DNA from: Limnohabitans sp. WS1
GTDB taxonomy: Bacteria; Pseudomonadota; Gammaproteobacteria; Burkholderiales; Burkholderiaceae_C
Assembly (NCBI RefSeq): GCF_003063265.1
Contig: NZ_NERU01000004.1
Span: forward strand, 62,001 to 126,000
DNA length: 64,000 nt
Direction of reading: 5' to 3'
The translations under genes and the position numbers were made by a program. The notes beneath the pieces are model-generated. The model saw only the letters and a list, made by a program, of their open reading frames with translations, searched no databases and had not been told where the DNA came from. Positions 1 to 64,000 of this stretch are shown one piece after another. Numbering within the stretch: the stretch's first letter is position 1; the number at the start of each line of letters is the position of its first letter.

Positions 1-1184
1 GTTGAAAAACGCACCAACGTGCCCGGCTTCAAATGGCCGGGCCAGGCCTGGCGCATCGAAGAGATGTCGTAAGGCACCACCAAGCTGACGGGGCCACCCC
101 AGCTGTAGCCGATCTTGAAGAGTTTCAGGCCATCGCAAAACGCGTCCACCTGGGCTTGGCTGAAACGCGCGTCGATCATGACGCTGAACAAGCCCGCTGC
201 CTGGCCCGTGCCGGGCTCGCGATCACACAGGGCCTGCCAATGGGCGTGACCGGGTGCGCCTGCAAAGGCCGGGTGCATCAGTTGAGCGCATTGCGGGTGG
301 ACTTGCCACCAAGCGGCCAGAGCGCGGGCGGTCTGGTCATGCGCGGCATAACGCAGCGCGATGCTGGGCAAGGAGCGCAGCACGGTTTCGGCATCGTTGG
401 CCGCCACGCCCAAGCCCAAGCGCATGTGGCAGAGCTTGATTTGCAGGTGCAAGGCCGCGTCGCGGGTGATGACGCTGCCCATCAGCACGTCACCACCGCC
501 GCTGGGGTATTTGGTGAGCGCATGGGCGCTGATGTCTACCGCCAAGCTGCCCTCCCCGCCCGCGCCATCGCCCAGCAAATCAAAGGCGTTGAACGCCAGG
601 CCCGCGCCCCATGTGTTGTCCAGGGCGCACAAAACGCCACGCTCGCGGCAGCGGCGCACCATCTCGGGCAAATCGGGGAACTCCATGCTCACCGAGCCAG
701 GTGCTTCGAGCCACACCAGGCGCGTGCGCTCGTTGATCTGGCGAGACAGATCCTGCGGGTCCATCGGGTCGTAAAAACGGTGGGTGATGCCAAAGTGCCG
801 CAACTCGCCGTCGGCCAGCGCCTTGTTGGGGCCGTAGGCGTTGTCCGGAATCAGGACTTCGTCACCGGTCTTTAAAACCGCCAAAGCCACCAAGGCGAGC
901 GCCGCCAAGCCACTGGGCACCAACACGCATTGCAAGCCGCCCTCCAGGCTGCACAAACGCTCTTCGAGCAAATAAGTGGTGGGCGTGCCGTGCAAGCCGT
1001 AGGTGTAGGCCGATTTGTCTTTCCACTCGCGCTGGCGCATGTCGGCCACGGTGGGAAAGTACACCGTCGAGGCCTTGAACACGCCCGGCTGGGGCGCATC
1101 AAAACCTGCAGGGGGGGTGTAGGGGTGATGGATCAGCCCGGTGCTGATGTGCGCGAATGAGGAGGTGTTGGCATCGTTTGTCAT
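1..1184 (-). CDS. metC: cystathionine beta-lyase (partial, C-terminus outside window)
   Basis: PLP-dependent lyase that splits cystathionine to homocysteine, pyruvate and ammonia in methionine synthesis (cytosolic). I translated the minus strand from the ATG at 1184. About 394 codons are open to the window edge, close to the usual family length, so only the last few residues are missing. The PLP lysine lies in ALTKYPSGGGDVLMG (Lys225) and the cofactor-binding Asp in ALDNTWGAG (about 189). The N-terminal half has the family pattern KSAYTYGLHGTPTT. The substrate loop reads GGGD where many MetC enzymes have GHSD, so a different Cys/Met-family lyase specificity is possible. The gene follows the phosphoribosyltransferase gene on the same strand, separated by a strong hairpin. 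Confidence 0.85.
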   Translation of the reverse strand, partial: MTNDANTSSFAHISTGLIHHPYTPPAGFDAPQPGVFKASTVYFPTVADMRQREWKDKSAYTYGLHGTPTTYLLEERLCSLEGGLQCVLVPSGLAALALVALAVLKTGDEVLIPDNAYGPNKALADGELRHFGITHRFYDPMDPQDLSRQINERTRLVWLEAPGSVSMEFPDLPEMVRRCRERGVLCALDNTWGAGLAFNAFDLLGDGAGGEGSLAVDISAHALTKYPSGGGDVLMGSVITRDAALHLQIKLCHMRLGLGVAANDAETVLRSLPSIALRYAAHDQTARALAAWWQVHPQCAQLMHPAFAGAPGHAHWQALCDREPGTGQAAGLFSVMIDARFSQAQVDAFCDGLKLFKIGYSWGGPVSLVVPYDISSMRQAWPGHLKPGTLVRFS

Positions 1185-1198
1185 CCGCTCATCCTAAT

Positions 1199-1228
1199 GC
1201 AAACAGCCTCCCGAAGGAGGCTGTTTGC
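1199..1228 (-). terminator. strong hairpin with UUCG tetraloop between two genes
   Basis: A perfect 13-bp inverted repeat (1199-1211 with 1216-1228). On the minus strand the loop reads TTCG closed by C-G, the unusually stable UUCG tetraloop. It lies 28 nt past the phosphoribosyltransferase stop and ends 15 nt before the metC start. There is no long T run after it, so it may be a weak terminator, an mRNA 3'-end stabiliser or a processing site. Confidence 0.55.
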
Positions 1229-1256
1229 ACGGAAGTTAGGGTAAGTCAGAAGCGAC

Positions 1257-1781
1257 TCAAACGCTCCACTTTTCGATCAATTTTTCGGGACGCATGTTGT
1301 CATACGGCTCGAAGGGCTGGTGAATCCAGGGGTTGGTGGGCAACTCTTCCACCGAGTAATCGGGCTTGAAGGTCGACACGCCTTTGGTCCAGATGACGGC
1401 CGAGCGCAATTCGGTCACGGGCTTGTAGTTGTTTTTCAACTGGTCCACGACGGCACGCAGGGTGTGACCGGTGTCAGCCAGATCATCGACCAACAAAACG
1501 CGGCCAGCGATTTCGCCCTTGGGGGTGGTGATGTAGCGGGCAATGTCCAGGTGGCCTTGCACGGTGCCGGCTTCTGCGCGGTACGAGCTGGTGGACATGA
1601 TGGCCAAAGGCTTGTCGAAGATGCGCGACAGAATGTCGCCAGGGCGCATGCCGCCACGGGCCAAACACAGGATGTTGTCGAATTCCCAGCCGGACTGGTG
1701 AATTTTGATCGCGAGTTTTTCGATCAGGTTGTGGTACTCGTCGTAGCTCACGTACAGGTGCTTGCCGTCTTCGGTCAACAT
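1257..1781 (-). CDS. purine-type phosphoribosyltransferase
   Basis: A 174-residue type I phosphoribosyltransferase that transfers a nucleobase onto PRPP, probably a hypoxanthine/guanine/xanthine salvage enzyme of the cytosol. The PRPP-binding motif VLLVDDLADTGHT is at residues 95-107, and an ARGGMRPGDIL loop near 41-51 binds pyrophosphate. The gene lies 56 nt downstream of purA, in the same direction, which fits a shared role in purine nucleotide supply. The exact base cannot be read from the sequence. Length and both motifs are complete. Confidence 0.85.
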   Translation of the reverse strand: MLTEDGKHLYVSYDEYHNLIEKLAIKIHQSGWEFDNILCLARGGMRPGDILSRIFDKPLAIMSTSSYRAEAGTVQGHLDIARYITTPKGEIAGRVLLVDDLADTGHTLRAVVDQLKNNYKPVTELRSAVIWTKGVSTFKPDYSVEELPTNPWIHQPFEPYDNMRPEKLIEKWSV

Positions 1782-1837
1782 GGGGTCACTCCAAAAAATC
1801 AGGGGTTGAGGTCGAGGTGTTGTGCAGAGCCAAACGC

Positions 1838-4344
<2,507 letters not shown>

Positions 4345-4410
4345 GGGGATGAGGGGGGACTGTTAAAAACGAGATTTTACCGGGTTGCAAGCCCATTTCC
4401 TGAAATCAGA

Positions 4411-4596
4411 TCAGGAAACAAGCCAGAACAAGAGCAAGCCAGCAATCACCATGACCATGCCGAAAAACCGAATTTGCCCATCTTCGAGCTTGAGCAGTTG
4501 CTCAAACAAGCTGCGCCAACGAAGAGGAGACACCATGGGCATCAACCCCTCCAAGATGAGCATCAGGCCCAATGCCATCAGGAGGGTATCGAGCAA
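4411..4596 (-). CDS. DUF2065 (YjeT-type) small membrane protein
   Basis: A 61-residue inner-membrane protein with two hydrophobic helices (about 2-24 and 43-60) joined by a short charged segment. It matches the YjeT/DUF2065 family by size, layout and position directly after hflC, with only 3 nt between the genes. The role is not known; the conserved linkage suggests a link to the HflKC complex. Gap to hisZ is 66 nt. Confidence 0.85.
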   Translation of the reverse strand: MLDTLLMALGLMLILEGLMPMVSPLRWRSLFEQLLKLEDGQIRFFGMVMVIAGLLLFWLVS

Positions 4597-4599
4597 GAC

Positions 4600-5499
4600 T
4601 TACTTTCGAGCAGCTGCGTTGCCTGCTGCGCCACGCATGCCTTTGAAGAATTCGGAACTGCTCGGATCGAGCACCATCACGTCACTCTTGCTGTTGAAGC
4701 TGGATTTATAGGCTTCAAGGCTGCGGTAAAACTGCGCAAATTGGGGGTCACGGCCAAAGGAGTCCGCATACAAACGAGCCGCTTGGGCATCGCCCTGGCC
4801 TTTGATTTTTTGCGCTTCGCGGTAAGCGTTGGCAATCGTCACTTCACGCTGACGATCAGCGTCGGCACGGATTTTTTCACCCTCGGCACCACCGGTTGAA
4901 CGCAACTCGTTGGCCACCCGCTTGCGCTCGGCCTCCATGCGTCGATACACCGACTCGGTGATGGTGTCCACGTAGTCAGCCCGGGTGATGCGCACATCGA
5001 CCACGTCCACACCCCAAGGCTTGGCACCTTTGACAACCAGCAGCACTGCGGCCTTGACATCGTCCATCAACTCTTCACGTTTGAGTGACAGCAACTCCTT
5101 GACGGTGCGCTTGTTGATTTCTTCCTGGAAGGCGTTGCGCACCACTCGGTTGAGCTGGTTGGTGCCGGACTTTTCGTCCAAGCCCACGTTGCGAATGTAA
5201 GCCTGTGGATCGGCAATGCGCCAGCGCACATACCAGTCGATCACAACACGCTGCTTTTCAGCCGTGAGCATGGGCTCGTTGTCAGGACTGTCCAGCGTGA
5301 GCAGGCGTTTGTCGATGTAGTTGACGTTTTGAAGCGGGGGCGGCAGCTTGAAGTGCAAGCCGGGCTCAGTGATCACTTCCTTGATCTGACCCAAGGCATA
5401 GACCACGCCAAACTGGCGCTGATCCACCACAAACACGGTAGAGCTGAACAGCACGAAGGCCACCAGCAAAGTCGAAATCCACAATCCAATGCGATTCAT
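4600..5499 (-). CDS. hflC: HflC, SPFH-family modulator of FtsH protease
   Basis: Inner-membrane subunit that assembles with HflK into a large periplasmic-side cage around FtsH and tunes its membrane-protein degradation. The 299-residue protein has one N-terminal transmembrane helix (about 6-26), then an SPFH/Band-7 domain (VVDQRQFGVVYALG to about 200) and a coiled helical stretch rich in E, K and R (VYRRMEAERKRVANE). It starts 11 nt after the hflK stop, in the usual hflK-hflC order. Confidence 0.95.
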   Translation of the reverse strand: MNRIGLWISTLLVAFVLFSSTVFVVDQRQFGVVYALGQIKEVITEPGLHFKLPPPLQNVNYIDKRLLTLDSPDNEPMLTAEKQRVVIDWYVRWRIADPQAYIRNVGLDEKSGTNQLNRVVRNAFQEEINKRTVKELLSLKREELMDDVKAAVLLVVKGAKPWGVDVVDVRITRADYVDTITESVYRRMEAERKRVANELRSTGGAEGEKIRADADRQREVTIANAYREAQKIKGQGDAQAARLYADSFGRDPQFAQFYRSLEAYKSSFNSKSDVMVLDPSSSEFFKGMRGAAGNAAARK

Positions 5500-5510
5500 T
5501 TTGTTTTTCC

Positions 5511-6842
5511 TTATCGTGGATCGCGGTCACGCGAACGCTGCAGGTCACGCGAACGCGTGTCCACAGCTCCATTGTTGCCACCGCTGGCTGTGGCAGGTAC
5601 AGCCGCTGCACTGTCCACTGCGGGAGGCGCGACACTGCTGACTTGTTGCATGATTTTGTCGAGTGGCAAATACAAGAGGTTGGAGCCTTGCTTGCTGTCC
5701 ACCAACACTTTGGTCACATTGCTGTAAATTTGCTGCATGGTGTCGGTGTACATGCGGTCGCGCATGACTTGTGGCGACTTTTGGTACTCCGGCAAGATCG
5801 TTCTGAAACGCTCGGCGTCACCTTCGGCTTGCGCCACGATCCGCTCACGGTAAGCATCGGCTTCTTCCTTCAGACGAGACGCTGCACCCACGGCACGCGG
5901 CACCACATCATTGGCATAAGCTTGGGCTTCGTTCTTGGCGCGTTCACGCTCCTGACCGGCTTTGAGCACATCGTCAAACGCAGCTTGAACCTGCTCGGGT
6001 GGACGCACACCACCTTGCTGCAAATTGATGCCCACCACCTCAATACCCACTTTGTAGCGGTCCAGGATGGTTTGCATTTTTTCACGGACACGCGGGGCGA
6101 TCTGGTCGCGTTCTTCGGCCAAGGCCGAATCCATCTTCATCTTGCCCACCACCTCACGCACGGCCGTCTCGGCGGACTGCACCACCGCTTCGGTCGGGTT
6201 GCGGCTTTCGAACAAATAGGCGCGGGCATCGTTCAAACGGTATTGCACCGCAAACTTGATCTCCACAATGTTCTCGTCTTCGGTCAACATCGCCGATTCA
6301 CGCAGGCCTGTGGCTTTGATGATGTTGTCGCGGCCAATGTCCACCGAGCGGATTTGGGTCACAAACACCAGCTCATGGCGCTGCACGGGATAAGGCATGC
6401 GCCAATTGAAACCCGCACCGACGGTGGAGTGGTACTTGCCGAATTGCGTGATCACCGCTTGCTGACCCTCTTGCACGATGAAGAATCCCGTGGCAAGCCA
6501 GACCAACACAGCAGCGGCCAAGATCACGCCCAAGCCGAGGTTTTTGAGAAACACGGGAATTCCAGGACCGCCTGAGCCTCCCGAACCGCCAGAGCCTTGG
6601 GGTTTTTGAGGGCCCCCTTTGCCTCCGAACAATTGACCTAACTTGCGGTTGAAATCACGCCAGAGTTCGTCAAGATCCGGTGGACCGCTTTGCTGTTGCT
6701 GCGGACCACGACTGGGTGGTTGCTGCCAAGCGTCTGGTTTGGAGCTGCTGGAAGGCGGCAGATCGCCTGTGGGCTTTTGCCCTGAATCGGTCGTCGATTT
6801 ATCGTCATCCCGACCCCATCGTGGGTCATTCAGATTGAACAT
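5511..6842 (-). CDS. hflK: HflK, SPFH-family modulator of FtsH protease
   Basis: Partner of HflC. A proline/glutamine/glycine-rich cytoplasmic N-terminus (residues about 10-100, with a GSGGSGG run) is followed by a transmembrane helix (GLGVILAAAVLVWLATG) and the SPFH domain. The C-terminus is rich in Arg and Asp. I start it at the ATG at 6842 (MFNLNDPRWGR), the conserved HflK N-terminus; the frame is open to 6899 without family support. Lies 113 nt downstream of hflX. Confidence 0.94.
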   Translation of the reverse strand: MFNLNDPRWGRDDDKSTTDSGQKPTGDLPPSSSSKPDAWQQPPSRGPQQQQSGPPDLDELWRDFNRKLGQLFGGKGGPQKPQGSGGSGGSGGPGIPVFLKNLGLGVILAAAVLVWLATGFFIVQEGQQAVITQFGKYHSTVGAGFNWRMPYPVQRHELVFVTQIRSVDIGRDNIIKATGLRESAMLTEDENIVEIKFAVQYRLNDARAYLFESRNPTEAVVQSAETAVREVVGKMKMDSALAEERDQIAPRVREKMQTILDRYKVGIEVVGINLQQGGVRPPEQVQAAFDDVLKAGQERERAKNEAQAYANDVVPRAVGAASRLKEEADAYRERIVAQAEGDAERFRTILPEYQKSPQVMRDRMYTDTMQQIYSNVTKVLVDSKQGSNLLYLPLDKIMQQVSSVAPPAVDSAAAVPATASGGNNGAVDTRSRDLQRSRDRDPR

Positions 6843-6955
6843 GCCTCTGATTTTTGCGGGAAGCAAAGACCATCGCAGGGCTGGCAGGTGGAAATTCATG
6901 GTGAAGAGTCTTTGTCTGAGTGACGAGTTGTTATTGTGCCGAAATCAAAGGCATC

Positions 6956-8167
6956 TCAATGCTGATCGTCTGGATATTCCCGGGTGAAGTCACGGGGATC
7001 TGTGATTTCAAGAGCATCGGCTGGCAATGCCGTTTTGACGATTTCCGATAAGGCGGTGCGCAACAAATCAAGTCCTTTTCCGGACTGAGCGCTCAAAAAT
7101 ACACGCGGCACGGGCATGCCGTCCATTTCGTATTGGTCTTGCAACTGCAGGGGGTAACGTTCTGCATCAATGGCGTCAAGTTTGTTAAAAACCAACAATT
7201 GCGGCACGGCATCCGCCCCAATTTCGGTCAACACTTTTTGCACTTCAGCCATTTGCTCGGGCCAATCGAGGTTGGCCGCGTCCACCACATGGAGCAGCAA
7301 ATCGGCGTCAGTGGCCTCTTGCAAGGTGGCCTGAAACGCCTCCACCAAACCATGCGGCAAATCGCGAATGAACCCGACCGTGTCCGACAAGGACACCGAG
7401 CGCCCTGCTTCACCCAGGTAAAGCTGTCGGGTGGTGGTGTCCAAGGTGGCAAAAAGTTGATCTGCCGCGTAGGCACGCGCCTTGACCAGGGCATTGAACA
7501 AAGTGGATTTGCCAGCGTTGGTGTAACCCACCAATGAAATGTTGAAGGTGTCGCGGCGATCACGCTGACGGCGCTGTGTGTTGCGCTGGCGCTTGACCTT
7601 GACCAACCGTTCTTTGATGCGTTTGATCGAGTCGTTGATCATGCGGCGATCCAACTCAATCTGCGTTTCCCCCGGACCACCACGCATGCCAATGCCGCCG
7701 CTTTGCCGTTCAAGGTGGGACCAGCGCCTGACCAAACGGGTGCTCAGATACTGCTGACGAGCCAATTCGACTTGCAATTTGCCTTCATGACTTCGCGCAC
7801 GCTGGCCAAAAATTTCAAGGATCAACAAGGTCCGGTCGTTCACGGGCAAACCAATGTGGCGTTCCAGATTGCGCTGCTGTGCAGGGCTGAGGGCTTGGTC
7901 AAACAAGACCTCAACCGCGCCGTGCATCAGGGCCAGCTCCTTGATTTCGTCGGCTTTGCCACTGCCCACAAACAACGCAGGATCGGGCGCTTTGCGCTTG
8001 CAGGTCAAACGGGCAACGGGCTTGAGGCCACCAGACTCGGCCAGCAGGCCCAGCTCTTGAAGATCGGCATCAAAATGTGCTCGCCCAAAGTCAACGCCGA
8101 CCAATAAGGTCGGCGCGGGGGCATGAGAAGATGTTTCAGACAATATCAGCACCTGCGGCCTTGGCAT
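6956..8167 (-). CDS. hflX: GTPase HflX
   Basis: Ribosome-associated GTPase that splits stalled or heat-damaged 70S ribosomes. It has an N-terminal HflX domain with the glycine-rich GIGMRGGPGETQIE segment, then a G domain with P-loop GYTNAGKST, switch DTVGF and NKLD. The ATG at 8167 follows an AAGGG about 10 nt upstream; a TTG three codons earlier is the alternative. It sits 27 nt after hfq, in the hfq-hflX-hflK-hflC order also known from enterobacteria. Confidence 0.95.
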   Translation of the reverse strand: MPRPQVLILSETSSHAPAPTLLVGVDFGRAHFDADLQELGLLAESGGLKPVARLTCKRKAPDPALFVGSGKADEIKELALMHGAVEVLFDQALSPAQQRNLERHIGLPVNDRTLLILEIFGQRARSHEGKLQVELARQQYLSTRLVRRWSHLERQSGGIGMRGGPGETQIELDRRMINDSIKRIKERLVKVKRQRNTQRRQRDRRDTFNISLVGYTNAGKSTLFNALVKARAYAADQLFATLDTTTRQLYLGEAGRSVSLSDTVGFIRDLPHGLVEAFQATLQEATDADLLLHVVDAANLDWPEQMAEVQKVLTEIGADAVPQLLVFNKLDAIDAERYPLQLQDQYEMDGMPVPRVFLSAQSGKGLDLLRTALSEIVKTALPADALEITDPRDFTREYPDDQH

Positions 8168-8194
8168 GGAGACCAAGACCCTTGAATAACCGCA

Positions 8195-8440
8195 TCAAGC
8201 GGTGATTTCACCTGTTTCGGGTGTGCTGAACGTCACCGAACGACCAGGAACAATGGTTGAAATGGCATGTTTGTAAACCATTTGAGTCACAGTATTGCGA
8301 AGAAGAACCACATACTGGTCAAAGGATTCAATCTGACCTTGAAGTTTGATGCCGTTGACCAAATAAATTGAAACGGGCACATGCTCTCGGCGCAAGGCGT
8401 TCAGGAAGGGGTCTTGCAAAAGTTGACCTTTGTTGCTCAC
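8195..8440 (-). CDS. hfq: RNA chaperone Hfq
   Basis: Sm-like hexameric RNA chaperone that pairs small RNAs with mRNAs. The 81-residue product has the Sm1 segment ([20 protein letters not shown]) and the Sm2 motif YKHAISTI. The start is GTG at 8440: a GGAGA ribosome site is 5 nt upstream, and the frame then reads (M)[13 protein letters not shown], the universal Hfq N-terminus. No ATG fits. A terminator behind der (8508-8530) implies that hfq has its own promoter in the 67 nt between that terminator and the start, but I see no clear -35/-10 pair there. Confidence 0.96.
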
Positions 8441-8507
8441 GATATTCTCCGTGTTCAGAAGTTTAGAAGATGTGACCTTACCACAGGCCAAAGCCAGCCA
8501 CCGTGCC

Positions 8508-8530
8508 AAAAAATGATTTCCTCGAAATCA
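8508..8530 (-). terminator. rho-independent terminator of der, overlapping its stop codon
   Basis: On the minus strand the sequence reads TGATTTC-GAG-GAAATCA followed by six T. The 7-bp stem is perfect, and its first three bases are the TGA stop codon of der. It separates the der group from hfq. Confidence 0.75.
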
Positions 8531-9868
8531 GCTGGATTCTTTGTCAGCAAAAGGATTTGTCGAAGTTTTCATTTCGATTCGCAAGGGTGTGCCGGACAGG
8601 TTAAAGGCCTTGCGGAATCGGCCTTCCAAAAATCGCTTGTAGGTGTCGGTGACGTGCTCGAGCGAGTTGCCGTGCACCACAATCACAGGGGGGTTCATGC
8701 CCCCTTGGTGTGCATAACGCAACTTGGGTCGGAACATGCCCCCGCGCTGTGGACTTTGGAACTGAACAGCCTCGAGCAACAAGCGCGTCAAGATGGGCGT
8801 GCTCATTTTGCACATGGCCGCCTTGTGGGCCTGAACAATGGAAGCCCACACCGGACCCAAGCCTTGGCGTTTTTTGGCCGAGATGAAATGCATGTTGGCA
8901 AAGCTCAAAAACGGCAATCGCGTCTCGATGGAGCGCTGCACCAACTGGCGTTGGTACTCGTCCACTGATTCCCATTTGTTCACGGCCAAAACCATGGCAC
9001 GACCGCTTTCGAGGGCGTAACCGGCGATGTGTGCATCCTGGTCGGTCACACCTTGCTCGGCATCGAGCAACAACAGCACCACATTGGCCGACTCGATGGC
9101 TTGCAAGGTTTTGACCACTGAGAACTTCTCTATGGCCTCAAACACTTTGCCTTTGCGCCGCAAACCCGCGGTGTCGATCAACTCGAACTTTTGACCTTGT
9201 TTTTCAAATGGCACCGAAATCGCATCACGCGTCGTACCCGGCATGTCAAAGGCCACCAAACGCTCTTCACCCAACCAGGTGTTGATGAGCGTGGACTTGC
9301 CTACATTGGGACGCCCCGCCACGGCAAGCTTGATGACCGAGGGATCGTCTTCGGTTTCTTCAGGTTCATCGGGCAAGTTCAGCAATTCAAATGCCAGCTC
9401 GACCAGGCCGCGCGTGCCTTGGCCATGAGCCGCCGAAATGGCAATCACCTCACCCAAGCCCAGTTCATAGAACTCGGTCAACTGGATGCCTTCAAGCATG
9501 CCCTCGGCTTTGTTGGCCACCAGCAAAGTGGGTTTGCCAATCTTTCGCAGGTATTTGGCAATGTCATGGTCTTGCGCCGACAAACCGCCTCTCGCATCGA
9601 CCACAAAAATCACCACGTCAGCTTCGGCCACCGCTTGCTGCGTTTGCTTGGCCATTTCCTTGTAAATGCCAGCGCTGGCATCGGGCTCAAAACCACCCGT
9701 GTCAATGACAATGAATTCTTGTCGGCCTTGTTTGCCATTGCCGTAATGGCGGTCGCGGGTCAGGCCCGCAAAATCGGCCACGATCGCATCACGGCTCTTG
9801 GTGAGACGGTTAAAGAGCGTGGATTTGCCCACATTGGGGCGGCCCACAAGGGCCAGTACAGGTTTCAC
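8528..9868 (-). CDS. der: ribosome biogenesis GTPase Der (EngA)
   Basis: Essential tandem-GTPase needed for 50S subunit maturation. Two complete G domains are seen: P-loops GRPNVGKST at 9-17 and again at 185-193, with DTGG (56-59) and DTAG switches. A C-terminal KH-like domain holds [17 protein letters not shown]. The G4 motifs read NKAEG and NKWES in place of the textbook NKxD, so both have Glu at the Asp position. Length 446 is normal. It starts 19 nt after bamB stops. Confidence 0.96.
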
Positions 9869-9887
9869 TTAAAAATTTTCCGATCCA

Positions 9888-11021
9888 TTATTCAGGGCGA
9901 AATCCGAACACGCCCCCGGTGCGTGTGACCACGACCCATGTTTGACCCGTCCAGACGGGTTTACCGACGATGGCCGTGCCATCGGTGGCTGCACGCGCGA
10001 GCGTCTGACCATCTTGCTTGGACAAGAAATGAACCCAGCCGTCTTGGTCACCCAGGACCAAAGCTCGGCTCCAAGCCAAAGGCATGCTCAAGCCACGAAA
10101 ACGCAAGCTCTCGAGTGTCCAGACGGGGGTACCCGTTTGTCGCTGCCAAGCCAGCACCTTGCCGTCGGATTCAACACCCCACAGCAGTTGATCATCGCCG
10201 TCCACACCTTGATGGCCTTGGGCTGAACGACTCCAGACTGCTCGACCATTGAGTCCATCCAAACACACCACAGAGGTCTGAAATGAACGAACACACACCG
10301 AATTGCCCAAGCGACTGGCCCCTGCCACCACATCCACCAAGCGCTCGACCTCGTTGGTTCCGCGGGTGCTGCCCACCAAGGTTTCCCAACGCGGAGCGCC
10401 CGTCAAGGGATTCAAAGAAGCCAAACGACCACCCCAACCCACCAGCAAACTGTCACCCAAGGGCATCAGCAAGCCTGCTTGACGCAGAACAAGCGGGTCA
10501 TTCGGCCGTTGTTGTGTCCACAGTTTTTGACCCGTTGCGCCATCGAATGCCGTGACCGCTCGGTCACCAGTGAGCACAAAAACACGGGCTCCCGCGACCA
10601 CGGGTGGGGTGTACGACAAGGCCGACAACACTTGACGCCAAACAATCTTTCCGGCCTCCACCACCACCAATTCATTGTTTTGCGTCACCACAGCAAAACG
10701 CTGGCCATCACCGCCTACACCCGCCTGGATGGACGAGCCCACCGAAACACGCCAAACGTCTCGGCCAGTTTGTGTGTCCATCAGTGCCAGCTGACCCGAA
10801 GTTGAGGCGATCGCGACTTGCTGCCCATGCACAGAGACCATCAAGGGCGTGCTGATTGGACCGACTGTGGCAGACCAAACTTTTTGCACCTTGAGCGTCC
10901 CACTGACCGAGGGCAGTGGTGATGGTTGAGGTTTTTCGGGTGCGCTTGAACAGGCCGACAAAACGCCCATCAGGGCCACAAGGAACCAGCGGTGCAAGGC
11001 AACGGTCGACTTGATGATCAC
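9888..11021 (-). CDS. bamB: outer-membrane assembly lipoprotein BamB
   Basis: Beta-propeller lipoprotein of the BAM complex that inserts beta-barrel proteins into the outer membrane. A lipoprotein signal ends in LSAC (Cys24), followed by PQQ-like repeat blades (GRDVWRVSVG, GQKLWTQQRP, GAPRWETLVG, GTPVWTLESL). The start is GTG at 11021: AAAGGAG lies 7 nt upstream, and GTG overlaps the yfgM stop as GTGA, so translation is coupled. The frame stays open to 11135, but that stretch lies inside yfgM. 377 residues. Confidence 0.93.
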   Translation of the reverse strand: MIIKSTVALHRWFLVALMGVLSACSSAPEKPQPSPLPSVSGTLKVQKVWSATVGPISTPLMVSVHGQQVAIASTSGQLALMDTQTGRDVWRVSVGSSIQAGVGGDGQRFAVVTQNNELVVVEAGKIVWRQVLSALSYTPPVVAGARVFVLTGDRAVTAFDGATGQKLWTQQRPNDPLVLRQAGLLMPLGDSLLVGWGGRLASLNPLTGAPRWETLVGSTRGTNEVERLVDVVAGASRLGNSVCVRSFQTSVVCLDGLNGRAVWSRSAQGHQGVDGDDQLLWGVESDGKVLAWQRQTGTPVWTLESLRFRGLSMPLAWSRALVLGDQDGWVHFLSKQDGQTLARAATDGTAIVGKPVWTGQTWVVVTRTGGVFGFRPE

Positions 11022-11698
11022 TTGGAAGCTCCTTTGACAGAGGCTGACGAGGCCGTTTGTGGGTCCATCCCCAAAGCATTGAGCTTGGCTTCCACCAAAC
11101 GACGGTAATCTGCGCTGTCGGCCAGCTGCTGCCAAGCCAGTTGGTAGGCCGCTGCCGCTTCACTGTTTTTGCTTTGGGCCTTCAAAACATCGCCCCGCAA
11201 ATCTTCAGCCAAACCTTGCATCGCTGGTGTGAAGGGACGCGTCAATTGGCTCAAGGCCTCATCGTTGGATCCTGCATCCAACAACAAGGCCGACAAGCGC
11301 AGGCGGGCAATATCGCGGTAAGCCGAATCCGGGGCCGATTCAGCCACCCATGAAAGTGCTGCGCGTGCGGCGTCGGACTTGCCTTGCGTTTGCAAACTTT
11401 TGGCTGCCAACAATGCGGCTTGATGGGCGTAATGGGTTGCACCAAATTTGTCTTTCATGTCGGCAAAACTGCGCTCAACCCTCGCCAAATCTCCCGAAGT
11501 GACTGCTCGTTCGACCTCGTCAAACATGACGGAAGCCTTGCCCGCTTGGTCACGCTGCCAATACTGGTAACCATTCCAGGCTGCGTAACTGCCCATGACA
11601 GCAATCAGCATCCAGGAAATCAGGTTGCCGTATCTCTTCCAGAAATGTTTGATCTGGTCGAGTTGTTCTTGTTCTTCAAGGTCGAGTGCTTTGGCCAT
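11018..11698 (-). CDS. yfgM: YfgM-like tetratricopeptide membrane protein
   Basis: A 226-residue protein with a short cytoplasmic N-terminus, one transmembrane helix (about 25-45, ISWMLIAVMGSYAAWNGY) and a periplasmic TPR-like helical domain (DUF2133). E. coli YfgM is an ancillary SecYEG-PpiD translocon subunit. The gene lies between hisS and bamB, the same place as in many proteobacteria. Its stop overlaps the bamB GTG. Confidence 0.88.
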   Translation of the reverse strand: MAKALDLEEQEQLDQIKHFWKRYGNLISWMLIAVMGSYAAWNGYQYWQRDQAGKASVMFDEVERAVTSGDLARVERSFADMKDKFGATHYAHQAALLAAKSLQTQGKSDAARAALSWVAESAPDSAYRDIARLRLSALLLDAGSNDEALSQLTRPFTPAMQGLAEDLRGDVLKAQSKNSEAAAAYQLAWQQLADSADYRRLVEAKLNALGMDPQTASSASVKGASK

Positions 11699-11722
11699 GG
11701 TGGTTTTACTGCTGTGTTCGCA

Positions 11723-13056
11723 TCAAAGCGTGGATTGTAGGGTGTGGGCCCAAGTGGCCACAGTGCTCAAGGTCTCGCGGCGCTGTGCCCCTTCGCCGTC
11801 ACGCAGCGATTTCACCGTGACCTGACCCTGGGTCAATTCTTCGGCCCCAAAAACCAGGGCAAAACGCGCCCCCGAGCCATCGGCCTTTTTGAACTGAGAC
11901 TTCATGCTGCCCATGCCTTCTCCAGTGCCGGCGTGCATTTGGGCCGACACGCCACAGGCACGCAAGGTTTGCAACACCTGCATGGCTACCGGCAAGGCGG
12001 CGGTTTCGGGAATGATGGCGTACACATCGGGGGCCAGATCAGGCAAAGCCTCGCCCTGCTCTTTGATCAGTTCGAGCACACGCTCAACACCCAGAGCCCA
12101 ACCCACGGCGGGTGCGGGTTTGCCGCCGACCTGCTCAATCAGATAGTCATAGCGGCCACCGCCACAAATGGTGCCTTGCGAGCCCAGGCTGGTGGTGATG
12201 AACTCGAACACCGTGAGGTTGTAGTAATCCATGCCGCGCACCAGGCGCGGGTTGATGCTGTAGGCCATGCCGTTGGCATCCAAAATCGATTTGACCGCGT
12301 TGAAGTGGGCCAGCGATGCTTCACCCAAAAAGTCGAGCAGGCGCGGGGCTGACTCGACCACACTTTGCATGGCCGGGTTTTTGGTGTCCAGAATGCGCAG
12401 CGGGTTGCTGTGCAGGCGACGCTTGGCTTCTTCGTCGAGCGCATCGCTGTGCTTTTCCAAGTGAGCAATCAGCGCGGCTCGGTGAGCTTGGCGCTCAGCC
12501 GGTTGACCCAGGCTGTTGAGTTCCAGGCGCACGTCTTTCAGACCCAAGACCTTCCACAGGTCATTGGCCAACAAAATCAATTCGGCATCGACCTCAGCAC
12601 CGCCAAAACCCAGCACCTCGGCACCGATTTGGTGAAACTGGCGGTAGCGACCGCGCTGCGGGCGCTCGTGGCGGAACATCGGGCCCATGTAATACAGGCG
12701 CTTCCCGCCCTCGTAGAGCAGGTTGTGCTCGACCACCGAGCGCACCAAACCGGCCGTGCCTTCGGGGCGCAGGGTGAGCTGTTCGCCATTCAAGCGGTCT
12801 TCAAAGGAGTACATCTCCTTCTCGACGATGTCGGTCACTTCACCCAAGCCGCGCACAAACAGCGCTGTGGGCTCGACGATGGGCAGGCGCACATTGCGGT
12901 AGGCATAACGCGCCATCAAAGCGCGCACTTGGCCCTCCAGCCACTCCCAACGCGCCGAATCGGGCGGCAGGATGTCGTTCATGCCCTTGACGCCGACCAG
13001 CTTCTGGGCTTTGGCCACTTTTTCGACTTTGGGGGTGATTTCTTTCAGCGACTCGC

Positions 13057-13060
<4 letters not shown>
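11723..13060 (-). CDS. hisS: histidyl-tRNA synthetase
   Basis: Class II synthetase charging tRNA-His. The core has motif 2 ([18 protein letters not shown]), the histidine-binding loop [14 protein letters not shown], motif 3 ([11 protein letters not shown]) and a C-terminal anticodon-binding domain ([16 protein letters not shown]). The 445-residue length includes a 20-residue lysine-rich N-terminal extension before [15 protein letters not shown]. The start ATG overlaps the ispG stop by 4 nt (ATGA). Confidence 0.96.
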
Positions 13061-14348
<1,288 letters not shown>

Positions 14349-14352
<4 letters not shown>

Positions 14353-15362
14353 TCCTTCACTTCAAATCGGGCCACGGTCACTTGCGTGTGAGGTTTGAGA
14401 TCAAAGGGCTGTCCACGCAATGTGACAGTCACACCCTGAGCACGCCCAATCACCACACTCACAGGCACAGGACTCTGAACTTGCTTGCTTTGCCCTGCCT
14501 TGACCACACCACTCCAAACGACCTGGGACGGGCCCTTGCGCAATTCAATCCAGCTGTCAGCAGACGCGGTAAACACCCATTCTGCCAAAGTCGATTTGTC
14601 TGGCTTGACCGCTGCGTTGTCCTTGAGCACCGAGGGTGCTGGGGCGTTGGCACCCAACGGTGTGGATGCAACAGCAGTCGAAGGGGGGACTGAGGAGGCG
14701 TTCTGAGCCGCTGCAGGGGAAGACGCATCGGATGCTTGGCTGAGCACAAAAGGCAAGGCCGCAGAGTCCAAGGGAGCTTGCGGATCAGTCAAGGCCCTGT
14801 CTTTGTTGGCTTGGGCCGTATTGTCAAAATGGACGCTGTCAGGCGTTGAATCATTTTGACTCATCGAGACCATCCAATCTTGCACGTCATCGAGCCAAAT
14901 CCACTGACTCGGAGCGGGCAACCACAACAGTCCCGCGATCAGTACCAACATGCCCGCTGCCCACACCCCGACCGAACGCTTTTGTCGACCGGGCGACGAA
15001 CGAAGCGTTCCCAAATGCATGACAGGTGCAGGGGATTGTCCTACCGTTTTTTGGGGTGTTAAACGCAATGGCGTTGAAGGCATCCGCGCCAATACAGGTG
15101 CTGCATCGATTTGCAAATGACGACAAACCGCAGCGGCCAATCCGCGAAAAAACACAATGCCCTTGGCAGGGTCAATGTTGTCGGACTCCAGCGCTTCCAA
15201 TTGCTTGACGGGCACTTTCAAAGTCTGTGAAAGAACAAACAGATCCACGCCAGCTTGTTCACGGGCAGCTTGGAGCAATTGACCCGCTGAGGCTGACACT
15301 TGCGATGGTGAGGCCAAGGCATCCATGGTGGGGTTGGGCTCAGAGGGAAGATGGGTCGTCAT
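14349..15362 (-). CDS. rodZ: RodZ-like helix-turn-helix membrane protein
   Basis: Cell-shape protein that links MreB to the elongation machinery. The 337-residue product has a cytoplasmic HTH domain ([18 protein letters not shown]...), one transmembrane segment ([18 protein letters not shown]), a Ser/Ala/Pro-rich periplasmic linker and a C-terminal DUF4115 beta domain ([16 protein letters not shown]). The ATG at 15362 ([10 protein letters not shown]) is chosen; the frame is open to 15500 but only inside rlmN. Overlaps rlmN by 23 nt and ispG by 4 nt. Confidence 0.85.
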
Positions 15363-16506
15363 GGGTTTGCTGCTCGGATCGCACGGCACGAACCGGCACC
15401 AAGGGAATGGTCCGTTGCTGCGCCATGCGTGATTGAACCTGGGTTCGATCTTTGACATCACCGGCCAATTGGCCACAGGCCGCATCGATGTCATCACCAC
15501 GGGTTTTGCGCACAGTGGTCACCAAACCCGCATCTTGAAGCATCTTGGCAAATGCCTGCACACGACTGGCCGAGGAACGCAACAAACCAGAGGCTGGAAA
15601 GGGATTAAAAGGAATCAAGTTGAATTTGCAACGCAGGCCTTGACGCGCGTATTTTTGGACCAGATCGATCAATTGCTCTGAGTGCTCAACCTGATCGTTG
15701 ACACCGTCCAGCATGCAATATTCAAAAGTGATGAAGTCTCGCGGCGCATAGGCCAGATACGCCACACATGCCTGCAACAACTCATGCAATGGGTATTTGC
15801 GGTTCAGGGGCACGAGGTGGTCACGCAAGGCATCATTGGGCGCATGCAAGGACACGGCCAAGGCCACTGGGCAATCGGCCGACAGGCGTTCGATCATGGG
15901 CACCACACCCGAGGTGGACACCGTCACACGGCGGCGCGACAAGCCATAGCCATGGTCATCCAGCATGGTGCGCAAGGCGGGCACCAAGGCCGAATAGTTT
16001 TGCAAAGGCTCGCCCATGCCCATCATCACCACATTGGAGATGACGCGGTCATCGGTGTTCAGGTGCTTGCGCAGAAAATGTTCAGCAAACCACAGCTGCG
16101 CCAGAATTTCGCCCGTCGTCAAATTGCGGCTGAAGCCTTGATGTCCTGTGGAACAAAACCGGCAGCCCACGGCACATCCGGCTTGGGAGGACACACACAG
16201 GGTGCCCCGGTCGTCTTCGGGAATGAACACCGATTCGATGGCGTTGCCATCGCCCACATCAAACAGCCATTTGATGGTGCCGTCCGAGGAAATGTGTTGA
16301 CTGATCACGGGCAGCGCCGAAACGTGCGCGTGAGATTGGAGCTTTTGGCGCAAGGACTTGGCCAAATCGCTCATCTGATTGAAATCAGAAGCGCCCCGCT
16401 GGTGAATCCAGCGGAACAGCTGGGTGGCTCGAAAGCGCTTTTCGCCCAATCCGTCACAAAAAACGGCCAGACCTTCCAGGTCAAATTCGAGAAGGTTGGC
16501 CGTCAT
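15340..16506 (-). CDS. rlmN: dual-specificity RNA methyltransferase RlmN
   Basis: Radical-SAM enzyme that makes 2-methyladenosine at 23S rRNA A2503 and tRNA A37. The 4Fe-4S motif CAVGCRFC (Cys111, 115, 118) is intact, as are the N-terminal RlmN domain ([17 protein letters not shown]) and the GMGEPLQNY loop. The C-terminal tail after about residue 350 is longer than usual and poorly conserved; its last 23 nt overlap rodZ. 32 nt separate it from ndk. Confidence 0.95.
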
Positions 16507-16538
16507 ACAAATGAGGTCGCGCTGGAGCCGCGACGCAA

Positions 16539-16964
16539 TCAGCGTGCGTAAACGTTCATGCCGGGGAAGAAGAAGGCAACTTCAGCGGCAGCGGTTTCGG
16601 GAGCGTCAGAGCCGTGCACGGCGTTGGCGTCGATGCTGTCAGCAAAGTCAGCGCGGATGGTGCCTGCGTCGGCCTTCTTGGGATCGGTTGCGCCCATCAG
16701 ATCGCGGTTTTTGGCGATGGCGTTCTCACCTTGCAGGGCTTGAATCATGACGGGGCCGGAGATCATGAAATCGACCAAGTCTTTGAAGAAAGGACGTGCG
16801 CTGTGCACAGCGTAGAACTGCTCGGCTTCGCCGCGCGACAGGTGAACCATTTTGGCGGCGACCACTTTCAGGCCAGCAGCTTCAAAACGGGCGTAGATCT
16901 GACCGATCACGTTTTTGGCAACTGCGTCGGGTTTGATGATGGAGAGTGTGCGTTCGATGGCCAT
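16539..16964 (-). CDS. ndk: nucleoside diphosphate kinase
   Basis: Moves the gamma-phosphate between nucleoside di- and triphosphates through a phosphohistidine. The 141-residue protein has the catalytic NAVHGSD (His117) and the N-terminal [18 protein letters not shown] at 16964 is chosen because it gives this N-terminus; the frame continues to 17009 without conservation. First gene of the long minus-strand run ndk-rlmN-rodZ-ispG-hisS. Confidence 0.97.
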
Positions 16965-16987
16965 GTGAGTTCCTGTAACTAAAATGT

Positions 16988-17017
16988 TTTTAATGCTGAT
17001 TTTTGCCATTTGGCAAA
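16988..17017 (-). promoter_or_regulatory. possible ndk promoter overlapping a palindrome
   Basis: On the minus strand TTGCCA (17016-17011), a 17-nt spacer and TTAAAA (16993-16988) form a weak sigma70-like pair 24 nt before the ndk start. The -35 hexamer sits in a perfect palindrome, TTTGCCA-TT-TGGCAAA (17002-17017), which could be an operator. Based on sequence pattern only. Confidence 0.35.
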
Positions 17018-17086
17018 GCCTTTGATTCTACCCTCTGCAAGGCCCCAAATACCCCAAGCCCCAAGTGAACCTAGGGAAATCTGACA

Positions 17087-18295
17087 TCAGCGACTGCGAC
17101 CACCGCCTCGACCACCTCGGCCGGGTGCACTGGCCGCTTTTTTCAAACGATTGAAGCTTTCTGCGCCAATATAAGACTTGGACGGCTTGGCACTTTCGGT
17201 TGAAGGCAAACCCGAGCCCCCTGGCAACATATTGGGTTTGGCTGCGGGCTTGGCTCTGGGCACCGCCGTTCCTGCCCTGCCCTGACCACCGGTGCGTGGT
17301 CGCCGATCGTTGCGGTTGGTTCTGGAAGGCAACTCAGTGACGGGCCGAGGCCGCTCTGCCCCCCCCGCTGCCCGCATCAAAGATCGAATGTCTGCCTCGT
17401 CCAATTCAAGCCAAGCGCCACGACGCAAACCGTGGGGCAAAACCATGGCGCCGTAGCGGATGCGAATCAAGCGACTGACGGCGTGACCGACCGACTCCAT
17501 CATTCGGCGAACTTCACGGTTACGACCCTCAGAAATGGTCACCCGGTACCAGCAATTGGACCCCTCGCCCCCGCCGTCTTCGATGGAGCCAAACTGAGCC
17601 AAACCATCGTCAAGCATCACGCCATCGAGCAACTTTTGTTTTTCGTCTTTGCTCAAGGCCCCCAAAACGCGCACCGCATACTCACGCTCCAAACCAAATC
17701 GGGGGTGCATCAACTGGTTGGCCAACTCGCCAGAACTGGTGAACAACAACAAGCCTTCGGTATTCAAATCCAAGCGACCCACCGACTGCCATTTGCCATT
17801 TTGCAATCTGGGCAATTTTCGAAACACCGAAGGTCGATTTTGTGGATCGTCGTGACTGACGATCTCACCTGCCGGCTTGTGGTAGGCCAAAACACGAGCA
17901 GGCGGCGGATCAATGCGAATGCGAAGCGGCTTGCCATCCACCTTGATTTGATCACCGTGTTGAACACGTTGCCCCACATGGGCCAACTCGTTGTTCACCG
18001 AAATGCGCCCCTCGGCGATCAGCTTTTCCATTTCAAGTCGGGAACCCATGCCCGCCTGGGCCAGCACTTTGTGCAGTTTGGGCGAATCAAACTGGGGCGC
18101 CAAGACACGCTTGCCCCCCTCGGACTCGGACGCATCGACGGCCTCTTCAGCGTCGTATTGCCCCGAAATCACGTCTGACAAGTCAATGCCTTTGTAGGGG
18201 GTCGCAGCCATCAGCGTAGACCCGGCTTTTCGGGCAGCGTAAACGCTTTTGGCTTGGCTCTTGGAGTCGACTGTGGGCTTGTTCATGTTGTTCAA
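17087..18295 (-). CDS. rluB: 23S rRNA pseudouridine synthase RluB
   Basis: Isomerises U2605 of 23S rRNA. An S4 RNA-binding domain ([24 protein letters not shown], from about 73) is followed by the RsuA/RluB catalytic core with [13 protein letters not shown] (Asp176). The N-terminal 65 residues and the basic Gly/Arg-rich tail ([11 protein letters not shown]) are low-complexity extensions common in betaproteobacteria. Start overlaps the scpB stop by 4 nt (ATGA), so the two are coupled. Confidence 0.92.
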
Positions 18296-19032
18296 TTCTC
18301 TTGATCAGAGGGTGCATCAGGCAGTGGGCCTGTCTGCAATGTAGGGGGTAAGGAGGTTGACAAATGGTCGGCAGCTTGCACATCCACCGGCTCAGGCGTC
18401 GTGGGCGCCACCGCAGGCGACAAAACAGGATCGGGCAACAAAGCCAGCGCATCGTCCAAAGACAAAGTGGCTTGTGCAGGGGCCTCATCGATCAAGCCTG
18501 CCAAATCAGGCAGTTGCGCATCTGGCTGTGACAACAAAGGCAATTGGTCAAGAGAACTCAAACCCAGATCATCCAGAAACTGCCGGGTGGTGGCAAACAA
18601 ACTCGGTCGGCCCACCGTTTCACGGTGCCCAATGACCTCGACCCAACCCCTGTCTTCGAGTTGCTTGATGATTTGAGACCCAATGGTGACCCCTCGAATG
18701 TCTTCCATGTCACCCCGAGTCACAGGCTGACGGTAGGCGATGATGGCCAAAGTCTCCAGAACAGCCCGGGTGTATTTGGGCGGTTTTTCGGGATGCAATC
18801 GGTCCAGGTGGTGCCGCAACTCCGGGCGACTTTGGAAGCGCCAACCACTGGCCACCTGGGTCAATTCAAGGCCCTTGTGGGTCCATTCGAATTGCAGGTC
18901 TTGCAGCATTTGCCTCAGGGTGTCAGACCCGATGGCATCGTCAAACAAAACGCGCATGTCACGCAAGGACAAAGGCTGGCCCGCTGTCAGCAAAGCCGTT
19001 TCCAGGACACGCTTGGCTTGCGCCATGTTCAT
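18292..19032 (-). CDS. scpB: segregation and condensation protein ScpB
   Basis: Winged-helix partner of ScpA in the SMC condensin complex for chromosome segregation. The 246-residue protein has the two-domain ScpB core ([21 protein letters not shown], then [22 protein letters not shown] and [22 protein letters not shown]) and an acidic, proline-rich tail from about 165. No scpA lies in this window. It starts after the rluD terminator and so probably has its own promoter. Confidence 0.9.
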
Positions 19033-19104
19033 GGTGTCAATCTTTCGGAAAAAAACGCCTCACGGCGTTGTAAAGCAGATCTTGCAGGGCTGGCCGTCGA
19101 TCTG

Positions 19105-19133
19105 AAAAACCCCCAAGTGCTAAAGACTTGGAG
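19105..19133 (-). terminator. rho-independent terminator of rluD
   Basis: On the minus strand CTCCAAGT, a 7-nt loop and ACTTGGGG form an 8-bp stem (one G-U pair), followed by G and five T. It lies 33 nt after the rluD stop and isolates rluD from scpB. Confidence 0.75.
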
Positions 19134-19165
19134 GAATGAAACCCACTTGAATCACATCAAGGGTT

Positions 19166-20119
19166 TCAACCAAGGTCGGCATTGTAACCGAGGCCCAGAA
19201 CCTGCACCGCAGTTTGCATGTCTTGGGGCAGCTTGGAGGTCAAATCGATCAACTGGCCCGTGATGGGGTGCTTGAAGGCCAAATGCCAAGCATGCAAGGC
19301 TTGACGGGTCATGCCCGCTGCAGCGGCTCCGCCGTACACCTCATCGGCCAACAAGGGGTGACCCACATGCGCCATGTGAACACGAATTTGGTGGGTGCGC
19401 CCGGTATGCAAAGTGCACTCCACCAAACAGGCCCGCTCGGATTGCGCCAGCAAATCGATGGTGGTCGAGGCCGTTTTGCCATGTTGAAAAGCCAGATCAA
19501 CCACCGCCATGCGCAAGCGATTGGCAGGATCACGCCCGATGGCGGCCTCTACCGTCAAGGGTGAAGGAGCCGTCCAAGCTTTGTGAGCGATGGCCAGGTA
19601 TTGCCTTCGCACCTCTCGCGCCGCGATCTGAGTCACCAACGCATCCATGGCCTGACGGGTCCTGGCCACCACCATCAATCCACTGGTGTTTTTGTCCAGG
19701 CGGTGAACAATGCCTGCTCTGGGCACGTCAAAGGCCCCCGGGTCCAAAGCCAACAAACCATTGAGCAAGGTGCCGCGCCAATTGCCAGGGGCAGGATGAA
19801 CCACCAAACCCGCAGGCTTGTGGATAACCCTCAAATGTGCGTCTTCGTAGACCACCTCAATGGGCATTTCCTCGGGCACAAAAGCCTGCGATTGTGGGGT
19901 GGCGCGCAAGGTGATTTGCAGTCGATGCCCCAAACGCACCTTGGTGGACACCTTGGTGGTAACGCGCTCATCGACCAAAGCATCACCTTGCTCGATCAAT
20001 TGCTGCAAATAACTGCGGGAAAACTCGGGCACCAAGGTGGCAAAAGCGCGGTCCAGGCGCTGCCCGTGCAGCCCCATGGGCACCTGAATCTGGCGAACCT
20101 CCACATCAAGGGTGTCCAT
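19166..20119 (-). CDS. rluD: 23S rRNA pseudouridine synthase RluD
   Basis: Makes pseudouridines 1911, 1915 and 1917 in helix 69 of 23S rRNA. The 317-residue protein has an S4 domain (GQRLDRAFATLVPEFSRSYLQ, 19-39) and the RluA-type core with catalytic HRLDKNTSG (Asp142). ATG at 20119 is chosen: it starts the conserved part and faces bamD at 20214 with a 94-nt divergent intergenic region. The frame remains open to 20299, but that would run through the bamD start. Confidence 0.93.
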   Translation of the reverse strand: MDTLDVEVRQIQVPMGLHGQRLDRAFATLVPEFSRSYLQQLIEQGDALVDERVTTKVSTKVRLGHRLQITLRATPQSQAFVPEEMPIEVVYEDAHLRVIHKPAGLVVHPAPGNWRGTLLNGLLALDPGAFDVPRAGIVHRLDKNTSGLMVVARTRQAMDALVTQIAAREVRRQYLAIAHKAWTAPSPLTVEAAIGRDPANRLRMAVVDLAFQHGKTASTTIDLLAQSERACLVECTLHTGRTHQIRVHMAHVGHPLLADEVYGGAAAAGMTRQALHAWHLAFKHPITGQLIDLTSKLPQDMQTAVQVLGLGYNADLG

Positions 20120-20176
20120 GACACGTTCGCCGTCGTCCAGCAAGTTGCGGGACTCATCTGCCGTGGGGGGGGTCGA

Positions 20177-20182
20177 TATAAT
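20177..20182 (+). promoter_or_regulatory. consensus -10 element for bamD
   Basis: A perfect TATAAT at 20177-20182, 31 nt before the bamD ATG, in the divergent rluD/bamD spacer. No good -35 is seen at the right distance. Transcription would start near 20189. Confidence 0.5.
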
Positions 20183-20213
20183 CAAGGGGTTCAACAGTAC
20201 AAGGGTGTCACAG

Positions 20214-21020
20214 ATGCGAAGCTTCAGATTATCGATGGTTCCAGTCGGCTTGGCTTTGACTGCGGGACTCTTTCTGAGCGGCTGCGCCAACACCCCCAAA
20301 GACGCTACAGCAGGCTGGTCGCCAGAAAAAATTTACAGCGAGGCCCGTGATGAAGCCAATGCCGGGGCTTGGGACAAGGCCATCGGCTACTACGAAAAGC
20401 TCGAAGGGCGTGCTGCAGGCACGGCCTTGGCCCAACAAGCCCAAATTGACAAGGCCTTTGCACAGTACAAAACCGGGGACAAAATTCAAGCCATCGCCAC
20501 GCTTGACCGCTTCATCCGACTGCACCCCACCAGCCCGGCCATCGACTACGCCATTTATCTCAAAGGGCTGGTCAACTTCAACGACAACTTGGGCCTTTTT
20601 TCTTTCATCACGCGGCAAGATTTGTCCGAGCGTGACCAAAAGGCGGCCAAAGACTCGTTCGAGGCTTTTCGCGAGTTGAGCACACGCTTTCCGGAATCCA
20701 AATACAGCCCCGATGCCCGTCAACGGATGACCCACATTGTCAATTCGCTGGCGGCCTACGAGGTGCATGTGGCCCGTTATTACGCCAGCCGAGGCGCACA
20801 TGTGGCCGCCATCAACCGTGCCCAACAAGCCATTGCCGATTACCAAGGTGTGCCGGCCATCGAAGAAGCCCTGGCCATCCTTGTCAGCTCCTACAACGCC
20901 ATGGGCATGAGCGCTTTGAGCAACGACGCCAAACGGGTGCTTGAAAAAAGCTTCCCTCAATCGGACTACCTCAAGTCCGAAGGAGCGGTCAAGAACGCGC
21001 GTGGGTGGCGTCTGTGGTGA
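20214..21020 (+). CDS. bamD: outer-membrane assembly lipoprotein BamD
   Basis: Essential TPR lipoprotein of the BAM complex. ATG at 20214 gives a lipoprotein signal ending in LSGC (Cys24), followed by about five TPR units (WSPEKIYSEARDEANAGAWDKAIGYYEKLEGR, GDKIQAIATLDRFIRLHP, YAIYLKGLVNF and FRELSTRFPESKYSPDARQR carry the classic YfiO pattern). Length 268 is normal. The open frame from 20112 is upstream noise. The 3' end overlaps the converging helicase gene by 32 nt. Confidence 0.95.
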   Translation: MRSFRLSMVPVGLALTAGLFLSGCANTPKDATAGWSPEKIYSEARDEANAGAWDKAIGYYEKLEGRAAGTALAQQAQIDKAFAQYKTGDKIQAIATLDRFIRLHPTSPAIDYAIYLKGLVNFNDNLGLFSFITRQDLSERDQKAAKDSFEAFRELSTRFPESKYSPDARQRMTHIVNSLAAYEVHVARYYASRGAHVAAINRAQQAIADYQGVPAIEEALAILVSSYNAMGMSALSNDAKRVLEKSFPQSDYLKSEGAVKNARGWRLW

Positions 21021-23142
21021 GTTGATACAAAGCCTCGAGGAACGACTCATGGTCCTCCAGGCGGCGCATGGGCGGCAAGCCCTTGACCAACCTGCGACCG
21101 TAGGACATGCCCACCAAGCGCTTGTCGCAAACCACCAAAATCCCCCGATCAGTCTCACTGCGGATCAACCGCCCTGCCCCTTGCTTGAGCGCCACCGCCG
21201 CTTCGGGCAATGAATGGTCGGCAAATGCACTGCGGCCTTGCTGTGTGATGCGCTGACTGCGGGCCTCAAACAGTGGGTCACCAGGGGGTGGGAAGGGCAG
21301 CTTGTCGATGATGACCAACTGCAGCGCATCTCCCGGCACATCAAAACCCTCCCAAAAAGACGCAGAGGCCACCAAAACGCATCCACCTAATCCTTGGGCA
21401 TCGCCAGAGCCACCGCCCTGCCTGAAGCGCTCCATCAAGCGACGCTTGGGGCTTTGGCCTTGTACCAGCACCTCGATGTTCTTGGCCGCATCGCCATGGG
21501 CCTGCAGGTGCTCACCAATTTGGCGCATGGCATTCAAGGTGGTGGTCAACACCAATGTGCGCCCCCCCAAAATCTGCACGGCGGCCAAAACCAACTCCGC
21601 CACTTGCTGGGCATGCCCAGGGTCCCCCGGTCGGGGCAAATGGGTGGGCACATACAAGGCCGCTTGCTGTGCGTAATCGAAAGGACTGCCGACCTGCAGA
21701 ACTTGAGCTGAGTTCAGGCCACAAGGCTCGGTGAACCAACGCAGGCTCGGCTCATCCCCCAAGGTGGCCGATGTGAAAATCCAGGCCCGATGAGCCGCTG
21801 CGGAAGGCGCCTCGGTCTCGGCCGACGGGTTTTGGCCAGCCTCAAGAGCATCGTCGAGTGGGTCCAGCTCGCATTCAGCCGATGGGTGCACCCCAGCAGT
21901 GTCGACTGGAGGCGTCGGGGTGCGGGTCAAGGCTTCAAAAGCCTGAGAAATGTCCAGTGGAGACTCCACCAAGGTCAAACTCGAGCTGACCTCGGCCCAA
22001 CGTACCCCTTCGGGATTGGGCAAATCCGCAAACAAAGCGGCCCGCTCCAACAATTCGCGGGTGCGATCCGCCAAGCGTTGAAAATCGGGGGCCAACTCGG
22101 TGACCATGTCCAAGCCTTGTTGCACATTCATCAGCGCCTGAGAGAGGGCTTGCAAGGCCAAAGACCATGCCTCAGGCTCCAAACCCTCAGGATGAGCGCC
22201 GATCCAACGCAGTCGCACAGAACCTCGGTGCTGGCCAGCGGCCAAGCGCAAATCACGGGTCGCCTTTTCCAAGCTGCTGCAAATCAGTGGCCAATCCACC
22301 AATCCACGCGCCAGTTGCAAGCCCGCGGCCAGCACGTCGCGACACAGCTCGTGCAACTGCACCGTTGACAATTGTTGGCCCAAAAAGTTGACCCCGATTT
22401 CATTGAGTTGGTGTGCCTCATCGAACACCGTGACCCTCACCGTGGGCAAAAGCTCGGCAACACCTGACTCACGCACCGCCATGTCTGCAAAAAACAAATG
22501 GTGGTTGATCACCACAACGTCGGCAGCCATGGCCTCTTTGCGGGCCAAATTGACGTGGCAAGCTCGGTAACTGGGACAGCTTGAACCCAAACAATTGTCC
22601 CGGGTCGATGTGACCCATGGCCACAGACCCGAACGTTCGTCGAGCCCAGTCAACTCGGCCATGTCGCCCGTGCGGGTGGACTGGGACCACAGTTCAATTT
22701 TGGCCAAGGCCTGTTGAACCCCTGGCTGAGCCGACTCGGGACTGTGCCGGGCTTGACCCATGCGGTGCAGACACAAATAGTTGGACCGTCCTTTGAGCAA
22801 CGCCACGCGGATGGGCAAGCCCAGGGCCTGGACCAAACGGGGAATGTCGCGAGAAAACAATTGGTCTTGCAAGGCTTTGGTGGCCGTCGAGACCAACGCC
22901 CTTTGCCCACTGAGCAAAACCGGCACCAGGTAAGCGTATGTTTTGCCCGTGCCTGTGCCGGCCTCCACCACCAACTGCCCCCCCTCTTGAACCACGCGGC
23001 TGACGGCCATGGCCATGTCGGTTTGCCCTTGTCGCGGCTGAAACCCAGGCACCGCTTGGGCCAAAACCCCCTGGTCCGACAAAGTGTCTGCCACACGTTG
23101 GTCCAACAAATTCAAGCGGGCTCCTTGGGCGAGAGTTGCCAT
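20989..23142 (-). CDS. DinG/YoaA-type ATP-dependent DNA helicase
   Basis: XPD-like superfamily 2 helicase with an iron-sulfur cluster, acting 5' to 3' in repair of replication intermediates. Seen: Walker A AGTGTGKT (61-68), four cluster cysteines (124, 184, 189, 195), DEAH box (241-244), motif IV-VI region ending in QGAGRLIRSETDRG. 717 residues, within the family range. An acidic insert (about 410-435, DPLDDALEAGQNPSAETEA) separates the helicase halves. It overlaps the YdcH-like gene by 31 nt at its start and bamD by 32 nt at its end. YoaA is closer than DinG by size, but I do not fix the symbol. Confidence 0.9.
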   Translation of the reverse strand: MATLAQGARLNLLDQRVADTLSDQGVLAQAVPGFQPRQGQTDMAMAVSRVVQEGGQLVVEAGTGTGKTYAYLVPVLLSGQRALVSTATKALQDQLFSRDIPRLVQALGLPIRVALLKGRSNYLCLHRMGQARHSPESAQPGVQQALAKIELWSQSTRTGDMAELTGLDERSGLWPWVTSTRDNCLGSSCPSYRACHVNLARKEAMAADVVVINHHLFFADMAVRESGVAELLPTVRVTVFDEAHQLNEIGVNFLGQQLSTVQLHELCRDVLAAGLQLARGLVDWPLICSSLEKATRDLRLAAGQHRGSVRLRWIGAHPEGLEPEAWSLALQALSQALMNVQQGLDMVTELAPDFQRLADRTRELLERAALFADLPNPEGVRWAEVSSSLTLVESPLDISQAFEALTRTPTPPVDTAGVHPSAECELDPLDDALEAGQNPSAETEAPSAAAHRAWIFTSATLGDEPSLRWFTEPCGLNSAQVLQVGSPFDYAQQAALYVPTHLPRPGDPGHAQQVAELVLAAVQILGGRTLVLTTTLNAMRQIGEHLQAHGDAAKNIEVLVQGQSPKRRLMERFRQGGGSGDAQGLGGCVLVASASFWEGFDVPGDALQLVIIDKLPFPPPGDPLFEARSQRITQQGRSAFADHSLPEAAVALKQGAGRLIRSETDRGILVVCDKRLVGMSYGRRLVKGLPPMRRLEDHESFLEALYQLTTDATHARS

Positions 23143-23342
23143 TTCAATTGCGCCATGTGATCACGCAAGGCCAGGCGTCTTTTTTTCAATCGGCGCAAAC
23201 TCAAATCGTCCAATGGCTTGGCCGACAAAGCCGCTTGATCGATCAGGGCGTCCAGATCGGCGTGCTCCATTTGCAACTCAATCAACTGACGCTGGGGAGA
23301 TCGCAGGTCTTGCAACACCCCTAAAAAACGAGCATCGCTCAT
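23112..23342 (-). CDS. YdcH/DUF465-like small coiled-coil protein
   Basis: A 76-residue basic helical protein with the DUF465 signature near the C-terminus (LSLRRLKKRRLALRDHM). Members of the family are small, two-helix proteins of unknown function. The ATG at 23342 overlaps the upstream gene's stop by 4 nt; the frame open to 23519 is upstream noise inside that gene. Confidence 0.7.
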   Translation of the reverse strand: MSDARFLGVLQDLRSPQRQLIELQMEHADLDALIDQAALSAKPLDDLSLRRLKKRRLALRDHMAQLKWQLSPKEPA

Positions 23343-23755
23343 GACGGATCCTTGGGCTCTGGCGCTTTGTTTTGCAAACGCACATTGCGCTGCTCGGTGC
23401 GCCACAAACGCTCTTGGGCATTCAAGGACAACTCCTGCTCCTTCAGTGGATGCAAGGCTTGCCGACGCTGACGACGGGCATCGTTGAGGCAAGGGTTGAC
23501 CGCAAATTTTTGCCAACAAAGTTTCTTTTGCGATTCATAAACCACCAAGACGGCCTCTCTCTCCCCTTGCAAAAGCGCTCTTTGGCGAGCCATGACCTCA
23601 GGCAAGTCATCAACGGGCACCGGCTGCGCCTGCTCCATTGCGGTCAAAGGAGTGTCAAGCACGGTGTCATTGACGGAACGTGCACTTTGGGCCCATGCAT
23701 GGCCTGTGTGCACCAACAACGCCATCACCATGAACCAGCCAAGTCTGCGCATCAT
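23339..23755 (-). CDS. small exported protein of unknown function
   Basis: 138 residues with a clear Sec signal peptide (MMRRLGWFMVMALLVHTGHAWA, cut before QSARS). The mature part is charged, rich in Gln, Arg and Glu, with two Cys (KKLCWQKFAVNPCLND) that could form a periplasmic disulfide, and is probably helical. I recognise no domain. It overlaps zapE and the YdcH-like gene by 4 nt each, so it is part of a coupled zapE-operon. Confidence 0.65.
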   Translation of the reverse strand: MMRRLGWFMVMALLVHTGHAWAQSARSVNDTVLDTPLTAMEQAQPVPVDDLPEVMARQRALLQGEREAVLVVYESQKKLCWQKFAVNPCLNDARRQRRQALHPLKEQELSLNAQERLWRTEQRNVRLQNKAPEPKDPS

Positions 23756-24849
23756 GTCAGTTGGGTGTCCACTGTGCGGTGCTCAAGTGCCAGGAACTCG
23801 CTGGACTGCATTTCATGCAAACGAGACACCGTGCGCGGAAACTCATGTGACATGGGACCACTGGTGTAGAGGCCCTCGGGTGGCACGGCCGCTGACATGA
23901 TCAACTTGACCCTGCGGTCATACAACACGTCGATCAACCAGGTAAAGCGCCGCGCTTCAGAGGCCATGCTGACGGGCATGTGCGGCACATTGCTCAACAA
24001 AACGGTGTGGTACTGCGTGGCAATTTCGAGGTAATCATTTTGTGAGCGAGGACCCCCACAGATCGCACGGAAATCAAACCAAACCACATCGCCTGACCGT
24101 CGTTTGGCCGTGATGTCACGCGCTTCGATGCGCAGCACCGGTTCTTCATCAGGTCCAGTGGCCAGCCGTGTGAAGGCATCGTTCATCTCGGCATCAGCCT
24201 GATCACCCAAAGGCGTGTGGTAAAGCTTGACCATCTCCAGGGTGCGGCGTCGGTAGTCGGTGCCGTTGTCCACATTGAGCACCTGCATGCGCTGGTTCAG
24301 CAAAGCGATGGCGGGCAAGATGCGGTCGCGGTGAAGGCCGTCGGGGTACAGGCCATCCGGCTCGAAGTTGGAAGTGGTGACAAAACCCACGCCGTTGTCG
24401 AACAGTGCCACCAGCAAGCGGTGCAAGATCATGGCGTCGGTGATGTCGGCCACATGAAACTCATCAAAACAAATCAAGCGATAGCGCTTGGCCATGCGCT
24501 TGCCCAGCTCATCCAAGGGGTTGACGGTGCCCTGAATGGCCGCCAGTTCGCGGTGCACCTCGCGCATGAACTCGTGAAAGTGCAGGCGGGTTTTGCGCTG
24601 AATGGGCACAGCAGCAAAAAAACAGTCCATCAAGAAGCTTTTGCCTCGCCCTACCCCGCCAAACATGTACACCCCCTTGGGGATTTCAGGACGACTGCGA
24701 AACTTGCCCAGCAGACCTGAGCGTTTGGATTTGTAAGCCGCCCATTCGCTGGCACAGCGCTCCAGTGCTTCGATGGCTCGCAGCTGAGCAGGGTCGCTTT
24801 GATAACCGCGTTTTAGGAGTTCTTCTTCGTAAACTGCACGAACGGACAT
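23752..24849 (-). CDS. zapE: cell division ATPase ZapE (AFG1-like)
   Basis: AFG1-family AAA ATPase that in E. coli acts on Z-ring constriction. The 365-residue product has Walker A GGVGRGKS (64-71), Walker B LICFDEFHV and the sensor segment FVTTSNFEPDGLYP. ATG at 24849 (MSVRAVYEEELLKRGY) is the likely start; a TTG six codons earlier is the alternative. Its stop overlaps the next gene. Separated from the odh operon by a terminator. Confidence 0.92.
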   Translation of the reverse strand: MSVRAVYEEELLKRGYQSDPAQLRAIEALERCASEWAAYKSKRSGLLGKFRSRPEIPKGVYMFGGVGRGKSFLMDCFFAAVPIQRKTRLHFHEFMREVHRELAAIQGTVNPLDELGKRMAKRYRLICFDEFHVADITDAMILHRLLVALFDNGVGFVTTSNFEPDGLYPDGLHRDRILPAIALLNQRMQVLNVDNGTDYRRRTLEMVKLYHTPLGDQADAEMNDAFTRLATGPDEEPVLRIEARDITAKRRSGDVVWFDFRAICGGPRSQNDYLEIATQYHTVLLSNVPHMPVSMASEARRFTWLIDVLYDRRVKLIMSAAVPPEGLYTSGPMSHEFPRTVSRLHEMQSSEFLALEHRTVDTQLT

Positions 24850-24877
24850 GGATGGCTTGCTCTTCAAATCAAATGAG

Positions 24878-24903
24878 AAAACCCGGGACCAGGCCCGGGT
24901 TTT
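24878..24903 (-). terminator. terminator of the odhA-odhB-lpdA operon
   Basis: A perfect 10-bp inverted repeat AAAACCCGGG/CCCGGGTTTT with a 6-nt loop, 61 nt after the lpdA stop. The flanking A and T runs make it usable in both directions, but only the minus strand has an upstream gene ending here. Confidence 0.8.
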
Positions 24904-24963
24904 CAGGGATGCAGAACTTTAACCCAACTCACCCGGCGCTGCAGTGTCGGGAGCGTCAAGGTC

Positions 24964-26391
24964 TTAGAAGTTCAAGCTGCGCTTGTCCACCGCCAAAGCG
25001 GCCTCTTTGGTGGACTCGCTCAAGCTGGGGTGTGCGTGGCAGATGCGGGCAATGTCTTCCGCGCTGGCGCGGAATTCCATGGCCACCACAGCCTCGGCGA
25101 TCAGCTCGGAGGCTTGTGGGCCCACGATGTGCACGCCCAGGATTTCATCGGTGGTGGCATCGGCCAGCATTTTCACCATGCCGGTCGTGTCGCCCAAGGC
25201 GCGTGCACGGCCATTGGCCAGGAACGGGAACGAACCGGCCTTGTAGGCCACGCCATCGGCCTTGAGCTGCTGCTCGGTGCGGCCGACCCAAGCGATCTCG
25301 GGGCTGGTGTAGATGACCCAAGGGATGGTGTTGAAGTTGACGTGCCCATGTTGGCCCGCGATGCGTTCGGCCACGGCCACGCCCTCTTCTTCGGCTTTGT
25401 GCGCCAGCATCGGGCCACGCACCACGTCACCCACCGCCCACACGCCGGGCAAGTTGGTTTTGCAATCGGCGTCCACCACCACCGCGCCGCGCTCGTCCAG
25501 CTGCAAGCCCACGGCTTCGGTGTTCAAGCCGATGGTGTTGGGCACACGGCCGATCGAAATGATCAGCTTGTCGGCATCCAGAACCACCGCTTCGCCCTTG
25601 GCGTTGGTGTAGTTGACCGTGACGCCCTTCTTGCCGTTGACGATCTCGCCGACTTTCACGCCCAGCTCGATCTTCAAGCCTTGCTTGTCGAATGCCTTCT
25701 TGGCTTCTTTGGCGATTTGCTCGTCCACTGCGCCCAAAAATGTGGGCAGGCCTTCGAGGATGGTGACTTCTGCACCCAGGCGACGCCAAACCGAACCCAT
25801 TTCCAGGCCAATGACGCCAGAGCCGATCAAGGCCAGCTTCTTGGGCACAGCACCCACGCGCAAAGCGCCGTCGTTGGACAACACATTGACTTCGTCAAAC
25901 GGCGTACCAGGCAGCGCACGGGCGTTGGAGCCCGTGGCGATGATGACTTGCTTGGCCGTGATGTCCTCTTCGGCCTTGCCCGCCACATGGAGGGTGTAGC
26001 CGCCCTCGGCCTTGCCCACAAAACTGCCGCGACCGTGGAAGAAGGTGACCTTGTTTTTCTTGAGCAAATACAAGATACCGTCGTTGTTTTGCTTCACCAC
26101 GGTGTCTTTGCGGGCAATCATCTTGGCCACGTCCATCTTCACGTCCGTGGCAGTGATGCCGTGCTCGGCGAAGTGGTGGTTGGCATGGTCAAAGTGCTCG
26201 CTGGACTGCAGCAAAGCCTTGGAGGGGATGCAACCCACGTTGGTGCAGGTACCGCCAGGCGCTGGGCCACCGGCAGCGTTTTTCCACTCGTCGATGCAAG
26301 CGACTTGGAAACCGAGTTGTGCAGCGCGGATAGCTGCGATGTAGCCACCGGGGCCACCGCCGATGACAACGACGTCGAATTGTTTGCTCAT
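24964..26391 (-). CDS. lpdA: dihydrolipoamide dehydrogenase (E3)
   Basis: FAD enzyme that reoxidises the lipoyl group of the 2-oxoglutarate dehydrogenase complex with NAD. N-terminal FAD motif [10 protein letters not shown] (11-20), redox cysteines in [16 protein letters not shown] (Cys49, Cys54), NAD motif [15 protein letters not shown], and the C-terminal active-site CHAHPSLSE. 475 residues. Last gene of the odh operon, separated from DUF2442 by 107 nt in which I see nothing clear. Confidence 0.95.
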
Positions 26392-26498
26392 AGGTTTCTT
26401 TCTATTCAGTCATTCATTGAATTGAGACAGTCCCGGTGCCAGCTTCTCAGCCCCATGAGGCTTCGTGCCGAACAAAAATTGTCCCGATCGTGTGTAGT

Positions 26499-26780
26499 TC
26501 AGGTCTGATTCATTGGGGGCAGACCGGCATGGGCCACCCCTTTCAGATAGAGCGTTTCAGGGGCTAAATCCAGCATGTCATCCCAGACCACCGTGCCGTG
26601 TGAGACATGGGCCTTGGCAAACATCCCTCCCACTTTCAGCCGTTGAAACGCCGGAAACTCCAAGTAGGGTTTGACGTCAAAGGACTTGACTGCGCCATCC
26701 TTGAATTCAAGCAACAGTTCAAAATTGTCCAAGGTCTTCACCTTGGTCACGCGCGGCAAAAGGGGGCGGGTTTCAGTCAT
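26499..26780 (-). CDS. DUF2442 protein
   Basis: A 93-residue protein whose core (VKTLDNFELLLEFKDGAVKSFD, then GTVVWDDMLDLAPETLY) matches the DUF2442 pattern: a small beta domain with a conserved W-D near the C-terminus. DUF2442 and DUF4160 are often neighbours and are suspected toxin-antitoxin partners, but no activity is established. Its start overlaps the DUF4160 stop by 4 nt. Confidence 0.8.
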   Translation of the reverse strand: MTETRPLLPRVTKVKTLDNFELLLEFKDGAVKSFDVKPYLEFPAFQRLKVGGMFAKAHVSHGTVVWDDMLDLAPETLYLKGVAHAGLPPMNQT

Positions 26781-27046
26781 TTGAGTGGATCGATCCTGAA
26801 AAGGTCACGCCCTTCAATGGCCAATGACCAGTCTGCCATCAACTCTTCGGCATGAATTTCGATCCAGGCCTCGACCAAGCGCCGCTTGTTTTTAGGGAAG
26901 TTCCCTGCCAATTGCTCCGCGCTGGGAATGGCAAAAACCGCCTCGAAGTCTTGGTAGTACACATGGATGTGTGGCATGTGGTGTTCACTGGTGTCCATGA
27001 AATACATGGACACCAAAACACCATAGAACATCGAGATGGTTGGCAT
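26777..27046 (-). CDS. DUF4160 protein
   Basis: An 89-residue protein starting MPTISMFYGVLVSMYF, with HHMPHIHVYYQDFEAVF (the family HFH-type histidine cluster) and a helical C-terminus RRLVEAWIEIHAEELMADW. These are the DUF4160 hallmarks. It begins 14 nt after the odhB stop and is coupled to DUF2442, so the pair would be read with the odh transcript. Confidence 0.8.
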   Translation of the reverse strand: MPTISMFYGVLVSMYFMDTSEHHMPHIHVYYQDFEAVFAIPSAEQLAGNFPKNKRRLVEAWIEIHAEELMADWSLAIEGRDLFRIDPLK

Positions 27047-27060
27047 GCCTCGGTTTGATG

Positions 27061-28314
27061 TCAGATGTCGAACAAGAGGCGAGCTGGATCTTCCAGCGCC
27101 TCTTTCATCGCCACCAAGCCCAAGACAGCTTCACGGCCGTCAATGATGCGGTGGTCGTACGACATGGCGAAGTAGTTCATGGGGCGAACCACAACCTGGC
27201 CGTTTTCCACCATGGCGCGGTCTTTGGTCGCGTGCACGCCCAAAATGGCCGACTGAGGTGGGTTGATGATGGGGGTGGACATCATCGAGCCAAAAGTACC
27301 GCCGTTGGAGATGGAGAAGGTACCGCCGGTCATCTCTTCGATGCCCAACTTGCCGTCCTTGGCCTTCTGGCCGAATTCGGCGATCTTCTTTTCGATCTCG
27401 GCAAAGCTCATCTGGTCGGCGTTGCGCAAAATCGGCACCACCAAACCGCGTGGGGAACCCACCGCGATACCGATGTCAAAGTAGCCGTGGTACACGATGT
27501 CGTTGCCGTCGACCGAGGCGTTGAGCACAGGGAATTTCTTCAGGGCGTGCACAGCGGCTTTGACAAAGAAGCTCATGAAGCCCAGCTTGCAACCGTGTTC
27601 CTTCTCGAAACGGTCTTGCATGCGCTTGCGCATGTCCATGACCGGGGCCATGTTGATTTCGTTGAAGGTGGTCAGGATGGCGTTGGTCGACTGCGACTGC
27701 AGCAAACGCTCGGCCACACGGGCACGCAGACGTGTCATGGGCACACGCTGCTCTGGGCGGTCGCCCAGGTTGACGGCGGGGGCCGACACCTGAGGCAGCG
27801 TCTTGGTGGGCACGCCTGTAGGAATCACGGCAGCGGTGGACTTGACGCCACCGGCCACAGCGGCCAGCACGTCACCCTTGGTCACACGGCCGTCTTTGCC
27901 AGAACCGGCCACCGAGCCAGCGGCCAAGCTGTTGTCAGCCATGAGTTTGGCAGCGGCGGGCATGGCCACACCGGCCATGCTGCCACCCGTGGCGGCTGCG
28001 GCGGCCACAGGGGCTGCTGCGCTCACAGCGGGGGCGGCAGCTGCAGCGGGTGCAGCGGCGGCACCGACCTTGCCGTCAGTGTCGATGCGGGCAATCAATT
28101 GCTCTGCGGCCACGGTGCCGCCATCGGCCACGAGGATTTCAGAGATCACGCCAGCAGCGGGCGCGGGCACTTCGAGCACGACCTTGTCGGTCTCGATTTC
28201 GATCAGGATTTCGTCGGCAGCAACCGCTTCACCGACTTTCTTTTTCCACTGCAGCATGGTGGCTTCAGCCACTGACTCGGACAGTTGGGGGACTTTGACT
28301 TCTACGATGGCCAT
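27061..28314 (-). CDS. odhB: dihydrolipoamide succinyltransferase (E2)
   Basis: Core of the 2-oxoglutarate dehydrogenase complex. A lipoyl domain with modified Lys44 ([11 protein letters not shown]), an Ala/Pro linker (about 80-110), an E1/E3-binding domain ([18 protein letters not shown]), another Ala-rich linker, and the catalytic domain ending with [11 protein letters not shown]. 417 residues, also known as sucB. Confidence 0.95.
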
Positions 28315-28349
28315 GATGTTTCCGTTATGCGTTGGTCGTTTATCGAGGG

Positions 28350-28377
28350 GTCTGGCGCTGAACCCTCAGCGCCAGAC
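28350..28377 (-). other. intercistronic hairpin between odhA and odhB
   Basis: A perfect 11-bp inverted repeat, GTCTGGCGCTG with CAGCGCCAGAC, around a 6-nt loop in the 69-nt spacer. No T run follows on either strand, so it is more likely an mRNA processing or stability element than a terminator. Confidence 0.6.
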
Positions 28378-28383
28378 GCTGGT

Positions 28384-31251
28384 TCACTTGGTCAGCACGA
28401 AGCCCTTGAGCTTCGAGAAGGCCGCTTCGATCAGTGCTTTTTGCTGGTCTTGGTGCAGGTGTGAGTAACCCACCGCAGGTGACGCAGACGCTGCGCGACC
28501 GGCATAACCGAGCTTTTGACCTTCGAGCATGTTCTCGTGGATGTTGTGCTGAATGAAGAACCAGGCGCCCTGGTTCTGCGGCTCGTCCTGGCACCACACG
28601 ATGTCGGTGGCGTTGGGGTACTTCTTGATCTCGGCCGCGAAAGCCTTATGCGGGAAGGGGTAGAGCTGTTCCACGCGGATGATCGCGGTGTCGTCAGCAC
28701 CCTTGGCTTCGCGTTGCTTGACCAGGTCGTAGTACACCTTGCCCGAGCAGGCAATGACGCGCTTGACCTTGTCGGCCTTGAGCGCCTTGTTCTCGGGGAT
28801 CACGGTCTGGAAGCTGCCCTTGGTGAACTCGGACACCGGGCTGGTGGCATCCTTGTTGCGCAGGAGCGACTTGGGCGTGAAGATGACCAAGGGCTTCCTC
28901 AGGTCACGCACCATCTGGCGACGCAGCACATGGAAGATCTGGCTGGCCGTGGTGGGCTGCACGAGCTGCATGTTGGTGTCGGCCGCCAACTGCATGAAGC
29001 GCTCCACGCGGGCCGAGCTGTGCTCAGGGCCCTGGCCTTCGTAGCCGTGCGGCAGCATCAAGGTCAGGCCGTTCACACGGCCCCACTTGACTTCGCCCGA
29101 CGCAATGAACTGGTCGATCACCACTTGAGCGCCGTTGGCAAAATCGCCGAACTGCGCTTCCCAAATCACCAAGGTGTTGGGGTCGTTGGAGGCGTAACCG
29201 TATTCAAAACCCAGCACCGCTTCTTCGGACAGGATCGAGTCGATCACCGTGAAGGGGGCCTGCTTGTCAGAGACGTTTTGCAGGGCGACGTAGGTGCCGG
29301 TGTCCCACTTTTCGCGCTTTTGGTCGTGAATGACGGCATGGCGGTGGGTGAAGGTGCCTCGGCCGCAATCTTCGCCCGACAAACGCACAGGGTAGCCACT
29401 GGCCACCAAAGAGGCGAAAGCCATGTGTTCGCCCATGCCCCAGTCGACCGGAATGTCGCCACGGCCCATGGCTGCGCGGTCGTCGTACACCTTTTTGACC
29501 AACTGGTGCGGTGTGACCGACTCAGGGATGGTGGTGATTTTCTCGGCCAGACGTTTCCAGTCGGCCAAGGGGATGGAGGTGTCGCCTGCGTCGGTCCACT
29601 TCTTGCCCATGAAGGGCGCCCAGTCCACGGTGAACTTGGTTTTGAAGTTGGTCAACACCGGCTCGGTGGTGTTCTTGCCTGCGTCCAAAGCCGCGCGGTA
29701 GGCCTTGGCCATGTCGTCGCCAATGGTTTCGCCCAAGCCTTGTGTGGCCAGTTTGTCGGCAAACAGTTTGCGCGTGCCAGGGTGTGCGCCGATTTTTTTG
29801 TACATCAGCGGCTGGGTCAGCGCAGGGGTGTCCTGCTCGTTGTGACCCAGTTTGCGGAAACACACCACGTCCAGCACCACGTCTTTTTGGAACGTCATGC
29901 GGTATTCCAAAGCCAGCTGAGTGGCCAGGACCACGGTCTCGGGATCGTCACCGTTGACGTGCAAGACCGGTGCTTCGACCATCTTGACGATGTCGGTACA
30001 GAACACGCTCGAGCGCATGTCGCGCGGGTCAGAGGTGGTGAAACCGATCTGGTTGTTGATGATGATGTGCACGGTGCCGCCTGTGGAGTAACCACGGGTT
30101 TGGGCCAATGCAAAGGTTTCCTGGTTCACGCCCTGGCCACCGAAGGCGGCATCACCGTGCACCAACACGGGCAGCACTTGCTTGCCCAGAGGGTCACCCC
30201 GGCGGTCCATGCGGGCACGCACCGAGCCTTCGACCACAGGGTTCACAATTTCCAGGTGCGAGGGGTTAAAGGCCAGCGACAAGTGGACAGGACCACCAGC
30301 GGTGTTCACGTCCGAGCTGAAACCTTGGTGGTATTTCACGTCACCGGCAGGCAGGTCTTCCGGGGCGGTGTGGTCGAACTCGGCAAACAAGTCGGCCGGC
30401 AGCTTGCCCATGGTGTTGACCAAAACGTTCAAGCGGCCACGGTGGGCCATGCCGATCACGACTTCCTGAACGCCTTGGGCACCTGCCGACTGGATCAACT
30501 CGTCCATGGCGGCGATGAAGCTCTCGCCCCCTTCGAGCGAGAAACGCTTTTGGCCGACGTATTTGGTGTGCAAATAACGCTCCAGACCTTCGGCGGCCGT
30601 CAGGCGGTCGAGGATCTGCTTTTTCTTGTCCGATGTGAAGTTGGGCTTGCTGCGGATGCTCTCGAGCTTTTGCTGCCACCAGCGCTTTTCAGCTTGGTCG
30701 GTGGTGTACATGTACTCGGCACCCAAGGTGCCGCAATAGGTCTCGCGCAGCGCGTTGAGCAACTCGCGCAAGGACATGTTGTTCTTGCCGAAGAACGTGT
30801 TGCTGGTGTCGAACACGGTTTCCTGGTCGGCATCGGTGAAGCCGAAGAAAGCGGGGTCGAGGTCAGGAATATTGGGGCGCTCGGTGCGCTTGAGCGGGTC
30901 CAGGTCGGCCCAGCGTTGGCCCACGTTGCGGTAAGCGGCGATCAGCTGCTGAACGGCAGTGCGCTTGCGGCCCATTTCAACGTCGGCGCTGGCCATGACA
31001 ACTTTGGTGCCGCCGGCTTTGGCGCGTTCGGCAAAAGCATTGATGACCGGCTGGTGGGGCACGTCTTTGGCGTTGGAGCCATCGACTGCGGGAACGTGCT
31101 GCAAGGCGTCAAAGTAGTCGCGCCAGGAATCGGGCACGCTGCCAGGATTGGCCAAATAGTTTTCATACATCTCTTCGACGTAGGGGGTGTTGCCCCCGAA
31201 GAGATGGGTATTGCCTGAATAGGCGGAGTAGACGGAATTTGTCTCGCTCAT
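28384..31251 (-). CDS. odhA: 2-oxoglutarate dehydrogenase E1 component
   Basis: Thiamine-diphosphate decarboxylase that starts the 2-oxoglutarate dehydrogenase reaction of the TCA cycle. 955 residues: the E1o N-terminal helix (YVEEMYENYLANPGSVPDSW) that anchors it to E2, the core with AHRGRLNVL, the ThDP site region GDAAFGGQGVNQE, the transketolase-like C-terminal half (RLSGEDCGRGTFTHRH) and the terminal HLHQDQQKALIEAAF. First gene of the operon. Confidence 0.96.
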   Translation of the reverse strand: MSETNSVYSAYSGNTHLFGGNTPYVEEMYENYLANPGSVPDSWRDYFDALQHVPAVDGSNAKDVPHQPVINAFAERAKAGGTKVVMASADVEMGRKRTAVQQLIAAYRNVGQRWADLDPLKRTERPNIPDLDPAFFGFTDADQETVFDTSNTFFGKNNMSLRELLNALRETYCGTLGAEYMYTTDQAEKRWWQQKLESIRSKPNFTSDKKKQILDRLTAAEGLERYLHTKYVGQKRFSLEGGESFIAAMDELIQSAGAQGVQEVVIGMAHRGRLNVLVNTMGKLPADLFAEFDHTAPEDLPAGDVKYHQGFSSDVNTAGGPVHLSLAFNPSHLEIVNPVVEGSVRARMDRRGDPLGKQVLPVLVHGDAAFGGQGVNQETFALAQTRGYSTGGTVHIIINNQIGFTTSDPRDMRSSVFCTDIVKMVEAPVLHVNGDDPETVVLATQLALEYRMTFQKDVVLDVVCFRKLGHNEQDTPALTQPLMYKKIGAHPGTRKLFADKLATQGLGETIGDDMAKAYRAALDAGKNTTEPVLTNFKTKFTVDWAPFMGKKWTDAGDTSIPLADWKRLAEKITTIPESVTPHQLVKKVYDDRAAMGRGDIPVDWGMGEHMAFASLVASGYPVRLSGEDCGRGTFTHRHAVIHDQKREKWDTGTYVALQNVSDKQAPFTVIDSILSEEAVLGFEYGYASNDPNTLVIWEAQFGDFANGAQVVIDQFIASGEVKWGRVNGLTLMLPHGYEGQGPEHSSARVERFMQLAADTNMQLVQPTTASQIFHVLRRQMVRDLRKPLVIFTPKSLLRNKDATSPVSEFTKGSFQTVIPENKALKADKVKRVIACSGKVYYDLVKQREAKGADDTAIIRVEQLYPFPHKAFAAEIKKYPNATDIVWCQDEPQNQGAWFFIQHNIHENMLEGQKLGYAGRAASASPAVGYSHLHQDQQKALIEAAFSKLKGFVLTK

Positions 31252-31266
31252 GATTCGCTGACCTCC

Positions 31267-31283
31267 GTTTCCCTCTGGGAAAC
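31267..31283 (-). promoter_or_regulatory. inverted repeat in the odhA leader
   Basis: GTTTCCC-TCT-GGGAAAC, 7-bp arms with a 3-nt gap, 16 nt before the odhA start and just upstream of the GGAGG ribosome site. It could be an operator or a small leader hairpin that limits ribosome access. A TATATA lies a few nt further upstream (31296-31303) but no good -35. Confidence 0.4.
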
Positions 31284-31433
31284 ATTAGTTGGTTGATATA
31301 TACCTTCCGCGACACGGCTGGACCGGTTGGCGGATGCGACTGTGGCAGGGGAAGGGCCTAAGTACAGCGCGCATTGTGCCATGGCTTGTCCGATGTCTAA
31401 CTTACAGGCGTTTAGAGAGAACCTTTGCAGAAT

Positions 31434-31460
31434 AAAAAAAGGCCCCGACAAAACGGGGCC
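31434..31460 (-). terminator. rho-independent terminator of prpE
   Basis: Minus strand GGCCCCG-TTTTGT-CGGGGCC followed by seven T. The 7-bp GC stem begins 8 nt after the prpE stop. Strong and unambiguous. Confidence 0.9.
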
Positions 31461-31467
31461 CAGGGCA

Positions 31468-33367
31468 TCAGCCTTTGATCTGATCGACGATCTGCTGCAA
31501 AGCGGCCGGATCGTCCATGGTGGTCAGGTCGCCAGGATCGCGCCCTTCGGCCACAGCCTGAATAGCGCGGCGCAGCAGTTTGCCGCTGCGGGTCTTGGGC
31601 AATGCGGTCACAAAGAACACACGCGACGGACGGGCCACCGCACCGAGCTGGCTGTCCACGACTTTCATGACTTCGCCTTCGAGCTTCAGGCGTGCTGCCG
31701 CATCCGTCAGGCCCGAGGTGTCCTTGGCAATGGCAAACGCCATGGCCACCTGCCCTTTGAGCTGATCGGCCACACCAACCACGGCCACTTCAGCCACGTT
31801 GGGGTGGCTGGAGATGCTTTCCTCGATCTCGCGGGTGCCCAGGCGGTGGCCGGCCACGTTGATCACGTCGTCGGTGCGGCCCAGGATGAAGAAGTAGCCG
31901 TCTTCGTCACGCACCGCCCAGTCGAAGGTGCTGTAAACCAGCTTGTTGGGGACGGTTTTCCAGTAGGTCTTGACGAAACGCTCGTCGTCGCCCCAGATGG
32001 TTTGCAGGTTGCCGGGTGGCAATGGGCCCTCGATGGTCAACACGCCCTTCTGGTTGGCGCCGGTGAGTTCTTCGCCCGTCTGATCGTCGACCAGCTTGAC
32101 GTTGTAGCCATAGATGGCCTTGCCGGGTGAGCCGAACTTGCTGGGCGCTTTTTCCACGCCGTTGCAGATGCTCAAGATCGGCCAACCGGTTTCGGTCTGC
32201 CAGTAGTTGTCGATGATGGCCTTGCCGTTCAGTCCTTCTGAAATCCACTTGGCAGTGGGCTCGTCCAGCGGCTCACCAGCCAGGAACAAGGCCTGCAGGC
32301 TCGACAGGTCGTACTTGGTGAGCAGCGCAGGGTCTTGCTTTTTGAGCACCCGGATGGCCGTGGGGGCGCTGAACATGACCTGGACCTTGTACTTCTCGAC
32401 CAAACTCCACCAGATGCCGCCGTCGGGGCGAATCGGCAGGCCTTCGTAGAGGATGGTGGCCATGCCGCCAATCAGCGGGCCGTAGATGATGTAGCTGTGG
32501 CCCACCACCCAGCCGATGTCGCTGGTGCAGAAAAAGGTGCCGCCGGGCTTGCCTTCAAAAACATTGGGGATGCTGGCGGCCAAGGCCACGGTGTAGCCCC
32601 CCGGTGTCGCGCTGCACGCCCTTGGGCTTGCCGGTGGTGCCCGAGGTGTAGAGCGTGTAGCTGGGGTGCGTGGATTCGACCCACACACAAGGCACGACCG
32701 CATCCATGTGCTTGGCACGCTCGGTGGCGTAGTCCACATCGCGGCCGGCCACGGGCGTGAAAGCAACCAGTTGGCGGTCCACCATGACCACGTTGGCCGG
32801 TTTGTGGGCCGAGAGCTTGATGGCTTCGTCAAGCAGCGGCTTGTAGGAAACGGCTTTACCACCGCGCGAACCGGCATCGGCGCTGATGATGACCTTTGGC
32901 GAAGCGTCCTCGATGCGGGTGGCCAGCGAGTGCGAGGCAAAACCACCAAACACCACCGAGTGGATGGCCCCCAAGCGCACACAGGCCAGCATGGCAAAAG
33001 CCGCCTCGGCGATCATGGGCATGTAAATCAGCACGCGGTCGCCCTTGACCACGCCCAGGTCTTGCAAGATGGCAGCCATGCGCTGCACTTCGGCATGCAG
33101 TTCACGGTAGGTGTAGGTTTTTTCCTGATCGGTCTCGGTCGAAACGAAGATCAATGCAGGCTGGTCGGCGCGATCGGCTAAATGGCGGTCCACGGCGTTG
33201 TGGCACAGGTTGGTTTCGCCCCCCACGAACCACTTGGCAAAGGGCGGATTGCTGTAATCGCAGATTTGCTGCGGCTGAACTTTCCAGTCCACCAGTTTGG
33301 CCTGCTCGGCCCAAAAAGCGTCACGGTCGTTGATCGACCGGGCGTGAAATTCTGCGAAATTGCCCAT
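31468..33367 (-). pseudogene. prpE: propionyl-CoA synthetase with one-base frameshift
   Basis: AMP-forming acyl-CoA ligase that activates propionate (or acetate). The N-terminal part starts at ATG 33367 after CAGGAGA and reads through FAKWFVGGETNLCHNAVDRH to SGTTGKPKGVQRDTGG; the rest (from YTVALAASIPNVFEG, DIGWVVGHSYIIYGPL, DNYWQTETGWPI, to the C-terminal lysine region TRSGKLLRRA) is in another frame. The break is a run of six C on the plus strand (32597-32602); five would restore one 632-residue frame. PrpE is favoured over Acs by FAKWFVGG and the QRDTGGY signature. The cause could be a sequencing error, a recent mutation or a slippery tract. Confidence 0.88.
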
Positions 33368-33527
33368 GGATGTCTCCTGAAAACCCACCAAGTTGAAACC
33401 GAGGAAGGGGGCGATGGTCACGCACCACCCTGCACTTCTGAATTCATAATTATGGCCAAGGGACTTGCAATAAGCTGACTTTAACGGCCAGCCAATGAAG
33501 TTAAAAAGGACGCCTGCCCTGTCGATG

Positions 33528-33928
33528 CGACACCCTGATTGCGATCAAGCCTCGCAGACCACGGCCCATCGCCCCGGGGGCGGGGCTCCTACAAAAAGTC
33601 GATGCCGGGTCGCTGGCCAATGACTGAACTTGTTGAAACGACGCCCTCGTCGCGATCAAGCCTCGCAGACCACGGCCCATCGCCCCTGGGGCGGGGCTCC
33701 TGCAAATAGTGGATGCCGGGGCCGTTGACCAATGACTGAACCTGTAGGAGCGACGCCCTCGTCGCGATCAAGCCTCGCAGACCACGGCCCATCGCCCCGG
33801 GGGCGGGGCTCCCCTATAAATAGTGGATGCCGGGGCCGTTGACCAATGACTGAACCTGTAGGAGCGACGCCCTCGTCGCGATCAAGCCTCGCAGACCACG
33901 GCCCATCGCCCCGGGGACGGGCTCCTGC
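33528..33928. repeat. tandem array of four REP-doublet (REPIN-like) units
   Basis: Four copies at about 33528-33592, 33632-33702, 33744-33817 and 33858-33928. Each holds GTAGGAGCGACGCCCTCGTC, CGCAGACCAC and GGCGGGGCTCCTAC-type ends, i.e. two inverted REPs. The linker GGATGCCGGGGCCGTTGACC plus AATGACTGAACCTG also repeats, giving a 112-114 bp period. The first copy is the most diverged. This array fills the only gene-free stretch above 300 bases (33422-33950); the bases before it (33422-33527) show nothing clear. Confidence 0.9.
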
Positions 33929-33950
33929 AACCCCGGGCCTACAAATCAAT

Positions 33951-34556
33951 TCATTTGAAAAGAGATTGCAACAGCTTGAAATCGGGATGCTCAGCCGTTC
34001 GGACCCACTCAAACGCCACCATCTCAGCGGTCACCAGTTCGGCCCCCGCCCCGGCCAAACGGTCATAGGCTGCATCGCGGTTGCGCTCGGTGCGCGAACT
34101 GCAGGCATCGGTCACCACCCACACTTCAAACTCGTCTTCCAGCAAATCCAGGGCGGTTTGCATCAAGCAAATATGCGCCTCACAACCGGCCAACACAATC
34201 GTTTTGCGTTCCTGCGCAGCGGCTTGGGGCTTTTGCAGGTGGCGCGGCAAACTGCGGGCGTTGCCACGCGGGGCCTGGGGTGGCTCGGGTTGCAACCATT
34301 CACCCAGACCTTCTTCAACAGCACTGAATTGCATTTTGGCCAGCACCTGGCGGCATTGACTTCGGATGTCGGGGGGCATCTCACCCAAACGCGACGGATT
34401 TTGCTCTGTGCCCCAAGTCGGCACCTCCAAGGCCTGCGCCAAAGTCGCCAAGCGAGCGGCATTGGCCCACACCGCATCGGCGTCCAGCATTGCAGGCTTG
34501 AGGCGAGCCTGAAAATCCACCAACACCAATTGGCTTTCGTCTGCATTGATCAACAT
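33951..34556 (-). CDS. isochorismatase-family cysteine hydrolase
   Basis: A 201-residue amidase-like hydrolase. The family triad is visible: Asp14 (LVLVDFQARL), Lys74 (VLAKMQFSA) and Cys130 (AGCEAHICLMQTA). The substrate cannot be told; YcaC-like and nicotinamidase-like members share this layout. A Gln/Pro/Arg-rich insert lies at about 90-115. The 3' end lies 23 nt from the REP array. Divergent from the NlpC/P60 gene. Confidence 0.85.
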   Translation of the reverse strand: MLINADESQLVLVDFQARLKPAMLDADAVWANAARLATLAQALEVPTWGTEQNPSRLGEMPPDIRSQCRQVLAKMQFSAVEEGLGEWLQPEPPQAPRGNARSLPRHLQKPQAAAQERKTIVLAGCEAHICLMQTALDLLEDEFEVWVVTDACSSRTERNRDAAYDRLAGAGAELVTAEMVAFEWVRTAEHPDFKLLQSLFK

Positions 34557-34679
34557 GTTTTTTCCCGATAGCTTTTGAGCTTGGATTGTCGCAGCACCGC
34601 CATCTTTCCATTCAGGGCATCCCCTAGGTCGCCCACTTGCGAGTCAAAAAAAGAAAAACATCAGTTATGCTTGAACACT

Positions 34680-35228
34680 ATGCGTTGGTGGATCCCCCTC
34701 ACTGTTATTTGCTTGGTCAGCCCCGTGGCCTTGTCTGCGCCGTCCGATGAGGAGGTGCAAGCAGCGCTTGAAACCGGTTTGGTGACCCAATTTGGTGGAC
34801 AACTGAGCCAAGCCAAAGACAAAGCCAGCAGCAAAGCCACTGTGATGGTCATGCAGGCCATGGACTTGTTGGGCGTCCCCTACAAGCGCGGTGGCTCCAG
34901 CGAAAGCTCGGGCTTTGATTGCAGTGGTTTTGTGCGCCACCTTTACGAAAAATCGGTCGGCCAACTGCTGCCTCGTCGTGCCGAAGAGCAAGCCCGCAGC
35001 ACCGAAGTCATTGAGCGAGAAGAACTCAAACCGGGTGATCTGGTATTTTTCAACACCATGAGGCGAGCCTTCAGCCATGTCGGCATGTACGTCGGAGATG
35101 GCAAATTCATTCACGCCCCCCGTGCAGGCAAATCGGTCAAGATCGAAGACATGCGCAGCGCTTATTGGCAAAAACGCTTCAACGGGGCACGTCGGCTCCC
35201 TTTGGACAGCGAACCTACAAAACCATGA
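34680..35228 (+). CDS. secreted NlpC/P60 peptidoglycan hydrolase
   Basis: A 182-residue cell-wall endopeptidase expected to cut the stem peptide. A Sec signal (MRWWIPLTVICLVSPVALSA) is followed by a linker and the NlpC/P60 domain with Cys81 (FDCSGFVRHLY), His133 (FSHVGMYVGDG) and His145 (FIHAPR), the complete triad. ATG at 34680 is chosen because it begins the signal peptide. Its stop overlaps the next gene by 4 nt. Confidence 0.9.
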   Translation: MRWWIPLTVICLVSPVALSAPSDEEVQAALETGLVTQFGGQLSQAKDKASSKATVMVMQAMDLLGVPYKRGGSSESSGFDCSGFVRHLYEKSVGQLLPRRAEEQARSTEVIEREELKPGDLVFFNTMRRAFSHVGMYVGDGKFIHAPRAGKSVKIEDMRSAYWQKRFNGARRLPLDSEPTKP

Positions 35229-35932
35229 AAACACAAATCGACCACTTGGTGGTCATGGCCTCGTCGTTGGACGTTGGCGTGCAGTGGTGCCAAGACACTT
35301 TGGGCATCACCCCTGCAGCGGGTGGTGAACACGAAAAATACGGCACCCACAACCGCTTGTTCAAGATCGCCACGCCCAACTACCCCTTGGCCTACTTTGA
35401 AATCATTGCCATCAACCCCGATGCCGTGATTCCCAAGCGCTCACAAGTGCCTCGCTGGTTCGACATGGACGATGTTTCGCTGCAAAAAGCCATACAACAA
35501 GGCCCACGGCTGATTCATTTTGTCAGCAGCACCGACGACATCAAAACCGCCAGGCACCAGTTGCGCAGCCAAGGCATCGAACGCGGTCAGGTGGTGCACG
35601 CCAGCCGCAAGTCCAGCAAAGGCACCCTGAACTGGCAAATCACCGTGCGGGATGACGGTGAGCGCTTGTTCAACGGCACTTTGCCCACCCTGATTCAGTG
35701 GGGCAAACCCGATGCAGCCGAACCCCTGCGACTGCACCCCCGCAACAGCCTGCCACGCTCGGGCGTGACCTTGCAAAGCCTGACGGTGAGCCACCCAAGC
35801 GCCACCAAACTGCAAGCTGCCTACGAATCGATCGGCTTGCAAGGTGTCAGCGTTCAAGCCGGTGACCCCAACATCGTGGCCACCCTGCAAACCCCCAAAG
35901 GCTTGGTTCAACTGCAAAGCCTGGGGCTGTGA
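35225..35932 (+). CDS. glyoxalase-like domain protein
   Basis: A 235-residue protein of the glyoxalase-like (VOC) superfamily, starting MKTQIDHLVVMASSLDVGVQ, with GGEHEKYGTHNRLFKI and LAYFEIIAINPD as putative metal-site strands. The substrate is unknown. ATG at 35225 is coupled to the NlpC/P60 stop (ATGA). It converges on the YcaO gene with only 3 nt between stop codons, with no room for a separate terminator. Confidence 0.8.
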   Translation: MKTQIDHLVVMASSLDVGVQWCQDTLGITPAAGGEHEKYGTHNRLFKIATPNYPLAYFEIIAINPDAVIPKRSQVPRWFDMDDVSLQKAIQQGPRLIHFVSSTDDIKTARHQLRSQGIERGQVVHASRKSSKGTLNWQITVRDDGERLFNGTLPTLIQWGKPDAAEPLRLHPRNSLPRSGVTLQSLTVSHPSATKLQAAYESIGLQGVSVQAGDPNIVATLQTPKGLVQLQSLGL

Positions 35933-35935
35933 GCA

Positions 35936-37726
35936 TCAGGCCCTGAGGTCTTGGGCTTTCATGGACTGCACTTTGCTGTAAGCGAGCAGCAGTTTTTGGT
36001 GCATGGCGCAGCCGTCCATTTGCAAACCCGGGGCCGACAGGCCCATGAATCGGTCAGTTTGTGCAATCAAGGCTTGGGCTTGTCCCACAGCAGAGGCCCC
36101 ATACAACTGGCGCAAAGCGGACAAATAAGGCCCGGTGTTGCCCCCGTCTGACAGCTGAATCAAGGTCTCGACACAGGCATAGACCGCACGCCGCTGCGCA
36201 GCGATGAGCTCAAAATGGCGAATCCACTCACAGCCTTCAAGCGTGGCTTCTTCATTGCCCGAGGCCAGCGCCAGCAGGGTTTTGAGCTCACCCACCCGCA
36301 AATCGGCCCAAAACGTCCCGGCATCGGCCACCATGCCGATGGCAGCGGCCACCGGGCCTGGGTCGGGCAGGCTTGACTCGTTCAGACTGGCCAACAAATC
36401 TTCGCACTCGTCATCGCCCAAATCGCTCAGGTTCAAAATCGCCTCGCGCATCGGGTTGGCCATGCTGTTGTTCTCAAAATCGAGGTCATCCACCGGGTAA
36501 ATCTCAGACATGCCGGGCACCAAAATGCGGCAGCCATACACACCCAAGTGCTCCAAATCCGAGATGTAAATGTCAAAGCCTTCCTCGTGAATTTTGCTGA
36601 TCAACCAGACATAGTCTTGGGTCGTGGTGGTCGAAAAGTTCCAGTCCACAAACACATGGTGCGGAATTTCACTCAGGAAGTTCCAGTGGATCTTGCCGCT
36701 TGAATCCACAAAATGACGCTCGATGTTGCTGGCGCTGGCCGCCTCTTCCAGGTCAAAAGTGGGTGGCGCAAAGCCCTTGAGGCTGTCGAGCGCACGGCCT
36801 TGCAGCAACTCGGTCAGTGCCCTTTCAAGGGCCACCTCAAACCGCGGATGCGCCCCAAAACTGGTCAAACAGCCTTGGTCTTGCGGGTGCAACAAGGTCA
36901 TGTTCAACACCGGGTATTGCCCTCCCAGCGAAGCGTCTTTGACCAAAATGCCAAAGCCTTCCGCCCGCAACGCGGCCACGCCTGCGGCAATGCGCGGGTA
37001 GCGCTTGATCACGGCCTCGGGCACGTCGGGCAAACAAAGGCCCTCACCGATGATGCGGGCCTTGATGTGGCGTTCAAACACCTCGGACAAGGCTTGCGTG
37101 CGGGCCTCGGCCGCACTGTTGCCCGCCGACATGCCATTGCTCGCATACAAATTGCCCATGATGTTGACCGGCATGTACACGGTGCTGCCATCACGCTGAC
37201 GCACGTACGGGAGAGTGCAAATGCCGCGTTCTTCGTGGCCCGAGTTGAAGTCAACCAAACTGCGGGCCGGAATGCTGCCCTCGGGGTTGTAGAACGCATG
37301 CAGCTCTTGGTTCAGGATGCCTGGGGGCCACACATCGTCCTCGGGCAGATCGAACCAGCGCTCTTGCGGGTCATGCACAAAATCGTGGTTGGCGATGTCG
37401 GGCCCCAGGTAACAGTGGGTCCAGAAAGAGTTGGTCCACAGGCGCTCAACAAATGCCCCCAAAGCGCTGGCCAAGCAAGCCAAGCGGCTGGTGCCCTTGC
37501 CCAGGGTGAACAACATCGGGCAATCACGGTCGCGGATGTGCACCGACCAAATGCCCTCGACCGGGTTGAGCCAGTTTTTTTCTTCGATGTGAAAGCCCAT
37601 CGATTGCAGCTTGGCCTGCAGGGTTTGGATCGTGGCTTCCAGCGGTGCGTCTTTGCCAGGAATGTAACTTTGAGGATTCACGGCAAGGGCCTTGTCGGGG
37701 TTGCGTCCATCTGGACGAGCTTGCAT
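35936..37726 (-). CDS. ycaO: YcaO-domain protein, RimO accessory type
   Basis: ATP-dependent YcaO enzyme. E. coli YcaO aids RimO-mediated methylthiolation of ribosomal protein S12. The near 600-residue length and segments such as SYIPGKDAPLEATIQ, VHIRDRDCPMLFTLGKG, NGMSAGNSAAEARTQALSEV and HLGVYGCRILVPGMSEIYP agree with E. coli YcaO throughout, so this is the housekeeping type and not an azoline-forming RiPP cyclase. The C-terminal TPR-like region is present. ATG at 37726 is chosen; a GTG at 37681 would match the shorter E. coli N-terminus better. No RimO or precursor peptide lies nearby. Confidence 0.9.
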   Translation of the reverse strand: MQARPDGRNPDKALAVNPQSYIPGKDAPLEATIQTLQAKLQSMGFHIEEKNWLNPVEGIWSVHIRDRDCPMLFTLGKGTSRLACLASALGAFVERLWTNSFWTHCYLGPDIANHDFVHDPQERWFDLPEDDVWPPGILNQELHAFYNPEGSIPARSLVDFNSGHEERGICTLPYVRQRDGSTVYMPVNIMGNLYASNGMSAGNSAAEARTQALSEVFERHIKARIIGEGLCLPDVPEAVIKRYPRIAAGVAALRAEGFGILVKDASLGGQYPVLNMTLLHPQDQGCLTSFGAHPRFEVALERALTELLQGRALDSLKGFAPPTFDLEEAASASNIERHFVDSSGKIHWNFLSEIPHHVFVDWNFSTTTTQDYVWLISKIHEEGFDIYISDLEHLGVYGCRILVPGMSEIYPVDDLDFENNSMANPMREAILNLSDLGDDECEDLLASLNESSLPDPGPVAAAIGMVADAGTFWADLRVGELKTLLALASGNEEATLEGCEWIRHFELIAAQRRAVYACVETLIQLSDGGNTGPYLSALRQLYGASAVGQAQALIAQTDRFMGLSAPGLQMDGCAMHQKLLLAYSKVQSMKAQDLRA

Positions 37727-37756
37727 TTTGCCTGCCAAACTCAGCCAGGGCCGTTT

Positions 37757-38947
37757 TCAATCAAGTGATGGCCCGGCGTCTTTGGGCAAAGTGGTCAACA
37801 GCGCCATGCCCACAACCATCACGGCGGCCGTCAGCCACAAAGCCCCTTTGAAACTGCCCGTGGTCTGCGCCATGGCACCGGCCACGACGGGCGCGATCAT
37901 TTGCGCGGCGCCATAGCTGAGCGTCAAACGGGCCATGGCCTTGCCCGGGTTTTGGGGCGCACGCCGCCCCACCAAGGCCAAGGTCAAGCTCACGATGCCG
38001 ATGAAAGTCGCCCCATAACCCAGAGCACCGATCAGCGCTGCAGTCAGTGAACCCGACAAAGCGGGCAGCACGATGGACACGGTCTGCAGGCCAAAGGCCA
38101 ACAGCAAGGCCGGGATATCGCCCAACCTTCGGGCCACGCGGTCCCACAAAAACACGGCCGGCATGGCCGCCAGCCCCACCAGCGCCCAAGCCAAAGCGCC
38201 CTGCCCGGCCAAAGCCGGTTCGCGCTCGACTATGGCCACGGTGAAGGTCGCGCTGATGACAAAACCCCAGCCCGCCGCAAAATAGCTCAGCGCCATGGTC
38301 GCCATCCAGCGGCGTGAGACTTGGGGCTGCGCCTGGGCGGCGGCTGCGGCGATGGGCGCGGGCGGCACGGGCGGACGCCACAACCAGGCCGGCACAAAAA
38401 ACACCAACCCCAAAGCCGCAAAGGCCAACCACTGGTCCGACCACAGCGTCCAAATAGACGACAAGACCCAAGCACCCAGCGCCGACACCACAATGCCCAG
38501 CCCCAGGCCAATGAACAACACCCCCAGCTCTGGCCTGCGGCCCTGGCGCATCAGCCAGCCCAGCACCAGCCCCGAGCCCAGCAGCATGCCGGTGGCCCCA
38601 CACAAACCGCCCAAAAAGCGCCACAGCCCCCAGGCGGGCAACCAGCTCGACAGCGCCATGGCCGCCGTGGTGAGCAAGGCCATCCACAGGCCTGCACTGT
38701 AAAAACGGTGACGCCAACGCACATCGTCCATCCAGGCCGTGACCAAGGCCCCCACGATGTAGCCCGCGTAATTGATGGCGGCCAAGCCTCCGGCAGCGGC
38801 ATCGTTCAAACCGGTTTGTGCCTGCAAGGCGGGCAACAAGGGCGTGTAGGCAAAACGGGCCAGGCCAATGGTCAGCACCAGGCCACAAATGCCCCCCAAC
38901 ATGACTTGCCAGGCTTGCAGGGGACGGGTGATGGGTGTGGAGGGCAT
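37757..38947 (-). CDS. YbfB/YjiJ-family MFS transporter
   Basis: A 396-residue inner-membrane protein with about 12 hydrophobic helices and the family-typical N-terminus (GLVLTIGLARFAYTPLLPAL) and GGLAAINYAGYIVGAL. Substrate unknown. ATG at 38947 (MPSTPITRP) is used; the frame is open to 39031. It is 30 nt upstream of ycaO on the same strand. A second long open frame (37761-39098) is a GC-rich shadow. Confidence 0.87.
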   Translation of the reverse strand: MPSTPITRPLQAWQVMLGGICGLVLTIGLARFAYTPLLPALQAQTGLNDAAAGGLAAINYAGYIVGALVTAWMDDVRWRHRFYSAGLWMALLTTAAMALSSWLPAWGLWRFLGGLCGATGMLLGSGLVLGWLMRQGRRPELGVLFIGLGLGIVVSALGAWVLSSIWTLWSDQWLAFAALGLVFFVPAWLWRPPVPPAPIAAAAAQAQPQVSRRWMATMALSYFAAGWGFVISATFTVAIVEREPALAGQGALAWALVGLAAMPAVFLWDRVARRLGDIPALLLAFGLQTVSIVLPALSGSLTAALIGALGYGATFIGIVSLTLALVGRRAPQNPGKAMARLTLSYGAAQMIAPVVAGAMAQTTGSFKGALWLTAAVMVVGMALLTTLPKDAGPSLD

Positions 38948-39140
38948 GGGCAGGGTGTCGGTCAATCTCCACCATTGTGGCCTGAGGCTGGCCCGATTCA
39001 AAAAACGGACCAAGCGCACGGGCGCTTGCACCCGCTTGACGCGTCACGCAGATGACAGCTTGGGGCCTGGTCCAAAGGGTTTTCACCCTGCACAGCACGG
39101 GCCACGCGTCCTAAAGTGAAAACTCCCAAGGAGACCCACC

Positions 39141-40166
39141 ATGCCCATCAAACACTTCCGTTCACGCATCACCCCGACCCTCACCCAACTGACTTCGCCG
39201 CTCAAACGGCAGCTTGGTCTGAGCCTCTTGCTGCTGAGCTTGGGGGCCTTCAGCACCACCAGCGCTGTGGCCCAAGCCTTTCCCACCAAGCCCTTGCGGC
39301 TGGTGGTGACCTTTCCTTCGGGCGGTGCGCCCGACATCCTGGCCCGCTTGTTCAGCGAAAAAGCGCAGCTGGGCTTTCCGGTGGTGGTGGACAACCGACC
39401 CGGCGCAGGCGGCAACATCGGCGCGGACAACGTGGCCAAGTCGCCCGGCGACGGCCACACCTTGGTCATGGGCACCGTGGGCACCCATTCCATCAACGGG
39501 GCGCTGTACGAAAAAATGCCTTACGACATGGTCAAGGACTTCAGCCCCATCTCGCTGATCGCCTCGGCCCCCAACTTGCTGGTGGTGAACAACGCCCTGC
39601 CCGTGAAAAACGTGCCCGAGCTGATCGCCTACATGAAGGCCAACCCCAACAAGCTCTCGTTTGGCTCCCCGGGCATCGGCACCTCGGTGCACGTCTCGGG
39701 CGAACTCTTCAAGTCGCTCACCGGCACCACCATGGAGCATGTGCCCTACAAGGGCCGTCAGTTCGCCATCCCCGACCTGATCGGCGGCAGCATCCAGGTC
39801 ATGTTTGACAACATGCCCTCGGCCCTGCCCATGGCCAAAGAGGGCAAGATCCGGGCTTTGGCACAAACCACCGCTACCCGCTCACCGGCCGCGCCCGATG
39901 TGCCCACCGTGGCCGAATCGGTGCCCGGCTTTGAGGCCACCACCTGGTTTGCCATGTTTGCCCCGGCCAACGTGCCCCGCCCTGTGATCGACAAGCTCAA
40001 CGCCGAAGTGGTGCGGGTGTTCAAACTGCCTGAAGTCCAAGAGCGCCTGAAGACCCTGGGCCTCGACCCCGTGCTCTCCAGCCCTGCAGAGTTGGCGCGC
40101 TACCAGGCCAGCGAAATCAGCAAGTGGGCCAAAGTGGTGAAGGACTCGGGCGCCAAGGCGCAGTGA
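39141..40166 (+). CDS. tripartite tricarboxylate transporter (Bug) binding protein
   Basis: Periplasmic solute-binding protein, 341 residues, signal peptide ending near SAVAQ (about 45). The Bug pattern is clear: FPTKPLRLVVTFPSGGAPD, VVDNRPGAGGNIGADNVAKS, YDMVKDFSPISLIASAPN and VPYKGRQFAIPDLIGG. A good AAGGAG lies 7 nt before the ATG. Such proteins are very numerous in Comamonadaceae and are often orphans, as here: no TctA/TctB membrane genes are nearby. Confidence 0.92.
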   Translation: MPIKHFRSRITPTLTQLTSPLKRQLGLSLLLLSLGAFSTTSAVAQAFPTKPLRLVVTFPSGGAPDILARLFSEKAQLGFPVVVDNRPGAGGNIGADNVAKSPGDGHTLVMGTVGTHSINGALYEKMPYDMVKDFSPISLIASAPNLLVVNNALPVKNVPELIAYMKANPNKLSFGSPGIGTSVHVSGELFKSLTGTTMEHVPYKGRQFAIPDLIGGSIQVMFDNMPSALPMAKEGKIRALAQTTATRSPAAPDVPTVAESVPGFEATTWFAMFAPANVPRPVIDKLNAEVVRVFKLPEVQERLKTLGLDPVLSSPAELARYQASEISKWAKVVKDSGAKAQ

Positions 40167-40223
40167 TGCAGCATGCTTCAAAGACTCAGCAACCCCTCGC
40201 TGAGGTCAATGAACGCCTTTGTT

Positions 40224-40294
40224 GTGGGAGCGATGCCCTCGTCGCGATAAAGCCCCGCAGACCACCAAGAATCGCCCCGAGGGCGGGGCTCCCA
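40224..40294. repeat. single 71-bp REP doublet (REPIN-like)
   Basis: One isolated copy with perfect ends GTGGGAGC ... GCTCCCAC (the GTAGGAGC type with one compensated base change on each side). The left REP reads GCGATGCCCTCGTCGC and the right GCCCCGAGGGCGGGGC, with CGCAGACCACCAAGAA between them. It lies 57 nt after the Bug gene stop and before a convergent gene. Confidence 0.85.
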
Positions 40295-40360
40295 CAATGC
40301 CCCCATCGCTGATCGCTGTCCCCAAGGCAAGCCTTGCACTTCAAACGTCACAGGGCCGGA

Positions 40361-40756
40361 TCAGTCAACCAACTCAGAGATCTCGATCAGGTTCAGGTCG
40401 GGGTCTCTGAGGTAAATGGAGCGGATCTTGTGGGTGGCACCGGTGCGCATGACCGGGCCTTCCACGATGGGCCAATCGGCCTCGGTCACACGGGCCATGA
40501 CCTCATCCAACGGCACGCTGGCGATGAAACACAGGTCCAAGGCACCTGGCACCGGCAAATGGGCTTTGGGCTCAAACTCCCGGCCGCGCACATGCAGGTT
40601 GATTTTCTGGTGGCCAAACTTGAAGGCCTGGCGCTGAACCGGGGGCGTGCCACCCACAAAAGTTTCGAGCTGCATGCCCAGCACGCGGGTGTAAAAGTCG
40701 ATGCAAGCGGCCTCGTCGCAGGTGGTCAGCACCAGATGGTCCAGGTGGTCGATCAT
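40361..40756 (-). CDS. VOC-family (glyoxalase/dioxygenase-fold) protein
   Basis: A 131-residue VOC protein with two beta-alpha-beta modules: IDHLDHLVLTTCDEAACIDFY and a C-terminal IYLRDPDLNLIEISEL that ends in the usual metal-site Glu. The first metal His is in DHLDHLV and a further His in INLHVRG. Small VOC proteins of this kind act in thiol-toxin resistance or ring metabolism; the substrate is not readable. ATG at 40756 is chosen over the open frame to 40843. Confidence 0.85.
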   Translation of the reverse strand: MIDHLDHLVLTTCDEAACIDFYTRVLGMQLETFVGGTPPVQRQAFKFGHQKINLHVRGREFEPKAHLPVPGALDLCFIASVPLDEVMARVTEADWPIVEGPVMRTGATHKIRSIYLRDPDLNLIEISELVD

Positions 40757-40796
40757 TGAAAAAACTCCTCTGTGTATTCGGCGTCTGCAACAGCGC

Positions 40797-42014
40797 TCAG
40801 GCCACGATGCCCTGCTCGCGCAGGGCCTGGATTTGTGCGGCACTCAGGCCCATGCTACTGAGCACCGCGTCGCTGTCCTGACCGATGCCCGGTGCGTTGC
40901 GGCGGTGGCCGCCAGGCGTGCGCGAGAGCTTGGGCACGATGCCGGGCACCATCAAATCGCTGCCGTCTGGCATGCGCACGGTTTGCAACATGTCTCGCGC
41001 CAGGTAGTGCGGGTCTTGGGCGATGTCGGCCACGGTGTAGATGCGCCCGGCCGGCACGCTGGCGCGGTCCAGCGCCGCCAGCACCTCGTCCACCGTGTGC
41101 TGCGCCGTCCACTGGCCAATCACGCCATCGATTTCGGCCACGCGGGCCACACGGCCGGTGTTGTCCTTCAGGGCCGGGTCTTGCCCTAGGTCGTCGCGGC
41201 CGATTTCGGCCATCAGCCGCTTGAAGATGCTGTCGCCATTGCCCGCAATCAGGGCGTAGCCGCCGTCCTTGCACAGGTAGGCGTTGCTCGGCGCAATGCC
41301 CGGCAAGGCACTGCCCGCCGGGCCACGCACCGCCCCAAAAGCGCTGTACTCGGGCAGCAGGCTTTCCATGCAGTTGAACATGGCCTCGTACAAAGCCACG
41401 TCAATCACCTGCCCCCGGCCCGAGGTCCGGCGCTCGTGCAAAGCCAACAAAATGCCAATCACGCCGTGCAAAGCCGCCAGCGTGTCACCCAGGCTGATGC
41501 CCACACGCACCGGCACCCGGCCGGGCTCGGCCGTGAGGTGGCGAATGCCGCCCATGGCCTCGCCCACCACGCCAAAACCCGGGCGGTCGCGGTAAGGGCC
41601 GGTCTGGCCGTAGCCGCTCACCCGCAGCATGATCAGGCGGGGATTGAGCGCCAGCAAATCGTCAGGCCCCAGGCCCCAGCCTTCCATCGCGCCGGGGCGG
41701 AAGTTTTCAATCAGCACATCACTCTCCGCCGCCAGCTGGCGCACGATGTCCTGCGCGGCGGGCTGCTTGAGGTCCAGCGCCAAAGACTGTTTGTTGCGCG
41801 ACTGCACCTGCCACCAGACCGAGGTGCCGTCTTTCATCAAGCGCCATTGGCGTAAGGGGTCGCCCGCGCCGGGGGGCTCGATCTTGACCACATCGGCCCC
41901 AAAATCGCCCAAGGTTTTGGCGGCAAACGGGCCTGCGATCAGTTGGCCCAATTCGAGGACCTTGAGACCGGTCAAAGGGCCGGTGGCGGGGGAAAAAGCT
42001 TTGTCTTCGTTCAT
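40797..42014 (-). CDS. CaiB/BaiF-family CoA-transferase
   Basis: Family III CoA-transferase, 405 residues, moving CoA between organic acids. Seen: LKVLELGQLIAGPFAAKTLGD, GADVVKIEPPGAGDPLRQW, VQSRNKQSLALDLK, DVLIENFRPGAMEGWGL and RVGISLGDTLAALHG, the last near the catalytic Asp region. ATG at 42014 (MNEDKAFSP). 40 nt separate it from the VOC gene downstream, so the two may act on the same pathway. The 114 nt upstream to the next gene hold nothing clear. Confidence 0.9.
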   Translation of the reverse strand: MNEDKAFSPATGPLTGLKVLELGQLIAGPFAAKTLGDFGADVVKIEPPGAGDPLRQWRLMKDGTSVWWQVQSRNKQSLALDLKQPAAQDIVRQLAAESDVLIENFRPGAMEGWGLGPDDLLALNPRLIMLRVSGYGQTGPYRDRPGFGVVGEAMGGIRHLTAEPGRVPVRVGISLGDTLAALHGVIGILLALHERRTSGRGQVIDVALYEAMFNCMESLLPEYSAFGAVRGPAGSALPGIAPSNAYLCKDGGYALIAGNGDSIFKRLMAEIGRDDLGQDPALKDNTGRVARVAEIDGVIGQWTAQHTVDEVLAALDRASVPAGRIYTVADIAQDPHYLARDMLQTVRMPDGSDLMVPGIVPKLSRTPGGHRRNAPGIGQDSDAVLSSMGLSAAQIQALREQGIVA

Positions 42015-42128
42015 GGCCTCCAGTGTAGGCAATGCGCACGGCATGACTTGATCGAAATGAACAGGTGCCACGAAACCCCAACGCCGCCCATGCACGGCTT
42101 GGCAAAGACCACCGCCACGACAGCCCCA

Positions 42129-43289
42129 TCACGCCTTGCGAACATGCGCTTCCAGCCCGCGTCGCGGAGCCGGGCCAATCGCGGGGCCGTGACCCAGGCG
42201 GGTCCACATCTGCACCGTGTGCCCGCGTTCGGCAGCGCCCAACAACTGATGCACAGCCTGGTAGTGCGCCGCCTGCTCGGGGTATTCCTGCAAGGCCTGC
42301 GACAAGGGGTGCATCGACAAGCCCTGCGCCGTGGCGGCCAGTTGGGCCCGCACATAGGCACGCCCGGTTTGCAGCTGAGTGATGCGGTCGTTGCGCGCGG
42401 TGCTCAGCCAAAAATAAGCCGGGGTGCTGGCGATCGCGGCATTGAAACGCTCCAGCTGACCCTTGATTTCCGAGCTGTCCGGCGCTGAGGCTTGGGTGCG
42501 GTCAAACAAGCCCAAGGCATTCAAGGCGCGCACCATGGGCGAGTTCAGCGATATGCCGTCGCGGTGCTGGGCGATTTCCTTGGGGCCAATGCGCAGCACA
42601 TGGTAAGACTCCAGCAGCGTGCGCGGCGTGACCAACTCGGTGCGCCAGGCATCCATGGCGATTTGCGCATGGCGGGCCATGGCCGCATCTTCTCCCCGTG
42701 TAACAAGGCCCAATGTGACAGGCAACCCTTTAACGCTGTCGCGCACAACCTGCAAAACCGCGGCATCGGGCGTGCGCGCTTCGTACACGCCCTTGTGCGT
42801 GTGGCGATTGAAGACTTGCGCAAACAGCGGGTCGGGCCGCACCTGCGCATCGCGCACCAGGCGTATGCGGGCGGTGGGCCGGGTGTCGGGGGCCGTGGCG
42901 CTGAACTCGCCTTCGGGGAAAGGCGTGACCTCAGTGCGGTAGCCGCGCTGGCGGGCGGCCAGGTCCAGCACTTCAATGAAGGTGCCCTGGCTGATCACCA
43001 ACTGGCGCGACAGCGGATCGGTCTCGGGCAACAAACGCTTCATGTCCATGCGCAGCACGATGGTGCCCGGCATGTCCAAGTCCACCAGCCACGACTGCAG
43101 GTTGTGCGCGTGTGGGGCCAGCAAAGCGTGTGACAAGACCCAGCGGCGGATGTCGAGGTTATCGGCCGGAGGCTGCCAGGCCGCGATGGCCTCGGCGGGC
43201 ATGCTGCTGTCGCAAGCGGTCAAGCTGGTCACGGTGGCTGCGGCGATGAAGCCGCCGCCTGCAATGTGCAAAATTTGTCGTCTGTTCAT
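42129..43289 (-). CDS. Tat-exported Acg-family FMN-binding oxidoreductase
   Basis: A 386-residue nitroreductase-fold protein of the Acg type. The N-terminus MNRRQILHIAGGGFIAAATV has a twin-arginine motif, and LTAC (Cys26) follows as a probable lipobox, so it may be a Tat-exported lipoprotein. NRHTHKGVYEART and HPLSQALQEYPEQ are Acg-like core segments. Electron donor and substrate are unknown. It is divergent from a LysR regulator, which probably controls it. Confidence 0.78.
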   Translation of the reverse strand: MNRRQILHIAGGGFIAAATVTSLTACDSSMPAEAIAAWQPPADNLDIRRWVLSHALLAPHAHNLQSWLVDLDMPGTIVLRMDMKRLLPETDPLSRQLVISQGTFIEVLDLAARQRGYRTEVTPFPEGEFSATAPDTRPTARIRLVRDAQVRPDPLFAQVFNRHTHKGVYEARTPDAAVLQVVRDSVKGLPVTLGLVTRGEDAAMARHAQIAMDAWRTELVTPRTLLESYHVLRIGPKEIAQHRDGISLNSPMVRALNALGLFDRTQASAPDSSEIKGQLERFNAAIASTPAYFWLSTARNDRITQLQTGRAYVRAQLAATAQGLSMHPLSQALQEYPEQAAHYQAVHQLLGAAERGHTVQMWTRLGHGPAIGPAPRRGLEAHVRKA

Positions 43290-43356
43290 GGTGTTTCTCC
43301 AGAGGGTTCGTCAAGGGTTTGTGAGGGTTGAGGACGATTGTCTGGAGACGGTGGCT

Positions 43357-43373
43357 ATTGCACAATTGCATAA
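43357..43373. promoter_or_regulatory. possible LysR operator
   Basis: ATTGCACAATTGCATAA contains a T-N11-A motif (T43358, A43370) with half-sites TGCA-CAAT-TGCA. It lies in the 107-nt divergent spacer, 24 nt before the lysR-type start, where such regulators usually bind. Confidence 0.4.
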
Positions 43374-43396
43374 ATTCAAGCAACAGCCATTCATGA

Positions 43397-44332
43397 ATGA
43401 ATAAGTCCAACTTCAACTGGGCCCTGATCCAGTCCTTTTTGGCCGCCCTGGAACACGGCAGCCTCATGGGCGCAGCGCGCGCCACGGGCGTGAGCCAGTC
43501 CACCTTGGGGCGGCACATCGCCGAGCTGGAAAGCCAGCTGAACCTGCTGCTGTTTGAGCGCACCGGGCGCGGCCTGCAAGCCACCAGTCACGCGCTGGCA
43601 CTGGCCGATGCGGCACGCGCCATGCACGCGGGCGCAGCCGATTTTTCTCGGCTGGCCTCGGGGGCTGGGCAATCGGTGCAAGGCAGCGTGCGCCTGTCGG
43701 CCAGCCAGCCAGTGGCTTTTCATCTGCTGCCGCCCATCCTGACGCGCATGCGTCAAACCCTGCCTCAGGTCACGGTGGAGTTGGTGGTGAGCAACTCGGT
43801 CAGCAACTTGCTGCTGCGCGAAGCCGACATCGCCTTGCGCATGGTGCGGCCAGAACAAGGCAGCTTGGTGGCGCGGCAAATTGGCCAGGTGCGGCTGCGC
43901 GCCTGTGCCAGCAAGGACTACTTGCAACGCCGGGGCACCCCGCAAGTGCCCGAAAATTTGGCCGAACACGACCTGATCGCGGGCGACACGAACACCGACA
44001 TCCAGCAAGGCTTTCAAGCCATGGGCTACCCGGCCAGCGCACTGCATTTTGGGCTGCGCACCGACGATATGAATGTGCAATGGGCTGCCGTGCGGGCCGG
44101 GCTGGGCATCGGCTTCATGAGCGAGCACCAGATGCAAAGCGACGCCGCCATCAAGGCCGTCCTGCCCATGCTCACCCTGCCAACCCTGCCTGTTTGGCTC
44201 ACGGTGCACCGCGAACTGCGCACCAGCGCCCGCATCCGGGCTGTGTATGACTTTTTGGCGGATGAGGTGGGGCAGGCGCTGCAAAAACAGCCAGCCAACC
44301 CAACCCGCCTGAATGAGAGTGGCCCTCTCTGA
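43397..44332 (+). CDS. LysR-family transcriptional regulator
   Basis: A 311-residue LTTR. N-terminal winged HTH (WALIQSFLAALEHGSLMGAA, then VSQSTLGRHIAELE) at about 8-65, and an effector domain with SVRLSASQPVAFHLLPPIL. Divergent from the Acg-like oxidoreductase, the common layout for a regulator and its target. Effector unknown. Confidence 0.9.
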   Translation: MNKSNFNWALIQSFLAALEHGSLMGAARATGVSQSTLGRHIAELESQLNLLLFERTGRGLQATSHALALADAARAMHAGAADFSRLASGAGQSVQGSVRLSASQPVAFHLLPPILTRMRQTLPQVTVELVVSNSVSNLLLREADIALRMVRPEQGSLVARQIGQVRLRACASKDYLQRRGTPQVPENLAEHDLIAGDTNTDIQQGFQAMGYPASALHFGLRTDDMNVQWAAVRAGLGIGFMSEHQMQSDAAIKAVLPMLTLPTLPVWLTVHRELRTSARIRAVYDFLADEVGQALQKQPANPTRLNESGPL

Positions 44333-44413
44333 TTGACTCGGGCCAGATCGGTATGGATCCAATCCTGTGAAGTTTGATCAGTTCGAGCAGGAATGCCTCA
44401 GGTTGAAACCGCC

Positions 44414-44833
44414 TCAGGCCTGCCAGGGGTTCAACCAAACCAAACCCAAACCCTCGAAATGCCTTGTGTTGCGCGTTGCCAATCGCGCACCGTGCGCCAA
44501 GCAGGTGGCCGCAATTTGCGCGTCGGCCATCGCCAATGGCTGACCCAATTGCTCCCGCGCCGCCACCAAATCGGCATAAACCACCGCTGCGGGTAAATCA
44601 AAGGCCAACACACGGCCAGCAAAGTCTTCGGCCAGCATGGCCTCAAAGGCCTGCGTCAACTGCAACCGGCGAGCCCCAGATGGCAAACGGGCCAGTCCGT
44701 AGAGCAGCTCAGACACCACCACGCTGCACAGCCACAAATCCCGGTCCGACTGCGCATCCACCCAAGCCAGCACCGCCGGGTTGGGTACGGGCCGCATCAG
44801 CTCCGAGACCACATTCGTGTCCAGCACGATCAC
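44414..44833 (-). CDS. fitB: FitB/VapC-type PIN-domain toxin
   Basis: Predicted Mg-dependent endoribonuclease. The 139-residue PIN domain keeps its acidic residues: Asp5 (IVLDTNVVSELMR), Glu42 (VVVSELLYGL), Asp104 (PLAMADAQIAA), and RNTRHFEGLG near the end. GTG at 44833 is the start; it overlaps the antitoxin stop as GTGA, so toxin synthesis is tied to antitoxin translation. The frame open to 45172 is upstream noise. Intact. Confidence 0.92.
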   Translation of the reverse strand: MIVLDTNVVSELMRPVPNPAVLAWVDAQSDRDLWLCSVVVSELLYGLARLPSGARRLQLTQAFEAMLAEDFAGRVLAFDLPAAVVYADLVAAREQLGQPLAMADAQIAATCLAHGARLATRNTRHFEGLGLVWLNPWQA

Positions 44834-45096
44834 AGGCCGACCCCTGAAGCCTCGTTGCCAAAGTCCGCCGCACGGGCAGGCTCGCTGCGTTCTGGCGGTG
44901 GCAAGTCCGCACCGCCTATTGCCGCAAACCGGGCGTGCAACCGACTGCCCAAACCCTTGGCCGCAGCGGGCTGCGACAACACGCTGCGCAAGATGGTTCG
45001 CACCTCTTCCTCCATGGACCGGCCGTTGGCCGCTGCGGCCAAACGCAGCTTGTCCTTGATCTCGGTCTCGATGTTGCGGATGGTCAAGGTTGACAT
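44830..45096 (-). CDS. fitA: FitA-type ribbon-helix-helix antitoxin
   Basis: An 88-residue antitoxin. N-terminal RHH domain (MSTLTIRNIETEIKDKLRLA, GRSMEEEVRTILRSVL) for DNA binding and dimerisation, followed by a disordered C-terminus rich in Pro, Glu and Ala that would wrap the toxin. AGGAGGAG precedes the ATG by 5 nt. A consensus-like promoter lies about 20 nt further upstream. FitA/FitB complexes usually repress their own promoter. Confidence 0.92.
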   Translation of the reverse strand: MSTLTIRNIETEIKDKLRLAAAANGRSMEEEVRTILRSVLSQPAAAKGLGSRLHARFAAIGGADLPPPERSEPARAADFGNEASGVGL

Positions 45097-45123
45097 GGAG
45101 CTCCTCCTTTGGGTTTGACAGCA

Positions 45124-45151
45124 ATGCTAGCAATGAAAGCATTTTTGTCAA
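45124..45151 (-). promoter_or_regulatory. promoter of fitAB with candidate operator
   Basis: Minus strand TTGACA (45151-45146), 16-nt spacer, TAGCAT (45129-45124), placed about 28 nt before the fitA ATG. Around the -10 region CATTGC-TAG-CATTGC is a direct repeat and TGCT...AGCA an inverted one, candidate FitA binding half-sites. Confidence 0.65.
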
Positions 45152-45289
45152 GGCAGACACATCTATCGCCAAGTCAAATGCAGCATCAAAGCGTCTTCTT
45201 TTTAAAAATTTGAAAACTAAATAATAAATCTGACCTCTAGAATCGAATGAATACCCCCTTATTCATTTTCACGAGAGCGCTAGATTCAA

Positions 45290-48124
45290 ATGATTCATCC
45301 TCAAGAACAGCAGGACCTGCTCAACGACAGAGCCGAAGCCTTCAGCAAGGAGTTTGCCGACGCCAATTACGAAATGGGCCAAGGGCAAAACTTTGTGCGT
45401 GAGTTGTGCGGCGTGTATGGGCTGAACTACCTGCGCTCGGTGGACTTTGAACGGCGGGTGGCCAAAGACAGCGGAATCGGCAATTTGCGCATCGACGGCT
45501 TTTTCCCGGGCCTGCTCTTGGTGGAGATGAAATCCAAGGGCAAAGACCTGGCCGAAGCCTATGATCAGGCCAAGGGCTACATCCCCAAGCTCAAAAACAA
45601 AGAAGACCAGCCGCGCTAAATCCTGGTCAGCGACTTTCAAAACCTGCACCTGTACGACGAAACTGGCGAGCAAGCGCCCATCCAATTCAAGCTGGCCGAC
45701 TTCAAAAGCCACGTCAACGATTTGGACTTTTTGCTCGGCTACGAGCGCATCTACCAGGACCGCCAAGCCGCCGCCAGCATCGAAGCAGCCAGCCGACTGG
45801 GCAATCTGCACGATGCCATCAAGCAAACCGGCTACCGGGGCCAAGACCTGCAAACCCTGTTGGTGCGTTTGTTGTTTTGCCTGTTTGCCGACGACACCGC
45901 GCTGTTCAACAAAGAAGACGCTTTTAAGCTGGCCGTGCAAAACAGCAACAGCGCAGGCGACGATTTGGGCGGCAAACTGCAACGCATTTTTCGGCGACTG
46001 GACACCAACCCCCACACTTCGGCCAAGGACGGTGCCAGCACACAACGCACGGACGGGCAATACGCTTACCTGCTGGACTTTCCTTATGTGAACGGTGCCC
46101 TTTTTACCAAGCGCATCGAAGACCCCGACTTCGACGCTGCCTCGCGCCAGGCCCTGCTGGGCTGCTGCGCCATCGACTGGTCCGAGATCAGCCCTGACAT
46201 TTTTGGCACTTTGTTCCAGCACATCATGCATTGGGACGACGAAGAGGCCCAAGGCAAAACCAAAAAGCGCCGTGACTTTGGAGCCCACTACACCAGCGAG
46301 CGCAACATCCGCCGCGCCATCGATCCGCTGTTTTTGGAGGCCCTGCAAGCCGAGTTGGCGCTGTGCAAGGGCGACGCCAAAAAACTCAAGAACTTTGTCA
46401 CCAAACTGGCCAGCCTGCACTTTTTTGACCCCGCCTGCGGTTGTGGCAACTTTTTGGTGGTCACCTACCGCGAACTGCGCTGGCTGGAGCAGCAAACCCT
46501 GCTGGAGCTGAACAACACCCCCGGCGCACAGCAAACCATGCCCCTGTGCAACGTGCACCAGTTTCACGGCATCGAGATCGACCCCACCGCCGCCGAGATT
46601 GCCACCGTGGCCATGTGGCTGACCGACCACCAAATGAACCAACGCTGGGCCAGCGGCTACAAACGCATCCCGCTGGTGAGCAAAGCCAACATCCACCAAG
46701 GCAATGCTTTGCGATTCGACTGGAACGCCGTGATTGCGGCCTCCAAGCTCAGCTTCATCGTGGGCAATCCACCGTTTTTGGGCTACACCCAGCAAAGCGC
46801 CGAGCAAAAAGCCGACATGGCCCTGATCTTTGGCAAAACCCAGGGCACTGGCGTGCTGGACTACGTGACCGCCTGGTACGTCAAAGCCTTTGCGCTCATC
46901 AAACTTAACCCGCAGATCAAAGCCGCTTTTGTGTCCACCAACAGCATCACCCAAGGCGAACAGGTCTCGGTGCTGTGGCAACCGCTGTTTGACCAAGGTC
47001 TGCACATCCACTTTGCGCACCGCACATTCAAGTGGAGCAACGAAGGCTCGGGCGTGGCGGCGGTCCACTGCGTGATCGTGGGCTTTGGTCTGGACAAACC
47101 CAAAAAGTGTGATTTGTGGGACTACGGCCAGAAAATTGGTGGTGACGGGCAATTGCAAAAGACGCGGCGGATCAATGCGTATTTGGTGGATGCGCCGGCC
47201 ATTTTTCTGTCCAATCGGCGTGAACCACTGTGCAAGGTGTCGCCCATGAACAAAGGCAGCCAACCCACCGACGGCGGCCACCTGCTGCTGAGCGCCGATG
47301 ACGAACAGGCCATCCGCGACACCGACCCGATTGCGGCGCGCTATATCCGGCCCTTCTTGGGCGCGGAAGAATTTATCAACAACACGCCGCGCTTTTGCCT
47401 GTGGCTGGCGCACATGACCAACGCCGATTTGGCCGCATCGCCCGAATTGCAAAGACGCATCGCGGGCGTAAAAGCCATGCGCCTGGCCAGCCCCAAAGTA
47501 CCGACCCAAAAACTGGCCGCAGTGCCACATTTGTTTGGCGAAATTCGACAACCCAAAGAAGACTTCATTGCAATTCCCGAAGTTTCGTCAGAACGCCGAA
47601 CATTTATACCCATCGGTTTTTTGAGTGCAAATATTATTCCGAGCAACAAAATACAAACCATATCCAATGGAACGCTTTTCCAGTTTGGCGTTCTTTGCAG
47701 CACGATGCACAACGCCTGGATGCGTTACACCTGTGGACGTTTGAAAAGCGATTACAGCTACTCCAGCAGCATCGTCTACAACAACTACCCTTGGCCCACA
47801 CCCAGCCCGGCGCAGCAAGCCGCCATTGAAACTGCTGCCCAGGCGGTGCTCGACGCCCGCGCCCAGCACCCGGGCCAAAGCCTGGCCTGGCTGTACGACC
47901 CAGAGAACCTGCGCAAAAATAAAAGCCTGCAAGTCGCGCACGACGCGGTGGACGAAGCTGTGGACGATGCCTATGGCTACGAAGAAAGCAACGACGACAC
48001 CCACCGCGTCGCCTATTTGTTCAAGCTCTACGAAAAACTGGCCCTGGCCCCCATGCTGGAGCCCGCCGAGACGGCCAGCCCTGCCAAAAAGCCACGCAAA
48101 ACGACAAGCAGCAAAGCCCGCTAA
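45290..48124 (+). pseudogene. MmeI-like single-chain restriction-modification enzyme with in-frame stop
   Basis: Type IIL-type enzyme with N-terminal nuclease, helical linker, adenine methyltransferase and C-terminal target-recognition domain, 944 codons. Nuclease: Asp69-x9-Glu79-x-Lys81 (RIDGFFPGLLLVEMKSKG). Codon 110 is TAA (45617-45619, CGC TAA ATC); the same frame continues ILVSDFQNLHLYDETGEQ. A TAC would restore the expected PRYILVSDF. Methyltransferase: motif I FFDPACGCGNF (378-388), motif IV GNPPF (492-496). The downstream frame has only a TTG start (45722) before the methyltransferase; the first ATG is much later. A 109-residue nuclease fragment could be made alone. Upstream DNA is AT-rich, unlike its neighbours. 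Confidence 0.9.
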
Positions 48125-48203
48125 GTTCATGGAAAGGCGTCGCTCAATGGGTCGTGAATCCATGGATTGACATCATTCAGGCCCATTTTGAGGAGCGCAG
48201 GCC

Positions 48204-48438
48204 ATGGCATCTAGTCATTGTCAGAAACTTGCCCGAGGCGACACACCGAGCCCTTAAGCTGCGCGCTGCCCAGCGTGGCCGAAGCACCGAGGCCGAAATT
48301 AGCCTGATTTTGGAAAATGCCGTGGCCCCAAAAATCGGCTTGGGCTCAGCTTTGGTGGCGATTGGCCAACAACTGGGCGGCATCGAACTGGACTTGCCAC
48401 GGGACAAGCACACGGTCGAACCGGCGAGCTTTGAATGA
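48204..48438 (+). pseudogene. decayed FitA-type antitoxin without toxin
   Basis: An AGGAG stands 8 nt before ATG 48204, and MAS is the usual start of this antitoxin class, but that frame ends after 17 codons. One nucleotide inserted (or two lost) after the start gives LVIVRNLPEATHRALKLRAA, GRSTEAEISLILENAV and an antitoxin-like tail ending VEPASFE. The matching frame has only a GTG at 48154 with no ribosome site. No PIN toxin follows: REP repeats begin at 48441. It is probably a remnant of a second fitAB pair, cut off by repeat expansion or deletion. Confidence 0.65.
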
Positions 48439-48440
48439 CC

Positions 48441-48625
48441 ATCGCGGCGAGGGCGCCGCTCCTACAAAGAAAGGGGTGGTCTGCGGGGCGCTATCGCGGC
48501 GGGGGCGCCGCTCCTACAAAGAAAGGGGTGGTCTGCGGGGGGCTATCGCGGCGGGGGCGCCGCTCCTACAAAGAAAGGGGTGGTCTGCGGGGGGGTATCG
48601 CGGCGGGGGCGCCGCTCCTACAAAG
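48441..48625. repeat. four 52-bp direct repeats of a half-REPIN
   Basis: ATCGCGGCGGGGGCGCCGCT followed by CCTACAAAGAAAGGGGTGGT and a CTGCGGGG spacer, starting at 48441, 48493, 48545 and 48597, exactly 52 bp apart; the last copy is partial. Only one REP of the doublet is present, with the GTGGTCTGCG centre of the 71-bp element. The first copy has GAG where the others have GGG. The array covers the spacer between the decayed antitoxin and the isoaspartyl peptidase. Confidence 0.9.
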
Positions 48626-48643
48626 GTCAGATCGAGGGGCCGC

Positions 48644-49609
48644 TCAATCCCGATAAATCGAAATTTGCGGCGCGCCATCGCCTTGCACCACGCCCCGGTA
48701 CATGCCCTCGGTGTTGAAGGCCAACTGGTAGTGGCCATGCCGATCCAGCGCAATCACCCCGCCGCGCCCGCCTGTGGCGTCGAGTTTGTCGCGCACCGTG
48801 GCTTGGGTGGCCTGGGCCAGGCTAAAGCCACCGTAGGCCATGCGGGCGGCGATGTCGTGCGCCACCACGCCGCGCATGAAAAACTCGCCCGCACCGGTGG
48901 CCGACACCGCCGCCGTCGCATCGCAAGCGTAAGTGCCTGCGCCAATCAGGGGTGAGTCGCCCACGCGGCCAAACATCTTGTTGGTCATGCCGCCTGTCGA
49001 CGTGGCAGCGGCCAAGTGGCCGTGTGCATCCAGCGCCACCGCCCCCACGGTGCCAAATTTGCGGTCAATCGGTTCGGGCTGGCCCTGTGGGTGCTGCCCG
49101 TCGTGGTCCAGCATCACCTGCTGGTGCGCCAACGCGGCTTGCAGTTGTTGCCAGCGGTGCGCCGTGTGAAAGTATTCAGGCCCTTGCATGGCCAAGCCTT
49201 GCGACTGGGCAAAGGCTTCTGCCCCTTGGCCGATCAGCAGGACATGGCCGCTTTGCTGCATGACAGCCTGCGCCGCCAAAATCGGGTTGCGCACCGACAC
49301 CACACCCGCCACCGCACCGGCTTGGCCCGTGGCACCGTCCATGACGGCGGCGTCCATTTCGTTGCGACCCTCGTGGGTAAAGACCGAGCCCTTGCCTGCG
49401 TTGAACAAGGGGCAGTCTTCGAGCACGCTCACCGCTGCCACCACCGCATCAACAGCCGAAGCCCCCCGCAGCAGCAGTGACTGCCCTGCCCTCAAGGCCT
49501 GACCCAAGGCTTCGCGGTATTCCAGTTCTTGCGCCGGGCTCAGGTTGGCACGCGTCAAGGTGCCTGCACCGCCATGCACCAACAAAGTCACCGGGGCTGG
49601 CATGGTCAT
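48644..49609 (-). CDS. iaaA: isoaspartyl peptidase / plant-type L-asparaginase
   Basis: Ntn-hydrolase that cleaves isoaspartyl dipeptides and asparagine after self-cleavage into two subunits. The cleavage site is KFG-TVGAVALD, making Thr187 the nucleophile. TLLVHGGAGTL at the start and GAGEFFMRGVVAHDIA later are family segments. 321 residues from 49609 (or MPAP at 49603). It ends the peptide-use group, 4 nt after the ABC ATPase gene, and fits with dipeptide uptake by that transporter. Confidence 0.93.
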   Translation of the reverse strand: MTMPAPVTLLVHGGAGTLTRANLSPAQELEYREALGQALRAGQSLLLRGASAVDAVVAAVSVLEDCPLFNAGKGSVFTHEGRNEMDAAVMDGATGQAGAVAGVVSVRNPILAAQAVMQQSGHVLLIGQGAEAFAQSQGLAMQGPEYFHTAHRWQQLQAALAHQQVMLDHDGQHPQGQPEPIDRKFGTVGAVALDAHGHLAAATSTGGMTNKMFGRVGDSPLIGAGTYACDATAAVSATGAGEFFMRGVVAHDIAARMAYGGFSLAQATQATVRDKLDATGGRGGVIALDRHGHYQLAFNTEGMYRGVVQGDGAPQISIYRD

Positions 49610-49613
49610 CCGA

Positions 49614-50654
49614 TCAATCGTTCAGATGGCAAGCCGCCTGGTGTTGCGTGCCCACGTTTTTGAGCACGGGTTCTTCCACCTTGCAGCGCTCGGTGGCCTT
49701 GGGGCAGCGGGGGTGAAAGTGGCAGCCCGTGGGCCGGTTGACGGGGTTGGGTACATCGCCGGTGAGCACAATGCGCTTCTTTTTGGCCTTGGGGTCCGGA
49801 ATGGGCACGGCCGAGAGCAAAGCCTCGGTGTAGGGGTGCTTGGGATGGGTGTAGAGCTCACGCGAGGGCGCGATCTCGACCACGCGGCCCAGGTACATCA
49901 CGGCCACCCGGTTGCTGATGTGCTCGACCACCGACAAATCGTGCGCAATGAACAAATAGGTCAGGCCCATTTTGGCCTGCAGGTCTTCGAGCAAGTTGAT
50001 GACCTGCGCCTGAATCGACACATCGAGGGCCGACACCGGCTCGTCACACACAATCAGTTTGGGCGACACGGCCAAGGCGCGGGCAATGCCGATGCGCTGG
50101 CGTTGCCCGCCCGAAAACTCGTGCGGAAAGCGCCGCATGTGGTCGGCGTTCAGGCCCACGGTTTCCAGCAAATCGACCACGCGGGCCTGGTATTCAGAGG
50201 CCGACTTGGTGAGCTTATGGATGGTCAACGCCTCGCCAATGATGGCTTCGACCGTCATGCGCGGGTTGAGCGAGGCGAACGGGTCCTGAAAAATGATCTG
50301 CATGTCTCGCCGCACTTCGCGCAGCGCTTGCGGGTTCATGGCGGTGACGTCTTGCCCATTGAAGCGCACTTCGCCCGCGCTGGGCTCGATCAGCCGCAAA
50401 ATGCAGCGCCCGGTGGTGGACTTGCCACAACCGGACTCGCCCACCATGCCCAGGGTCTCCCCCGCTGCAATGCTGAGCGACACGCCGTCCACGGCGTGCA
50501 CACGGCCCACTTCACGGCTGAGCAGACCGCCTTTGATCGGGAAGTATTTGGTCAGGCCCTTGACCTGCAAGAGGTCGGGCGCTTGGACGGGCATTTGGAT
50601 GGGCGCAGCGGTTGCGGGCACAGCGTGGGGAATGGAAGCAGTGTCTGAAGTCAT
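49614..50654 (-). CDS. dipeptide/oligopeptide ABC transporter ATPase (DppF/OppF type)
   Basis: Second ATPase of the peptide importer, 346 residues. Walker [10 protein letters not shown] (72-80), Q-loop region [15 protein letters not shown], signature [15 protein letters not shown], Walker [14 protein letters not shown]-loop AHDLSVVEH. The C-terminal peptide-transporter domain has cysteines in [16 protein letters not shown] at 50654 overlaps the previous ATPase stop by 4 nt; the longer frame to 51113 lies inside that gene. Confidence 0.93.
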
Positions 50655-51628
50655 ATCGCAAAGTGGCAAGCCACCCGGTGACCCGATGTCAATTCGCGCA
50701 GTTCGGGCATCTCGGACGCACAACGGGCGTTGGCGTGCGGGCACCGGGGCGCAAAGCGGCAGCCGGGGGGTGGAAGGATCAACTTGGGCACCGAGCCGGG
50801 AATGGCGTGCAGGCGCTGCTTGTGCGCACTGTCCAGGTCCAGCCGGGGAATGGATCGGATCAGGCCCTGGGTGTAGGGGTGGGCGGGTGCGCCAAACAGG
50901 TCTTCGACCGAGGCTTCTTCGACCACACGGCCCGCGTACATGACCACCACCCGCTGGCAGGTTTCGGCCACCACACCCATGGCGTGGGTGATCAGCAAGA
51001 TGGACATGCCCATCTGCGACTTGAGCCGATCGAGCAAATCCAGAATCTGCGCCTGAATCGTCACGTCCAGCGCCGTGGTGGGCTCGTCGGCAATCAGCAG
51101 TTTGGGGTTGCACGACAAAGCCATGGCAATCATCACGCGCTGGCGCATGCCGCCCGAAAACTGGTGCGGGTAATCGTCAACACGTTGCTCGGGTTTGGGA
51201 ATGTTCACCAGGCCCAGCATCTCGATGGCGCGGGCCTTGGCCTGTTGGGCCGTCAAGCCCTCGTGCAGCCGCAAGGACTCGCCGATTTGTTCGCCCACGC
51301 TGAGCACCGGGTTGAGCGAGGTCATGGGCTCTTGAAACACCATGGCGATTTCTCGCGCACGGATTTTTTGCATGGCCTGCGCATCGGCCTGCACCAGGTC
51401 ACGGCCTTCGAACCAGATCTGACCGTTGGCAATGCGCCCCGGCGGCATGGCCAGCAGCTTCATGATGGTCATGGCCGTGACGCTTTTGCCGCAACCGGAT
51501 TCGCCCACCACACCCAGCGTCTCGCTGCGGTCGATGTGAAAGCTCACCCCATCGACCGCATGCAAGACACCGTCATCGGTGTCAAAGTGCACCTGCAGGT
51601 CCTGGACTTTCAACAACGCTTGGCTCAT
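50651..51628 (-). CDS. dipeptide/oligopeptide ABC transporter ATPase (DppD/OppD type)
   Basis: First ATPase of the importer, 325 residues. Walker A GESGCGKS (42-49), Q-loop [15 protein letters not shown], signature [15 protein letters not shown], Walker [14 protein letters not shown]-terminal [14 protein letters not shown] matches the extra domain of peptide-type ATPases. Coupled to the DppF-type gene; 12 nt after the DppC-type gene. Confidence 0.93.
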
Positions 51629-51640
51629 CCGTCAACCTCT

Positions 51641-52573
51641 TTAAAGCACGCGGCGCGGATCGTAGGCATCGCGCAGACCGTCACCGATGTAGTTGATGGC
51701 CAACACGGTGATGAAAATCAACAAACCAGGAAACAAGGCCCAGTGCGGCGCAATGTCCATGTGGTCCTTGGCGTCAAACAAAATGCGGCCCCAGGTCGGG
51801 ATGTCGGGCGGAAAACCCAGGCCCAAAAACGACAAGGTGGACTCGGCAATGATGGCCGCTGCCACGTCGATGGTGGCCGCCACAATCACCGGCCCCATGG
51901 CATTGGGCAAGATGTGCACCGTGACCTGCCGCCAGGGGCTGGCCCCCAAAGCCCGAGCGGCCTCAACAAACTCTTTTTCGCGCAGCGATAAGAACTGGGC
52001 ACGCACCAGACGGGCCACCGGCATCCATCGCAAGCCACCAATCACCGCCACCACCAAAATGAACACCCCCATCTCGGTGCCCACCCATTTCTTCAGCGTG
52101 TCGTTGAACAGGTAAAAAATCAGCAACAACAAGGGCAGTTGGGGCAAAGACAAGAACAAGTCGGTCAGCCACATGAGGAACACATCGACCGGGCCTTTGG
52201 ACATGCCCGCCACCGCCCCCACCACCACACCCACGGTGATGGCAATCAGCATGGCGGCCAGCCCCACGGCCAGCGAAATGCGCCCGCCGTACAACATGCG
52301 GGCCAGCAGGTCTTGCCCCAAATCGTCGGTGCCCAAAGGGTGCGCCCACGAAGGCGGCTGCATGCGGGCCGAAAAATCAATGTCGCTGATGGGCACCCGC
52401 CAAAGCCATGGGCCCAGCAAGACCGCCAGCACAATGAAGGCCAAAATGACGGTGCAAATCACCGCCAGGCGGTGGCGTTTGAAACGTCGCCAAGCCTCGC
52501 GCCCCGGCGACACCGGTGCCCTGGATTTGGGGGCCGTCTCAGGCAAAGGAGATGCGGGGGTCAAGCCAGCCAT
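51641..52573 (-). CDS. peptide ABC transporter permease (DppC/OppC type)
   Basis: Inner-membrane permease of about 310 residues. Cytoplasmic N-terminus (REAWRRFKRHRLAV), then about six helices, with the EAA-type loop EAARALGASPWRQVTVHILP. Two possible starts: ATG 52573 overlaps the DppB-type gene by 35 nt, 52603 by 65 nt. Confidence 0.9.
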   Translation of the reverse strand: MAGLTPASPLPETAPKSRAPVSPGREAWRRFKRHRLAVICTVILAFIVLAVLLGPWLWRVPISDIDFSARMQPPSWAHPLGTDDLGQDLLARMLYGGRISLAVGLAAMLIAITVGVVVGAVAGMSKGPVDVFLMWLTDLFLSLPQLPLLLLIFYLFNDTLKKWVGTEMGVFILVVAVIGGLRWMPVARLVRAQFLSLREKEFVEAARALGASPWRQVTVHILPNAMGPVIVAATIDVAAAIIAESTLSFLGLGFPPDIPTWGRILFDAKDHMDIAPHWALFPGLLIFITVLAINYIGDGLRDAYDPRRVL

Positions 52574-53498
52574 ACACAATATCTGCCAAAAGGTTGCACG
52601 CAATCACCAGCGCGGAAAAAACAAAAGTCACCGCCATGATCACCGGGGTGTCATTGGCCAGCATGGAGCTGATGATCAAAGAGCCAATGCCCGGCACCCT
52701 GAAAATCTGCTCAGTCACAATGGCACCGCCAAAAATGGCCGGCATCTGCAAGGCCACCAGGGTGACCACCGGGATGAGCGCATTGCGCAGCACATGCTTG
52801 GTGATGACCACTTTTTCGGCCAAGCCTTTGGAGCGGGCCGTGGTCACATAGTCCAGGCGAATCACATCCAGCACCGCCGAGCGCACATAACGCGTCCACG
52901 AACCCGCCTGAAACAGGCCCAGCACCGTGACCGGCATGATCATCTGCTTGAGGTGTTCCCAGTAAAAGCGCCAGCCTGTTTCGGCAATGTCGGCCCGGTA
53001 CACAAAAGGCAACCAGTCCAGGTGGATGCTGAAAAACAGGATCAGCAAGATGCCCGTGAAGAACGTGGGCAAGGAAAAACCAATGAAGGCCAGCGTGCTG
53101 GCCACTTGGTCAAACACCGAATACGGCTTGGATGCGGCATAAACCCCCACCGGAATGGCGATGCACAAAGCCAGAATCTGCGAGGAGCCAATCACCAACA
53201 AGGTGATGGGCAGCCTTTGCATGATCAGCGTTTCCACATCCACCCGGCTGATGAAGGAAAAGCCCCAGTTGCCCTGCATCATGGCCGTCAGCCAATTCCA
53301 GTAGCGCACCATGAGCGGATCGTCCAAACCGAACTTGGCACGCAAGGACGCGGCCACTTCGGCGGGGATGTTCGGGTTGTTGACCAGCTCACCAAATGGA
53401 TCGCCGGGGGCCAGTGCCAGCACTGAAAACAACACGAAGCTGATGCCCAGCAAGCTGGGCACGGCGATCAGGATGCGCCGCAGGATGTAACTGAACAT
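52539..53498 (-). CDS. peptide ABC transporter permease (DppB/OppB type)
   Basis: 319 residues. N-terminal MFSYILRRILIAVPSLLGIS is the typical first helix, followed by LAPGDPFGELVNNPNIP (the external loop of DppB proteins) and six helices in all. EAA-like loop near DYVTTARSKGLAEKVVITKH. 9 nt after the binding-protein gene. Confidence 0.92.
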   Translation of the reverse strand: MFSYILRRILIAVPSLLGISFVLFSVLALAPGDPFGELVNNPNIPAEVAASLRAKFGLDDPLMVRYWNWLTAMMQGNWGFSFISRVDVETLIMQRLPITLLVIGSSQILALCIAIPVGVYAASKPYSVFDQVASTLAFIGFSLPTFFTGILLILFFSIHLDWLPFVYRADIAETGWRFYWEHLKQMIMPVTVLGLFQAGSWTRYVRSAVLDVIRLDYVTTARSKGLAEKVVITKHVLRNALIPVVTLVALQMPAIFGGAIVTEQIFRVPGIGSLIISSMLANDTPVIMAVTFVFSALVIACNLLADIVYGWLDPRISFA

Positions 53499-53507
53499 GG
53501 CTGTCGA

Positions 53508-55298
53508 TCAGGTGTTGCGGTACCAATCCTTGAGCAGCCAGAAGTCGTTGTCCCAGCCGCTCAGCGGTGCCACCAGGTTGTTCACCGCGCCCGATGTGCG
53601 TGGGCGGTAGACCACCGGGATGATGCACACCCCGGCCACGGCCAGCTCGTTCATCTTGATGAACATGGCGGCACGCTTGATGGGGTCCATCTCGCTTTGC
53701 GCAGCCGTGTAAGTGGCGTCGTATTCAGGGTTGGACCAACGCGTGCTGTTGCGACCTTGCCACTTGTTGGCCTTGGTGGCGAACTCCCATGAGCAGTACT
53801 GGTCCATGAATTTCTCAGGGTCCGGCTGCGGCATGGTGGTGGTGAACATCTGCACATCACAGAAGAACTTGGTGTAAGTGTCGGGGTTGGCGGGGTCCGA
53901 CGAGAAATACACCGAACCGGTCACGGATTTGAGCTCCATGTCCACACCGGCTTTTTGCGCCGCTTGTTTGATGATTTGCTGGGTCTTTTGGCGGGGGCCG
54001 TTGATGGACGTCTGGAACACCAGTTTCAAACGCTTGCCGTCCTTGACACGAATGCCATCAGATCCTTTTTTCCAGCCTGCACCTTCGAGCAAGGCGCTGG
54101 CTTTGTCGATGTTGAATTCGAACTTGGTGTTTTTGGACACGAAGCGCTGCGGGTTGTTCAAAAAGTTGGCCGTCGCAACACCCGTGCGACCATAAATGAA
54201 CTTTTGCACGCCATCGCGGTCCACCAGCATGTTCAGCGCCTGGCGCACCGCGATGTCGCTCAGGATCGGATGCTTGGTCTTGCTGTTGGCCCGCTCGCCA
54301 TCGACCTCGGTCCACGGGTCGGTCATGTTCAGCTGAATGAATTCGATGTTGCCGCCGGGCACAATGTTGGTGCGCCCCTTGCCGCCTTGCTCCAAGCGCA
54401 GCAGCAGCTCGTCTTCGACCTGCAGGTTCCAGGCGTAATCAAACTCGCCCGTTTGCAACACAGCACGCGCCGCCGACACGGCATCGCCCCCGCCCTTCAT
54501 TTCGATGCTGTCAAAGTAAGGGCGGTTGGCTTCGTGGTATTCATTGTTGATGACACCACGCACCATGTCACCCGGTTTGAAGTCCACAAACTTGTAAGGA
54601 CCAGTGCCCACGGGCTTGAGGTTGTTGGGCGCTTCGCGCGACTTGGCCCCTTTGTAGGCTTCGAACAAATGCTTGGGCAAGATCATGCCCAAGTTGCCCA
54701 CCAGCGGGTCGGCCCAATAAGGCGTGGGCTTGGCAAACTCCACCTTCACCGTGTGGCTGTCAATTTTGGTGACCTTGATGTCTTTGTAAGAGCCAATGGT
54801 CACCGCCGAGGTGGCCGGGTCGGCGGCATAAGCGGCCGTGAACACCACATCGTCGGCCGTGAACGGCTTGCCGTCATGCCAGAGCACATTGCGTTTGAGT
54901 TTCCAGGTCACCGATTTGCCGTCGCGTGACAGACCACCGTTGGTGGTGCTGGGAATTTCGGCCGCCAAAAAGGGCACCAGGTTGCCGTCGTTGTCCCAGC
55001 CGGCCAGGGGTTCGTAAAAGATGCGCGAGCCTTCTTGGTCTTTGGTGCCCACAGCAAAGTGCGGGTTCAGCAAGGTCGGACCTTGCCACCACAGTGCCTT
55101 CAAGGGGCCACCACCCCCGCGTTTGGTGGGTTTGTAAGTAGAGGCGGTTTGCGCCATGGCAATGCCCGACGACATGAGCAACTGCGAGGCCATGGGCACG
55201 GTCAGGCCATAGCCGATCATTTTTCGAATGAAGTCTTTGCGGCTGATGCCTTGCTCTCGAACCTGCTCAATCAAGCCGCGCAATCCGTTTTCATCCAT
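53508..55298 (-). CDS. peptide ABC transporter substrate-binding protein (family 5)
   Basis: A 596-residue periplasmic binding protein. ATG at 55298 follows CAGGAGACGACC. The N-terminus carries an odd signal: a 28-residue hydrophilic lead, then SRKDFIRKM and a hydrophobic stretch ending IAMAQ, resembling a Tat signal with RK in place of RR. Family 5 segments: LWWQGPTLLNPHF, KLKRNVLWHDGKPFTADDVV, KHLFEAYKGAKS, DNDFWLLKDWYRN. The ligand is probably a di- or oligopeptide, judging by the peptidases around it. First gene of the transporter run. Confidence 0.9.
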   Translation of the reverse strand: MDENGLRGLIEQVREQGISRKDFIRKMIGYGLTVPMASQLLMSSGIAMAQTASTYKPTKRGGGGPLKALWWQGPTLLNPHFAVGTKDQEGSRIFYEPLAGWDNDGNLVPFLAAEIPSTTNGGLSRDGKSVTWKLKRNVLWHDGKPFTADDVVFTAAYAADPATSAVTIGSYKDIKVTKIDSHTVKVEFAKPTPYWADPLVGNLGMILPKHLFEAYKGAKSREAPNNLKPVGTGPYKFVDFKPGDMVRGVINNEYHEANRPYFDSIEMKGGGDAVSAARAVLQTGEFDYAWNLQVEDELLLRLEQGGKGRTNIVPGGNIEFIQLNMTDPWTEVDGERANSKTKHPILSDIAVRQALNMLVDRDGVQKFIYGRTGVATANFLNNPQRFVSKNTKFEFNIDKASALLEGAGWKKGSDGIRVKDGKRLKLVFQTSINGPRQKTQQIIKQAAQKAGVDMELKSVTGSVYFSSDPANPDTYTKFFCDVQMFTTTMPQPDPEKFMDQYCSWEFATKANKWQGRNSTRWSNPEYDATYTAAQSEMDPIKRAAMFIKMNELAVAGVCIIPVVYRPRTSGAVNNLVAPLSGWDNDFWLLKDWYRNT

Positions 55299-55424
55299 GG
55301 TCGTCTCCTGTGTTGAAAAATGAAACAAGCCTCAAGGCCTGTAGCACACGTTACCCCCAAATCACACAAACACCATTAGGGTTATGCTTTAGAAACAGCC
55401 CCCAACAATCCCAAAGGAGACACC

Positions 55425-56579
55425 ATGGCCATTCACAAAAGTTCCATCACCTTGCCCAGCATGACGCCCGGCACCCAGCGCAGCATTCCGGTGCTGCGCT
55501 TTGGCAAAGCCGGTGCACGGCCCAAGGTCTACATGCAAGCGGCCATCCACGCCAATGAAATGCCCGGCACCATGGCCATGCACCACCTCATGCCCTTGCT
55601 GGCCGAGGCCGACAAGAAGGGTTTGATTCAAGGCGAGATCATCTTGGTGCCAACGGTCAACCCGATTGGCCAAGCGCAGCTGGTGGGCAACTCGCACGCA
55701 GGCCGCTACAACTTGCTGAGCTACGAAAACTTCAACCGCAACTGGATTGACCTCACCGATGCCGCGGCCGAACGCGTGGGCAAGAAGCTGGGCGCAGACG
55801 CTGAGGCCAATGTGCGCACCATCCGCAAAGCCGCGCAAGACAGCCTCAAGGCCTTGAAGCCCCTGAACGAGTTGGGCACCTTGCGCGTCGAGGTGCAAAA
55901 ACTCAGCTGCGATGCCGACTTTGTGCTGGATTTGCATTGCGACATTTACGCTGCGCTGCACCTGTTTGGCGCTAAAAACGATGTAGCCACAGGCACCCTG
56001 TCGACGCTTGCGGCCGACCTGGGCGTGGAAGCCACGATGTACAACGACCCCTACCCCAAGGCCCTGACGTTTTCGGGTGTCAACAGCGTGCTGTGGGCAC
56101 GTCTGGCCGAGCAGTTTCCGAAGGCCAATATCCCGCAAGCGTGCATGTCTGTGACGGTCGAGATGCGCAGCCAGCACGATGTGAGTGACGCCTTGGGCCA
56201 ATCCGATGCGCAGAACCTGTACCGCTGGCTGGTGCGCCAGGGCGTGGTGGGCGGCCAAGCCGCACCGCTGAAAAAGTTGAAAACCGCGCCCGCCCCCATG
56301 AGCGGCATGGACGTGGGCTACAGCACCTGCACCGGCTTTTTGGTGTTCCATGTCAAGCCCGGCGCCAAGGTCAAAAAAGGCCAGGCCATTTGCGATGTGA
56401 TCGACCCGGCCAACCCCAACGGCCCCAAAGGCCGAACCACCTTCACCAGCCAGACCGATGGGGTGCTGTTTTCACGGCGTCTGGACGGCTACCTGTCCTG
56501 GCCCGGCCAGGTGATGTACCGCATCAGCGGCCCCAAACCGTTGCCCCACCGCATCGGAGCCACGGGTCTGGACGACTGA
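55425..56579 (+). CDS. AstE/AspA-family deacylase
   Basis: Zinc amidohydrolase of the succinylglutamate desuccinylase/aspartoacylase family, 384 residues. Metal ligands His42 and Glu45 (AAIHANEMPG) and His171 (FVLDLHCDIY), with family core VPTVNPIGQ. The C-terminal half (SGMDVGYSTCTGFLVFHVKP, then KKGQAICDVIDPA) resembles a barrel-sandwich domain. A GGAGA lies 7 nt before the ATG. Divergent from the peptide transporter; likely removes acyl groups from imported N-acyl amino acids. Confidence 0.87.
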   Translation: MAIHKSSITLPSMTPGTQRSIPVLRFGKAGARPKVYMQAAIHANEMPGTMAMHHLMPLLAEADKKGLIQGEIILVPTVNPIGQAQLVGNSHAGRYNLLSYENFNRNWIDLTDAAAERVGKKLGADAEANVRTIRKAAQDSLKALKPLNELGTLRVEVQKLSCDADFVLDLHCDIYAALHLFGAKNDVATGTLSTLAADLGVEATMYNDPYPKALTFSGVNSVLWARLAEQFPKANIPQACMSVTVEMRSQHDVSDALGQSDAQNLYRWLVRQGVVGGQAAPLKKLKTAPAPMSGMDVGYSTCTGFLVFHVKPGAKVKKGQAICDVIDPANPNGPKGRTTFTSQTDGVLFSRRLDGYLSWPGQVMYRISGPKPLPHRIGATGLDD

Positions 56580-56617
56580 TCTGAACATTTTCACGAAGCA
56601 CCCCACCTAGCACCGCC

Positions 56618-56829
56618 GTAGGAGCCCCACCCTTGGCGAGATGCAGCTTGTAGGAGCCCCGCCCTCGGGGCGATTCTTGGTGGTCTGCGAGGGTTTTCGC
56701 GACGAGGGCGTCGCTCCTACAGGGGAAAAAGAGCCCTGCCCTTGGCGAGATGCAGTTTGTAGGAGCCCCGCCCTCGGGGCGATTCTTGGTGGTCTGCGAG
56801 GGTTTTCGCGACGAGGGCGTCGCTCCTAC
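56618..56829. repeat. REP-doublet cluster with two full 71-bp copies
   Basis: Full copies at 56650-56720 and 56759-56829, 109 bp apart and nearly identical, running in the opposite sense to the 40.2 kb copy (GTAGGAGCCCCGCCC first, then TCGCTCCTAC). Partial copies (GAGCCCCACCCTTGGCGAGA and GAGCCCTGCCCTTGGCGAGA) precede each. Fills the 247-nt space between two convergent genes. Confidence 0.9.
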
Positions 56830-58025
56830 ACAACATCAGCGGGTTCATTCAAAAACCGCTCCACCAAACGCGTCCAATACGCCGCGCCCACCGACAAATT
56901 GGCGTCGTTGAAATCGTATTTGGCGTTGTGCAGCATCACGCTGTCCAGGCCATTGCCCAAACGCAAAAAGCTGCCGGGCTTGTGCTGCAGGTAGTAGGCA
57001 AAATCTTCGCTGCCCGTGACGGGACCAAAGGGAAACACCACCTGCTCGGGGCCGACCAACTCTTCGGCTACCTGGCGTGCAAAATCGGTTTCGGCCTCGC
57101 TGTTGATGACCACCGGGTAACCGCGTTCGTACTCGACCTCAACCTCGCCGCCATATGAGCTGACCTGGTCCCGCACCAAATGCGTGATGCGCTCTTGCAA
57201 GCGGTTGCGCACCTCGGGGCTGAACGAGCGGATGCTCAGGCCCAGCGTGGCGAACTCGGGGATCACGTTGGACGCCTGGCCCGCATGCACCGAGCCAATG
57301 GTCACCACCGCTGTTTGTGTGGGGTCGATGTTGCGCGAGACCACGGTTTGCAAGGCCATGATCAAACTGCCCGCGATCATCACCGGGTCCACCGCCTGGT
57401 GGGGCCTGGCCGCATGCCCGCCACGGCCAATGACCTTGATGCGGCAAGTGTCCGAGGCCGACATGAAAGCGCCCTTGCCAAACATGAACGTGCCCTGCGC
57501 CGCACCCGGGTGGTTGTGCATGCCGAAAATGGCATCACACGGAAAGCGCTCGAACAGGCCATCGGCAATCATCTGCTGCGCACCGCTGTTTTTGCCGGCC
57601 TCTTCGGCCGGTTGAAACACCAGGTGCACCGTGCCCTGAAACTGCCGCGTTTTGGCCAGTTGCTGCGCCGCGCCCATGAGCATGGCCGTGTGGCCATCGT
57701 GACCACAAGCGTGCATGGTGCCTGCATGGGCGCTGGCATAGGGCCTGCCGGTTTCTTCGTGGATCGGCAAGGCGTCCATGTCGGCACGCAAGGCGATGCC
57801 ACGGCCTTGTCCGTTGCTCAGCGAGGCCACCAAACCGTGCCCGCCCACATGGCGCGTGACGCGGTAGCCCCAGCCCTCCAGCCGGTCACCCACCCATTGG
57901 GCGGTGGACTTTTCCTGAAACGACAGCTCAGGAAACTTGTGCAGGTGCTGGCGCGCTTCGCGCAGCGAAGGCTCGGCCTCAAGCAGGTCCGAGATTTGGC
58001 AAAAACAGGTGTAGCGTGCGTTCAT
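56826..58025 (-). CDS. M20-family amidohydrolase (hippurate hydrolase type)
   Basis: 399-residue dinuclear metal hydrolase of N-acyl amino acids. Ligands: Cys107 and His109 (MHACGHDGHT), Glu141/142 (QPAEEAGKNSG), His170 (MHNHPGAA), and a late His in MLHNAKYDFND. RADMDALPI is the family strand. The stop codon TAG (56826-56828) is part of a REP end (GTAGGAGC), so the repeat insertion set the C-terminus (NEPADVV). Confidence 0.9.
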   Translation of the reverse strand: MNARYTCFCQISDLLEAEPSLREARQHLHKFPELSFQEKSTAQWVGDRLEGWGYRVTRHVGGHGLVASLSNGQGRGIALRADMDALPIHEETGRPYASAHAGTMHACGHDGHTAMLMGAAQQLAKTRQFQGTVHLVFQPAEEAGKNSGAQQMIADGLFERFPCDAIFGMHNHPGAAQGTFMFGKGAFMSASDTCRIKVIGRGGHAARPHQAVDPVMIAGSLIMALQTVVSRNIDPTQTAVVTIGSVHAGQASNVIPEFATLGLSIRSFSPEVRNRLQERITHLVRDQVSSYGGEVEVEYERGYPVVINSEAETDFARQVAEELVGPEQVVFPFGPVTGSEDFAYYLQHKPGSFLRLGNGLDSVMLHNAKYDFNDANLSVGAAYWTRLVERFLNEPADVV

Positions 58026-58034
58026 TTCAGACTT

Positions 58035-59429
58035 TCAGCGTGACAGCGCAGGCACAGCGCCCGAGCCCAGATCCCAATACAAACCGGTCATGACGCTCAG
58101 CGCCTCGCGCAGCAACTCGGCGGGCAAATGCTCGTTGGGCGCGTGCTGCGAACAGCCGGGGTAGGAGTGCGGCACCCAAATGGTTTTGAGGCCCAACACG
58201 TCGGTGAAGATGTCGTTGGGCAAAGAGCCGCCCAAGTTGGGCAGCACCGCCGGTTTTTTGCCCGTGGTGCTGGCCAGCGAATCCACCGCCCAGCGCACCC
58301 AGTCGTCGTCGGGGTCGATGCGGGTGGCCTTGAACAATTCGTCCCGCGCGGCTTTGACCTTCACCATCCCAAACCCGTGTTGGTCCAGGTGCCTGCGCAA
58401 GGCAGGCAGGATGTCATCCGGGTCAATGCCCACCACAAAACGCAGCTGCCCACAGGCCCAAGCCCGCGCCGGAATGGCATTGACCGGGGTGTCGGGGTTG
58501 CCGGTCTTGAAGGCCAGCACCTCAAACGATGACCAGCCAAACACGCGCTCGGCAGGGCTCAGGCCCGGCTGGCCCCATTCGGGCTCGATCACTGGCCCGT
58601 CGACGCCGCCGTCCACCTCACAATCGGCCAGCACGCGGCGCACCGATGCGGGCAAGGCGGCCGGCCGCCACTCGGGCACCAGAATTTCACCCGTGGCCGA
58701 CACCAGGCTGGCCAGCGCGTGCGCCATCTGAATGCCGGGGTTGGAGATCAAGCCGCCCCAATTGCCCGAGTGGTGCGCACCCGCACGGGCCTCGATGGTC
58801 AATTCGAAGTTGACGCAGCCGCGGGAGCCCAGAAAAATCGTCGGCCGGTCTGCCCGCAGGCGGGGGCCGTCCGACGCAATCAGCAAATCGGCCTGCATCA
58901 AATCTCGGTGCTCGGCGCACACATCGCGCAAACCCGGCGAGCCGGTTTCCTCGCCCATCTCGATCAGGTATTTGGCGTTGAAACCCAAGCGCCCGCGCTC
59001 GGCCAGCACACAGGCCATGGCCTGCAGGTTCACGCTGTGCTGGCCCTTGTTGTCGGCAATGCCCCGGCCGTACCAGCGCCCGGCTTGCTCGGTCAGCGAC
59101 CACGGCGACAAACCCTCGCGCCATTCCTTGTCCAGGCCCCGGATCACATCGCCATGGCCGTAACCCAGGGCCGTGGGCAAGGCCGGGTCTTCGATGCGTT
59201 CGGCCCACAAAAACGGCGCTTTGGCCTTGGGGTGCTGCAGCAGGCGGCAAGCAAAGCCCATGGCTTCGAAGGCGGGCTGCATCTCTTGTGTGAGGTAGGC
59301 CTGCAGCTGCTCGGCCCGTTCGGGGTTTTGGCTCTCGGTGGGGGCGGCCACGCGGCGGGCCAGGGTTTGCTGAAAATGGCCCTCGTCAAAATGGCGCTGG
59401 GCTCGGTCAATGGCGGCTTGTCGGCTCAT
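58035..59429 (-). CDS. M20-family peptidase
   Basis: 464-residue zinc peptidase of the ArgE/DapE/CPG2 type. GYGHGDVIRG (first metal His), GRGIADNKGQHSVN (bridging Asp), EMGEETGSPGL (catalytic Glu pair) and HAPNEHLPAE (last His) are all present. ATG at 59429 (MSRQAAIDRAQ). It sits 9 nt upstream of the amidohydrolase gene, same strand, and probably forms an operon with it. Substrate probably a dipeptide or N-acyl amino acid. Confidence 0.87.
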   Translation of the reverse strand: MSRQAAIDRAQRHFDEGHFQQTLARRVAAPTESQNPERAEQLQAYLTQEMQPAFEAMGFACRLLQHPKAKAPFLWAERIEDPALPTALGYGHGDVIRGLDKEWREGLSPWSLTEQAGRWYGRGIADNKGQHSVNLQAMACVLAERGRLGFNAKYLIEMGEETGSPGLRDVCAEHRDLMQADLLIASDGPRLRADRPTIFLGSRGCVNFELTIEARAGAHHSGNWGGLISNPGIQMAHALASLVSATGEILVPEWRPAALPASVRRVLADCEVDGGVDGPVIEPEWGQPGLSPAERVFGWSSFEVLAFKTGNPDTPVNAIPARAWACGQLRFVVGIDPDDILPALRRHLDQHGFGMVKVKAARDELFKATRIDPDDDWVRWAVDSLASTTGKKPAVLPNLGGSLPNDIFTDVLGLKTIWVPHSYPGCSQHAPNEHLPAELLREALSVMTGLYWDLGSGAVPALSR

Positions 59430-59563
59430 GGGGTCTTTCCAAAGCCACGAAAGGTCGTGGCAGGTGAAGTCAAACCACCAAGGTGCCAGCACAGCGCCAG
59501 CAAGTCAAGCACCCATGTGCTGGCTTGGCCCGCAGGTGACAGCCTGGACAGCCTGGCGTGACT

Positions 59564-60067
59564 TCAGCGCCTGCCAGTGCCCGATTGGCCCGGCTTGGCA
59601 AAGTCCGCATCGACCCAGGCCTGCGCGGTCTGGCGGTTGAGCTTGAAACCGGCATCGACTTTGACTTCGGCCAGTTCGTCACCGCCTTCGTCCTGCGCGC
59701 TCAGCACCGCATAGGGGTTGTCCTCGTCGGGCACGATGCGCAGCAGCACCGTGACGCGGCTGTCCGGTCCGTTCACGGTCACGCTCTGGTTGAGCTGCGC
59801 GTGCAGCTGCTGCTCGCTGCGGCGTACAAACTCGCTGGCGGTTTTGACTAGCGTGATGAAGGCCGTGCCGTCCAGCGGCTTGGGGTTCTTTTTGTCACGC
59901 CCCATGGTCCAGGGCCCCACCAAAGCGGGCTCGGACTCGCCCGACTTGTACATGGCCACCGCCCAACCATCGTCGTCGTCGTTCTTGATGACTTGGGCGG
60001 TCCATTGCTCGTTTTGCCAGCATCGGGCTTCCTGGATCAGGGGGATGTCGTGTGTGTCGTCGGTCAT
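59564..60067 (-). CDS. conserved hypothetical protein
   Basis: A 167-residue soluble protein without signal or membrane helix. Notable parts: an acidic IKNDDDDGWAVAMYK, GPWTMGRDKKNPKPLDGTAF and a helical EFVRRSEQQLHAQLNQ; the C-terminal third is beta-rich (VTVLLRIVPDEDNPYAVL). I recognise no domain. ATG 60067 starts MTDDTHDIPLIQEARCWQ; the frame is open to 60154 without support. It is real by its single clean frame and codon use. Confidence 0.65.
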   Translation of the reverse strand: MTDDTHDIPLIQEARCWQNEQWTAQVIKNDDDDGWAVAMYKSGESEPALVGPWTMGRDKKNPKPLDGTAFITLVKTASEFVRRSEQQLHAQLNQSVTVNGPDSRVTVLLRIVPDEDNPYAVLSAQDEGGDELAEVKVDAGFKLNRQTAQAWVDADFAKPGQSGTGRR

Positions 60068-60232
60068 GGGGGCTGTAAAAAACGTTGGATGCGGATCATG
60101 CCTCAAGAAATACCCCCTCACCATGCGGCGGCACCTGAAAAGGCAGCGATTCATGCCCTCGCACGCCCCCAGCGTTGACGTCGCCCTGCTGCGACTGATG
60201 GGGTGTGCTGCATACCCCTGATAATCGTGCCC

Positions 60233-60961
60233 ATGACCACTGCTTCCGCCACCTCAACCGAGTTTGCCCCGGGCCTTGCCATCCAAGGCTTCACCGCCCC
60301 CCTGTCTTTGTCCCAATTCAAACTCATCGCGTTTGACATGGACTCCACACTCATCAGCATCGAGTGCATCGACGAGATCGCCGACGCCGTCGGCCGCAAG
60401 GCCGAGGTGGCGGCCATCACCGAGGCCGCCATGCGCGGCGAGATCACCGACTTCAAGGAAAGCCTGCGCCGCCGCCTGGCCCTGCTCAAGGGCGTGACGC
60501 TGGCCGACATGGAACGTGTCTACACCGAGCGCCTGAACATCAACCCCGGCGCAGCCGAGTTGATCGCCGCCTGCCAGAAGGCAGGCATGAAGGTGCTGCT
60601 GGTGTCGGGCGGCTTCACCTTCTTTGCCGACCGCGTGAAAGAACGGCTGAACATCGACTTCGCCCGTTCCAACCAACTGGAGATCGTGGACGGCGAACTC
60701 ACGGGCGGCCTGGTCATGCAAAGCTGGGGCGACATTTGCGACGGCGCTGAAAAACGCCGCACCCTGCTCGAAGTGGCTTCGCTGCTGGGCATTGAGGCCC
60801 ACGAATGCATCGCCATGGGTGACGGTGCCAACGACCTGCCCATGATGGGCGTGGCGGGTTTGTCAGTGGCCTACCACGCCAAACCCAAGGTGCGCGAGCA
60901 AGCCATGGTCGCCATTCACACGGGCGGGCTCGACCGCCTGTTGGAAGTCTTCAAGCCCTGA
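60233..60961 (+). CDS. serB: phosphoserine phosphatase
   Basis: HAD-superfamily enzyme for the last step of serine synthesis. Motif I FDMDSTLIS (nucleophile Asp35, acid Asp37), motif II VSGGFTFF, motif IV GDGANDLPMMG, and cap helix MERVYTERLNINPGA. 242 residues, short form with no ACT domains. ATG 60233 gives the sensible start; the frame continues upstream to 60203. Divergent from the hypothetical gene. Confidence 0.94.
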   Translation: MTTASATSTEFAPGLAIQGFTAPLSLSQFKLIAFDMDSTLISIECIDEIADAVGRKAEVAAITEAAMRGEITDFKESLRRRLALLKGVTLADMERVYTERLNINPGAAELIAACQKAGMKVLLVSGGFTFFADRVKERLNIDFARSNQLEIVDGELTGGLVMQSWGDICDGAEKRRTLLEVASLLGIEAHECIAMGDGANDLPMMGVAGLSVAYHAKPKVREQAMVAIHTGGLDRLLEVFKP

Positions 60962-61124
60962 TCACCCCCCAAATCAGTCATGCAAGTGACTGATTCCCCG
61001 TGTAAACCCTGAGGGCTTGGCGCTTTGTAAGTAGCCAGCTATCACCCGCTGATGGGCCTCCGCTGAAATACTGGACCTGTCCTTTGCAAACCATGCAAAG
61101 ACATCCACATCAACGGAGACTTTC

Positions 61125-61751
61125 ATGCGCGTCATACCCATCACCCAGAATGTCGAAGCCGCTGGCTGCGACGAAGAAAGCGGCGTTGTCCGCAAAGTCA
61201 ACATGCCTTTGGCACGCCGCGATTTCCTCAAAGGGTCCGGCCTGCTGTTTGGCAGCCTCGCTTCGGGCACCATGCTTGCGGCCCTGGCCCCGTCTACCGC
61301 TTGGGCGCTGGAGCTGAAAAAACTCTCCACCGCCGAAGGCAAAACCCTGATGGCCATGGGCCGGGTCTTGTTTCCCCACAAAAAACTGCCCGATGCGGTC
61401 TATGCCCTGCTGTCCAAAGACCTGGACGCCAAAGCTGCTGGTGACGCAGGCGCTGCCAAGATGCTTCAGGACGGCGTGGCCTACCTGAACAAATCCACTG
61501 GCGGCAACTTTGCCAAGGCCAGCGCCAAGCAGCAATACGAGCTGGTGCTGAGCATGGAAGGCACGGCGTTCTTTGCCACCGTGCGCGGTCAGTGCGTCAC
61601 CTCCCTGTATGACAACGACATGGCCTATGCGGTGTTCGGCTACCCCGGCTCGGCCTGGGAAAAAGGCGGCTACATCACCCGCGGCTTTCAGGACCTGAAA
61701 TGGTTGCCTGCTCCGTCCAAAGAAGCCAGCCCACCGCCCTTCATGGGCTGA
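61125..61751 (+). CDS. Tat-exported small subunit of a GMC dehydrogenase
   Basis: A 208-residue protein with a twin-arginine signal (LARRDFLKGSGLLFGSL, cut after about STAWA) behind a 26-residue lead. The mature part (LKKLSTAEGKTLMAMGRVLFPH, VRGQCVTSLYDNDMAYAVFGYPGSAWEKGG) fits the gluconate 2-dehydrogenase subunit 3 / sorbitol dehydrogenase small-subunit type. CGGAG stands 6 nt before ATG 61125. It probably carries the GMC partner across the membrane. Confidence 0.78.
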   Translation: MRVIPITQNVEAAGCDEESGVVRKVNMPLARRDFLKGSGLLFGSLASGTMLAALAPSTAWALELKKLSTAEGKTLMAMGRVLFPHKKLPDAVYALLSKDLDAKAAGDAGAAKMLQDGVAYLNKSTGGNFAKASAKQQYELVLSMEGTAFFATVRGQCVTSLYDNDMAYAVFGYPGSAWEKGGYITRGFQDLKWLPAPSKEASPPPFMG

Positions 61752-61799
61752 TCCCGGCTGCTCTCCACATTGACTCCACACCGAATACAGAGGATTGAC

Positions 61800-63368
61800 A
61801 TGGCTAAATTTGATTTCAATGACGACTCCGTGGTCGTCATCATTGGTTCAGGCGCAGGCGGCGGCACATTGGCCAACGAACTGTGCCAAAAAGGCATCAA
61901 GGTGGTGTCGCTCGAAGCGGGCGCACGCCAATCGCAAGAATCGTTCATCAACGACGAATGGAAGTCGTTCAGCCAGCTGGCGTGGTTGGACGCCCGCACC
62001 ACTTCGGGCTCCTGGCGCGTGGCCAAAGACTTTGCCGGTCTGCCTGCCTGGATCTGCAAGACCGTGGGCGGCACCACCACCCACTGGGCCGGGGCTTCAC
62101 TGCGCTTTCAAGAGCATGAGTTCCGCACCAAAACCGTTTATGGCAACGTCGCTGGTGCCAGCTTGCTGGACTGGCCAGTGACGCTGGACGAGCTGGCCCC
62201 CTACTACGCCAAAGCCGAAAACAAAATGGGCGTGACCCGCACCAACGGCATCCCCGGCCTGCCCGGCAACAACAACTTCAAGGTCATGCACGCGGGCGCC
62301 ACCAAGCTGGGCTACAAGGAAGTGCACACCGGCAACATGGCCATCAACAGCCAGCCCCGAGATGGCCGAGGCCGCTGCCTGCAGTTGGGCTTTTGCTTTC
62401 AGGGTTGCAAGAGCGGTGCCAAATGGTCCACGCTTTACACCGAGATTCCACGCGCCGAAGCCACCGGCAATTTTGAGTTGCGTCCCCAATCGCACGTCAC
62501 CCGCATCGAACACAACGCAGCAGGCAAAGTGACCGGCGTCGTCTACTTTGACAAAGACGGCAAAGAGCAGCGCCAAAAAGCCCGCGTGGTCTGCGTGGCC
62601 GGTAACGCCATCGAAACGCCCCGCCTGCTCTTGATGTCGGAGTCCAGCAAGTTCAAGGACGGCCTGGCCAACTCCTCGGGCCAAGTGGGCCGCAACTACA
62701 TGCGCCACATGACCGGCTCGGTGTATGCCGCCTTCAAGAACCCTGTCCACATGTACCGGGGCACCACCATGGCCGGTATCGTGCGCGACGAAGCGGCACA
62801 CAACCCCAGCCGGGGCTTTGTGGGCGGTTACGAGCTGGAAACCCTGTCGCTGGGCATCCCCTTCATGGCCGCCTTCCTGAACCCCGGCGGCTGGGGCCCT
62901 GAATTTGCCTGGTGGATGGACCACTACACCAACCTGGCCGGCATGTGGCTGGTGGGTGAAGACATGCCCCGCGAAAGCAACCGCGTCACACTCAACAAGA
63001 ACGTCAAGGACCAGTACGGCAACTACGCGCCCAACGTCCACTTTGACGACCATGACAACGACATCGCCATGCGCAACCACGCCTTCACACAGGCCGAGCG
63101 CATCTACAACGCGGCCGGGGCCATCAAGACTTTCCGCACGCCGCCCTACCCGTCCACCCACAACATGGGCACTTGTCGCATGAGCGCCAGACCCGAAGAC
63201 GGCGTGGTCAACAAATGGGGACAATCGCACGACATCAGCAACCTGTTTGTCAGCGACGGCAGCCAGTTCACCACTGGCGGCGCAGAAAACCCCACTTTGA
63301 CGATCGTGACGCTGGCCATTCGCCAAGCCGATCAGATCGCCAAATTGATGACCGAAAAAGCGCTTTGA
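61800..63368 (+). CDS. GMC-family FAD oxidoreductase, large dehydrogenase subunit
   Basis: 522-residue flavoprotein. FAD motif VVIIGSGAGGGTLANELCQ near the start, then VGGTTTHWAG, FCFQGCKSGAKWSTL (two Cys), and C-terminal STHNMGTCRMS with catalytic His and SDGSQFTTGGAENPTLTI. This is the membrane-bound alcohol/aldose type (gluconate or sorbitol dehydrogenase-like). It lacks its own signal peptide and would use the Tat partner encoded 48 nt upstream. No cytochrome c subunit follows here; it may be elsewhere. Confidence 0.88.
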   Translation: MAKFDFNDDSVVVIIGSGAGGGTLANELCQKGIKVVSLEAGARQSQESFINDEWKSFSQLAWLDARTTSGSWRVAKDFAGLPAWICKTVGGTTTHWAGASLRFQEHEFRTKTVYGNVAGASLLDWPVTLDELAPYYAKAENKMGVTRTNGIPGLPGNNNFKVMHAGATKLGYKEVHTGNMAINSQPRDGRGRCLQLGFCFQGCKSGAKWSTLYTEIPRAEATGNFELRPQSHVTRIEHNAAGKVTGVVYFDKDGKEQRQKARVVCVAGNAIETPRLLLMSESSKFKDGLANSSGQVGRNYMRHMTGSVYAAFKNPVHMYRGTTMAGIVRDEAAHNPSRGFVGGYELETLSLGIPFMAAFLNPGGWGPEFAWWMDHYTNLAGMWLVGEDMPRESNRVTLNKNVKDQYGNYAPNVHFDDHDNDIAMRNHAFTQAERIYNAAGAIKTFRTPPYPSTHNMGTCRMSARPEDGVVNKWGQSHDISNLFVSDGSQFTTGGAENPTLTIVTLAIRQADQIAKLMTEKAL

Positions 63369-63421
63369 GCTGAAAGCGCCACCCAAGATGTCCCAGATTG
63401 CTGTAGCCACAGGAGCGCACC

Positions 63422-63793
63422 ATGTGTGAATATTTTGTCAAAGCTGACCCCATCCAGTATGAGCAACGCTCACGCACGGTGCGCATCAAAAACGTGTTGA
63501 CCAGCATCCGGCTGGAAAACATGGTCTGGGACATCCTGGCCGAAATGGCCGAAGAAGAAGGCTGCACCACCAATGCCCTGATCGCCAAATTTCACGAAGA
63601 AATCATGGCGCACCGGGGCGAGGTGCCCAACTTTGCATCGTTCTTGCGGGTCACCAGCATGCGTTACCTGCACCGCTCGATGATGAATCTGGAAAAGCAG
63701 CTCAACCCGCCAAACCCGGTGGCTCTGCCCGTCTCTGCTCGCTCTGGGGAGACCATCGCCCCCCCAAAGATGCTCGCGGCAGTGGGCAGGTAA
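63422..63793 (+). CDS. ribbon-helix-helix protein (RHH_4 type)
   Basis: A 123-residue protein. The core IKNVLTSIRLENMVWDILAE followed by MAEEEGCTTNALIAKFHEEI matches RHH_4, one of the MetJ/Arc DNA-binding families, here with a C-terminal tail with LHRSMMNLEKQL. AGGAG stands 7 nt before the ATG. It lies 53 nt after the GMC gene on the same strand and may regulate the cluster; this is inference from position. Confidence 0.8.
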   Translation: MCEYFVKADPIQYEQRSRTVRIKNVLTSIRLENMVWDILAEMAEEEGCTTNALIAKFHEEIMAHRGEVPNFASFLRVTSMRYLHRSMMNLEKQLNPPNPVALPVSARSGETIAPPKMLAAVGR

Positions 63794-63921
63794 TTCATCT
63801 CATCACTGCACTGACCTGGCGATCCGAGCGTTCGCCAGACGACTCGCCACGCGTGCAGTTTGGCGAGCCTGTCAGCCATCCCATCCCTCGTTCCATCCCT
63901 TATTCAATTCATCCTTTTGCC

Positions 63922-64000
63922 ATGACCTTTCGCACAGAAAACCTGCCCGGTGTGAGCCCCACCACCCCCGAACAGACACGCGGCTTTGTGTTCAACCACT
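63922..64000 (+). CDS. gloA: probable lactoylglutathione lyase, N-terminus only
   Basis: 26 codons from the ATG at 63922 to the window end: MTFRTENLPGVSP and TTPEQTRGFVFNH. Long-form GloA proteins continue the last part as NHTMLRVKD, and this would place the first metal His here. The call rests on that short match and on codon use, so it is provisional. No clear ribosome site is seen. Confidence 0.45.
   Translation, partial: MTFRTENLPGVSPTTPEQTRGFVFNH

Follow-up and report, generated by a model that had tools for sequence, protein, structure and literature searches.

The gene at positions 45290–48124 (+) is, by its sequence, a Limnohabitans MmeI-family (Type IIL) restriction-modification (RM) gene. 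We consider it probably a recent nonsense allele in a decaying chromosomal defence locus, with restriction gone and methylation probably gone as well. Positions are those of the window, the 64,000-nucleotide stretch of Limnohabitans sp. WS1 DNA that was analysed, which lies on contig C34 of a 4.6 Mb genome in 48 contigs. The frame has 945 codons including the final stop and is open throughout except for a TAA at 45617–45619 (codon 110), and the nuclease residues Asp69, Glu79 and Lys81 lie ahead of this stop. Both observations had been made in an earlier sequence-only reading and are confirmed here.

The stop codon interrupts the nuclease domain

Using Pfam, five MmeI-family domains (nuclease, spacer, gamma-class methyltransferase, target recognition domain [TRD] and C-terminal bundle) were found in family order across the two pieces on either side of the stop, and the PADLOC model REase_MTase_IIG (PDLC03598) matches both pieces. 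The first piece, codons 1–109 (45290–45616, +), is the N-terminal part of an MmeI-type PD-(D/E)xK nuclease domain and matches Pfam MmeI_N (4.2e-10) over codons 14–108, corresponding to profile positions 2–107 of 181. The stop (45617–45619, +), placed by reading the frame and by alignment with orthologues, is followed in frame by the remainder of the nuclease domain, codons 111–155 (45620–45754, +), where the MmeI_N match resumes at profile positions 110–180. The frame then stays open through the helical spacer, the gamma-class m6A methyltransferase, the TRD and the C-terminal domain (45755–48121, +; Pfam MmeI_hel, MmeI_Mtase, MmeI_TRD and MmeI_C), with methyltransferase motif I starting at codon 380 and NPPF at codon 493. 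Compared on its own with the MmeI structure (PDB 5hr4), the second piece aligns over its residues 1–815, up to MmeI residue 908 (E = 2e-216), with codon 111 paired to MmeI residue 111; the 834-codon frame after the stop is thus not a product of chance.

Asp69, Glu79 and Lys81 correspond to the MmeI catalytic residues D70, E80 and K82. The alignment shows this triad in 84 of its 98 rows, the window row being one of the 84; in the remaining 14, no residue is aligned at these positions. The family motif I (DPACGCG) and motif IV (NPPF) are kept, as are the counterparts of MmeI His314 and Trp570, counted by hand in the 5hr4 alignment. A single uninterrupted chain with both activities, which is a trait of the family, is absent; because of the TAA at codon 110 we class the gene as a broken family allele rather than a working member.

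The sequence-only reading had described the gene as split exactly between nuclease and methyltransferase. This does not hold, since MmeI_N matches on both sides of the stop and an excerpt of PMC4833311 sets the MmeI domain limits at 1–155 (nuclease), 156–300 (spacer), 301–620 (methyltransferase) and 621–825 (TRD). From the stop, about 45 codons remain to the nuclease domain's end, and the methyltransferase domain begins about 190 codons on. Just past the stop, an SDF motif has a Phe that does not vary among the 57 N-terminal domains aligned from relatives and an Asp that hardly does, and a Leu, a Gly and a Tyr are further nearly invariant residues beyond the stop (loci picked from the collected set, the window not being a row). 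Judged from these alignments, the stop cuts the nuclease fold short. A free, active nuclease fragment of 109 residues, one of the options offered earlier, is scarcely credible: the piece has Asp69, Glu79 and Lys81, but it would lack both the rest of MmeI_N, invariant residue included, and a recognition domain to aim cutting, and with the stop inside the nuclease domain it could hardly be a nuclease in its own right.

By analogy with MmeI, the ancestral protein would have been one chain able to methylate a single strand of a short asymmetric site and to cleave the DNA some 20 bases from it. The TAA would halt translation after 109 residues with the nuclease fold incomplete, and since translation would end before that fold is finished, loss of restriction is strongly indicated. 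Phase variation was rejected: inspected by eye, the sequence around 45617 shows neither a long homopolymer nor a short repeat.

Orthologues and selection beyond the stop

The nearest orthologues are the loci L032 (89% protein identity), L034 (91% and 85% for its two pieces) and L033 (78%). All three have TAC, the tyrosine codon that had been predicted, at the position of the stop. Sister genomes without the stop had been named beforehand as grounds for treating the TAA as an error; the three orthologues are indeed free of it, but with a DNA identity to the window gene of 85% at best they are not sister strains, and so do not prove an error. Record searches, which may omit very near records, brought up no sister strain of this species. 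When 399 genomes drawn from the family were scanned, with at most two candidates scored per genome, 69 gave matches to the L032 protein (E <= 1e-30), and of the matches listed, the one in the window's genome alone was full-length and interrupted by a TAA.

If the TAA were recoded, or read through in a programmed or leaky manner, a little full-length enzyme would be made, and the frame is indeed open and constrained beyond the stop. However, a fresh stop alone accounts for that constraint, the stop is absent in 3/3 orthologues, and TAA is generally the tightest stop codon. The sequence lends this earlier suggestion no support, and we regard it as very improbable.

Selection after the stop was assessed with Nei–Gojobori counts over codons 111–944. 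The dN/dS values were 0.147 for window–L034, 0.147 for window–L032 and 0.167 for L032–L034, and became 0.096, 0.104 and 0.150, respectively, when codons 750–835, around the mosaic segment described below, were left out (748 codons). In the species trio of window, L032 and L034, the window branch has 31 nonsynonymous and 76 synonymous changes (ratio 0.125, with 0.110 for L032 and 0.136 for L034) and its neutral share is at most about 7%, while the lack of any further stop bounds neutral drift at about 0.034 substitutions per site. With L033 as the third species, the window branch stands at 0.129 versus 0.095 for L032 (p = 0.39) and at 0.145 versus 0.051 for L034 (p = 0.010). Of the four full-range comparisons, only this last, against L034, shows more amino-acid change on the window branch; the other three show no such excess (p = 0.39–0.77). 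These full-range counts take in the mosaic recognition segment. Without it, the excess in the L034/L033 comparison is gone (p = 0.21), the window branch lies at 0.060–0.077 with no window excess at p < 0.05, and at most 0–10% of the branch, depending on the comparison, can have been neutral.

As there is no clear relaxation of selection in the codons past the stop, either the lesion is recent or the sequence is in error. The constraint does not distinguish between recent death, a retained methyltransferase and a sequence error. A dead gene had been among the options listed earlier and is the one that we favour, with the qualification that the lesion is too recent for decay to have set in elsewhere in the frame.

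The flanks, with genes lost or rearranged downstream

L034, from Limnohabitans LMRC04, has the same left flank as the window (window 42144–44281 and 44408 onward). Its RM gene has a 1-base deletion of its own near codon 432 (L034 ~5963–5970), in the methyltransferase domain; judged by sequence, this sister-species copy is broken independently, unless the assembly (cov_13) is wrong there.

Downstream, both L034 and L032 have the order RM gene, antitoxin (~77 codons), PIN-type toxin (~140 codons) and RbgA-like GTPase, the last two being what we take these genes to be from their resemblance; the GTPase gene of L032 is cut off by the contig end. The window has a FitA-like antitoxin remnant (48154–48438, +). 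Compared with L034 and L032, it contains one additional base directly behind the ATG, which is thereby out of frame, and its frame is open starting with GTG 48154. Of the toxin sequence only the first bases are present, and from 48441 a 52-bp tandem repeat in 3.6 copies (48441–48625, +) takes the place of the PIN toxin gene of the two relatives. In the window's genome, the toxin of the upstream pair comes closest to the lost one (42% identical), and the GTPase gene (95% identical) is found on contig C23. With the antitoxin shifted, the toxin missing and the GTPase gene on another contig, the locus has lost or rearranged genes downstream.

Upstream, a second FitAB-type pair (44414–45096, −), divergent from the RM gene, is open (PIN toxin 44414–44830, antitoxin 44830–45096), and L034 has a similar pair at the matching place. 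An inverted repeat, AATGAATA-N6-TATTCATT, lies 22 bases 5' of the ATG (45246–45267, +). It occurs also in L032 (905–928) and was not found in L034; the element common to the window and L032 is possibly an operator. An Rfam search of 44000–49000 at gathering score found no RNA element, and ten scanned neighbouring frames gave no match to a restriction nuclease or translocase family.

In our preferred reading, a recent nonsense allele, the stop would belong to a wider loss of selfish and defence genes at the locus, seen in the absent toxin, the shifted antitoxin start and the L034 frameshift. Elsewhere the genome keeps a second MmeI-like gene, with an unbroken frame of 940 codons (L002, G000:C12:23293-25722, minus).

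The deposited sequence may instead be wrong and the gene intact, which we think rather unlikely. The 944 codons contain a single lesion, no clear decay surrounds it, and three orthologues are without it. Against this, the neighbouring toxin–antitoxin pair has decayed independently, and single wrong bases seldom occur in genomes assembled from short reads, although neither point is decisive.

Possible expression of the methyltransferase half

The sequence-only reading had noted a weak downstream start, and the first in-frame ATG, GTG or TTG past the stop is indeed a TTG at 45722 (codon 145). A second TTG follows at 45731 (codon 148), both (45722–45733, +) lying just before the nuclease/spacer border. 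By eye, the 20 bases upstream of TTG 145 and TTG 148 hold no Shine–Dalgarno-like stretch, and a scan of the + strand at 45100–45900 gave no sigma-70-like promoter; leaderless or TTG initiation is beyond the reach of such consensus scans and cannot be judged from them. TTG 148 is kept in 3/3 orthologues and TTG 145 in 2/3, which says little, since these genes keep the codons while needing no such start. For a solitary m6A methyltransferase, then, the frame is complete and a good start was not seen. As the methyltransferase half has no obvious translation start, we lean, less firmly than for restriction, towards methylation being lost or reduced to traces.

One point against our preferred explanation is that the methyltransferase half is well preserved, and a gene retained for its methyltransferase product would look identical. 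Initiation or reinitiation at TTG 145 or 148 would give a protein of ~800 residues, comprising spacer, methyltransferase and TRD, and the allele would be off for restriction and on for methylation as a solitary m6A methyltransferase. The two TTGs are well placed for this, just ahead of the border at 155, and in the excerpt of PMC4833311 the MmeI crystal model comprises residues 156–906 only, the nuclease being disordered. Motif I, NPPF and the His314 and Trp570 counterparts are kept, and dN/dS is preserved. There are also precedents. MmeI-like methyltransferases without a PD-ExK motif have been described from methylome data, AchA6III being one example in the part of PMC4752239 consulted. In addition, at L078 (3381–5987, from a Sulfuritalea metagenome-assembled genome) the nuclease region is missing in frame and the methyltransferase frame is open, which, provided the assembly is correct, makes it a natural MmeI-like protein without a nuclease.

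On the other side are the missing Shine–Dalgarno-like stretch and the presence of the TTGs in orthologues that do not need them. Moreover, the split Type IIG gene of Haloferax volcanii (HVO_A0237 plus the nuclease fragment HVO_A0006) is credited with no m6A of its own in the text seen of PMC5867850, all m6A being assigned to another system. Published cases thus point both ways on whether a nuclease-less methyltransferase is active, AchA6III for and the split Haloferax gene against. We consider the solitary methyltransferase an unlikely explanation, albeit one to be taken seriously, and similarly would not expect a living methyltransferase from the window gene, with some reserve.

Lesions across the family

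To place the stop among other lesions, 99 loci were read by hand, and 12 of them, the window included, were found to have a lesion other than truncation by a contig end (L001 [the window], L026, L030, L034, L060, L078, L079, L084, L092, L099, L106 and L108). This count leaves out L089 and L090, which are ambiguous, and L037, which has gene parts in swapped order. The set was made non-redundant by a rough script and is biased, having been found with the methyltransferase half as query; L031, at 24% identity, is a doubtful member. With 12 of 99 loci lesioned, broken copies are not rare in the family, bearing in mind that many of the loci come from metagenome assemblies. Among 30 inspected loci from the scan of 399 genomes (L117–L146), other lesions are scattered: a stop at 861 in L140, a frameshift near 740 in L143, two frameshifts in L144 (near 83 and 258) and a break near 730 in L145.

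We also considered a family-wide bias towards loss of the nuclease. Four of the 12 lesions (L001, L060, L078 and L099) fall in the nuclease region, L060 also leaving the family before its C-terminus, which is no significant excess (p = 0.12), and the idea was rejected. Among plasmids, 362 records matched, every one at <60% identity, so no close relatives were found there. Separately, the two parts of the gene stand in reverse order on L037, a contig of 3,061 bp whose ends overlap; it may be a circular molecule or the result of misassembly.

A mosaic recognition domain

The target was predicted from MmeI contact positions (excerpts of PMC4833311 and PMC4081073), using rules made on other members of the family. 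The window contact residues are K723 and E738 (C at base 1), K642/Q645 (base 2 ambiguous), E751/N773 (C at base 3), K774/S810 (bulky 774, G at base 4) and K806/D808 (G at base 6), and the predicted site is C-N-C-G-A-G. L033 likewise has K806/D808, whereas L032 and L034 have E806/R808 and are therefore predicted to read C at base 6. The second copy L002 matches the window at MmeI positions 751, 752, 773, 774, 805, 806, 808 and 810, so that its residues for bases 3–6 are alike.

A mosaic segment lies at codons ~757–828 (47558–47773, +), recognised from segment identities with the orthologues. DNA identity between the window and L032/L034 is 85–93% in codons 11–155, 300–599, 600–756 and 829–930, falls to 50–53% in codons 757–804 and 74–75% in codons 805–828, and returns to 97–100% at codons 829–840. 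MmeI TRD-C comprises residues 746–825 in the excerpt of PMC4833311, and the mosaic segment thus lies close to this half of the recognition domain. The subsegment at codons 805–828 (47702–47773, +) is near-identical to other Limnohabitans MmeI-like genes, with 97% DNA identity to L103, L047 and L040, which have 52–66% in five other tested segments. All 24 of its 24 third positions match, versus 48–50% elsewhere (p = 2e-8 to 6e-8, uncorrected for having taken the best matches among all the genes and picked the segment after inspection). Since selection at the protein level alone would hardly match silent positions, we read the mosaic as recombination, and the segment as a likely natural specificity swap. 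Gene conversion from the genome's own L002 was rejected as the source, with only 62% DNA identity in codons 805–828 versus 97% for L103, L047 and L040. For codons 757–804, a donor was not found among the genes compared (best 65%, L050); here L032, L034 and L033 are themselves only 63–75% identical to one another, so exchange at this place may be recurrent.

It is conceivable that the stop and the TRD-C swap are two steps of one process, the allele being a restriction-off, methylation-on intermediate in specificity switching. The nuclease would be silenced, a foreign TRD-C cassette (codons ~757–828) taken in, and the chromosome re-marked by a protein made from TTG 145/148 without being cut. If true, this would be a safe route for bifunctional RM enzymes to a new target. 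No link or time order was found between the two events, and we judge the scenario quite improbable.

As a freshly inactivated RM gene, the locus is ordinary, and the recognition swap adds some interest. A sharp exchange of ~215 bp, nearly coinciding with a structurally defined half-domain and with a predicted site change between close relatives, is natural evidence of how the MmeI family could diversify its targets. The allele itself is a clean natural case for testing whether methylation persists in an MmeI-type enzyme without its nuclease start.

Comparison with known systems

A literature search on Limnohabitans RM systems gave no paper on the subject, judged by title. MmeI itself (PDB 5hr4, TCCRAC 20/18; Type IIL/IIG) shares the five-domain order and the catalytic residues with the window gene, which differs from it in the stop within the nuclease domain and in its recognition residues, and therefore in its predicted site. 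NmeAIII (GCCGAG, as given in an excerpt of PMC3874165) agrees with the window prediction at bases 3–6, CGAG, whereas position 1 is predicted as C in the window and position 2 is ambiguous; the likeness is one of predicted site. The phase-variable Type IIG genes of Helicobacter, in the part of PMC3936762 consulted, resemble the window gene in having a frame-breaking lesion, but theirs are linked to homopolymer tracts, while the window lesion is a substitution outside repeats, which slippage could not switch. Systems of the AchA6III type have, like the window gene, a methyltransferase and TRD half without a working nuclease; according to the excerpted PMC4752239 a separate nuclease/translocase gene adjoins it, of which the window's ten scanned neighbour frames hold no counterpart. 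The Haloferax volcanii pair HVO_A0006 and HVO_A0237 is a Type IIG gene present, like that of the window, as a nuclease piece and a methyltransferase/TRD piece. In the text seen of PMC5867850 those pieces carry far-apart locus numbers on one plasmid, whereas the two pieces in the window are adjacent, with one codon between them.
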